A stretch of 37,415 nucleotides of DNA from Betaproteobacteria bacterium (GTDB lineage: Bacteria; Pseudomonadota; Gammaproteobacteria; Burkholderiales; SG8-41). Shown here in pieces: positions 1 through 37,415 of the stretch. The stretch is taken from NCBI GenBank assembly GCA_947486575.1, contig CANKUB010000037.1, positions 1 to 37,415 on the forward strand. Direction: 5' to 3'. The notes beneath the pieces were generated by a model. That model did not search any database and was not told the origin of the DNA. It saw only the letters and a program-made list of their open reading frames with translations. The position numbers were made by a program, and so were the translations under genes. Positions within the stretch are counted from its first letter, which is position 1. Every line of letters starts with the position of its first letter.

Positions 1-1061
1 AATTTAAACGCCATCACCGGCACCGTCAGGTCTTTGCTGTAGCCTGGCGCATTCTTGTGCGTGTGAAACAGATTGCGCGTCTGCAATTGCGGATCTTTCA
101 CTGACTCGGAAATCTTGCGTGTGCGCGTGGCGGGCACGTGGCGGCTCTGCAAAAAATCCTCCCACTCCTGCGCGGTTTTGGTCGCAATAATGTCTTCGAC
201 AATTTTGGTTTGCTCGGCGTAGTTGTCACGGCGCTCTTTGTGTGAACTTTGCTTGGCGATATCCGGGCGGCCGATGGCCGTGAAAAAACGCTCGTGCTGA
301 CCTTTGTTACTCGCCGCAATCATGATCAGGCTGTCAGAAGCCATATAGCCCTGGCTGCTGGCGTGCTCCATGCGATTGCCCTTGGGCGACGGTTCTTTGC
401 CGGTGTAAAGATAGTTGGTCAGGTGCGAACCCATCAGCATCATCGCCACATCGAGCATGGCGCTATCGATGTACTGGCCCTTGCCGGTGCGTTCGCGCTG
501 GAACAATGCCGCCGACAACGCAAACGCGTTCATGGTGCCCACGGCGTAGTCGATCACCGGCGACCCCACTTTAATCGGATTCACCTCCGGCGTGCCGGTG
601 GTGCGCATCATGCCGGAAGTGGATTGAATGGCGTGATCGTAGGCAGTCATGTTGCCACGCGGACCATCCTGGCCGAACGCGGTCATCGAGCAGTAAATCA
701 GCTTCGGATTGATCGCTGACAAATCCTTGTAGCCCAGGCCGAGTTTGGCAAACGCGCCGGCGCGATAGTTCTCAACAAAGATGTCGGCGTCCTTGACCAT
801 CCGCTTGATGATCTCCTGACCCTTTTTGGTCTTCAAATTAACGGTTATCGCGCGCTTGTTCGATGCCTGTGTGGCAAACCCCAGGCCCATTTTCGCGTCA
901 GACAGATCATGGTCAGTACCGCTTTCGCGGCTTTGATCGCACTCGTGCGGGTCTTCAACCTTGATCACATCAGCGCCGAGCAGGGCGAGTTGATAGGCGG
1001 CGAAGGGGCCGGCCAGCACGTGGGTTACGTCAATGACTTTGATGCCCTCAAACGGTCTCAT
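1..1061 (-). CDS. CaiB/BaiF family CoA-transferase (class III), 3' end outside window
   Basis: Reading the minus strand from the ATG at 1059-1061 gives an open frame of 353 codons that runs off the left edge without a stop. The N-terminus MRPFEGIKVIDVTHVLAGPF and the later segments SNKRAITVNLKT and ADIFVENYRAGA are typical of class III CoA-transferases (formyl-CoA transferase, CaiB, alpha-methylacyl-CoA racemase). These enzymes move CoA between carboxylic acids through an aspartyl-CoA thioester. The Asp in GSPVIDYAVG fits the catalytic Asp of the family. A Shine-Dalgarno-like AAAGGAT lies about 7 nt before the ATG. The gene is divergent from ubiX. The substrate cannot be told from sequence. 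The family typically runs to 380-420 residues, so a short C-terminal part is probably missing. Confidence 0.9.
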   Translation of the reverse strand, partial: MRPFEGIKVIDVTHVLAGPFAAYQLALLGADVIKVEDPHECDQSRESGTDHDLSDAKMGLGFATQASNKRAITVNLKTKKGQEIIKRMVKDADIFVENYRAGAFAKLGLGYKDLSAINPKLIYCSMTAFGQDGPRGNMTAYDHAIQSTSGMMRTTGTPEVNPIKVGSPVIDYAVGTMNAFALSAALFQRERTGKGQYIDSAMLDVAMMLMGSHLTNYLYTGKEPSPKGNRMEHASSQGYMASDSLIMIAASNKGQHERFFTAIGRPDIAKQSSHKERRDNYAEQTKIVEDIIATKTAQEWEDFLQSRHVPATRTRKISESVKDPQLQTRNLFHTHKNAPGYSKDLTVPVMAFK

Positions 1062-1070
1062 AATTTATCC

Positions 1071-1088
1071 TTTAAAAACAAATAGTTA
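1071..1088. repeat. AT-rich 18-mer, copy 1 of 2
   Basis: The 18-base string TTTAAAAACAAATAGTTA occurs here and again, identical and in the same orientation, at 14790-14807. Here it lies just upstream of the minus-strand CoA-transferase gene and overlaps its leader. Related but inexact AT-rich strings occur near 24365, 26548 and 13336. Whether it is a dispersed repeat or a shared promoter-type element cannot be settled from two copies. Confidence 0.5.
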
Positions 1089-1187
1089 TATCAATCATGG
1101 GATGCAAACCTGTTCTGCTACAATCATTTGGGATGCTACCTCAAACCCGCGTCACACGGTCACGAACACTCACATTATGAAACGCTT

Positions 1188-1784
1188 ATGAAACGGCTCA
1201 TCGTCGCCATTACCGGCGCCTCTGGCGTAATTTACGGCATACGCGCGCTGGAGATTTTGCGCAAGATTAAAGACGTTGAATCGCACGTGATTCTATCGCC
1301 CTCAGCCGCGCGCACCATCGCCGAAGAAACCGATTACGATATCGACACGGTTAAAAAACTCGCCGACGTGCAATACAACTTCAAGGACATTGGTGCTGCC
1401 ATTTCCAGCGGTTCGTTCAAAACCGAAGGCATGCTGATCGCGCCCTGCTCAGTCAAAACCCTCTCCGGCATCGCCAACAGTTTTAACGAAGAACTGATCG
1501 TGCGCGCTGCGGACGTGTGCCTGAAAGAACGTCGCCGCGTGGTGCTGATGTTCCGCGAAACGCCGCTGCACGCCGGACATATACGCCTGATGGAACAGGC
1601 AACACTGAACGGCGCCATCATCATGCCCCCCGTGCCGGGCTTTTATAGCCGCCCCAAAACCATTGACGACATGGTGACGCAAAGCACCGGGCGGGCGCTG
1701 GATTTGCTGGGCATCGACGCCGGTGTGGTCAAGCGCTGGAAAGATGAGCCCCCCGCGCCAGCGCGCACGTCGCCCCGCCGTTGA
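1188..1784 (+). CDS. ubiX: Flavin prenyltransferase UbiX
   Basis: This 198-residue protein is close to E. coli UbiX along its whole length. It makes prenylated FMN from FMN and dimethylallyl phosphate, the cofactor of the UbiD decarboxylase in ubiquinone synthesis. Visible marks are the N-terminal Rossmann-like GASG loop (MKRLIVAITGASGVIYGIRA), the segment PCSVKTLSGIANS, RETPLHAGHIRLM, and PPVPGFYSRP near the C-terminus. The frame is open upstream to 1128, but homologues begin at MKRLIVAITGASG, so the ATG at 1188 is chosen even though no strong ribosome binding site precedes it. It is divergent from the CoA-transferase gene; ubiD is not in the window. Confidence 0.95.
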   Translation: MKRLIVAITGASGVIYGIRALEILRKIKDVESHVILSPSAARTIAEETDYDIDTVKKLADVQYNFKDIGAAISSGSFKTEGMLIAPCSVKTLSGIANSFNEELIVRAADVCLKERRRVVLMFRETPLHAGHIRLMEQATLNGAIIMPPVPGFYSRPKTIDDMVTQSTGRALDLLGIDAGVVKRWKDEPPAPARTSPRR

Positions 1785-1948
1785 TTCCCCAATACTGGCT
1801 GTTTGTACTTTGCCGCATTACGCTCGTTTGACTCGTGAACCCCATTGCAAGGATATCTGCATCGGGGCGGGCCGCGTCGCGCGACTTGGCGGGAACGTAA
1901 TCGCCCGCGATATTCCCTTTCAACCACTACGTGCTAGGATGTGCTGCA

Positions 1949-2209
1949 ATGCATAGCAAGCGTTTCGGCAAGCCAATAGTGATAACGGCCCATGCTCGCG
2001 GGCGTATGGCCGTACGCGCGATCAGCGAAGCGCTGCTATGCGATTTGGTGGAGACAGGCGAAGTGCGGCACAAGGACGAATCGCGCATCTGGATTGCCAA
2101 GCACTACGCGGACCGAGCCGATAATTTGCTTTGTGTAGCGGTAGCACTGGAAAGTGCATTGGTAATCAAGACAGTGATGCATCACTTTTCGTGGGGAGAT
2201 GAGTCATGA
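1949..2209 (+). CDS. DUF4258 family small protein, possible toxin of a toxin-antitoxin pair
   Basis: An 86-residue protein with the DUF4258 pattern: an N-terminal HARGRMAVRAIS segment (basic residues, then a short helix), an acidic helix (DLVETGEVR), and C-terminal beta strands (LLCVAVALESALVIKTVMH). The start at 1949 is preferred over the in-frame GTG at 1931 because AGGA lies about 9 nt before it. Its stop overlaps the ATG of the next gene (ATGA), so the two are probably translationally coupled. DUF4258/DUF2283 pairs recur in bacterial genomes and are suspected toxin-antitoxin modules. That role is inferred from family and arrangement only. Confidence 0.75.
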   Translation: MHSKRFGKPIVITAHARGRMAVRAISEALLCDLVETGEVRHKDESRIWIAKHYADRADNLLCVAVALESALVIKTVMHHFSWGDES

Positions 2210-2403
2210 AGACAGTTTACTATCCGCAGGACGACATACTGGAAATCCGCTTAAGCGACAAACATGTTTTCCGTGAAGTTTCGCAAGACTGGAATGTCAA
2301 TGTCAGCTACGCCGAGGACGGTTCCGTCGTGGAACTGGTAATTCTGGACGCTGTTAAGGTGGGATTCATGCCCTTCCAGGGTGGTGACCGCAAGGCAGCT
2401 TGA
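2206..2403 (+). CDS. DUF2283 family small protein, possible antitoxin partner
   Basis: A 65-residue protein beginning MKTVYYPQDDILEIRLSD, the signature opening of DUF2283 (a Tyr-x-x-x-x-Asp-xx-Tyr/Ile-like strand followed by a beta-rich core). The later VVELVILDAVKVGF also fits the family. The start codon overlaps the stop of the DUF4258 gene. The pair is compact and two-gene, and sits between ubiX and an unrelated gene, as small accessory modules often do. No DNA-binding domain is visible, which is unusual for a classical antitoxin, so the assignment is tentative. Confidence 0.75.
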   Translation: MKTVYYPQDDILEIRLSDKHVFREVSQDWNVNVSYAEDGSVVELVILDAVKVGFMPFQGGDRKAA

Positions 2404-2503
2404 CCGAGACGCAACCTTTTGCCCGGCGTAACTTTGACCCACGACCTATCGCCACTGCGAGGGAAAAGCGGAAATACACAGGCGCAAGGCAAAGTGTGTA
2501 CCC

Positions 2504-3001
2504 ATGAATACAGAGGCATCTACATTCTGGCAGTTTTCGCTACGCTTTTACCGGCGGCCTGAAATTCCGCCGCTTTGTATTGCGCTGCAAGACGAACAGG
2601 GGGCTGATGTTAACTTATTGTTTTTTATACTTTTTTTATCTTTAAATAGCCGACAGTTAACGACGGAAGATGTGCAACGCATTGACGCCAGCATCCGCGA
2701 TTGGCGCACGAAAGTCGTACAACCGCTACGGACAATCCGGCGCGAATTAAAGACCGGCATCCCACCCTTAGACGCACAACACAGCGAAGCCCTGCGCAAT
2801 GCCATCAAGCGCGAAGAGCTGCAAGCCGAGCGCTTGCAACAAGAGGCGCTGGAACGGAATTTCCCACCGAACTCGATCGGTACACCTGCTGCAGCGAGCG
2901 TTGCGGCGCAAGCCAACATCGCCGCCTACAGCGCAATCATCGGCACCCTGCCACAAAGCGCCATAAACACCCTGCTGCAATCGCTGGCGGCAACGGGGTA
3001 A
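2504..3001 (+). CDS. TIGR02444 / DUF2390 family protein
   Basis: A 165-residue protein whose N-terminal half carries the family core: FWQFSLRFYRRPEIPPLCIALQ followed by DEQGADVNLLFFILFL. The middle is helical and charged (RIDASIRDWRTKVVQPLR), and the C-terminus is Ala-rich. The biochemical role of the family is unknown. The stretch coding for LLFFILFLSLN contains runs of six and seven T and is far more AT-rich than the rest of the gene. The reading frame stays intact and family-like on both sides. No clear ribosome binding site precedes the ATG. It may be expressed independently of the pilin operon that follows. Confidence 0.75.
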   Translation: MNTEASTFWQFSLRFYRRPEIPPLCIALQDEQGADVNLLFFILFLSLNSRQLTTEDVQRIDASIRDWRTKVVQPLRTIRRELKTGIPPLDAQHSEALRNAIKREELQAERLQQEALERNFPPNSIGTPAAASVAAQANIAAYSAIIGTLPQSAINTLLQSLAATG

Positions 3002-3136
3002 AACCCTGAAAAATTGTGAAATAGTGCCGATATACAACACTTTAGCCACCGCTCATGGCGGTAAACTGACCGCATGTCGGGCCGCTTTGGACTGCGCCCG
3101 CACCATTCACTATTATCACGTCACTGGGAGAACCAC

Positions 3137-3598
3137 ATGAAGCACACCAAGCACACCAAGCACGCAAATTACGCGAAAACTGCCAAGGGATTTACCCTGA
3201 TAGAGATCATGATCGTCGTGGCAATTATCTCGATTCTTGCGGCTATAGCCATACCAGCCTATAGCGACTACATCATTCGCGGCAAACTCACCGAAGCCAC
3301 CAGTAATTTGGGGCAGTTGCGGGTGCGTGCTGAACAGTTTTTTCAGGATAACCGCACTTATGTGGGAATGTCCTGCACAACGGTCAATGCGGCGGATGCA
3401 AAATACTTTGTGTTCGATTGTGCAACCGCCGGAACGGCTACGGGCTATATGCTGCGGGCGACAGGTATAGCCGCCCAAGGCACGGGTGGCTTCGTATTTA
3501 CCGTGGACCAAACCAACGCAAAAGCGTCAACGGCTACGGCCTCGGGCTGGCCAGCCTCAAGCCCGACCTGCTGGGTTACAAGCAAGAAGGGCTGTTAA
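3137..3598 (+). CDS. pilE: Type IV (minor) pilin PilE
   Basis: A 153-residue type IVa pilin. The class III leader ends KG and the mature protein starts [20 protein letters not shown], with Glu5 and the hydrophobic helix that anchors pilins in the inner membrane and packs in the fibre core. The PilD prepilin peptidase would cut after Gly18. The C-terminus has a Cys pair ([10 protein letters not shown]), the usual disulfide-bounded D-region, plus an earlier pair (MSC..FDC). GGGAG lies 6 nt before the ATG at 3137. The leader is long and contains a triple KHT/KHA repeat. It is the first gene of the minor pilin operon, and its stop overlaps the fimT start (TAATG). Confidence 0.9.
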
Positions 3599-4128
3599 TG
3601 GGCTATCACCCGCAAAAGGGCTTTAGCCTCATCGAGCTGGCGATAGTTGTCGCCCTGCTCGGCGTGCTACTGTCTGTTGGCTTGCCGGCCGTAGCTGACT
3701 GGATTGCTACCCAGCGCGTACGCACAGCAGCAGAGGGCGTACTCAATGGCTTGCAACTGGCACGGGGTGAGGCAGTACGGAGCAACACCTTGGTGGATCT
3801 GCAAATCGGTGCAGACGGCATCTCCTGGAATGTCGTGAACAATGGCACAACGGTACAAACACGCGGGGCAGATGCGGGTGGGGGCGTAACAGCCGCGCCC
3901 GCAGGCGCGGCTACTATCACGTTCAACGGTGTAGGCAGAATGGTCACGCCCAACACAGGGACTTTTGCCATCAGATACACCTCCAGCGTAAACGGTGTAC
4001 GCGCAATGTGTGTGGCCGTTATGGCCAATACACCCAGGATGTGTGATCCGCTGCTGGCGGATGGTGACGTGAGAAGCTGCTGGACCACAGACGCCCTGGG
4101 TGCAAGAGTCATGGTCGCCGGTTGTTAA
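3598..4128 (+). CDS. fimT: Minor pseudopilin FimT/FimU (GspH family)
   Basis: A 176-residue GspH/FimT-type minor pilin. The leader MGYHPQKG is followed by FSLIELAIVVALLGVLLSVG with Glu5. After the helix comes the typical RVRTAAEGVLNGLQLARGEAVRSN segment, in which FimT/FimU proteins continue the alpha helix into a beta-rich head. The start at 3598 overlaps the pilE stop (TAATG), implying coupling; the longer in-frame extension into pilE is rejected. Minor pilins of this class form part of the priming complex at the pilus tip, and some FimT proteins bind DNA during uptake. Whether this one does is not visible. Confidence 0.88.
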   Translation: MGYHPQKGFSLIELAIVVALLGVLLSVGLPAVADWIATQRVRTAAEGVLNGLQLARGEAVRSNTLVDLQIGADGISWNVVNNGTTVQTRGADAGGGVTAAPAGAATITFNGVGRMVTPNTGTFAIRYTSSVNGVRAMCVAVMANTPRMCDPLLADGDVRSCWTTDALGARVMVAGC

Positions 4129-4153
4129 TGCTGAACTTAATGGACATTGCACA

Positions 4154-4543
4154 ATGAAACGTACTCGCGTTTACCAAAAAGGCGTGATGCTGCTGGAAGC
4201 GCTGATCGGCCTGCTCATTTTCTCCATTGGCATACTCGCCTTGATCGCCATGCAGTCGGTAGCCATTTCACAAGTGCGCGATGCTCAGTTCCGCGTCGAT
4301 GCCAGCGCCCTGGCAGAGCGTATGCTGGGCAATCTCTTTATCCTCGGCGGTCCATCGGTAACTGGCGCAAGCACCGTAATCGCCACCTGGCAGACCGAGG
4401 TCACTGCCGCACTACCCACGGGTGTAGGCACGGTCACGCCCGGCGCCAACGGCCAGGTTACGATCACGATTACATGGCAAGCACCGGCAGCGTCTACAAC
4501 CAGCACGCACACCAGCTTTGGTGTCATTGCGAATAACCTGTGA
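4154..4543 (+). CDS. pilV: Minor pilin PilV
   Basis: A 129-residue minor pilin with leader MKRTRVYQKG and mature start VMLLEALIGLLIFSIGILAL. This VMLLEA(L)IGLLIFSIG pattern, with Glu5, is characteristic of PilV. The segment QVRDAQFRVDASALAERMLGN then forms the helix-to-head transition. The start at 4154 is set by the short leader; the frame is open further upstream to 4100, which would overlap fimT. PilV joins the PilVWX-FimU priming complex that starts pilus assembly and connects to PilY1. The head is short compared with Pseudomonas PilV, so much of the tip contact may come from PilW and PilX. Confidence 0.85.
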   Translation: MKRTRVYQKGVMLLEALIGLLIFSIGILALIAMQSVAISQVRDAQFRVDASALAERMLGNLFILGGPSVTGASTVIATWQTEVTAALPTGVGTVTPGANGQVTITITWQAPAASTTSTHTSFGVIANNL

Positions 4544-4557
4544 TCGCGGAGTAACAC

Positions 4558-5811
4558 ATGCATCGTTCACGCAATAGCGGATTCAGCCTGGTCGAGTTAA
4601 TGGTGGCTGCGGTAATCGGCATCATTGGCAGCATCATCATTTTTCAGGTGTTTTCGGTGTTCGAAAATCAAAAACGCAACACCACCAGCGGTGGCGATGC
4701 AGAAACCAATCTATCTATCGCCACCAGCGCATTCGAACAAGCGGCACAACAGGCTGGCTACGGTATGAATTTCGCCAGCCATCTGGGCTGCACAGTACAC
4801 CAGTGGAAAGACCCTGCCGGCCCCATCACACCCCCCGCAACTGTCATGCCGCCAGGCGTCTATAACACGATGGTGCTGGCGCCGATTCTGCTTGAGCGCA
4901 ATCCCGACAGCACGCTGAAATCAATCACCTTTGTGCGCACCCGTGGCGATTCGTCCTATGCGGTGACTCAGCTCAGGGTGCCGTTTATTACCTCGTTTGA
5001 AGAGGATATAAAACCTGCGAATATTTACGGCTTTCACCAGGGCGACGTACTGCTCTTTGCCGAGAAAAAAGATACCAGCGATCCCAAGAAAATCAACCAC
5101 ATCACCTGCGCTGTCACCGACGTGCGCACCCTCGAATTACCCCCACCCGCAGAGAATCCCCCAGGCAACACCATTCCACAGCGCATTGTGCATACGCGCG
5201 GGGATTACGTTAAACCGGAGACCGGCACTGTTACGTACTACACCCAATACAACAAGGCCGGTGGCCTGGGCACACTGCAAACCAGCCCCACACCCATTCT
5301 GGTACCTGACGCGGAAACACGCTTCAAGTTCAGCGGCAGCGCCTTCATCATGAATATCGGGCAAGTTATAAAAGGATCAGACTGGTCGCTGCACCGTACC
5401 CAGTTTTCCCTGAGCAACGGTCAGTTGCTGGAGGGCGATCCTGCGGGCGGCAAGGCTTATCCGCTGGTTGATGGTGTCGTGTTCATGGATGCCCAACTGG
5501 GCATGGCAGCCACGCCCAAGCGTACAGCGAGCGAGACCAGCGTGATCTATTACAAAGAGATGCCCAAGGATGCCGATCCGGACGTAATGCCAAGGGTAGC
5601 GCAGGAAGATTGGTTTAAATTGAGAACCGTGCGCATCGCCATGGTAGTACGCACCAGCCAGTTCGACAAAAACTATACTAGCCCGTCCAGCTACAGCTTT
5701 TGGGATTCTAGCTTGACGACAACCTATGTCGTACCGTCCAGCGATCGCAATTACCGGCATAAAGTCGTCGAAATGGTAATCCCGTTGCGCAACTTCTATT
5801 GGAGACCCTAG
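4558..5811 (+). CDS. pilW: Minor pilin PilW
   Basis: A 417-residue PilW-type minor pilin. The leader MHRSRNSG precedes FSLVELMVAAVIGIIGSIII, with Glu5. The head is large, with a family-like C-terminus (DWFKLRTVRIAMVVRTSQ, then YRHKVVEMVIPLRN). GGAG sits 6 nt before the ATG, 14 nt after the pilV stop. PilW normally forms part of the tip priming complex with PilV, PilX and FimU. The length is somewhat above typical PilW proteins, which matches the oversized PilY1 partner encoded downstream. It ends 2 nt before the pilX start. Confidence 0.88.
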   Translation: MHRSRNSGFSLVELMVAAVIGIIGSIIIFQVFSVFENQKRNTTSGGDAETNLSIATSAFEQAAQQAGYGMNFASHLGCTVHQWKDPAGPITPPATVMPPGVYNTMVLAPILLERNPDSTLKSITFVRTRGDSSYAVTQLRVPFITSFEEDIKPANIYGFHQGDVLLFAEKKDTSDPKKINHITCAVTDVRTLELPPPAENPPGNTIPQRIVHTRGDYVKPETGTVTYYTQYNKAGGLGTLQTSPTPILVPDAETRFKFSGSAFIMNIGQVIKGSDWSLHRTQFSLSNGQLLEGDPAGGKAYPLVDGVVFMDAQLGMAATPKRTASETSVIYYKEMPKDADPDVMPRVAQEDWFKLRTVRIAMVVRTSQFDKNYTSPSSYSFWDSSLTTTYVVPSSDRNYRHKVVEMVIPLRNFYWRP

Positions 5812-5813
5812 TG

Positions 5814-6452
5814 ATGGGCCGAATCGTACGTAAACCAATTTACGCCGTCCGCTCGGTCAATATGCGTCGGCGCGCGCAACAGGGCGTGGTTTTGATCGTG
5901 GCACTGGTTGTGCTGGTGGCGATGTCGTTGGGCGGTATCGCCATCATGCGCTCGGTGGACACCTCTACCTTGATTGCCGGCAATATCGCCTTCAAAAATC
6001 GCTCCCGGCAATCTGCCGATGTCGGCATTGAAGCGGCTGTCACCTGGATCACAGCTAATCAAAGCAACTTGAATAGCGATAATACCGGCTCAGGCTATTA
6101 CTCCTCGGTATCCAACACCAGCCCTTTCGTATGGACGAGCGCAAACTCCTGGGCTACGGCGGGCAAGGTTAACAGCGGTAATCCCGACGTCTCCGGCAAC
6201 GTCGTGGAGTACGTGATCCATCGCTTGTGCGACCTACCGGGCGTGGGTGTCTCGGCAACAAATCAGTTGTGCGCATCGGATGCAGGTGCCGGTGGCACAA
6301 CGTATGAAGCGCCGTCGGAAGGCTCATCAAGCGCGGGTGGTGTCTCACCTTTTTCCGCTAAGTCAAAAATGTATCTGCGCATCATTGTGCGTAGCATGGG
6401 GCCACGTAACGCCACCAGCTACCTGCAGGCAATGGTGCTCGTTTCTTCATAA
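5814..6452 (+). CDS. pilX: Minor pilin PilX
   Basis: A 212-residue PilX protein. The PilX N-terminal pattern RRAQQGVVLIVALVVLVAMSLGGIAIMRS is present, followed by TSTLIAGNIAFKNRSRQSADVGIEAA. Position 5 of the mature protein is Val rather than Glu, as expected for PilX/GspK-like subunits that cap the fibre. The ATG at 5814 has GGAG about 9 nt upstream, inside the end of pilW. Four Cys residues in the head could form disulfides. It lies directly before pilY1, matching the usual pilW-pilX-pilY1 order. Confidence 0.87.
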   Translation: MGRIVRKPIYAVRSVNMRRRAQQGVVLIVALVVLVAMSLGGIAIMRSVDTSTLIAGNIAFKNRSRQSADVGIEAAVTWITANQSNLNSDNTGSGYYSSVSNTSPFVWTSANSWATAGKVNSGNPDVSGNVVEYVIHRLCDLPGVGVSATNQLCASDAGAGGTTYEAPSEGSSSAGGVSPFSAKSKMYLRIIVRSMGPRNATSYLQAMVLVSS

Positions 6453-6518
6453 ATATACATAAAATCAATTAGTTATATAACCCTCTCAAGCTACACAGCT
6501 ACTCAAGTGGAGTTTTCC

Positions 6519-9500
6519 ATGAATCGAAAAACCTGGTCGAATCTATTACGCGCCTTGCTGCTCCTGTGCGCTGCCTCCACCAGCTTGCTGTATATGCGCG
6601 CCCAGGCCACCACGGCGGACATATCAAACACCCCCATGGGTACCCGTTCGGGCAGCAATGTTGCACCCAATCTGATGTTTATTCTGGATGATTCGGGCAG
6701 TATGGATAACGACTACCTGCCCGATGCCGTTGGCGAGGCCAATATTTGCAGAACCTCTGCTGCCCTGACCGGCGCCGACTGTCAGCCGGGCATGCCGCCG
6801 TTTTATGCTTTTCAGTTCAATTCCATTTATTACAATCCGGCGACTACCTACGGTGCGGGGGTAACCTACCTCAACGCCACACTGGGCAACGCCACCCCCA
6901 CTGCGGCGAGGACTAACCCTTTCGCGGCCAGCGGCACCGTTAACGTGGCTACCCAGTACCGGGATATCTACTGGTGCCTGAGCTCAGTTTCTTCCACACC
7001 CTCTGCCGCTGTATTGGCTGATACTGCGCAATGCGTGCGCAATGGCGTCAATAACGGCGCCAGCCCTTTCGATTACGGCACGGCGGGCTTCCCCAATGCG
7101 ACCTTCAGTCAAAGAATTAACAAAGATACCGCAACCCCGCATTACTACACCATTACCCCGCGCGAATACTGCACCGATGAAACCCTGATCACCTGCACCC
7201 TGTCTGCGGGGCCGACCACTGTTGCCACTGTCGCCTACAACTTTCCCGCGCCGGTTCGGTGGTGCCGCACTGCGGGCGCCGTGGCTACGGCGTTGGCCGT
7301 TTCCGGCAACAGTTTTTCCGGCACCGGCGCGCGTGATTGTCAGGCCTTGACTGATGGCACCTACAACAAACCGCGTTTCGGCACCTTCACCCGCATCAAT
7401 ATAAACACCGGCAGCAGCTACCCCCGGGCAACTACCCGCTCGGATTGTTCAGGCGCAGTGGGCGCCACCGGCTGCACCGATGCGGAAGAGCTGCAAAACT
7501 TCGCCAACTGGTACTCGTACTACAACACCCGCCTGAAATTCATGAAAACCGTATCGGGCCGGGTGTTTGGCAGCATCGGTAACGATCCAAACTCAGGTGC
7601 CTTGCGCATGGGCTTTTTGACCATCAATGCCAGCAGCAGCGCGCGATATCTGAAAATCGACGATTTCAAAAATAATTTGCAGCGGCAGAACTGGTTCACC
7701 AAGATTTACGGCATCACTACCACCAATAGCACACCGCTGCGCGAAGCGCTATCCCGCGTAGGCCGCCACTTCGCCGGTATCACCTCGGGTCTAAACAGCT
7801 TCATGCCGGATGAACCTATGATCGCGTCATGCCAGCGCAATTACGCGTTTCTGGTGACGGACGGTTACTGGAACGGCAATGCCGGGCAGGATGTTGCCTA
7901 TACCGGCATCGGCAGCACCACGGGTACCGTTGGGGATCAGGACGACATATCTAGTCCCTCGGTGCCAATTTACGTAGACCGCGCCAAAACCGGCACCCTG
8001 GATGCCTTTGGAACAACCACCACCACGGTAACGCCAAACACAATCGTTGCAGAGGCGCTCTGTATTGGTAACGGCAACGCCACGTTCAGCACCCCGGCCA
8101 CCACCACTCCCTGCGGTTGCACTGGTAACGAAACGCGTCGCGTGCAACGGACCAGCACATTTAGTACAACGGTCGTGGCCGTGGATGGCGGAGCAACCAC
8201 CACAACAAATGGCACGGTTACTCAGACGTATGCACCCATGACCGCTTGCACAACGCCGACTGTCATCACCAATGTGACGCCCATTACGCTGGTGGAAGAA
8301 CAGGTTATTACGGGGGCTGCCAACAGCACCTTCACCGCCGTCAACGGCGTTGCCGCCGGGATCAATCAAGCCGGCGTATGTCCCGGTGGGCAACGACGCG
8401 TCAAACAGCGTACTACCACCTACAACTCGACAGTGATTACCACTGACGGCGTAGCGGGCGCGGCAACGTTTAGTGGCACAGCGTATGCCTTCGCCAATCT
8501 GGGTTCGTGCGTTTCCGTGCTTACCACCGTAGTAACCCCTGTCACCGTCGTGGACGAGCAGGTTGTCACAGGCCCGGCCACCAGCACGTTTGCCGCCATC
8601 AACGGCGTTGCCACCGGTGCCAACCAGGCTGGCGTATGTCCCGGCGCGCAACGGCGCATTAAGCGGCGCACCACCACCTACAACTCCACCGTGATTACCA
8701 CTGACGGCGTAGCCGCGCCAGCAACTTTCAGCGGAACGAATTATGCGTTCGCCGATCCAAGCACATGCATTTCTGTGGTGACTACGGTGATAACGCCTGT
8801 CACCGTTGTGGAGCAGCAAGTCCTCATAGGCTCAGCCGCCAGCACGTTTGCTGCCATCAATGGGGTTACCGCCGGTGCCAATGCGGCCGGCGTTTGTACC
8901 AGCGGGCAACGGCGCGTCAAGCAGCGCAATACCACCTACAACTCCACTGTGGTTACCACGGACGGCGTAGCCGCGCCAGCGACTTTCAGCGGAACGAATT
9001 ATGCGTTCTCCAATCCGGGCTCGTGCATTTCCGTGGTGACTACGGTGGTAACGCCTATCACGGTCGTGGAAGAGGAGGCCCTCACAGCCAATGCCACCAG
9101 CACATTTGCCCTGATTAACGGCCTCGCTACGGGCGCCAACCAGGCTGGCGTGTGCAGTACCAATCAGTCACGTATCAAACGTCGCACCACAGCGTATAAC
9201 TCTTCTGTTGTCACCACAGATGGTGTGGCGGCTCCGGCAACACTCAGTGGCACAGCGTATGCGTTTGCAAACCCGGGGTCGTGCGTCAATCTGACCAACA
9301 CAGTGATTAACCCTGTCGTCGAAACCAGGCAGTGGGTTACTACCTCGGTCGGAACCAATCTTCCAACCCTGTTTGCCGCGCCGCAAAACAGCGCGTCAGC
9401 CAGCGGCAATCCGCAAACTACCTTTACTTGCACAGGCGCAGGCAATACTGCCCAATTACAGCGGGTGACCACCTATAACCGGACTGTAGTTACCATTGGT

Positions 9501-12401
9501 ACGGGCGCTCCCACCACGACCTTCAGCGCGAACACAGCCAGCCCCACCTTTACCACGGTGCAAGCCTGTTCGGGTAGTGGCAAGACAGCAGCTGCAGTCA
9601 GCATCGTCAACAACGCGGCGACTTCCAACATAACAACGGGCGCGCCAGTGCCAGCCGCAACCACCACCACGCCCGGCACCCCCGGCGCACCTACCACGGT
9701 GGGCACCTACCCCACAGCGGCGGCAACTACCACCACGCCCGGCACCCCCGGCGCACCTACCACCACGGGCACCTATCCCACAGCGGCGGCAACTACCACC
9801 ACGCCCGGCACCCCCGGCGCACCGACTACGGTGGGCACCTACCCCACGGCGGCCGCAAATACCAATACGCCGGGCGTAACTGTGTCTACCAGTAACGGTG
9901 GCACCACGCTGACGATCGTACTAAGCCCGAACCCGACCAACTCCGCGGGAACCGGTGTAATAACGACCGCAGCAGGCGGCAGTTCCAACACACTGGCCGA
10001 CGTGGCTATGTATTACTACAAGACCGACCTGCGTACAACCGGGCCGTTCGCCAAGGACAACGTGCCGGTCGACGCCGACGGCAAAAAATTCATCGCGCCA
10101 CATCAGCACATGATTACGTTCACCATGGGCCTGGGGTTGGACGGCTTGATGACTTACCGCGACGATTATGAAAGCGCAACAACCGGCGATTTCTTCAAAA
10201 TCAAATCAGCCGCCACCAACTGCATATGGACAACGGGAACCTGCAACTGGCCGATTCCGGCTCAAAATACTGCCACTGCGATTGATGACCTTTGGCATGC
10301 GGCAGTCAATGGCCGTGGCAAATACTTCAGCGCGCGCCAGCCAGTCGCGGCGGAAAGCGGCATCAAGGAAACGCTTGCCGCCATCGATGTCGCCACCGGC
10401 TCTGCGGCGGCGGCAGCAACCAGCACGCCGAACCTGACCACCACCAACAACTCGCTCTATAGTTCGACGTATCGAACGGTTAACTGGGACGGCGAGATCG
10501 TCGCACGGACACTGGACCCCTCAACCGGTCTGTTGACACCGACGCCGTCATGGACAGCGGCAACCCAGCTCAATGCCAAAGGTCTGGCTAGCAGCGACAC
10601 GCGCACCATATATACGTTTGACGGTAACTTGCTGTCTACCACCAAACTCAAGTCGTTCGTGTACACCAATCTAACCGCTACTGAGCAAGCCTACTTCAAC
10701 AATCAGTGTACGGCGTTGAAATGGAATCAGTGTACGTTCCTCGCCAGCGATGCCACACGACTGGCTGCCGCCAACACTGGCGCCAACCTGATTGACTGGC
10801 TGCGCGGGCAACGCGGTAACGAGCTCAGCACGGACAACTCGACCGGTTATTTCCGCCGCCGTGAAAACCTGCTGGGGGATACCGTTAACTCCAAGCCGGC
10901 CTACATGGCCCCGCCGGAACTGCAATTCCAGGATGTCGTGTCACCAACCTACGAGACGTTCAAAACGGCCAACGCAACCCGGCAAAAAGTCCTGTTTGTT
11001 GCAGCTAACGACGGTATGTTGCATGCGTTCAACGCGGATACCGGTGCCGAGCTGTGGGCGTACATTCCCAAGATGATATTGCCCAACTTGTACAAGCTCG
11101 CAAACACCAGCTACAGCAACGCGCACGCGTTCTTTGTGGACGGCTCACCCACCGTAACCGATGTATTTTTGGGCGGCGCCTGGAAGACCGTTCTGGTCGG
11201 GGGACTCAATTCTGGAGGCCGCGGTTATTTCGCACTGGATGTGACCGACCCCAGCAGTCCCAAGGCGCTATGGGAAGTTTGCTCCGACCCGTTGCTGTGT
11301 GCTGTTACTGATACCGATATGGGGCTGTCGTATACCCCGCCGGTCATCGGCAAGCGACCCGCTGATGGTAAATGGGTGGTGATGGTCGCTTCTGGTTACA
11401 ACAATATTGGCCCGGGCAATGGCGGTGGCTATCTCTACATGCTGGATTTAGCGACCGGCGCTGTGCTGGAAAAAGTGGGCACCACGATCAGCGGCACGAA
11501 TGTCGGCGATACCACTACGCCGAACGGATTTGCGAAAATTACCGCGTTTGTCGACAACTTCATTTCTGACAATACAATGAAACTGATCTACGGCGGTGAT
11601 TTGCTGGGCAATATGTGGCGCTTTGATCTGGCAACTTCGCCACCCACCTTGACGCGTATCGCGCAATTGAAAGATGGTAGCGGGAAGCCGCAGTCGGTTA
11701 CCACGCGCCCTGATGTCACCAAGTTTACCGCTGGCTTCAATGCGGTTTATGTCGGCACCGGGCGTTTCCTGGGCGATTCCGATCTGGGTGATCCAGCCTT
11801 GCTTTTGCCTGCGCAGCCCTACGCGTATCAGCAGTCGGTGTATGCCTTCAAGGACACCAATGCCGATCTTGGCGATCTTCGTCTGGGCGCTGCAAACCTG
11901 GTCACGCAGTCCTTGATTGTTGTAGACGCCGCCAATCGCTCCATCAGCAATAATGCGGTGAACTGGACTACCAACAATGGCTGGTATGTGGATATGAATC
12001 CAGTGTGCGTAGGCACTGGATGCTCGCCGTCGGGCGAATCGCCGGGTGAACGGATCAATCTGGACGTGCAGCTGGTTCGTGGCACCGTGGTAGTGCTCTC
12101 CAATGAGCCGAATGCCGACACATGTTCTACGGGTGGCGACAGCTTTCTGTATCAGTTCAATTACGCGTCAGGATCCTATATCACAGGTACACCCGGCAAC
12201 ATTGTCGGCACCAAGATCGGGAATACGTTGGCGGTTGGTATCGTGGTGTTTCAGACGCTCAGTGGCCAAATTAAATCGGTCATTACAACGGCGGACGGCA
12301 AGTTACCGACGGCGGCTATCTCGACCAGTGGCGCATTTGGAGCACCCACGCGGGCAGCATGGCGCGAATTGCTGGATGACCGCACGAGTACCACGCCATA
12401 A
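6519..12401 (+). CDS. pilY1: Giant PilY1-type pilus tip adhesin / assembly factor
   Basis: A 1960-residue PilY1/PilC protein, far above the usual 1050-1200. The ATG at 6519 has TGGAG 6 nt upstream. Order of parts: signal peptide (residues 1-35, ending AQA); a von Willebrand A-like domain with MIDAS motif D57-D-S59-G-S61 and the strand FLVTDGYWNGN (Asp448); an extra block of roughly 690 residues (about 480-1150) holding four 86-residue repeats and three 22-residue Thr/Pro repeats; resumption of the vWA region at NTLADVAMYYYKTDLR; and the C-terminal PilC beta-propeller (LFVAANDGMLHAFNADTG, VLVGGLNSGGRGYFALDV, YGGDLLGNMWRFDL). PilY1 caps the pilus, primes assembly and controls retraction. The segment just before YGGDL (residues 1679-1687) lacks most acidic residues of the known calcium loop. 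Probably cotranscribed with pilE-pilX. Confidence 0.92.
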   Translation: MNRKTWSNLLRALLLLCAASTSLLYMRAQATTADISNTPMGTRSGSNVAPNLMFILDDSGSMDNDYLPDAVGEANICRTSAALTGADCQPGMPPFYAFQFNSIYYNPATTYGAGVTYLNATLGNATPTAARTNPFAASGTVNVATQYRDIYWCLSSVSSTPSAAVLADTAQCVRNGVNNGASPFDYGTAGFPNATFSQRINKDTATPHYYTITPREYCTDETLITCTLSAGPTTVATVAYNFPAPVRWCRTAGAVATALAVSGNSFSGTGARDCQALTDGTYNKPRFGTFTRININTGSSYPRATTRSDCSGAVGATGCTDAEELQNFANWYSYYNTRLKFMKTVSGRVFGSIGNDPNSGALRMGFLTINASSSARYLKIDDFKNNLQRQNWFTKIYGITTTNSTPLREALSRVGRHFAGITSGLNSFMPDEPMIASCQRNYAFLVTDGYWNGNAGQDVAYTGIGSTTGTVGDQDDISSPSVPIYVDRAKTGTLDAFGTTTTTVTPNTIVAEALCIGNGNATFSTPATTTPCGCTGNETRRVQRTSTFSTTVVAVDGGATTTTNGTVTQTYAPMTACTTPTVITNVTPITLVEEQVITGAANSTFTAVNGVAAGINQAGVCPGGQRRVKQRTTTYNSTVITTDGVAGAATFSGTAYAFANLGSCVSVLTTVVTPVTVVDEQVVTGPATSTFAAINGVATGANQAGVCPGAQRRIKRRTTTYNSTVITTDGVAAPATFSGTNYAFADPSTCISVVTTVITPVTVVEQQVLIGSAASTFAAINGVTAGANAAGVCTSGQRRVKQRNTTYNSTVVTTDGVAAPATFSGTNYAFSNPGSCISVVTTVVTPITVVEEEALTANATSTFALINGLATGANQAGVCSTNQSRIKRRTTAYNSSVVTTDGVAAPATLSGTAYAFANPGSCVNLTNTVINPVVETRQWVTTSVGTNLPTLFAAPQNSASASGNPQTTFTCTGAGNTAQLQRVTTYNRTVVTIGTGAPTTTFSANTASPTFTTVQACSGSGKTAAAVSIVNNAATSNITTGAPVPAATTTTPGTPGAPTTVGTYPTAAATTTTPGTPGAPTTTGTYPTAAATTTTPGTPGAPTTVGTYPTAAANTNTPGVTVSTSNGGTTLTIVLSPNPTNSAGTGVITTAAGGSSNTLADVAMYYYKTDLRTTGPFAKDNVPVDADGKKFIAPHQHMITFTMGLGLDGLMTYRDDYESATTGDFFKIKSAATNCIWTTGTCNWPIPAQNTATAIDDLWHAAVNGRGKYFSARQPVAAESGIKETLAAIDVATGSAAAAATSTPNLTTTNNSLYSSTYRTVNWDGEIVARTLDPSTGLLTPTPSWTAATQLNAKGLASSDTRTIYTFDGNLLSTTKLKSFVYTNLTATEQAYFNNQCTALKWNQCTFLASDATRLAAANTGANLIDWLRGQRGNELSTDNSTGYFRRRENLLGDTVNSKPAYMAPPELQFQDVVSPTYETFKTANATRQKVLFVAANDGMLHAFNADTGAELWAYIPKMILPNLYKLANTSYSNAHAFFVDGSPTVTDVFLGGAWKTVLVGGLNSGGRGYFALDVTDPSSPKALWEVCSDPLLCAVTDTDMGLSYTPPVIGKRPADGKWVVMVASGYNNIGPGNGGGYLYMLDLATGAVLEKVGTTISGTNVGDTTTPNGFAKITAFVDNFISDNTMKLIYGGDLLGNMWRFDLATSPPTLTRIAQLKDGSGKPQSVTTRPDVTKFTAGFNAVYVGTGRFLGDSDLGDPALLLPAQPYAYQQSVYAFKDTNADLGDLRLGAANLVTQSLIVVDAANRSISNNAVNWTTNNGWYVDMNPVCVGTGCSPSGESPGERINLDVQLVRGTVVVLSNEPNADTCSTGGDSFLYQFNYASGSYITGTPGNIVGTKIGNTLAVGIVVFQTLSGQIKSVITTADGKLPTAAISTSGAFGAPTRAAWRELLDDRTSTTP
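8286..9317 (+). repeat. Four tandem 258-bp (86-residue) repeats within pilY1
   Basis: Four consecutive in-frame units start at 8286, 8544, 8802 and 9060, each exactly 258 bp. Each begins T-[LV]-V-[ED], then runs through STFAAINGV, AGVC, RR[VI]K[QR]RTTTYNS, VTTDGVA and YAF to a second Cys (SC). Two Cys per unit suggest one disulfide per repeat. Strongly degenerate copies flank them before 8286 and from 9318 to about 9575. The units look like a beta-strand-rich stalk expanded by tandem duplication. Confidence 0.92.
9657..9854 (+). repeat. Three tandem 66-bp Thr/Pro/Gly repeats within pilY1
   Basis: Three nearly identical 66-bp units start at 9657, 9723 and 9789, encoding ATTTTPGTPGAPTTVGTYPT plus AA (the second has TTTG for TTVG). 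A partial fourth begins at 9855. The low-complexity Thr/Pro composition fits a flexible or extended linker between the repeat stalk and the rest of the vWA domain. Near-identity at DNA level implies recent expansion or ongoing slippage. Confidence 0.93.
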
Positions 12402-12428
12402 CATACCGATGATGAAACTTGTAGCAGT

Positions 12429-13229
12429 GTGGATGCCGCAACCTTACGTTTCGCGTGCTTGATCGCAGCTTCAGCGATCTTGCACGCGGCAACGCTAGCA
12501 CCCTTGAAGGCGAGTAGCTCACCATCGCGTTTGCGCTTTTCACCGCAACTGACGGTCGATCTGCCCGCGCGGGATTCTCCACTGACAGCACCGCCAGTCG
12601 CACTGGCAACCGCGCCCGAAGCAGCACCCAGCGCACCAGTAACAACGGCCGAGACAACAGTCGCCCCTGTAGGGGCATTACCCGCAGCACCGAATACCGA
12701 ACCCACAGAAAGCAGCAAGGTTTATCGAAGTGTTCCAACGCCGCAGCCCAAAGGACATCCGCTATCGGGCGACAATAATTCGTCACCGAACCCGGGCACG
12801 CAGACCAAAGGCGGCGTCCGGCTGGCGCTGCCCGATGAGGTGAGTGTTCGCGTTCACTTGCTCAATTATGAAGGCGGGCAAAAACCCAGAGACTCCATTG
12901 AAATTCAGGGAAAAACCTATCGCTACTTCAAGTCCCCCAGCCTGAAGCAAGCCGCTCAGCCACTTGAAGACGCGAAGCCGCACTATCCGGCACAAAAACC
13001 GGAATACCTGAACGGCGCAGTTATTTTGCAGTTGTTGATTGATGAGGAGGGCAATTTGGAGCAAGTGGTTACGGTTTGCGCCAATCCAAAGTTCGAGAAA
13101 AGCGCAGTCGCCAGTATCGAAAAGATGCGCTTCTTGCCTGCTCAGGGCGCGAGTGGCCCGGTCAAAAGTTATATGGTTGTAGAGTTCGGATATGGGCGTG
13201 GTTACCCGTGCGCGCCGGTGCCGGACTGA
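12429..13229 (+). CDS. TonB-like protein (C-terminal TonB domain, SxxxH anchor)
   Basis: A 266-residue protein with GTG start, 27 nt after pilY1. Residues 6-26 form an N-terminal membrane segment, LRFACLIAASAILHAATLAP. It contains S15-x-x-x-H19, the spacing of the Ser/His pair that TonB uses to engage ExbB/ExbD. Residues 30-135 are a Pro/Ala/Ser-rich linker crossing the periplasm. The C-terminal 75 residues fit the TonB fold (YLNGAVILQLLIDEEGNLEQ, then SIEKMRFLPA). TonB couples proton motive force to outer membrane receptors, but no receptor or exbBD lies nearby. Position at the end of the pilus operon suggests a link to pilus or surface-protein function, which is inference. A downstream start is possible but would remove the anchor. 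Confidence 0.75.
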   Translation: MDAATLRFACLIAASAILHAATLAPLKASSSPSRLRFSPQLTVDLPARDSPLTAPPVALATAPEAAPSAPVTTAETTVAPVGALPAAPNTEPTESSKVYRSVPTPQPKGHPLSGDNNSSPNPGTQTKGGVRLALPDEVSVRVHLLNYEGGQKPRDSIEIQGKTYRYFKSPSLKQAAQPLEDAKPHYPAQKPEYLNGAVILQLLIDEEGNLEQVVTVCANPKFEKSAVASIEKMRFLPAQGASGPVKSYMVVEFGYGRGYPCAPVPD

Positions 13230-13299
13230 GTGCTTACCCTAGTTATAGTCGCCCAAACGTTATACAGACTTGAGCCGATCAAAATACGGGATTTGCAAA

Positions 13300-13328
13300 T
13301 TAACTTACAATGCCAGCGGCAATATACT
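13300..13328 (+). promoter_or_regulatory. Possible sigma70 promoter for the Cys-rich secreted protein
   Basis: TTAACT at 13300-13305 and TATACT at 13323-13328 are separated by 17 nt. They lie in an AT-rich intergenic region (13230-13440) ahead of the gene at 13441, leaving a leader of about 105 nt. The -35 match is only partial. Confidence 0.35.
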
Positions 13329-13440
13329 CACTCTAACTATATGTTTTAATAGCATTTTTTAGTATTTTCCATGTAAGGTATGCCGGACAAGGTGGCGCAT
13401 TGTCACTAACGTCAAACCATGATTTATCAGGAGAAAAACC

Positions 13441-13770
13441 ATGAACGTCAAAATGATTTTACGGGCTGCTGGTCTGACTGTAATGCTGTTGTCGAGCGCA
13501 TCGATATTTGCGCAGGCCTATAAGTGCGCCAGTGCCCCGGTCAGCGAGCGCGCCGCATGCGAACGCAATGCCAACTACGAAGCCAAATGCAGCAGCCTCA
13601 CGGGTGGCGAGTTAACCAAGTGCTCGTTTGAAGTCAAACAAGGCTATTGCGCCGATGATCGTAACCCGGAGCGCTGCGCGGCTCTGGTTACGTTGCACGG
13701 AAAATGCAGACCGCTGGCGGGCGAAGACTATGCCGTTTGTATGCGCAGCACCAAGCTGCTGGACCGCTAA
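13441..13770 (+). CDS. Small secreted protein with eight regularly spaced cysteines
   Basis: A 109-residue protein with a clear signal peptide (MNVKMILRAAGLTVMLLSSA, cut after AQA at residue 26). The mature part of 83 residues contains eight Cys at 29, 40, 50, 61, 70, 79, 89 and 100, one every 9-11 residues, suggesting short helices stapled by disulfides. GGAG lies 8 nt before the ATG. I do not recognise a named family. The gene stands alone, convergent with ispH, after a possible promoter. A periplasmic or secreted location is inferred from the signal peptide; function is unknown. Confidence 0.75.
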   Translation: MNVKMILRAAGLTVMLLSSASIFAQAYKCASAPVSERAACERNANYEAKCSSLTGGELTKCSFEVKQGYCADDRNPERCAALVTLHGKCRPLAGEDYAVCMRSTKLLDR

Positions 13771-13819
13771 CGCAAAACTAGAAAGCAACGAGAGTTTCTA
13801 AAAGGCTGGGGCAAATACC

Positions 13820-14740
13820 TCAGGCCAGCGCCTTCGGCAACGGAAAAGTAACCCGCTCCTCAATGCCTTCAAGGTTGCTAACGCTATCAGCACCGAGCAA
13901 CTTCAGCCGTTCAATCACCGCTTGCACCAATACCTCTGGCGCAGAGGCGCCTGCCGTTACACCCACGCGCGATTTACCCGTAAGCCACTCGGGTTTGAGT
14001 TCGCCCGCGTTATCAACCATGTAGGCATCCACCCCCTGATTTTGCGCGACTTCGCGCAGACGGTTGGAGTTTGAACTATTGGGCGAGCCTACCACAATCA
14101 CGATATCACATTGTTTTGCAAGGGTTTTTACCGCATCTTGCCGATTTTGCGTGGCATAGCAGATGTCGTCGCGCTTGGGGCCGACGATCGCCGGGAAACG
14201 CGCCTGAAGTGCATCGATAGTGACTTGCGCATCATCCACTGACAAGGTGGTTTGTGTCACAAAGGCGAGATAGTTTTCATCTTTCACCTTCAACGCCGCC
14301 ACATCCTCGGGGCCTTCAACCAGATACATGCCGTTGTCGCTCTGGCCCATGGTGCCCTGCACTTCCGGGTGGCCTTTATGGCCGATCATGACGATCTCGC
14401 GCTTTTGCCCACGCATCTTGGCGACTTCGACATGCACTTTCGTCACCAGCGGGCAGGTGGCATCAAACACCCGCAGGCCACGCGATTCAGCGTCTCTGCG
14501 CACCGCCTGCGACACGCCATGCGCGCTGAAAATCAATGTGGCGCCAGCGGGCACTTCATCGAGGTCTTCGACAAACACCGCGCCTTTTTTACGCAGATCA
14601 TCGACGACAAATTTGTTGTGGACAACTTCGTGGCGCACGTAAATTGGCGCGCCATGTAGCGCAATTGCGCGCTCAACGATTTCAATCGCGCGATCTACAC
14701 CAGCGCAAAAACCACGGGGATTGGCTAGAATGACTTGCAT
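13820..14740 (-). CDS. ispH: 4-hydroxy-3-methylbut-2-enyl diphosphate reductase IspH
   Basis: A 306-residue IspH (LytB), the last enzyme of the MEP pathway, which reduces HMBPP to IPP and DMAPP with a [4Fe-4S] cluster. Cluster ligands are Cys12 ([12 protein letters not shown]), Cys96 (DATCPLV) and Cys194 ([11 protein letters not shown]). Active-site His41, His74 and His124, Glu126 (GHPEVQG) and the [10 protein letters not shown] segment are present. The ATG is fixed by the conserved [12 protein letters not shown] start. No Shine-Dalgarno sequence precedes it. A TATAAT box ends 6 nt upstream, so transcripts from it would be nearly leaderless. It follows lspA by 64 nt; readthrough from ribF-ileS-lspA could also supply it. 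dxs and ispA of the same pathway lie later in the window. Confidence 0.97.
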
Positions 14741-14746
14741 GGTTTG

Positions 14747-14752
14747 ATTATA
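14747..14752 (-). promoter_or_regulatory. TATAAT -10 box immediately upstream of ispH
   Basis: On the minus strand a perfect TATAAT is followed by six bases and then the ispH ATG, so initiation 6-7 nt downstream would fall at or next to the start codon. No good -35 hexamer is seen at 17 nt. The AT-rich spacer contains several T and A runs. Confidence 0.4.
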
Positions 14753-14789
14753 ACGACTCTAACCTTTTTGTAGATTTTCAAAAAAATCA

Positions 14790-14807
14790 TTTAAAAACAA
14801 ATAGTTA
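14790..14807. repeat. AT-rich 18-mer, copy 2 of 2
   Basis: Identical to 1071-1088. Here it overlaps the last codon region of lspA (its TAA stop is 14805-14807 on the minus strand) and lies in the lspA-ispH gap, upstream of ispH. In both places it sits upstream of a minus-strand gene start. Confidence 0.5.
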
Positions 14808-15290
14808 CTTCTCGACTACCGCAGCGTCACGCGACGACTGTTGCGGCCTGATTGCATCCCAGATCATTAATCCGGCACCCACCGTAATCGCCGAATCAGC
14901 CACGTTAAACGCCGGAAAATACCATCCAGCGTAATGCACCTGCACAAAATCAACTACCGAGCCGAACAACACGCGATCAATCAGGTTGCCTACCGCGCCA
15001 CCGAGAATCAACCCCAGCGCCAGACAAAACAGTTTTTGCTCCGGGTGACGCCGCAGCAGCCACACCACCCACACCGATGCAACCACCGCCACTACAATAA
15101 AGAACACGCGCTGCCAGCCACCGGCATCCGCCAGCATGCTGAACGCCGCACCGGTGTTATGCACGCGCACCAGATTAAAAAACGAGGTGACGTACAGCGT
15201 TTCATGCAGCACAAATTTCTGCATGATGAAATACTTGGTGATCTGATCGACCACCACGATCACCAGCGCCAACGCAATCCACTTACGCAT
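14805..15290 (-). CDS. lspA: Lipoprotein signal peptidase LspA
   Basis: A 161-residue inner-membrane aspartyl protease that removes signal peptides of prolipoproteins after lipidation. Four membrane segments are visible, starting [19 protein letters not shown]. The catalytic Asp residues lie in [10 protein letters not shown] and FNVADSAIT, and [10 protein letters not shown] is the other conserved loop. The start at 15290 fits the family and overlaps the 3' end of ileS by 8 nt, so the longer upstream frame is rejected. In the usual gamma- and betaproteobacterial order it follows ileS, as here. It is followed directly by ispH without an fkpB gene between. Confidence 0.96.
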
Positions 15291-18114
15291 GATGGCGAGG
15301 CTCACCGGAACCAAACAAATTCGATACACAGCGTCCGCACAACGACGCATGTTCAGTGTTGGCACCCACATCTGCGCGGTAATGCCAGCAACGCTCGCAC
15401 TTGGCATGCGTGCTCGCGCTGACGCTGATGCTTGCAGCTCCCGGGTGCAGAGACGCGCGCGAGGTAATCATTACAAAGCGCAAATCGTCACCGAGTGACG
15501 CCAGTAAATCATGTGTCTCGCCTTGTGCATGCAAATCCAGTTCGCCTGCCAGCGATGAGCCGATCTTGCCTGCCGCACGCAGCGTTTCGAGTTCTTTTTG
15601 TACGTCGGAACGCAGTGCGCGCAATTTCGTCCAGCGTTCGCGCAACACATCCGCATCACGCGGCAAAGCGAGCTGATACCACGTCTGCTCAAAGACGCTG
15701 GTGTCAGATTTCTGAATGGTTGCCCATACTTCTTCAGCAGTGAACGAGAGTATCGGCGCCATCAGCCGCGTCAGCGCTTGTGTGATGTGGTACAGCGCGT
15801 TTTGCGCCGCGCGCCGCGCAGGCCCGGCAGCCGGTGCGGTGTAAAGCCGATCTTTCAGAATATCAAGATAAAACCCGCCGAGGTCTTCCGAGCAGAACGA
15901 TTGCAGCCGCTGCGCGACTTGATGAAACTCATAGCTGCCGTAGTGTCCGGGCGATTTCGGATCACGCACGCCGGACTCGGATGGCGTCAGTGCCATCTGC
16001 AAATCGTGCGTCATCACCCAGGCGTAGCGATCAATCTCCAGCCACTGGTCAATCGGCAGCGCATCGCGTGTGATGTCAAAATCCGCCAGATTGGAAAGCA
16101 AAAACCGCAGTGTGTTACGAATGCGCCGGTAGGATTCCACCACGCGCTTGAGAATTTCATTCGAGATCGAAAGTTCGCCGGAATAATCCGTCGCTGCCAC
16201 CCACAGACGCAGAATGTCCGCGCCCAATTCATCCATCACCTTTTGTGGCGCAACAACGTTGCCCTTGGACTTGCTCATTTTGCGGCCACTGCCATCGACC
16301 ACAAAACCGTGCGTGAGCAGGGCGCGATACGGCGGCTGGCCATCGGTCATGCAACTCACCAGCAGCGACGAGTGAAACCAGCCCCGATGCTGATCGGAGC
16401 CTTCAAGATATAAATCTGCCGGATACGCCAACGCATCTTTGTGCGAATTACGCAGCACGGTAAAGTGCGTCGAGCCGGAATCAAACCACACATCCAGCGT
16501 GTCTTTGATTTTTTCGTAGTGTACCGCTTCGGCACCCAGCAATTCTTCCGCTGTGATGGCCTGCCACGCTTCGATACCGCTTTTTTCAACGCGTTGCGCT
16601 ACCAGCTCCAGCAGCTCCAGCGTGCGCGGATGCAGCGCGCCGGTTTCTTTGGAGATGAAGAACGGCATCGGCACGCCCCACTGACGCTGACGCGACAACG
16701 TCCAGTCAGGTCGATTGGCGATCATGCCGTGCAACCGCGCCTGCCCCCATGCAGGGTAAAACTTGGTGTTCTCCACCCCGCGCAACGCGGTAGTACGCAA
16801 CGATTCTTTCGGCGTCTCGCCCTGCCAACCCTGGGTTTCATCCATTCCCGCAAACCACTGCACGGTGGCGCGATAAATGATCGGCGTCTTGTGGCGCCAG
16901 CAATGCATGTAGCTGTGTTCGTTTTTCGCCTGATTGAACAGCACACCTTTTTCTTCGAGATGCGCAACAATCTTCGGGTTGGCCTTCCAGATCATCTCGC
17001 CACCAAACAGCGACAACGACGGGGCGTATTTGCCGTCGCCCATCACCGGAGTGAGGATGTCCACGTCTTTCATGCCGTAACGGCGGCAGGACTGAAAGTC
17101 TTCAATGCCATACGCCGGCGCGGAATGCACAATGCCGGTACCGGTATCGAGCGTGACGTAATCGCCCAGGTAAATCGGCGATAGCCGATCGTAGAACGGA
17201 TGCCTGAAATTGAGTAATTCCAGCGCGGCGCCTTTGCACGTTGCAAGGGTTTTGCCGGTTAGATTGAATCGCGCAAGACACGTCGCCTGCAATTCCGCAG
17301 CGAGGATGAGCAACCCTCGCTCGGTATCCACCAGGTTGTAATCAAACTCCGGATGCGCGTTTAACGCCTGATTGCCCGGTAGCGTCCACGGCGTTGTGGT
17401 CCAGATCACGATATAGCCGGGCTTGTCCGGCAACGCCGACAGGCCAAACGCCTTGGCAATTTTTTCAGTTTCTACAAACGGAAAGCCCACATCAACCGCC
17501 ACATCTTTGCGATCTTCATATTCAACTTCGGCCTCGGCCAGCGCCGAGCCGCAATCGAAGCACCAGTTGACCGGTTTCAACCCGCGATAAACGTAGCCTT
17601 TTTCCAGCAACTTGCCGAGCGTGCGAATCTCGTCGGCCTCATTGCCATAAGCCATTGTTAAATAAGGGTTTTCCCAATCACCCAAAACGCCCAGCCGGAT
17701 AAAATCCTGCTTCTGCCGTTCGATCTGCTCGGTGGCATAGGCGCGGCACAACTGCTGCGTTTCGGCCGTCGGCAGATGTTTGCCGTGCTTCTTCTCGATC
17801 TGCACTTCAATCGGCATGCCGTGACAGTCCCACCCCGGCACGTACGGCGCATCAAAGCCCGACAACGACTTTGATTTGACGATGATGTCTTTCAGAATCT
17901 TGTTGACTGCATGGCCAATATGAATATCGCCATTGGCATACGGTGGGCCGTCATGCAGTACAAATTTAGGCCGGCCTTTGCTCGCCGTACGAATGCGCTC
18001 ATAGAACTTGCGTTCCTGCCAGTTCTTGAGCATCAGCGGTTCGCGTTTCGCCAAATCACCGCGCATCGGGAACGGCGTGTCGGGGAGATTCAGTGTGTGT
18101 TTGTAATCAGTCAT
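15283..18114 (-). CDS. ileS: Isoleucyl-tRNA synthetase
   Basis: A 943-residue class I aminoacyl-tRNA synthetase, full length for the bacterial type. The HIGH motif is at 65-68 ([11 protein letters not shown]) and KMSKS at 612-616. The editing (CP1) domain lies between them ([18 protein letters not shown]). A C-terminal zinc site has Cys906, Cys909, Cys926 and Cys929. The start [20 protein letters not shown] is typical. The ribosome-binding region (GGTGA about 11 nt upstream) falls within the left inverted repeat of the GxxExxY cassette that separates ileS from ribF. It overlaps lspA. Confidence 0.97.
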
Positions 18115-18124
18115 TTTTTAAAAA

Positions 18125-18164
18125 TCACCGCAAAGGCGCAAAGACGCAAAGTTGACGCAAAGAA
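18125..18164. repeat. Left inverted repeat arm of the GxxExxY cassette
   Basis: The 40-bp arm starts TCACCGCAAAGGCGCAAAGA and continues with two more CGCAAAG units. It matches the reverse complement of 18566-18605 with four mismatches. It lies just upstream of the ileS start and supplies its leader sequence. Confidence 0.9.
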
Positions 18165-18166
18165 GC

Positions 18167-18556
18167 TCAAAGATTATTCACGATGCGTTTGATGCCTTTG
18201 CGCATAATGTCTACATTAAAATTTAGCAACAACCCCAGCCTGAAACGATTGGCCTTCAGATACGTTAGCATCTGCGCCATGTGTATCGGCTCAATGCGCT
18301 CCACAGATTTCAACTCCAAAACCAATTCGCTTTCAACAAACATATCCAGTCTGTACGAATTGGGAATTACCAACGACTTGTACTGTAGCGGCATACCAAC
18401 CTACTCCGTTACCTCCAACTGCGCTTGCCGAAGCTCCCACGCCAAGCACTGCTGGTACGCCGACTCCAACAATCCCGGTCCAAGTATCCGATGCACCTCG
18501 ATTGCGCAGCCAATAACAACATTGCTGATTCGGTTAAGCTCGTCCTCCTGAATCAT
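18167..18556 (-). pseudogene. GxxExxY family protein, interrupted by an in-frame TAG
   Basis: Read on the minus strand from the ATG at 18554-18556, the frame gives a family N-terminus (IGCAIEVHRILGPGLLESAY, with the G28-x-x-E31-x-x-Y34 motif). It reaches TAG at codon 52 (18401-18403) and continues in the same frame with the family C-terminus (YRLDMFVESELVLELKSVER, then LLNFNVDIMRKGIKRIV). Total length of about 129 codons is normal for GxxExxY proteins, whose function is unknown. A CAG to TAG change would explain the stop. A possible restart ATG at 18392-18394 has GGAG about 9 nt upstream, so a 75-residue C-terminal product could still be made. The start overlaps the ribF stop (ATGA). Confidence 0.85.
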
Positions 18557-19521
18557 GGGTAGGTTTTCTTTGCGTTTCCTTTGCGTCTTTGCGCCTTTGC
18601 AGTGAAGTAGGTTTTAGCATTCTGCACATCCAACGCAATCTGCCGCTTCAAAGTATCCAGATCCGCGTATTTCGCTTCATCGCGCAGCTTGTGCAGAAAA
18701 TCCACGCGCAGTTGCTGCCCATAAATTTCTTGATTGAAATCAAATAGATACACTTCAAGTACAGGCGCTGCGCCCTGCGCCTTTACGGTCGGCCGCACAC
18801 CCAGACTGGCCGCACCGCGCACAACACCCGCCGCCGCGCCAGACACCTCCACCGCAAAGATGCCCGCGAGCGGAGCGCAATTACGTTTCATCTGCACGTT
18901 TGCAGTCGGAAAACCCAGCGTGCGGCCGAGCTGATCACCGCGTACCACGCGCCCGCTGATGCTGTACGCGCGCCCCAGGTATCTTGCCGCCTTGGCCAAG
19001 TCACCGGCGGCCAGCGCGTCGCGCACTGCCGTGCTTGATACGCGAATGCCTTCGACCATGACACTCGGCAGCGCCTGCACTTCAAAACCCAATCGCGGCG
19101 CTTCCTGCTTGAGCATCACAAAATCGCCCGCGCGGCGCGAGCCAAAACGAAAATCGTCACCCACCTGCAACCACTTCACACCAAGCCCGCGCACCAGCAC
19201 GCGCTCGATAAAATCCTGCGCAGCGATTTGCGCAAACGCATAATTAAATCGGCACACATGCACGTGATTCACGCCTGCCGCTTCCAGCCATGACAGCTTT
19301 TCGCGCAATGAGGTCAACCGCGCAGGTGCCTTATCAGGCGCAAAAAATTCGCGTGGCTGCGGCTCGAAAATCATTACGCAGGCCGGCACATTGAGCCGGC
19401 GTGCGGCACGCGCGAGTTCATCCAGCATTGCGCGATGCCCTAAATGGACACCGTCGAAATTGCCGATGGTCAGTGCAACCGGAGAGTTGGCGGCGGCGGG
19501 AATGCCACGGGTAACGCGCAT
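18553..19521 (-). CDS. ribF: Bifunctional riboflavin kinase / FAD synthetase RibF
   Basis: A 322-residue protein that turns riboflavin into FMN and then FAD. The N-terminal adenylyltransferase domain has TIGNFDGVHLGHR (HxGH at 26-29) and the VGDDFRFGSRRAGD region. The C-terminal kinase domain starts around 180 with GRVVRGDQLGRTLGFPTANV. The last residues, FTAKAQRRKGNAKK, are encoded by an inverted repeat arm and are not part of the family; the ancestral C-terminus was probably ...NAKTYP. The stop overlaps the GxxExxY start. Position upstream of ileS and lspA is the common proteobacterial arrangement. Confidence 0.96.
   Translation of the reverse strand: MRVTRGIPAAANSPVALTIGNFDGVHLGHRAMLDELARAARRLNVPACVMIFEPQPREFFAPDKAPARLTSLREKLSWLEAAGVNHVHVCRFNYAFAQIAAQDFIERVLVRGLGVKWLQVGDDFRFGSRRAGDFVMLKQEAPRLGFEVQALPSVMVEGIRVSSTAVRDALAAGDLAKAARYLGRAYSISGRVVRGDQLGRTLGFPTANVQMKRNCAPLAGIFAVEVSGAAAGVVRGAASLGVRPTVKAQGAAPVLEVYLFDFNQEIYGQQLRVDFLHKLRDEAKYADLDTLKRQIALDVQNAKTYFTAKAQRRKGNAKKTYP
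18566..18605. repeat. Right inverted repeat arm, embedded in the 3' end of ribF
   Basis: Reverse-complement partner of 18125-18164. It encodes RibF residues 306-319. The 9-bp string GTAGGTTTT occurs at 18559-18567 and again at 18607-18615, directly around this arm. That is the arrangement expected from a target-site duplication of an inserted piece of about 39 bp. Confidence 0.9.
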
Positions 19522-19578
19522 GGCGAAATCAAGCGTAAAAGCTTGAATTATAGCGTGTTTTCACTCTAAAGCCGTAAC

Positions 19579-21141
19579 TTACCCGGCCTTCTCAATGGGC
19601 TTTCCGGTGGCTTCATACCGCGCAAAATCCCGCAAGCGGAATCCCATCAACCACAAGGCGGCAAAATAAACGCCAGCGCCCAGCGTGACCACGCCTACCA
19701 ACCACAACACACGCACGGTCGCTGATGCCATCACCCAGCGTTGCGGCTCGCCCGCAGCAAACCACAACGCCGCTGCCATCAGCAACACCGCTACCAGCAG
19801 CTTGCCCAGGAATGAGCCCCAGCCCGGCTGTGGCTGATGAATCGCATGCCTGCGCAACTGGTAATACAACAAGCCCGCATTCAGACACGAACCCAGCGCA
19901 GTCGCCAGCGCCAACCCAGCATGCGCCAATGGCCCGATAAAAACCAGGTTAAGCAACTGCGTAATCACCAGCGCAACCACCGCCACTTTCACCGGCGTGC
20001 GTATATTTTGCCGCGCATAAAACGCCGGTGCCAGCACCTTGACCAGGATCAATCCGAGCAATCCGCCACTATAGGCCATCAGGGCTGCGCGTGTAGCCAG
20101 CGCATCGGCGTTGGAAAACGCTCCATGCATGAACAACGTGGTAATCAGCGGCATTGCCAGTATGGCCAACCCTACAGCAGCCGGTACCGTCAGCAAAAAC
20201 GTCAACCGCAAGCCCCAATCAAGCAGCGCCGAGTATTCCGAGCCAGATTTATTCGCATAATGCTTGGACAAACTCGGCAGCAGAATCGTGCCCAGCGCCA
20301 CGCCCAGCATGCCCGCTGGAAACTCCATCAGACGATCGGCGTAATACAGCCACGATACACTGCCGGTCACCAGAAACGAGGCAAAAATCACGTTCAGCAG
20401 CAGGCTGATCTGCCCTACCGAGACACCAAATAAAGCGGGCACCATTTGCCGCAACACACGCCGCACACCCGCATGCCGGAAGTTCAGCTTAAAGCGCGGC
20501 AACATGCGCAGCCGCATCAAAAACGGCACCTGAAGCGCGAGTTGCAGTACACCGCCGGTGAACACCGCCCAGGCCAGTGCTTTCGCCGGTGGATCGAAAT
20601 AAGGCGTAAGCCACAACACAAATGCAATGAACGACAGGTTCAGCAGAACCGGCGTAAATGCCGGCACCGCAAAACGGCCAAAGGTATTCAGTATGCCGCC
20701 CGCAAACCCGGTCAGCGAAATAAACAGAATGTACGGAAACGTAATCCGCAGCAAGTCGACCGTAAGGTTGAACTTGTCCGGGCTTTTGATAAAACCCGGC
20801 GCACTGACGTAGATCACGTAGGGCGCGGCCAGCACGCCCAGCAACGTGACGAGGAATAACACCAGCGCCAACATGCCGGACACGTAATCGAGCAGATCAT
20901 GCAACTCGCCTTCGCCCTGGCGGTTTTTGTATTCGCCCATAATTGGCACGAACGCCTGCGAAAACGCGCCTTCGGCGAACAGGCGGCGCAAAAAATTGGG
21001 GATTTTGAACGCCACCCAGAAGGCGTCGGTGGCCAAACCCGCACCGAAAACACGTGCAATCAGCGCGTCACGCACATAACCCAGGATGCGCGACAGCAAC
21101 GTCATGCTGCTGATAGTGCCCAGCGCTTTCAGTAAGCTCAT
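19579..21141 (-). CDS. murJ: Lipid II flippase MurJ
   Basis: A 520-residue polytopic inner-membrane protein of the MATE-like MVF family that flips lipid II across the membrane for peptidoglycan synthesis. The N-terminus MSLLKALGTISSMTLLSRIL, then GYVRDALIARVFGAG and KIPNFLRRLFAEGAFSQAF, are hallmark MurJ segments containing the conserved Arg residues of the central cavity. About 14 hydrophobic segments follow. It is divergent from rpsT across 155 nt and lies 57 nt before ribF, which may share its transcript. murJ next to rpsT is a common order in this group. Confidence 0.96.
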   Translation of the reverse strand: MSLLKALGTISSMTLLSRILGYVRDALIARVFGAGLATDAFWVAFKIPNFLRRLFAEGAFSQAFVPIMGEYKNRQGEGELHDLLDYVSGMLALVLFLVTLLGVLAAPYVIYVSAPGFIKSPDKFNLTVDLLRITFPYILFISLTGFAGGILNTFGRFAVPAFTPVLLNLSFIAFVLWLTPYFDPPAKALAWAVFTGGVLQLALQVPFLMRLRMLPRFKLNFRHAGVRRVLRQMVPALFGVSVGQISLLLNVIFASFLVTGSVSWLYYADRLMEFPAGMLGVALGTILLPSLSKHYANKSGSEYSALLDWGLRLTFLLTVPAAVGLAILAMPLITTLFMHGAFSNADALATRAALMAYSGGLLGLILVKVLAPAFYARQNIRTPVKVAVVALVITQLLNLVFIGPLAHAGLALATALGSCLNAGLLYYQLRRHAIHQPQPGWGSFLGKLLVAVLLMAAALWFAAGEPQRWVMASATVRVLWLVGVVTLGAGVYFAALWLMGFRLRDFARYEATGKPIEKAG

Positions 21142-21217
21142 GATTTAAAGTGGGTTTTCTGAAATAAACCCACAGATGTGCGGCAATTCACCGCAAGCGC
21201 AGCGGGCAAGGTATTCC

Positions 21218-21246
21218 TTGCAAAAAGCCTTAAAAATCCGTATCAT
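21218..21246 (+). promoter_or_regulatory. Sigma70 promoter of rpsT
   Basis: TTGCAA (21218-21223) and TATCAT (21241-21246) are separated by exactly 17 nt. They are followed by a C/T-rich leader and the rpsT start 50 nt downstream. The match and position are good for a ribosomal protein promoter. Confidence 0.6.
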
Positions 21247-21296
21247 CGCGCTCTTTTTCTTCCCCCGGATTTTCTCCCCCGAACGGAGTGTAACAG

Positions 21297-21560
21297 ATGG
21301 CCAATATTGCATCAGCGCGTAAAGCCGCGCGGCAAAGTGAAAAACGTCGCCAGCACAATGCGAGCTTACGCTCCAGACTGCGCACGGCGATCAAAGATGT
21401 GGTGAAAGCGATTGAAGCAGGCGATAAAACCGCTGCCAAATCGATTTATCAGCATGCCACCAGCACCATCGATATCATTGCTGACAAGAACATCATTCAC
21501 AAGAACAAGGCGGCGCGTCATAAGAGCCGCTTGTCAGCTGCCGTCAAAGCAATGGCGTAA
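21297..21560 (+). CDS. rpsT: 30S ribosomal protein S20
   Basis: An 87-residue, strongly basic, helical protein starting [20 protein letters not shown], the universal S20 opening, and ending [18 protein letters not shown]20 binds 16S rRNA early in small-subunit assembly. GGAG lies about 9 nt upstream of the ATG. It has its own promoter, is divergent from murJ and converges with the DUF3579 gene 17 nt later. Confidence 0.98.
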
Positions 21561-21577
21561 TTAGCCAGCTTTAGCGT

Positions 21578-21943
21578 TCAGGCGGTGATGGGCTCGGGGC
21601 GCGGTTCAAGGCGTCCGGGCCGTAAAGTGAGTTCGTTGTCACGGGCAAACGACATCAAAAATTTATAGGCCGCCGGGTCAAGCGCCTCCAGTTTGCAATC
21701 CACTACCACGCAGGTCGTACCCGTCACGATGACCGGCTTGAGATAGGGTGAATAGCTTAACTGCCGGTCTTCGCCAAACACCGACATCATGCCGCAAAGA
21801 CGCTCCGCCCAGTCGCTGGGGCGAAATTTTTCACCGGCAGCGGTAACACCCTGAATCACAATTTCGGCTGCGCCGTCGAACATGGAATCCGGTGTTTGTG
21901 CTTGACTGGACGACGTAGATACGGAAGGCACTGGAAGCAGCAT
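21578..21943 (-). CDS. DUF3579 family protein
   Basis: A 121-residue protein with the DUF3579 core EIVIQGVTAAGEKFRPSDWA, then ERLCGMMSVFGEDRQLSYSP and a C-terminal FLMSFARDNELTLR. The family is largely betaproteobacterial and of unknown function; it commonly lies between rpsT and arginine genes, as here. The start could instead be the ATG at 21881-21883 (MFDGAAEIV), which would give 101 residues closer to the family core. Neither start has a strong ribosome binding site. It is divergent from argD. Confidence 0.88.
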   Translation of the reverse strand: MLLPVPSVSTSSSQAQTPDSMFDGAAEIVIQGVTAAGEKFRPSDWAERLCGMMSVFGEDRQLSYSPYLKPVIVTGTTCVVVDCKLEALDPAAYKFLMSFARDNELTLRPGRLEPRPEPITA

Positions 21944-22019
21944 GTGGCAAGTTTACCAGAGCCCTATTGACGAAAACGGCTGAAACTGAAGGAAATACCG
22001 GCTGTAATCAAGATTTCAC

Positions 22020-22047
22020 TTGCGCGGGTAGACCTTGCGGGTAGAAT
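22020..22047 (+). promoter_or_regulatory. Possible sigma70 promoter of the argD-argF-argG cluster
   Basis: TTGCGC (22020-22025) and TAGAAT (22042-22047) are 16 nt apart, in the gap between the divergent DUF3579 and argD genes. The predicted transcript would begin near 22054 and carry the palindrome at 22072-22095 in its leader. Confidence 0.4.
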
Positions 22048-22071
22048 TACCTGACAAGCAAGACGGCAAAT

Positions 22072-22095
22072 ACACGGCAACTGTAGTTGCCGTGT
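22072..22095 (+). promoter_or_regulatory. 24-bp perfect palindrome in the argD leader
   Basis: ACACGGCAACT and AGTTGCCGTGT pair over 11 bases around a GT centre. In RNA it would form a stable hairpin about 60 nt upstream of the argD start. No T-run follows it, so it is not a simple terminator. It could be an operator for a dimeric regulator or an mRNA structure controlling argD. It does not resemble an ARG box, which is AT-rich. Confidence 0.5.
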
Positions 22096-22157
22096 TTACT
22101 TTGAGCAGGCCACAGGGGTAACTTTCAGTGGCCATTCGTTTTTTTGGAGGTGCTGAT

Positions 22158-23348
22158 ATGTCACATTTGATGAATACATACGCCAGACTTCCCGTTGCTT
22201 TTACGCGCGGCGAAGGGGTGTGGCTGTACGACGCTCAGGGCAAGCGTTATCTCGACGCACTTGCAGGCGTAGCGGTCAACGCCCTTGGCCACAGTCACCC
22301 AAAACTGGTCGCCGCGCTACGCGATCAGGTCGGCAAACTCATCCACACCTCAAACATTTATCACATTGAGGCGCAGGAAAAACTCGCGGACAAAATCGCT
22401 CAACTGTCCGGCATGGACACGGTATTTTTCTGCAACTCCGGCGCCGAAGCCAACGAAGCCGCCATCAAGATTGCGCGTTACTACGGCCACAAAAAGGGCA
22501 TCGAAAACCCGAATATCGTAGTGCTCGAAAAATCCTTCCACGGTCGCACGCTGGCCACGCTGTCGGCCACCGGCAGCCGCAAAGTGCAAGCCGGCTTCGA
22601 GCCGCTGGTATCAGGCTTTGTGCGCGTACCGTTTGATGATCTCGAAGCCGTGCGGCGTGTCGCCGCATCGAACAAAAACGTCGTAGCCATCCTCGCTGAA
22701 CTGGTGCAGGGCGAAGGCGGCGTTTGCGTATGCGGCAGCGGCTATCTGAAAGGCCTGCGTGAGATTTGTGATGCCAACGGCTGGCTGTTGATGCTCGACG
22801 AAGTGCAAACCGGCATCGGTCGCACCGGCACGATGTTTGGATTTCAGCATTACGGTGTAACGCCGGACGTGATGACACTCGCCAAGGGTCTCGGCGGCGG
22901 TGTGCCCATTGGCGCGTGTGTGGCTAAAGGCACGGCAGCCAGCTTGTTCCAGCCTGGCAGTCACGGCTCCACCTTCGGTGGCAACATACTGGCCAGCACG
23001 GCAGGGCTGACCACGCTGGACATCGTCGAAACGGAACACCTTTGCCAGAACGCCACAGCCATGGGCGAACACATCCGCGCCAGTCTCAAGCGCACTCTGG
23101 CAGAAACGCCCGGCGTAAAGGAAATTCGCGGTCAGGGCCTGCTGATCGGCATTGAGCTCGACCGCCCCTGCGGCGAACTGGTCAAGACCGGGCTGGATGC
23201 GGGGCTGTTGATCAACGTCACAGCCGATAACGTGGTTCGCCTGGTGCCGCCGCTGATTATTTCGCGTGCGGAAGCCGATCAGCTCGTCAATGAGCTTACA
23301 CCGCTTATCCGCTCATTTCTGATGAAGCCCGCGCCTGCAGCTGCATAG
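22158..23348 (+). CDS. argD: Acetylornithine aminotransferase
   Basis: A 396-residue class III PLP aminotransferase that interconverts N-acetylglutamate semialdehyde and N-acetylornithine in arginine synthesis; many homologues also act on succinyldiaminopimelate in lysine synthesis. Visible marks are FFCNSGAEANEAAIKIAR, SFHGRTLATLSATG, the cofactor-binding LMLDEVQTGIGRTG and the Schiff-base lysine K243 in TLAKGLGGGVPIGA. TGGAGG lies 7 nt before the ATG at 22158, so this start is chosen over an in-frame one at 22128. It heads argD-argF-argG, with argF 38 nt downstream. Confidence 0.95.
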   Translation: MSHLMNTYARLPVAFTRGEGVWLYDAQGKRYLDALAGVAVNALGHSHPKLVAALRDQVGKLIHTSNIYHIEAQEKLADKIAQLSGMDTVFFCNSGAEANEAAIKIARYYGHKKGIENPNIVVLEKSFHGRTLATLSATGSRKVQAGFEPLVSGFVRVPFDDLEAVRRVAASNKNVVAILAELVQGEGGVCVCGSGYLKGLREICDANGWLLMLDEVQTGIGRTGTMFGFQHYGVTPDVMTLAKGLGGGVPIGACVAKGTAASLFQPGSHGSTFGGNILASTAGLTTLDIVETEHLCQNATAMGEHIRASLKRTLAETPGVKEIRGQGLLIGIELDRPCGELVKTGLDAGLLINVTADNVVRLVPPLIISRAEADQLVNELTPLIRSFLMKPAPAAA

Positions 23349-23386
23349 TGACGCAGCGTCATACTATTTTCAGCCGTTGAACTGCG

Positions 23387-24331
23387 ATGACCATTCGCCA
23401 TTATCTTCAATTCAATGATTTCACGCGCACCGAATACGAGTATGTATTTGGACGTGCGCGCTGGATCAAGGAACAGTTCAAAAACTACAAGCCGTACCTG
23501 CCGTTGCACGACCGCACGCTGGCGATGATCTTCGAGAAGCACTCGACCCGCACCCGGGTCTCATTCGAAGCCGGCATGCTGCAAATGGGGGGCACGGTGA
23601 TCAATCTGTCGTCACGCGACACCCAGCTCTCGCGTGGCGAGCCGATTGAAGATGTTGCGCGCGTCATCACACGCATGGTCGACGCGGTGATGATCCGCAC
23701 CTTTGAGCAGACCATCATCGAAAAATTTGCCACGCACTCGCGCGTGCCAGTCATCAACGGTTTGACCAACGAATATCACCCATGCCAGATTCTCGCGGAT
23801 ATTTTTACGTTTATCGAACATCGCGGCAGCATTCAAGGCAAAACCATCGCCTGGATCGGCGACTCCAATAACGTATGTAACACTTGGCTACAGGCGGCGG
23901 AAGTACTGGATTTCAACGTGCATGTGTCAACGCCGCCTGGCTATGAAGTCGAAGCCGAACGCGCGGGACTGTACGGCGACGCCCATTACGAAGAATTTGC
24001 TGATCCGATGGATGCCACCAAAGACGCAGACCTGATCACCACCGACGTGTGGACCAGTATGGGCCAGGAGGCGGAAAACGAAGAACGCAAGCGCGATTTC
24101 GCCGACTGGCGCGTCGATGCCGACATGATGCACGCCGCCAGAAAAGACGCGCTGTTCATGCACTGCCTGCCCGCACATCGTGGAGAGGAAGTCACCGCAG
24201 AAGTAATCGACGGCCCGCAGAGCGTAGTCTGGGACGAAGCTGAAAATCGGTTGCATGCGCAAAAAGCATTGCTCGAATTTCTGCTAATGCCGCGCGTGAC
24301 GGATGCCGATCCGTCACAAAAACTGTTCTGA
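23387..24331 (+). CDS. argF: Ornithine carbamoyltransferase
   Basis: A 314-residue anabolic-type enzyme that makes citrulline from ornithine and carbamoyl phosphate. The carbamoyl phosphate loop STRTR is at 53-57 (FEKHSTRTRVSFEAGM), the second-site motif is YHPCQILAD, and the ornithine-binding HCLPAHRGEEV is near the C-terminus. The length is normal. It lies 38 nt after argD and 63 nt before argG, in one direction, and is probably cotranscribed. No strong Shine-Dalgarno is visible before the ATG. Confidence 0.97.
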   Translation: MTIRHYLQFNDFTRTEYEYVFGRARWIKEQFKNYKPYLPLHDRTLAMIFEKHSTRTRVSFEAGMLQMGGTVINLSSRDTQLSRGEPIEDVARVITRMVDAVMIRTFEQTIIEKFATHSRVPVINGLTNEYHPCQILADIFTFIEHRGSIQGKTIAWIGDSNNVCNTWLQAAEVLDFNVHVSTPPGYEVEAERAGLYGDAHYEEFADPMDATKDADLITTDVWTSMGQEAENEERKRDFADWRVDADMMHAARKDALFMHCLPAHRGEEVTAEVIDGPQSVVWDEAENRLHAQKALLEFLLMPRVTDADPSQKLF

Positions 24332-24394
24332 TTTTTCCTCGCAACACCCTTGGCAGTAATCCCATAACCCATTGTTTTTATTGAGTATTTTTAA

Positions 24395-25627
24395 ATGATC
24401 CAGCCCGTAAAAAAAGTCGTCCTCGCCTATTCCGGCGGACTCGATACCTCGGTCATTCTGAAGTGGCTGCAAGATGTGTATCACTGCGAAGTTGTCACCT
24501 TCACCGCTGACATCGGACAAGGCGAAGAAGTTGCGCCCGCACGCGCCAAGGCCATCAAGATGGGCATCAAGCCCGCCAATATTTTCATCGATGATCTGCG
24601 TGAAGAGTTTGTGCGTGATTTTGTGTTTCCGATGTTTCGCGCCAACGCGGTGTACGAAGGCGAATACCTGCTGGGCACTTCGATAGCGCGCCCGCTGATT
24701 GCCAAACGGCTGGTGGAAATCGCGCGCAAGACCAACGCCGATGCCATTTCACATGGTGCCACCGGCAAAGGCAACGATCAGGTGCGTTTCGAGCTGGGTG
24801 CCTACGCGTTGATGCCCAATGTCAAAGTGATTGCGCCGTGGCGCGAATGGGATTTGCTGTCGCGTGAGAAGTTGCTGGCCTATGCCGACAAGCATGGCAT
24901 TCCCGTTGACTACAAGAAGAGAAAAGGTGGCGGCGCGCCCTACTCGATGGATGCCAATCTGCTGCACATTTCCTACGAAGGCGGCGTGCTGGAAGATCCA
25001 GCCTACGAGCCCGAAGATTCGATGTGGCGTATTACCGTGTCGCCGGAAAAAGCACCGAACAAACCTGAAGTGGTGTCACTGACGTACCAGCGCGGCGACA
25101 TCGTTGCCATCAATGGCAAAAAACTGACGCCTGCAAAAGTGCTGGAAAAACTCAACCAGCTTGGCGGCAAGCACGGCATTGGTCGTCTCGATCTCGTCGA
25201 GAACCGCTATGTCGGCATGAAATCCCGTGGCTGTTACGAAACACCCGGCGGCACCATCATGCTGAAAGCGCACCGCGCAATGGAATCCATCGCGCTCGAC
25301 CGCGAAGTGCTGGCGCTGAAGGACGACCTGATGCCGCGTTATGCACGCATGGTCTACAACGGCTACTGGTTCAGTCCTGAGCGCACATTGCTGCAATCGC
25401 TGATCGATCAATCACAGGCTGCGGTCAACGGAACCGTGAAGGTCAAGCTCTACAAAGGCACCGTCATGACGGTCAGCCGCACTTCGCCCAATTCGCTATT
25501 TGACCCGGCGATCTCCACGTTTGAAGATGATCGCGGCGCCTACGATCAAAAAGACGCTGCGGGTTTCATCCGCTTGAACGCCCTTCGCCTGCGTATCGCC
25601 GCCAATCTGAACAAACGCCGCAAGTAG
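24395..25627 (+). CDS. argG: Argininosuccinate synthase
   Basis: A 410-residue enzyme that condenses citrulline and aspartate with ATP. The N-type ATP pyrophosphatase loop AYSGGLDTS starts near residue 10, and [15 protein letters not shown] and RGCYETPGG are further conserved blocks. The length matches the type I bacterial enzyme. The ATG is preceded by an AT-rich stretch without a recognisable Shine-Dalgarno sequence. It follows argF and precedes ppnP by 10 nt. argH is not in the window. Confidence 0.97.
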
Positions 25628-25637
25628 AAAGAAAATT

Positions 25638-25949
25638 ATGTCACAGTTTGAAAATGTCAGTGTCGTCAAAAAAGCCAACGTCTACTTCGATGGCAAGTGT
25701 GTCAGCCATACCGTTTTGTTCGGCGATGGATCGCGTAAAAGCGTCGGCGTAATTTTCCCCAGTAAACTGACCTTCAACACCGGCGCGCCCGAAGTGATGG
25801 AAATCAACGCGGGCGTGTGCAAAGTCAAACTGTCCGGCCTGCAAGACTGGCGCACCGTGCGCGCGGGTGAGCAATTTGAAGTGCCGGGCAATTCAGCATT
25901 TGAAATCGAAACCCTGGAAATGCTCGATTACGTTTGCCACTTTAAATAA
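25638..25949 (+). CDS. ppnP: Pyrimidine/purine nucleoside phosphorylase PpnP
   Basis: A 103-residue single-domain cupin protein of the former DUF1255 family, shown in E. coli to phosphorolyse several nucleosides. Family marks are [35 protein letters not shown] and [15 protein letters not shown]. It starts 10 nt after argG with AAAGAAA upstream, and ends 7 nt before the proteasome-like gene, so the three are probably one transcript. Confidence 0.94.
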
Positions 25950-25956
25950 CACGCCA

Positions 25957-26535
25957 ATGACCACCATCGCCGTCGTCCGCAAGAATGGCTATGTCGCCAT
26001 TGCGGCCGACACCATGACCAAATGGGGTTCGGGCAAGGAAACCGCGCACTACATCGTCAACAATCACAAAACGTTCAAGGTTCGCGATACCGTGATTGCC
26101 ATCACGGGCAATACCACCTTCAAAGCGATCCTCGCCGATTATTTCGCGCGGCCCAAAGTGGCGGCACAATTTGACAGCGTGCATAACATTTTTAGAACCT
26201 GGCAGACCATGCACGCAGTATTAAAAGATGAATATTTTCTCAACGCCAGCGCAGGCAGCGATGATCCGGTGGAATCCACGCGCGTAGACGTGCTGCTCGC
26301 CAACAAACACGGTATTTTCGGCGTCGCTGCGCACCGCACGGTGCAGGAGTTTTCAAAGTTTTATGCGTTTGGTAGTGGCGCCGATTACGCCATGGGTGCC
26401 ATGTTCTCCACCTACAACGATAAAAATCGTAATGCCGAAGACATCGCCAAACTCGCGGTTGAAGCTGCCGCCGAATTTAACGATGGCACCGGGCTGCCGT
26501 TAACCGCGTATCGCATAAAATTGGCCAAGCCGTAG
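25957..26535 (+). CDS. Bacterial proteasome homologue (BPH-type, HslV/20S-like peptidase)
   Basis: A 192-residue Ntn-hydrolase of the proteasome beta/HslV superfamily. After Met removal the protein starts TTIAVVRKNGYVAIAADT; Thr1 is the expected nucleophile and Asp17 fits the catalytic Asp. The lysine in NNHKTFKV and the AITGNTTF and FGSGADYAMGA segments match the proteasome core (Lys33 and the Ser129-region loop). It is not HslV: there is no hslU next to it, the spacing before the lysine is longer, and the body differs. The closest known type is BPH, found mainly in betaproteobacteria and crystallised from Thiobacillus as a double ring. Its partner ATPase and substrates are unclear. The ATG at 25957 is 7 nt after ppnP; an upstream in-frame start would hide the nucleophile. 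Confidence 0.85.
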   Translation: MTTIAVVRKNGYVAIAADTMTKWGSGKETAHYIVNNHKTFKVRDTVIAITGNTTFKAILADYFARPKVAAQFDSVHNIFRTWQTMHAVLKDEYFLNASAGSDDPVESTRVDVLLANKHGIFGVAAHRTVQEFSKFYAFGSGADYAMGAMFSTYNDKNRNAEDIAKLAVEAAAEFNDGTGLPLTAYRIKLAKP

Positions 26536-26691
26536 AATTTTGTAAGCTATTGTTTTTATTTATTATTTTTAATTTAGCCTATCGACCTGATACGCCATTC
26601 AAGAATCGCGCTGCACAGCCGATAAATCCCGTGAGGCACGAACCATAAAGCGCACATTGCGCTTACCGTGCCCCCACCAAGGGATAAGGCG

Positions 26692-29253
26692 ATGTACGAT
26701 ACCGGCATAGATTTTCACCCTGCACAGGCTCCTGCGCCTGTGTTGGCCTATGTTGAACCGGTCGAACCGCCACTGGCGTTTGACGACAGCACCGACGCCG
26801 AAACCACCAGCGCGGAAATCTGCACCTGGCCATTTCCGGTGCAATGCGTACCGGGCGACGGCGCCGAACGCATATTGGCCGAATTCTGCGAAATAGATTT
26901 GCGTGAAGACTGCCGCATCGCCGGTACGCTGGTTCACTTTGCGCCGGGAAAACGCACGCTCACCGTGCTGGCCTCGCACTCGGTCAGCCTTGAGAAAGTG
27001 GATTTCAACGACATCCTCATGTTGCGTCTGATACGTCCGGTGGCTATTCAGCGCCCGCAGCAGCGCCTGACCGGCAATGCCGCCAAGCCGCCGTCACAAC
27101 CCTATCGCGTAACGCTGATCGACGGCGTATCCATTTCCGGAGAAACGCTCGGCTCCATCGAGGATGAAGCAGGCCTGTATCTCTTTCAACCGAGAGACGC
27201 CGACACCATCGAACGGCGCTTTCACCCGAACAGTGCGCTGCGCAGTCATCAGGTGGGCGGCCTGCTCGGCGAAATTCTGCTCGAATCGGAAGGTGTGTCG
27301 CGCAGCGACATCGAATCGGCGCTGCAAGCGCAACATGACAATCGCGGGCAAAAGCTCGGCGAACTGCTCGAAAAAAACCATGCCATCAACCGCGAAGATC
27401 TGGCTATTGCACTAAAACGGCAGGAGAACATGCCCGTGATGCGTCTGGGCGAAGCGCTGCTGCAGATGAACTACATCACCGAGGAACAACTCAACACGGC
27501 ACTCCAGCAGCAGCGTAGTGACCGCAAAACCCCGCTGGGTCAGATTCTCGTAAATTCCCGCGTGATTGACGAGCAGCGCCTGAAACAGGCGCTGGCTGAA
27601 AAACTCGGCATTCCGTTTGTCGATCTGAATGCTTTCGTGCCGGAGCTCGACGCCACATCGCGCATCACCGACGACATAGCGCGCAAATGCTGTGCGTTGC
27701 CACTGTATGTGGAAAACGGCGTGATGGTCGTCGCCATGAACGACCCGCTCAACGCCACCCACACCGAATCGCTGCGCTTTCACGGGCAAATGCGCATTTC
27801 ACCGGTAATGGCCTCAAGCGACGCTATCGGCAAAGCCATCGAACGAACCTATGGCGCGACAATCTCCAGTGCAGCATGGGAAATGCCCACAAAAGAGGAG
27901 CCAGCGGCACAAGCCCTTTCCTTCTCCAGCAGCGCTGAGGAAAAAACCAAAACAGAAGATTTAGTCAATCAACTCAACCTGACCAACACGCAGCCCGTCG
28001 AGATTAACGAACCCCAGGTCACAGAATCCGACAACGGCCTCGTCAAGCTGGTGAACAAGATATTGATCGACGCCAGCCTGCAGCGCGCCACCGACATCCA
28101 CATCGAAAATTATCCTGACAAGCAGGACACCTGCGTGCGTTTCCGGCGCGACGGCGCGCTCTACGATTATCTGCAAATTCCGCATCGCTTTCGCAGTGCG
28201 ATTGTGTCGCGCATCAAGATTATTTCAAATCTGGATATTTCAGAAAAACGCCGCCCGCAAGACGGCAAACTCGAATTCTCGCTGCCCGGCATGGCGAAGC
28301 TTGAATTTCGTGTCGCCACTATTCCCACCGCCAACGGCCTTGAAGATATCGTGATGCGCTTGCTCGCAGGCGCGACACTGCGCTCGCTGGAACACATCGG
28401 TATGGATGCGAGACTCACTACCGAGTTGACGCGCATGGTCGCCAAGCCTTACGGCATGATTTTGGTGTGCGGCCCCACTGGCTCCGGCAAAACGACCACG
28501 CTGCATTCTCTGCTGGGGCAAATCAACACGCGCGAACGCAAAATCTGGACGGCTGAAGACCCGGTTGAGATTACCCATCCCGGCTTACGCCAGGTTCAAG
28601 TCAACACCAAGATCGGCTGGACCTTTGCCGCTACGCTGCGCGCGTTTTTGCGCGGCGACCCCGACGTTATCATGGTCGGCGAAATGCGTGCTCTTGAAAC
28701 TGCGCGCATTGCCATGGAAGCCTCGCTCACCGGGCATCTGGTGCTCTCCACGCTACATACGAATAGCGCGGTCGATAGTATCGTACGTTTGCTCGACATG
28801 GGTCTCGACCCGTTCAATTTCGCCGATGCATTGCTCGGCGTCGTCTCACAACGGCTCGCGCGGCGCGTATGCGAATCCTGCGGCACGCTGGAAGTTGCCA
28901 ACAACGAAGAGCTGGACGCCCTGGCGCAGGAATATTGCGTCGACTCCGACACCACGCCGCAATCGATTGTCGAAGCATGGCAACAACGGCATAGCAGCAA
29001 GATCATGCTGCGCAAGCCCGCCAGTAACGGCTGCGCTGAATGCGGGCAAACCGGCTATCGGGGCCGCGTCGGGCTGTATGAATTGTTTTCACTTGACCGC
29101 AAATCACGTGGCCTGATCCAACAGCGCGCCAGCATGGAAGAATTGCTCCACGCCGCAAAGGCCAATGGCATGACCACGTTAAAGCAATACGGCATCGACA
29201 AAATCATCGATGGTCAAACGGATTTGAAACAGGTGCGTGCCGTGTGTGGATAA
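26692..29253 (+). CDS. GspE/PilB-family secretion ATPase with extended N-terminus
   Basis: An 853-residue type II/IV secretion ATPase. Residues 1-190 are a poorly conserved N-terminal region, followed by tandem MshEN/GspE-N-like segments (LGELLEKNHAINREDLAIAL, LGEALLQMNYITEEQLNTAL, LGQILVNSRVIDEQRLKQAL, then LGIPFVDLN). The motor has Walker A GPTGSGKTT (594-602), Walker B DPDVIMVGE (656-664) and the His box LSTLHTN. A zinc site has Cys727, Cys730, Cys781 and Cys784. The motif after Walker B reads GEMRALET, where most GspE/PilB proteins have R-D. The ATG at 26692 is preferred over a GTG at 26668. No pilC or pilD lies nearby, so it is an orphan ATPase that may serve c-di-GMP-responsive pilus or secretion machinery. 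Confidence 0.88.
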   Translation: MYDTGIDFHPAQAPAPVLAYVEPVEPPLAFDDSTDAETTSAEICTWPFPVQCVPGDGAERILAEFCEIDLREDCRIAGTLVHFAPGKRTLTVLASHSVSLEKVDFNDILMLRLIRPVAIQRPQQRLTGNAAKPPSQPYRVTLIDGVSISGETLGSIEDEAGLYLFQPRDADTIERRFHPNSALRSHQVGGLLGEILLESEGVSRSDIESALQAQHDNRGQKLGELLEKNHAINREDLAIALKRQENMPVMRLGEALLQMNYITEEQLNTALQQQRSDRKTPLGQILVNSRVIDEQRLKQALAEKLGIPFVDLNAFVPELDATSRITDDIARKCCALPLYVENGVMVVAMNDPLNATHTESLRFHGQMRISPVMASSDAIGKAIERTYGATISSAAWEMPTKEEPAAQALSFSSSAEEKTKTEDLVNQLNLTNTQPVEINEPQVTESDNGLVKLVNKILIDASLQRATDIHIENYPDKQDTCVRFRRDGALYDYLQIPHRFRSAIVSRIKIISNLDISEKRRPQDGKLEFSLPGMAKLEFRVATIPTANGLEDIVMRLLAGATLRSLEHIGMDARLTTELTRMVAKPYGMILVCGPTGSGKTTTLHSLLGQINTRERKIWTAEDPVEITHPGLRQVQVNTKIGWTFAATLRAFLRGDPDVIMVGEMRALETARIAMEASLTGHLVLSTLHTNSAVDSIVRLLDMGLDPFNFADALLGVVSQRLARRVCESCGTLEVANNEELDALAQEYCVDSDTTPQSIVEAWQQRHSSKIMLRKPASNGCAECGQTGYRGRVGLYELFSLDRKSRGLIQQRASMEELLHAAKANGMTTLKQYGIDKIIDGQTDLKQVRAVCG

Positions 29254-29282
29254 CCGTCCAGCGGGCGAAACGTCGCGCCGGG

Positions 29283-29288
29283 TATAAT
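29283..29288 (+). promoter_or_regulatory. TATAAT -10 box upstream of yajQ
   Basis: A perfect TATAAT preceded by GGG lies 37 nt before the yajQ ATG, in the 72-nt gap after the secretion ATPase. The -35 region at the right spacing is poor. Confidence 0.4.
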
Positions 29289-29325
29289 CCACCGTGTCAT
29301 TCACACACTGCGGATAGGATTCAAC

Positions 29326-29817
29326 ATGCCCACCTTCGACATCGCCTCTGAAGTCAATCAAATGGAAGTGCGCAACGCAGTCGATCAGTGCAACAAGGAA
29401 GTCACCAACCGCTTCGACTTCAAAGGCTCTGACGCGCGCGTTGAAATCAACGAAAAGGAAAAAACGCTGACCGCATTCGGCGACGACGAATTCAAACTCA
29501 GCCAGGTGCGCGACGTGCTGACCGGGCGGCTAGCCAAGCGCAGTATTGATGTACGCTGCCTGGAACTCGAAAAAATCGAAACCATCGGCGGTGGCAAGGT
29601 CAAACAAGTCGTTAAAGTACGCGAAGGCGTCGATCAGGATCTGGGTAAGAAAATCACCAAGCTGCTCAAAGACAGTAAAATGAAAGTGCAGGGCAGCATA
29701 CAAGGCGATGTGGTACGTGTGTCGGGGGCGAAAAAAGATTTGCTGCAAGACGCGATTGCGCTGGTGAAAAAATCGATCACCGATTTTCCTTTGCAATACA
29801 AGAACTTTCGCGATTAG
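29326..29817 (+). CDS. yajQ: YajQ family nucleotide-binding protein
   Basis: A 163-residue member of the former DUF520 family. The start [20 protein letters not shown] and the end [10 protein letters not shown] are diagnostic, and the central [20 protein letters not shown] is well conserved. The family has two ferredoxin-like domains. Members bind nucleotides, and the Xanthomonas homologue binds c-di-GMP and works as a transcription co-factor. GGATAGGAT precedes the ATG by about 6 nt. The cellular role here is not shown. Confidence 0.95.
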
Positions 29818-29844
29818 CGCGAAATAGCACGACAGCGTTCTTCC

Positions 29845-30492
29845 ATGCGCCCGCTGCTGATAGGCTTGCTGATTGTTCTGCCCGGCGCAGCGGCACACGC
29901 CGCTGACATCAATCTCATCGGCATCTTCGGCGCCAAAGCTACACTGATGATCGACGGCGGCAAGCCGCGCACATTATCGGCGGGTGAATCCACGCCGGAG
30001 AAAATCAAGTTGTTGAGCATCGCCACCGACAGCGCCGTGATCGAAATCGACGGTCAGCGGCAGACCATACACATGGGCAATCAGCGCATTGCAGCGGCGC
30101 GCGTCAATAACGCGGCGCAGCGCGTGGTGCTCATGGGCGATTCAAAGGGGCACTACATCACCTCCGCGTCTATCAATGGCGTGGTGATGCAGTTTCTGGT
30201 GGATACCGGCGCCACCAGCGTCACCATCAGTGCCGATGATGCCAGACGCGCCAACGTGCGCTACACCGCCGCAGAGCGCGGCACGATGCAAACCGCCAAT
30301 GGATTGGTCGGCGCTTACCGCGTAAAGTTTGATACGGTAAAGCTCGGCGACATCACGCTGAATAACGTAGACGGCGTGGTGATGGAAGGCAATGGCCTCG
30401 GCGGACGATTTGGCCTGCTCGGCATGAGTTTTTTGAACCGCACCGAAATGCGCCGTGAAGGCGAGGTATTGACGCTGATTAAGCGATTCTAA
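29845..30492 (+). CDS. Secreted retropepsin-like aspartic protease (TIGR02281 type)
   Basis: A 215-residue protein with signal peptide MRPLLIGLLIVLPGAAAHA, a middle region with a periplasmic beta-rich look, and a C-terminal retropepsin-like domain. The active-site motif is FLVDTGATSVTIS with Asp120. Downstream are ANGLVGAYRVKFDTVKLGDI and GLLGMSFLNRTE, the family's flap and psi-loop regions. Like retroviral proteases it has a single DTG and must dimerise to be active. The start follows yajQ by 27 nt. Its substrate is unknown; periplasmic location is inferred from the signal peptide. Confidence 0.85.
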   Translation: MRPLLIGLLIVLPGAAAHAADINLIGIFGAKATLMIDGGKPRTLSAGESTPEKIKLLSIATDSAVIEIDGQRQTIHMGNQRIAAARVNNAAQRVVLMGDSKGHYITSASINGVVMQFLVDTGATSVTISADDARRANVRYTAAERGTMQTANGLVGAYRVKFDTVKLGDITLNNVDGVVMEGNGLGGRFGLLGMSFLNRTEMRREGEVLTLIKRF

Positions 30493-30526
30493 GAATTCAA
30501 TAAAATACTTACAGATACCACTGGGC

Positions 30527-31771
30527 TTATTTTTCTGCAACGCCCGTCATCGACAGCAAATGTCCAAACTTGGTACGCTTGGTCTGCAAATAATTGCGAT
30601 TGGCATCACGCGGTGGCACTTCCACCGCCACGCGCTCAACGACATTCAAGCCATAACGCTCAAGCGCCGCCACCTTGTCGGGATTGTTGGTCATCAAACG
30701 CACTTTGCGCGCACCCAGATCACACAGAATGTGCGCGCCCGCTTTGTAGTCGCGCATATCCGCCGCAAATCCCAGCGCGTGGTTAGCTTCAACCGTATCG
30801 TGGCCTTTGTCCTGCAAGGCATAAGCGCGAATTTTGTTCAGCAGGCCGATGCCGCGGCCTTCGTCAAACATATACACAATCACGCCTGCGCCTTCCTGCT
30901 CGATGCGATTCATGGCGGCTTCAAGTTGTTCGCCACAATCGCAGCGCTCGCTACCGAACACGTCGCCCGTTAAACATTGCGAATGCAGCCGCACCAGCGT
31001 GGGCGCATCAGGATCAATCTTGCCTTTGACCAATGCTACAAACAGCGTGGCTTCGAGATTGTCGCTATACACCATCAACTCAAAATTGCCCGCGTGGCGC
31101 GTAGGCATTGATGTCGTAGCCCGGCGGCTGATGACGCGCTCGTTTTCACGATACGCCACCAGATCGGCGATGCGCACGATGGGGATTTTGTGTTGCGCTG
31201 AAAAGGCTTCAAGCTCCGGCATACGCGCCATTGAGCCGTCGGCGTTCATGATTTCGCAAATCACGCCAGCAGGTTTCAAGCCTGCCATGCGCGCAAGATC
31301 AACCGCCGCTTCGGTGTGGCCGCTGCGTGCCAGCAAGCCGCCGTTGACCGCGCGCAAAGTTTGTAAACGACCAGGGCGTATCAGATCGGTGGGTTTCGCA
31401 CTGTCCGCAATCGCCACCGCGATGGTGCGCGCGCGATCCTGCGCGGACATGCCTGAACCCACGCCCTCACGTGCATCAATCGGTGTGGCGAATGCGGTGC
31501 CGAATTTGGTTTGGTTACCGGTGTCATCCGTGATGAGAGACAAGCCCAGCTGCCGCAGGCGATCTTCGGTCAGCGCCAGCGAGATCAGTCCGCGCCCGTA
31601 CGTCGCCATGAAGTTGATCGCATCCGGCGTAGCCTTGTCGGCAGCAACGAATAAATCACCTTCGTTTTCGCGGCGCTCATCATCGACGAGTATGACCATT
31701 TCGCCACGGCGCACGCCGGGCAGAATTCTCTCGACTAAATAATCCCCGGCTTTTTGAACGTTACCCGTCAT
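30527..31771 (-). CDS. ribBA: Bifunctional DHBP synthase / GTP cyclohydrolase II RibBA
   Basis: A 414-residue fusion. Residues 1-200 are 3,4-dihydroxy-2-butanone 4-phosphate synthase, with the acidic loop [12 protein letters not shown] and [19 protein letters not shown]. Residues 205-414 are GTP cyclohydrolase II, with the zinc cysteines in [20 protein letters not shown] and the GTP-site [11 protein letters not shown]. Both halves have their key residues, so the enzyme can make both riboflavin precursors. The ATG overlaps the folE stop (ATGA), implying coupling. It is the last gene of the xseB-ispA-dxs-folE-ribBA run. Confidence 0.95.
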
Positions 31772-32391
31772 TGAATCAGCCGCAAAAACTCTGAGCGCGT
31801 CTTGTCACTGTTGAACTCACCGGTGAATGCCGACGTTGTTGTCACCGAGTTCTGCTTTTGGATACCTCTCATCACCATGCACAAATGCTTGGCTTCGATC
31901 ACCACAGCCACACCGAGCGGCTTCAGCGTATCTTCAATGCAGTTGCGCACTTCCATCGTCAACCGCTCCTGCACCTGCAAGCGCCGCGCAAAGGCATCCA
32001 GCACACGGGGGATTTTCGACAAGCCGACAATGTGCCCATTGGGAATATAGGCAATGTGCGCAGTGCCAAAAAACGGCAGCATGTGATGCTCGCACATGGA
32101 ATAAAACTCGATGTCTTTCACGATCACCATCTGCGAATATTCTTCGGCAAACATGGCTGACTTGAGTATCTCTGCCGGGTCAAGATCGTAACCATGCGTG
32201 AGATAGTGCAGCGCTTTGGCCACGCGCTCCGGTGTTTTGAGCAAGCCCTCACGGTCAGGGTTTTCGCCGATATCTTTAAGAATGGTGCGGTATTTTTCGG
32301 CGACGCGATTTACCGTCACCGGGTGATAACGATCAATCTTGGCATAACCTTCGATGTCGTCATCGTCAACCATTTTGCGTTTGTTGGGCAT
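31768..32391 (-). CDS. folE: GTP cyclohydrolase I
   Basis: A 207-residue type I enzyme that converts GTP to dihydroneopterin triphosphate, the first step of folate synthesis. Zinc and active-site residues are in [20 protein letters not shown] and [17 protein letters not shown]. The length is normal, with a Lys/Asp-rich N-terminal tail ([16 protein letters not shown]). It is 12 nt downstream of dxs and overlaps ribBA. Many betaproteobacteria have the unrelated folE2 at this place, so a type I enzyme here is worth noting. Confidence 0.95.
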
Positions 32392-32403
32392 GCTGATCCT
32401 TGG

Positions 32404-34233
32404 TTAATCCGCCAGGCGTGCCTGTATCGACCGCATTAATCCTGCCTTATCCAAACCGCAAGCGGCCAACTGTAACGCCGGATCGCCCTGCTCGACAAAT
32501 CGATCCGGCAAGCCCAATTGCAACACCGAAACGTTGCGCCGGTTTTGCTGTAGCAGCTCCAGCACCGCACTGCCTGCGCCACCCATCACCACGTTTTCTT
32601 CCACGGTCACCAGCAATTCATGCGTATCCGCAAGCTGCAAAATCAATTCGCCATCCAGTGGTTTGACGAAGCGCATGTTGGCGACGCTTGCGTTTAATTC
32701 CTCCGCTGCCGCCAGCGCAGCCGTCAGCATCGAACCGAAGGCAAGTATTGCAACCTTCACACCGCTGCGCCGAAGCTCGCCTTTGCCTACCGGTAACGTA
32801 TTGAAATTATTAACGATTTTTACGCCTGGCCCAGCGCCACGCGGGTAGCGTACCGCCACCGGAGAGTTCATGCTGAATGCGGTACTCAGCATTTGCCAAC
32901 ATTCATTTTCATCCGAAGGCGTCATCACTGTCATGTTCGGCAGACAGCGCAAATAGCTCAAATCAAAGCTGCCGTGATGCGTGGCACCATCAGCGCCAAC
33001 CAATCCTGCGCGATCCAGCGCAAACACCACCGGCAGATTTTGTATCTGCACATCGTGTATCAACTGATCAAAGCCGCGCTGCAGAAACGTGGAGTAAATT
33101 GCAAGCACCGGCTTTGCACCGTCACACGCCAGGCCTGCAGCAAACGTTACCGCGTGTTGCTCGGCGATGCCCGCATCAAAGTAGCGATCAGGAAATTTTG
33201 CCGCAAACTGCACCATGCCTGAGCCTTCGCGCATCGCTGGTGTAATGCCCACCAGCCGCTTGTCGTGCGCGGCCATGGCGCACAGCCAGTCGCCAAACAC
33301 TTGCGTGTACGCGGGCTTGCCGCCGGACTTACCGCCGACGATGCCGTTAACCGAATCAAATTTCGAAACGCCGTGATACAGCACGGGGTCGGCCTCGGCC
33401 AATTTGTAGCCTTGACCCTTGCGCGTGACCACATGCAAAAACTGCGGGCCTTTAAGTTGCTTGATGTTATTCAACGTGGGCAACAACGCATCCAGATCGT
33501 GCCCATCAATGGGGCCGATGTAATTGAAACCGAATTCCTCAAACATCGTACTAGGCGTGACCATGCCCTTGACGTGCTCCTCGGCACGGCGGGCAATGGG
33601 CCCCAACACGCGCTGCCCCAATCCTTTTGCGCGCGCGTAAAAGCGCCCCGACATCAGCTTGGCGAGATATTTATTCAGCGCGCCTACCGGTGGTGAAATC
33701 GACATATCGTTGTCGTTCAAAATCACCAGCAGATCCACATCCATGTCACCCGCGTTATTCAGCGCCTCGAACGCCATGCCCGCTGTCATCGCGCCATCGC
33801 CGATGATCGCCACCGCCTGACGCGGCACACCTGCGAGTTTTGCCGCCACCGCCATGCCCAGCGCTGCGCTGATTGACGTGCTGGAATGCGCCGTGCCGAA
33901 GGTGTCGTATTCTGACTCCGTACGCTGCGGAAAGCCCGAAAGACCCTGCCACATACGCAGTGTGTTCATGCGCTCGCGGCGACCGGTAAGAATTTTGTGG
34001 CCGTAGGTTTGGTGCCCCACGTCCCACACCAGCCGATCATGCGGCGTATTGAACACATAGTGCAGCGCAATCGTAAGTTCAACCGTACCGAGATTCGACG
34101 ACAAATGCCCTCCGGTCTGGCTCACCGAATCAATCAGATATTGGCGCAGCTCTTTGGCCACACCATGCAACTGGCTGCGCTCAAGCTCGCGCAATGCTTT
34201 GGGCGAATCGATGGACTTTAAAAGCTCGTACAT
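32404..34233 (-). CDS. dxs: 1-deoxy-D-xylulose-5-phosphate synthase
   Basis: A 609-residue thiamine diphosphate enzyme that condenses pyruvate and glyceraldehyde 3-phosphate, the first step of the MEP pathway. The cofactor motif [20 protein letters not shown], the N-terminal [16 protein letters not shown] and [16 protein letters not shown], and the C-terminal transketolase-like domain ([18 protein letters not shown]) are all present. The start [18 protein letters not shown] overlaps the end of ispA by one base. With ispA and ispH in the window, it provides the start and end of isoprenoid precursor synthesis. Confidence 0.97.
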
Positions 34234-35132
34234 CAGAATTTTCGCAGCACAATAAAATCAGCCAACTGCCGCAGCCGCAGTGCGCGTTCACCAAAACCGT
34301 CGAGCGATTTCATCGCCTCAACACGCAGGTCTTCGGCAAAGGCTTTTGCGCGCTCAAGGCCCATCGCACTGACATACGTGGGCTTGCCTTGCTCGGCATC
34401 CTTGCCCGCCGTTTTGCCCAGATCAGCGGTGGAGGCATCCACATCCAGCACATCATCGACCACCTGAAACGCCAAGCCGATCAAGCGCGCAAAGGTATCC
34501 ACCTGCGCGTGTTCCGCCGCACTCACCGGTGCGCCACACATCAGGCCCAGCAGCGCGGCCGCGCGAATAATCGCACCGGTTTTATGCACGTGCATGAATT
34601 CGAGTTCCGGCACCGTCAACACTTTGCCGACCGCCGCAAGATCAATCGCCTGCCCGCCCGCCATGCCGCGCGAGCCAGATGCCGCTGCAAGCAGCTTCGC
34701 CATCTGTAATTGCACATTGGCATCATCATTTAACTTGTTTTCTGTGATGACCTGAAACGCCAGGCTTTGCAGCGCGTCGCCCACCAGCAGCGCGGTGGGT
34801 TCATCGTACTCGACATGGCAAGTCGGCTTGCCCCGGCGCAGAACGTCGTCGTCCATGCACGGCAGATCATCATGCACCAGTGAATAGGCGTGAATGATTT
34901 CCACTGCCGCACCGGCTATCGCCGCGCGCGCCGGATCAGCGCCAGACAACTCACCCGCCGCGAAAGCCAGCAAAGGCCGCACACGTTTTCCGCCACCCAG
35001 CACCGCATAGCGCATGGCGTGGTGCAGACGTTGCGGCGCGATCTCCGGCGAAGGCAACAACAGCAGCAGCACGGCCTCAACACGGCTTTGCCCGGCTGCG
35101 GCCCAGGCCTGAAAATCAGTGGAATGTGTCAC
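34233..35132 (-). CDS. ispA: Farnesyl diphosphate synthase IspA
   Basis: A 299-residue trans-prenyltransferase that builds geranyl and farnesyl diphosphate from IPP and DMAPP. The first Asp-rich motif is [18 protein letters not shown] and the second VVDDVLDVD, with [10 protein letters not shown] in the N-terminal third. The frame is open upstream to a GTG at 35153, inside xseB. The GTG at 35132, 4 nt after the xseB stop, gives the standard length and is preferred, though neither has a strong ribosome binding site. Translation is probably coupled to xseB. Confidence 0.93.
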
Positions 35133-35136
35133 GCGG

Positions 35137-35364
35137 TTACTGCCCCGCCGCACTGAAATTTTTCAGCACACCGTCTTCAAGAATTTTGACCTGGCTCTGT
35201 GCATCTTGAAGGGCAGCCTGACAAAACTTCATCAGTTCCGCCCCGCGCTTGTAGGCAGCGAGCGATTTTTCCAGCGGTAGTTGGCCCGCCTCCATCTCCG
35301 AGACGATCTCTTCCAGCTCGGCGAGTGCGGACTCAAAGGTTTGCGGTTTATTGGTTTTGGACAT
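35137..35364 (-). CDS. xseB: Exodeoxyribonuclease VII small subunit
   Basis: A 75-residue acidic helical protein with the XseB pattern FESALAELEEIVSEMEAGQL and PLEKSLAAYKRGAELMKFCQ. It is the small subunit that wraps the XseA catalytic subunit. The start MSKTNKPQTFE at 35364 is preferred over one four codons upstream. It is first in the xseB-ispA-dxs-folE-ribBA run, an order common in proteobacteria, and is divergent from the CMD/AhpD-like gene. Confidence 0.93.
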   Translation of the reverse strand: MSKTNKPQTFESALAELEEIVSEMEAGQLPLEKSLAAYKRGAELMKFCQAALQDAQSQVKILEDGVLKNFSAAGQ

Positions 35365-35451
35365 GGGTTGAAGCATTATCGCGCGGGGACACGCAACAGG
35401 AATTCCGTAAACCGAAAGGGTAGCCTAATCAGACGGTTGCGGTCAATGAAC

Positions 35452-35470
35452 GGCGCTGATTTTCAGCGCC
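35452..35470. promoter_or_regulatory. Perfect 8-bp inverted repeat in the xseB / CMD-gene divergent region
   Basis: GGCGCTGA and TCAGCGCC pair perfectly around TTT, 39 nt upstream of the CMD-family ATG at 35510. In RNA this is a strong hairpin without a T-run. It could be an operator or leader structure in the divergent intergenic region of about 145 nt. Confidence 0.45.
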
Positions 35471-35509
35471 TGCTAAACTGCCCAATACCATCCATCAGAA
35501 AGCACTGTC

Positions 35510-36118
35510 ATGTCCCGTAAATCAGAACCACGCCTGGCACCCCTACCCAAAGAAACCACGCCCGAACTTTCCGGCGCGTTTCAAACGTATGTGAAAGTGC
35601 TGGGATTCATTCCCAACAGCGTGCTGATCATGCAGCGCAAACCAAAAATCGTGCAGGCGCTGTCACAACTGGCCGCTGCGATTTGGGATCCGGCGAGCGA
35701 GGTGCCGGTGGCGTTCAAGCGTATGCTGGCGCACGTTGCCAGCCGCGCGCACGGATGCAGTTATTGAATGGCGCACACTGCGGGGGCGGCGCTCCAGCTA
35801 GGCGTTGAAGACAAAAAACTTGAAGCCGTATGGGAGTTTCGCAGCAGCGAATTATTCTCCACCAAAGAACGTGCAGCACTCGAAGTCGCCGTTGCAGGCG
35901 CGGCGCAGCCCAATGAAGTCACCGATGACCTATTCGCGGAACTCAAGCGCCACTGGAACGAAGGCGAGATAGTCGAGATCGTCGCGGTCATTTCCATGTT
36001 CGGCTTCATGAACCGCTGGAACGATACGATGGCCACACCGCTGGAAGAAGAACCCATCCACGTCGGCGAGAAACATCTGGCCAAAAGCGGCTGGCGCGTC
36101 GGCAAACATGAACAGTAA
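35510..36118 (+). CDS. Carboxymuconolactone decarboxylase/AhpD-like protein with in-frame TGA: probable CxxU selenoprotein
   Basis: One 202-codon frame runs from the ATG at 35510 to the TAA at 36116-36118 with a single internal TGA at 35765-35767 (codon 86). The part before TGA has the family N-terminus (TYVKVLGFIPNSVLIMQRKP, then KRMLAHVASRAHGCSY). The part after it continues without shift (MAHTAGAALQLGVEDKKLEA, then EIVEIVAVISMFGFMNRWND). Relatives of this CMD/AhpD-like family carry C-x-x-C followed by x-A-H here. TGA replaces the second Cys, giving Cys83-Ser-Tyr-Sec86-Met-Ala-His89. AhpD-like and CMD-domain CxxU selenoproteins are known. Such proteins are thiol peroxidase-type redox enzymes. 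A hairpin fitting a bacterial SECIS follows the TGA. selABCD are not in the window. The alternative is a nonsense pseudogene or two fragments; a 116-residue restart ORF begins directly after the TGA at 35768. Confidence 0.75.
35778..35797 (+). promoter_or_regulatory. Candidate bacterial SECIS hairpin downstream of the in-frame TGA
   Basis: Hand folding gives CTG (35778-35780) pairing with CAG (35795-35797), one bulged C, then GGG (35782-35784) pairing with CTC (35792-35794, one G-T pair). The apical loop is GGCGGCG (35785-35791). The loop begins with G and lies 17 nt after the TGA, inside the range reported for bacterial SECIS elements. The region is GC-rich and other folds exist, for example GGCGC at 35770-35774 with GCGCT at 35789-35793. 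Confidence 0.4.
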
Positions 36119-36146
36119 GCCATCACGGAGCCTCTGTATCTGACGT

Positions 36147-36162
36147 GCCTGGGGTAACAGGC
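36147..36162 (+). terminator. Weak hairpin after the CMD/AhpD-like gene
   Basis: GCCTG and CAGGC form a 5-bp stem around GGGTAA, followed by TGTTTTC, 28 nt after the stop codon. It lies inside a longer imperfect palindrome (ACGTGC at 36143 and GCACACGT ending near 36178). As a rho-independent terminator it is weak. The gene converges with the TctC gene, so a terminator is expected here. Confidence 0.3.
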
Positions 36163-36222
36163 TGTTTTCAGCACACGTGCATGATGCCTGTATTCACGTA
36201 AGCATTTGTTTTATATTGTTTT

Positions 36223-37197
36223 TTATCCGCTGAATGCAATACCCGCGTCACGTACCACACGACCCCATTTTGCAATCTCACGCTCAACCAATGCCCCCAA
36301 TTCGTCGGGCGTGCCGGTGACCACATCCGTGCCCGCGCTGGCAAACGCCTTATGCACATCCGGTGCGCGCAACGCACGGCTGATTTCGCCGTTTAGCCGC
36401 GCGATGATATGCAGTGGCGTACCCTTCGGCGCAGCAATGCCGAGCCACAACGTAGCTTCATAACCCGCGACGCCGCTTTCTGCCAACGTGGGAATATCGT
36501 TCGCTTGCGTAGACCGTTGCGCGCCGGTCACCCCTAACGCGCGCAAGCGACCTGCACGATGATGCGGTAGCGCAATCGCAATGCCCGGAAAGCCAATCTT
36601 GACTTGCCCGCCGAGCAGATCCGCCGTCGCGGGGCCGCTGCCTTTATACGGAATGTGCGTGGTGTTAACCCCCGCCATTGACATGAAGAGCGCGCCAAAA
36701 AGATGCTGCGCGCCGCCCGTGCCCGACGATGCCCAATCGAGTTTGCCCGGCTGCGCTTTCGCCAGCGCAATCAGTTCCTGTGTGGTACGCACATTTAACG
36801 TGGGGTGCGTCACCAGCGTATTCGGGGCAGAGCCAAACTGCGATACCGGTGCGAAATCCTTTACCGGGTGATACGGCAGCTTGCGATAAATCGCAGGACT
36901 GACGGCAAATGGCGTGCCCGTCATCAAAATGGTGTAGCCGTCGGGCGGCGCGCTGGCAACCAGCTCAGTGCCGATGATGCTGCCAGCGCCGGGCCGGTTA
37001 TCCACCACCACCTGATAGCCGAATTGATCCGACAGCTTTTGCGCGAGTATGCGGCCCGGCACATCCGTTGCGCCGCCGGGTGAAAACGGCACGACCATGC
37101 GTATCGGTCGCGTTGGGTAGGGTTGCAGCTGGGCAAGCGCCACTGCATGCAGGCCACAGGCGAAAGCTACGCCCGCCAAATTAAAGATGCTGTGCAT
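36223..37197 (-). CDS. Bug/TctC family tripartite tricarboxylate transporter binding protein
   Basis: A 324-residue periplasmic solute receptor. A signal peptide ends ALA (residue 22), followed by YPTRPIRMVVPFSPGGATDV, the hallmark TctC/Bug opening. Further blocks are VVVDNRPGAGSIIGTELVA, PDGYTILM and HIPYKGSGPATADLLGGQV. These proteins bind small carboxylates and usually work with TctA/TctB, but betaproteobacteria carry many orphan copies, and no tctAB is here. GAGGGATC precedes the ATG. The ligand cannot be predicted from sequence. Confidence 0.93.
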   Translation of the reverse strand: MHSIFNLAGVAFACGLHAVALAQLQPYPTRPIRMVVPFSPGGATDVPGRILAQKLSDQFGYQVVVDNRPGAGSIIGTELVASAPPDGYTILMTGTPFAVSPAIYRKLPYHPVKDFAPVSQFGSAPNTLVTHPTLNVRTTQELIALAKAQPGKLDWASSGTGGAQHLFGALFMSMAGVNTTHIPYKGSGPATADLLGGQVKIGFPGIAIALPHHRAGRLRALGVTGAQRSTQANDIPTLAESGVAGYEATLWLGIAAPKGTPLHIIARLNGEISRALRAPDVHKAFASAGTDVVTGTPDELGALVEREIAKWGRVVRDAGIAFSG

Positions 37198-37312
37198 GAT
37201 CCCTCAATTCGCTGTAACGTTATAAACCCAGCCTGATCTTACGGGCGCATATTTCCATTTTGGACCAGATATTAACAAGTCAACCAAACATGTCCTAGTA
37301 CGTTGTTAGGGC

Positions 37313-37415
37313 ATGACGACACAAAGCATGAAGCACATACCGGCGGTAGCACAAGACGAACTTCGCAATCGGGTGATTGCCGCGTTGAATCGAGGCGTGA
37401 CGCAGGCGCAGGCGG
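37313..37415 (+). CDS. N-terminus of a probable IS630-type transposase or helix-turn-helix protein (cut by window edge)
   Basis: An open frame begins ATG at 37313 (second ATG at 37328) and runs to the window end. The 34 residues include MKHIPAVAQDELRNRVIAAL and NRGVTQAQA, resembling the first helix-turn-helix of IS630-family transposases, in which R..V..A...G.(ST)...A is typical. The upstream segment TGTCCTAGTACGTTGTTAGG (37291-37310) could be the terminal inverted repeat. Only the start is visible, so an ordinary winged-helix regulator cannot be excluded. Confidence 0.5.
   Translation, partial: MTTQSMKHIPAVAQDELRNRVIAALNRGVTQAQA

Follow-up and report, generated by a model that had tools for sequence, protein, structure and literature searches.

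The frame at positions 35510–36118 (+) of the window, by which we mean the whole 37,415-nucleotide stretch of DNA analysed here, very probably encodes a selenocysteine (Sec) enzyme that has the CMD/AhpD fold and belongs to the branch closest to the debrominase Bmp8, with Sec86 predicted to be inserted at a TGA codon via SelB and a hairpin. The first-pass annotation had regarded a Sec-containing redox enzyme with a CxxU centre as probable, and the sel genes of the genome, the recurrence of the TGA among relatives, the selection acting on the gene and the conserved hairpin all agree with that proposal.

A single in-frame TGA at the active-site motif

Read through the TGA, 35510–36118 (+) is one frame of 202 residues closed by TAA, and its sole in-frame interruption is the TGA at 35765–35767 (+; codon 86), for which a Sec reading is predicted. 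Translation bears out the earlier description of a frame unbroken around this codon, and no further disabling change was seen in it besides the TGA. The read-through translation and an alignment of 42 sequences place the active-site motif C83-S-Y-U86-M-A-H89, a CxxU followed by a conserved His, at 35756–35776 (+). Within the 42 aligned sequences the motif columns G82, Y85, A88 and H89 do not vary, and conservation at positions 83 and 86, with Sec counted as C, is at least 90%. The TGA had been claimed to occupy the place of the second catalytic Cys of the family motif, with a Cys expected at this column in homologues; close homologues indeed read Cys there (TGC or TGT). The closest relatives of the window gene share 83–86% identity with it across almost the full length. 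Standard gene callers had been expected to split such a gene, and the only piece of the frame that was listed (table 11, at least 90 aa) is the 116-aa downstream ORF (35768–36118).

Fold and nearest relatives

The read-through protein matches the Pfam CMD domain (PF02627) over residues 45–128 with 39.9 bits (cut-off 23), and all its NCBIfam matches fall below the respective cut-offs: it scored 68.3 bits with TIGR01926 (peroxidase-related enzyme; cut-off 81.8), and is a member neither of NF053654 (YciW-related (seleno)protein; 63.2 bits, cut-off 310) nor of NF041238 (AhpD_rel_CFYUT; 20.2 bits, cut-off 175). A sequence search of solved structures gave the debrominase Bmp8 as best match (6ohi, E 2e-30), the next different protein following at 2.5e-8, and a profile of 42 sequences gave 155 bits for Bmp8 versus 69 for the next protein, a peroxidase-related one. 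Similar results were obtained with an AlphaFold2 model of the window protein (pLDDT 94.4, pTM 0.90), for which Bmp8 was the best match in Foldseek (33–34% identity) and reached Z 25.5 in VIA-align (rmsd 1.8 over 186 residues), the next entry, an AhpD, being found at Z 20.1. The entry 6ohj is Bmp8 C82A with 2,3,4-tribromopyrrole; the position at which 6ohi and 6ohj differ aligns to Cys83, and the second motif Cys of Bmp8 aligns to Sec86.

In constraint tests on a CMD tree, the group and Bmp8 as one clade was not rejected (p 0.456) and the group without Bmp8 was (p 0.037), although the peroxidase-related 2prr, on a very long branch, was drawn into the family of this tree too; L083 and the own-genome ORFs L071, L072, L073 and L078 (probably wrong frame) were left out of it. 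The earlier label "AhpD/CMD-like" was right as to the fold but too general, since by sequence and by structure the nearest relative is Bmp8.

As to the substrate, we give an AhpD-like function, in which the protein would be a Sec-dependent peroxidase or disulfide reductase, roughly even chances. Peroxidase-related models do match the protein, albeit below cut-off. CxxU selenoproteins of the AhpD/CMD fold, which the first-pass annotation had correctly called established, have been on record since 2005 (PMC1088965) and 2008 (PMC2398784), and in the extracts available of these reports and of a 2026 review (PMC13188914) they are filed as AhpD-like or CMD-like, the review naming TIGR01926-type AhpD-like and PF02627-type CMD-like CxxU families. 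On the other hand, the peroxidase-related structures are more distant from the window protein than Bmp8 is (69 vs 155 bits; Z 20.1 vs 25.5).

A Bmp8-like reductive dehalogenase that employs Sec as thyroid deiodinase does appears unlikely. The closest solved relative was crystallised, as the C82A variant, with a tribrominated pyrrole, and it shares with the window protein NRWN, both positions of the motif and the His that follows them; however, an identity of 33–34% and the very long branch of Bmp8 (2.25 changes per column in the main tree described below) do not transfer a substrate, and the adjoining genes hold no recognised pointer to organohalogens. In its title, a 2019 paper reportedly likens the working of Bmp8 to that of human thyroid deiodinase, which is itself a selenoenzyme. 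Whatever weight these two substrates leave goes to something else or to the gene encoding no selenoprotein.

Selenocysteine machinery

For the predicted Sec enzyme, the presence of selA, selB, selD and tRNA-Sec in the genome had been put forward as a check, and all four are present in the window's genome (5.35 Mb in 282 contigs, 98% complete). Three of them lie on one contig (C47), namely selA at 17391–18758 (579 bits), selB at 18804–20696 (455 bits) and tRNA-Sec at 21857–21947 (77.7 bits; tRNA-SeC with anticodon tca according to ARAGORN), and selD lies on contig C248 (426 bits) with an in-frame TGA in GGGUGCK. Neither the ORF with one TGA between selB and tRNA-Sec nor the opposite-strand ORF beside this interval has a translation that is protein-like by eye.

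Among 60 whole genomes, 42 carry a tRNA-Sec of at least 70 bits, the threshold used here; at Rfam's own cut-off of 47 bits the count rises to 48 of the 60, the six added genomes having only weaker matches, some of 47–50 bits. A copy of the gene with exactly one internal TGA (relatives of at least 54% identity) is present in 19 of the 60 genomes, the window's own included. All 19 have a tRNA-Sec of at least 70 bits, and a TGA-bearing close relative was found in none of the 18 genomes without one (hypergeometric p 2e-4 over the 60 genomes, kinship ignored). SelB scored above cut-off in 16 of the 19, and the three exceptions are all fragmented assemblies: in G013 the gene is split, in G029 it is partial, and in G034 no match exceeded the cut-off. 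Another genome, G031 (86% complete), departs from this pattern: a distant paralogue there bears the TGA and selB is present in full, yet no tRNA-Sec reaches 70 bits.

A hairpin conserved downstream of the TGA codon

A SECIS-like hairpin is located at 35780–35798 (+) of the window, with the loop CGGCG at 35787–35791 and one G x A mismatch in the window copy. In the Sec genes the hairpin starts at the 13th base after the TGA and spans bases 13–31; counted from the T of the TGA, columns 16–22 pair with columns 28–34 around a loop of columns 23–27. Standard pairs occupy 97.0% of the stem cells among 33 distinct Sec sequences, a value reached by none of 500 column shuffles, and pairing in these sequences drops to 26–57% when the stem is slid by one to three columns. 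With all 47 Sec genes included, pairing extends to 321 of 329 stem cells. At the same columns, 14 Cys/Ser homologues have 37.8% of cells paired, which is under the shuffled mean.

Column 18, a synonymous third position within an Ala codon, tracks column 32, which lies in another codon: C faces G in 28 sequences and U faces A in 17, with two exceptions, one of which is the window copy with its G x A at the third pair. This covariation is suggestive rather than many times repeated, because only two independent concerted changes lie behind it in a tree built without these residues, and two events are too few for a sign test. Further pair types in the stem showed no excess over shuffles (4 vs 5.0).

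The bSECIS criteria, as given in an extract of the 2026 review (PMC13188914), call for a loop of 3–9 nt, a stem of 4–16 bp, a G in the first two loop positions, a distance of 16–37 nt from the TGA and an energy of −7.5 or lower. The first-pass annotation had proposed a bSECIS search as a check. Its outcome is mixed: with −7.8 kcal/mol, a GGC loop, a distance of 20 nt to the TGA and one stem mismatch, the window hairpin lies barely within the coded criteria, but folded alone it is no better than shuffles (z 0.05), and the criteria are weakly specific. All 54 Sec rows passed them, as did 7 of the 15 Cys rows but neither of the 2 Ser rows; of 400 random TGAs taken from the window, 49 passed too, and in 45 of these the energy equalled that of the window gene or was lower still. 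The stronger evidence for the hairpin is its conservation among relatives.

Recurrence of the TGA codon among relatives

Among 71 rows with a readable motif, the codon at the Sec column is TGA in 54, TGC in 13, TGT in two and AGC in two. Identical pieces had been removed beforehand and the motif search took only stop, Cys or Ser at this column; L103, with Ser at the Sec column and the first motif Cys lost too (SxxS), stands outside the 71 rows and was counted separately as Ser. The 54 TGA rows comprise 47 distinct close-group genes, including that of the window, one repeated piece (L110) and six distant paralogues, two of which come from the window's own genome (L084, L111). Every one of the 54 stops at the column is TGA, and neither TAA nor TAG was found there. 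Where relatives lack the TGA, the column encodes Cys or Ser, or Thr in the case of two distant relatives.

Scanning genome contigs turned up 27 relatives. Of 399 genomes surveyed within the order, close matches are present in 24, and 20 of these, by listing, carry the TGA form, one of them (G176) having TAA as well as its TGA-bearing match; the four others have Cys (G045), Ser (G020), Ser-Ser (G172) and Cys with stops elsewhere (G142). In a sample of 398 genomes of the phylum, matches at 1e-30 were obtained in 10, and only the window's own genome has a TGA; the nine others have matches at 10 places, eight with Cys and two with Thr at the column (L123 and L124). These two distant relatives, with the motif CRYT, belong to two genomes of the same order.

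Two further CMD-domain genes of the window's own genome each have one in-frame TGA at the same motif, one on contig C53 (L111:2499–3194; motif NNCNYU-TQH) and one on contig C21 (L112:1884–2522; motif NECQYU-IKH). Each falls within the coded bSECIS criteria, and both score far under the NCBIfam selenoprotein cut-offs. Together with the window gene and selD, the genome has at least four Sec-type genes.

Recent nonsense mutations usually show as a lone in-frame stop within a gene that is intact in every other respect, and disrupted relatives do exist, such as L104, which has Cys at the column and TAG and TAA elsewhere. That the window gene is a Cys-type CMD gene broken by such a mutation, or by a sequencing error, is nevertheless highly improbable, and we rejected this reading: the identical TGA stands in 47 distinct genes from many assemblies, tRNA-Sec accompanies it in all 19 close-group TGA genomes, and the frame downstream of it is as constrained as the frame upstream. 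Against eight relatives, dN/dS of the window gene is 0.06–0.13 before the TGA (computable in 8 of 8) and 0.05–0.11 after it (computable in 7 of 8, one pair being saturated at synonymous sites). Purifying selection is similarly strong on both sides, and a dead gene would look different. The first-pass annotation had judged a chance nonsense mutation unlikely and had seen family sequence without decay past the TGA; on both points it was correct.

Equally improbable is a regulated truncation, or two genes, with translation stopping at the TGA and the 116-aa ORF starting from its own ATG (35768): the ATG immediately 3′ of the TGA is what leads gene callers to list this ORF, and the next codon in 36 Sec genes is ATG, or GTG in L016, both possible starts, but the TGA sits between the motif Cys and His of a single domain, Cys/Ser homologues run continuously through the site, Met is kept there as an ordinary residue in L048, L049, L020, L023 and L030, and in distant Sec paralogues the residue that follows is Thr or Ile, so that this reading was rejected on domain continuity through the TGA and selection on both sides.

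History of the site

The main tree has 79 rows, with the Sec column masked; it holds no AhpD or peroxidase-related proteins and omits L104 (several stops), L110 and the L011 fragment (repeats) and L036. Its outside branches are Cys forms from several Pseudomonadota classes and Bmp8, the latter placed among the Cys relatives. Sec and Ser forms make up one group (92/86, just below the starred level), and each row in it belongs either to the window's order or to a record with Burkholderiales or Betaproteobacteria in its title. This fullest tree suggests, as its simplest reading, one gain of Sec from Cys within Burkholderiales. In an earlier tree with fewer Cys relatives, in which L104 was left out, the Cys forms were nested inside the Sec forms.

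The Ser rows (L023, L030 and L103) form one clade (100/98), and the Sec rows alone are supported at 16/0. From these placements, the Ser clade may lie inside or beside the Sec forms, and a change from Sec to Ser is possible. The Ser-bearing relatives (CxxS; SxxS in L103) are possibly redox-inactive or repurposed paralogues. The genomes of L023 and L030 (G020 and G033) do have tRNA-Sec.

Genomic neighbourhood

Beside the gene lies a divergent xseB/ispA region (names from reading the sequence), which we take to be housekeeping. Downstream, at 36223–37197 of the window, a TctC-type receptor gene was found. The window's genome has at least 150 genes of this type (150 candidates were scored and all matched), a very large expansion that makes such a neighbour expected and uninformative, and it was rejected as a functional hint.

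Elsewhere in the window, 3074–12401 holds consecutive pilin-like ORFs and, after them, an ORF of 1964 aa that contains Thr-rich repeats and by eye looks like a PilY1-type pilus tip protein. Near the L044 relative, a gene at L044:737–1804 passes the ArsS model (arsenosugar biosynthesis radical SAM) with 462.7 bits. Homologues of this gene likewise lie near relatives L040 and L043, the model scan having been made on the L044 copy alone; in L040 such a homologue adjoins a Cys-type relative of the selenoprotein, and this Cys-type relative is also present near the Sec gene in L039 and L041.

Discussion

Taken together, these results suggest a model in which SelB and Sec-tRNA-Sec, guided by the hairpin, would insert Sec at residue 86 instead of terminating translation. 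By analogy with the behaviour of CxxC and CxxU centres, Sec86 would be the residue that attacks the substrate and Cys83 its resolving partner; a Sec86–Cys83 selenenylsulfide may then form, to be reopened by a cellular thiol reductant. The substrate attacked could be a peroxide or a disulfide, as in AhpD, or a halogenated small molecule, as in Bmp8.

Proteins of the CxxU kind are already known; what is new is a subfamily that lies over no matched NCBIfam cut-off and has a debrominase as its nearest structure. A Sec form of a Bmp8-like debrominase was not found in print in the open-licence literature. The subfamily has likely been missed or miscalled in environmental Burkholderiales genomes, since a gene caller that treats TGA as a stop splits each such gene into two pieces. 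The set of at least four Sec-type genes in the window's genome contrasts with a 2006 survey, an extract of which gives formate dehydrogenase as the only selenoprotein of the Sec-decoding Betaproteobacteria sequenced at that time (PMC1794560).

The kinship with a debrominase makes the use of Sec for reductive dehalogenation in a fold unrelated to deiodinase directly testable. It seems doubtful that the protein is a Bmp8-branch reductive dehalogenase, its second motif Cys having given way to Sec once within Burkholderiales; were this so, it would be an independent counterpart, of unrelated fold, to the Sec-dependent thyroid deiodinases, and would act on natural or man-made organohalogens in environmental bacteria.

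Compared with known systems, the predicted selenoprotein is most like Bmp8 (6ohi, 6ohj), part of a brominated-pyrrole pathway according to an extract of a published account (PMC7918430), with which it shares fold, length, the CxxC/U-x-x-x-H layout, both motif positions, the His and NRWN, and from which it differs in that Bmp8 has Cys where the window protein has the predicted Sec. AhpD and the peroxidase-related enzymes (6e8l, 2prr, 6k40, 3c1l) have the same fold (Z 18–20), but with 17–22% identity in structural alignment they are clearly further away than Bmp8. The AhpD-like and CMD selenoproteins (COG2128, Pfam02627 and TIGR01926-type) have in common with the window protein the CMD/AhpD fold and the CxxU motif, and the families of NF053654 and NF041238, both named "(seleno)protein", have a related domain, although the window protein scores far under their cut-offs.
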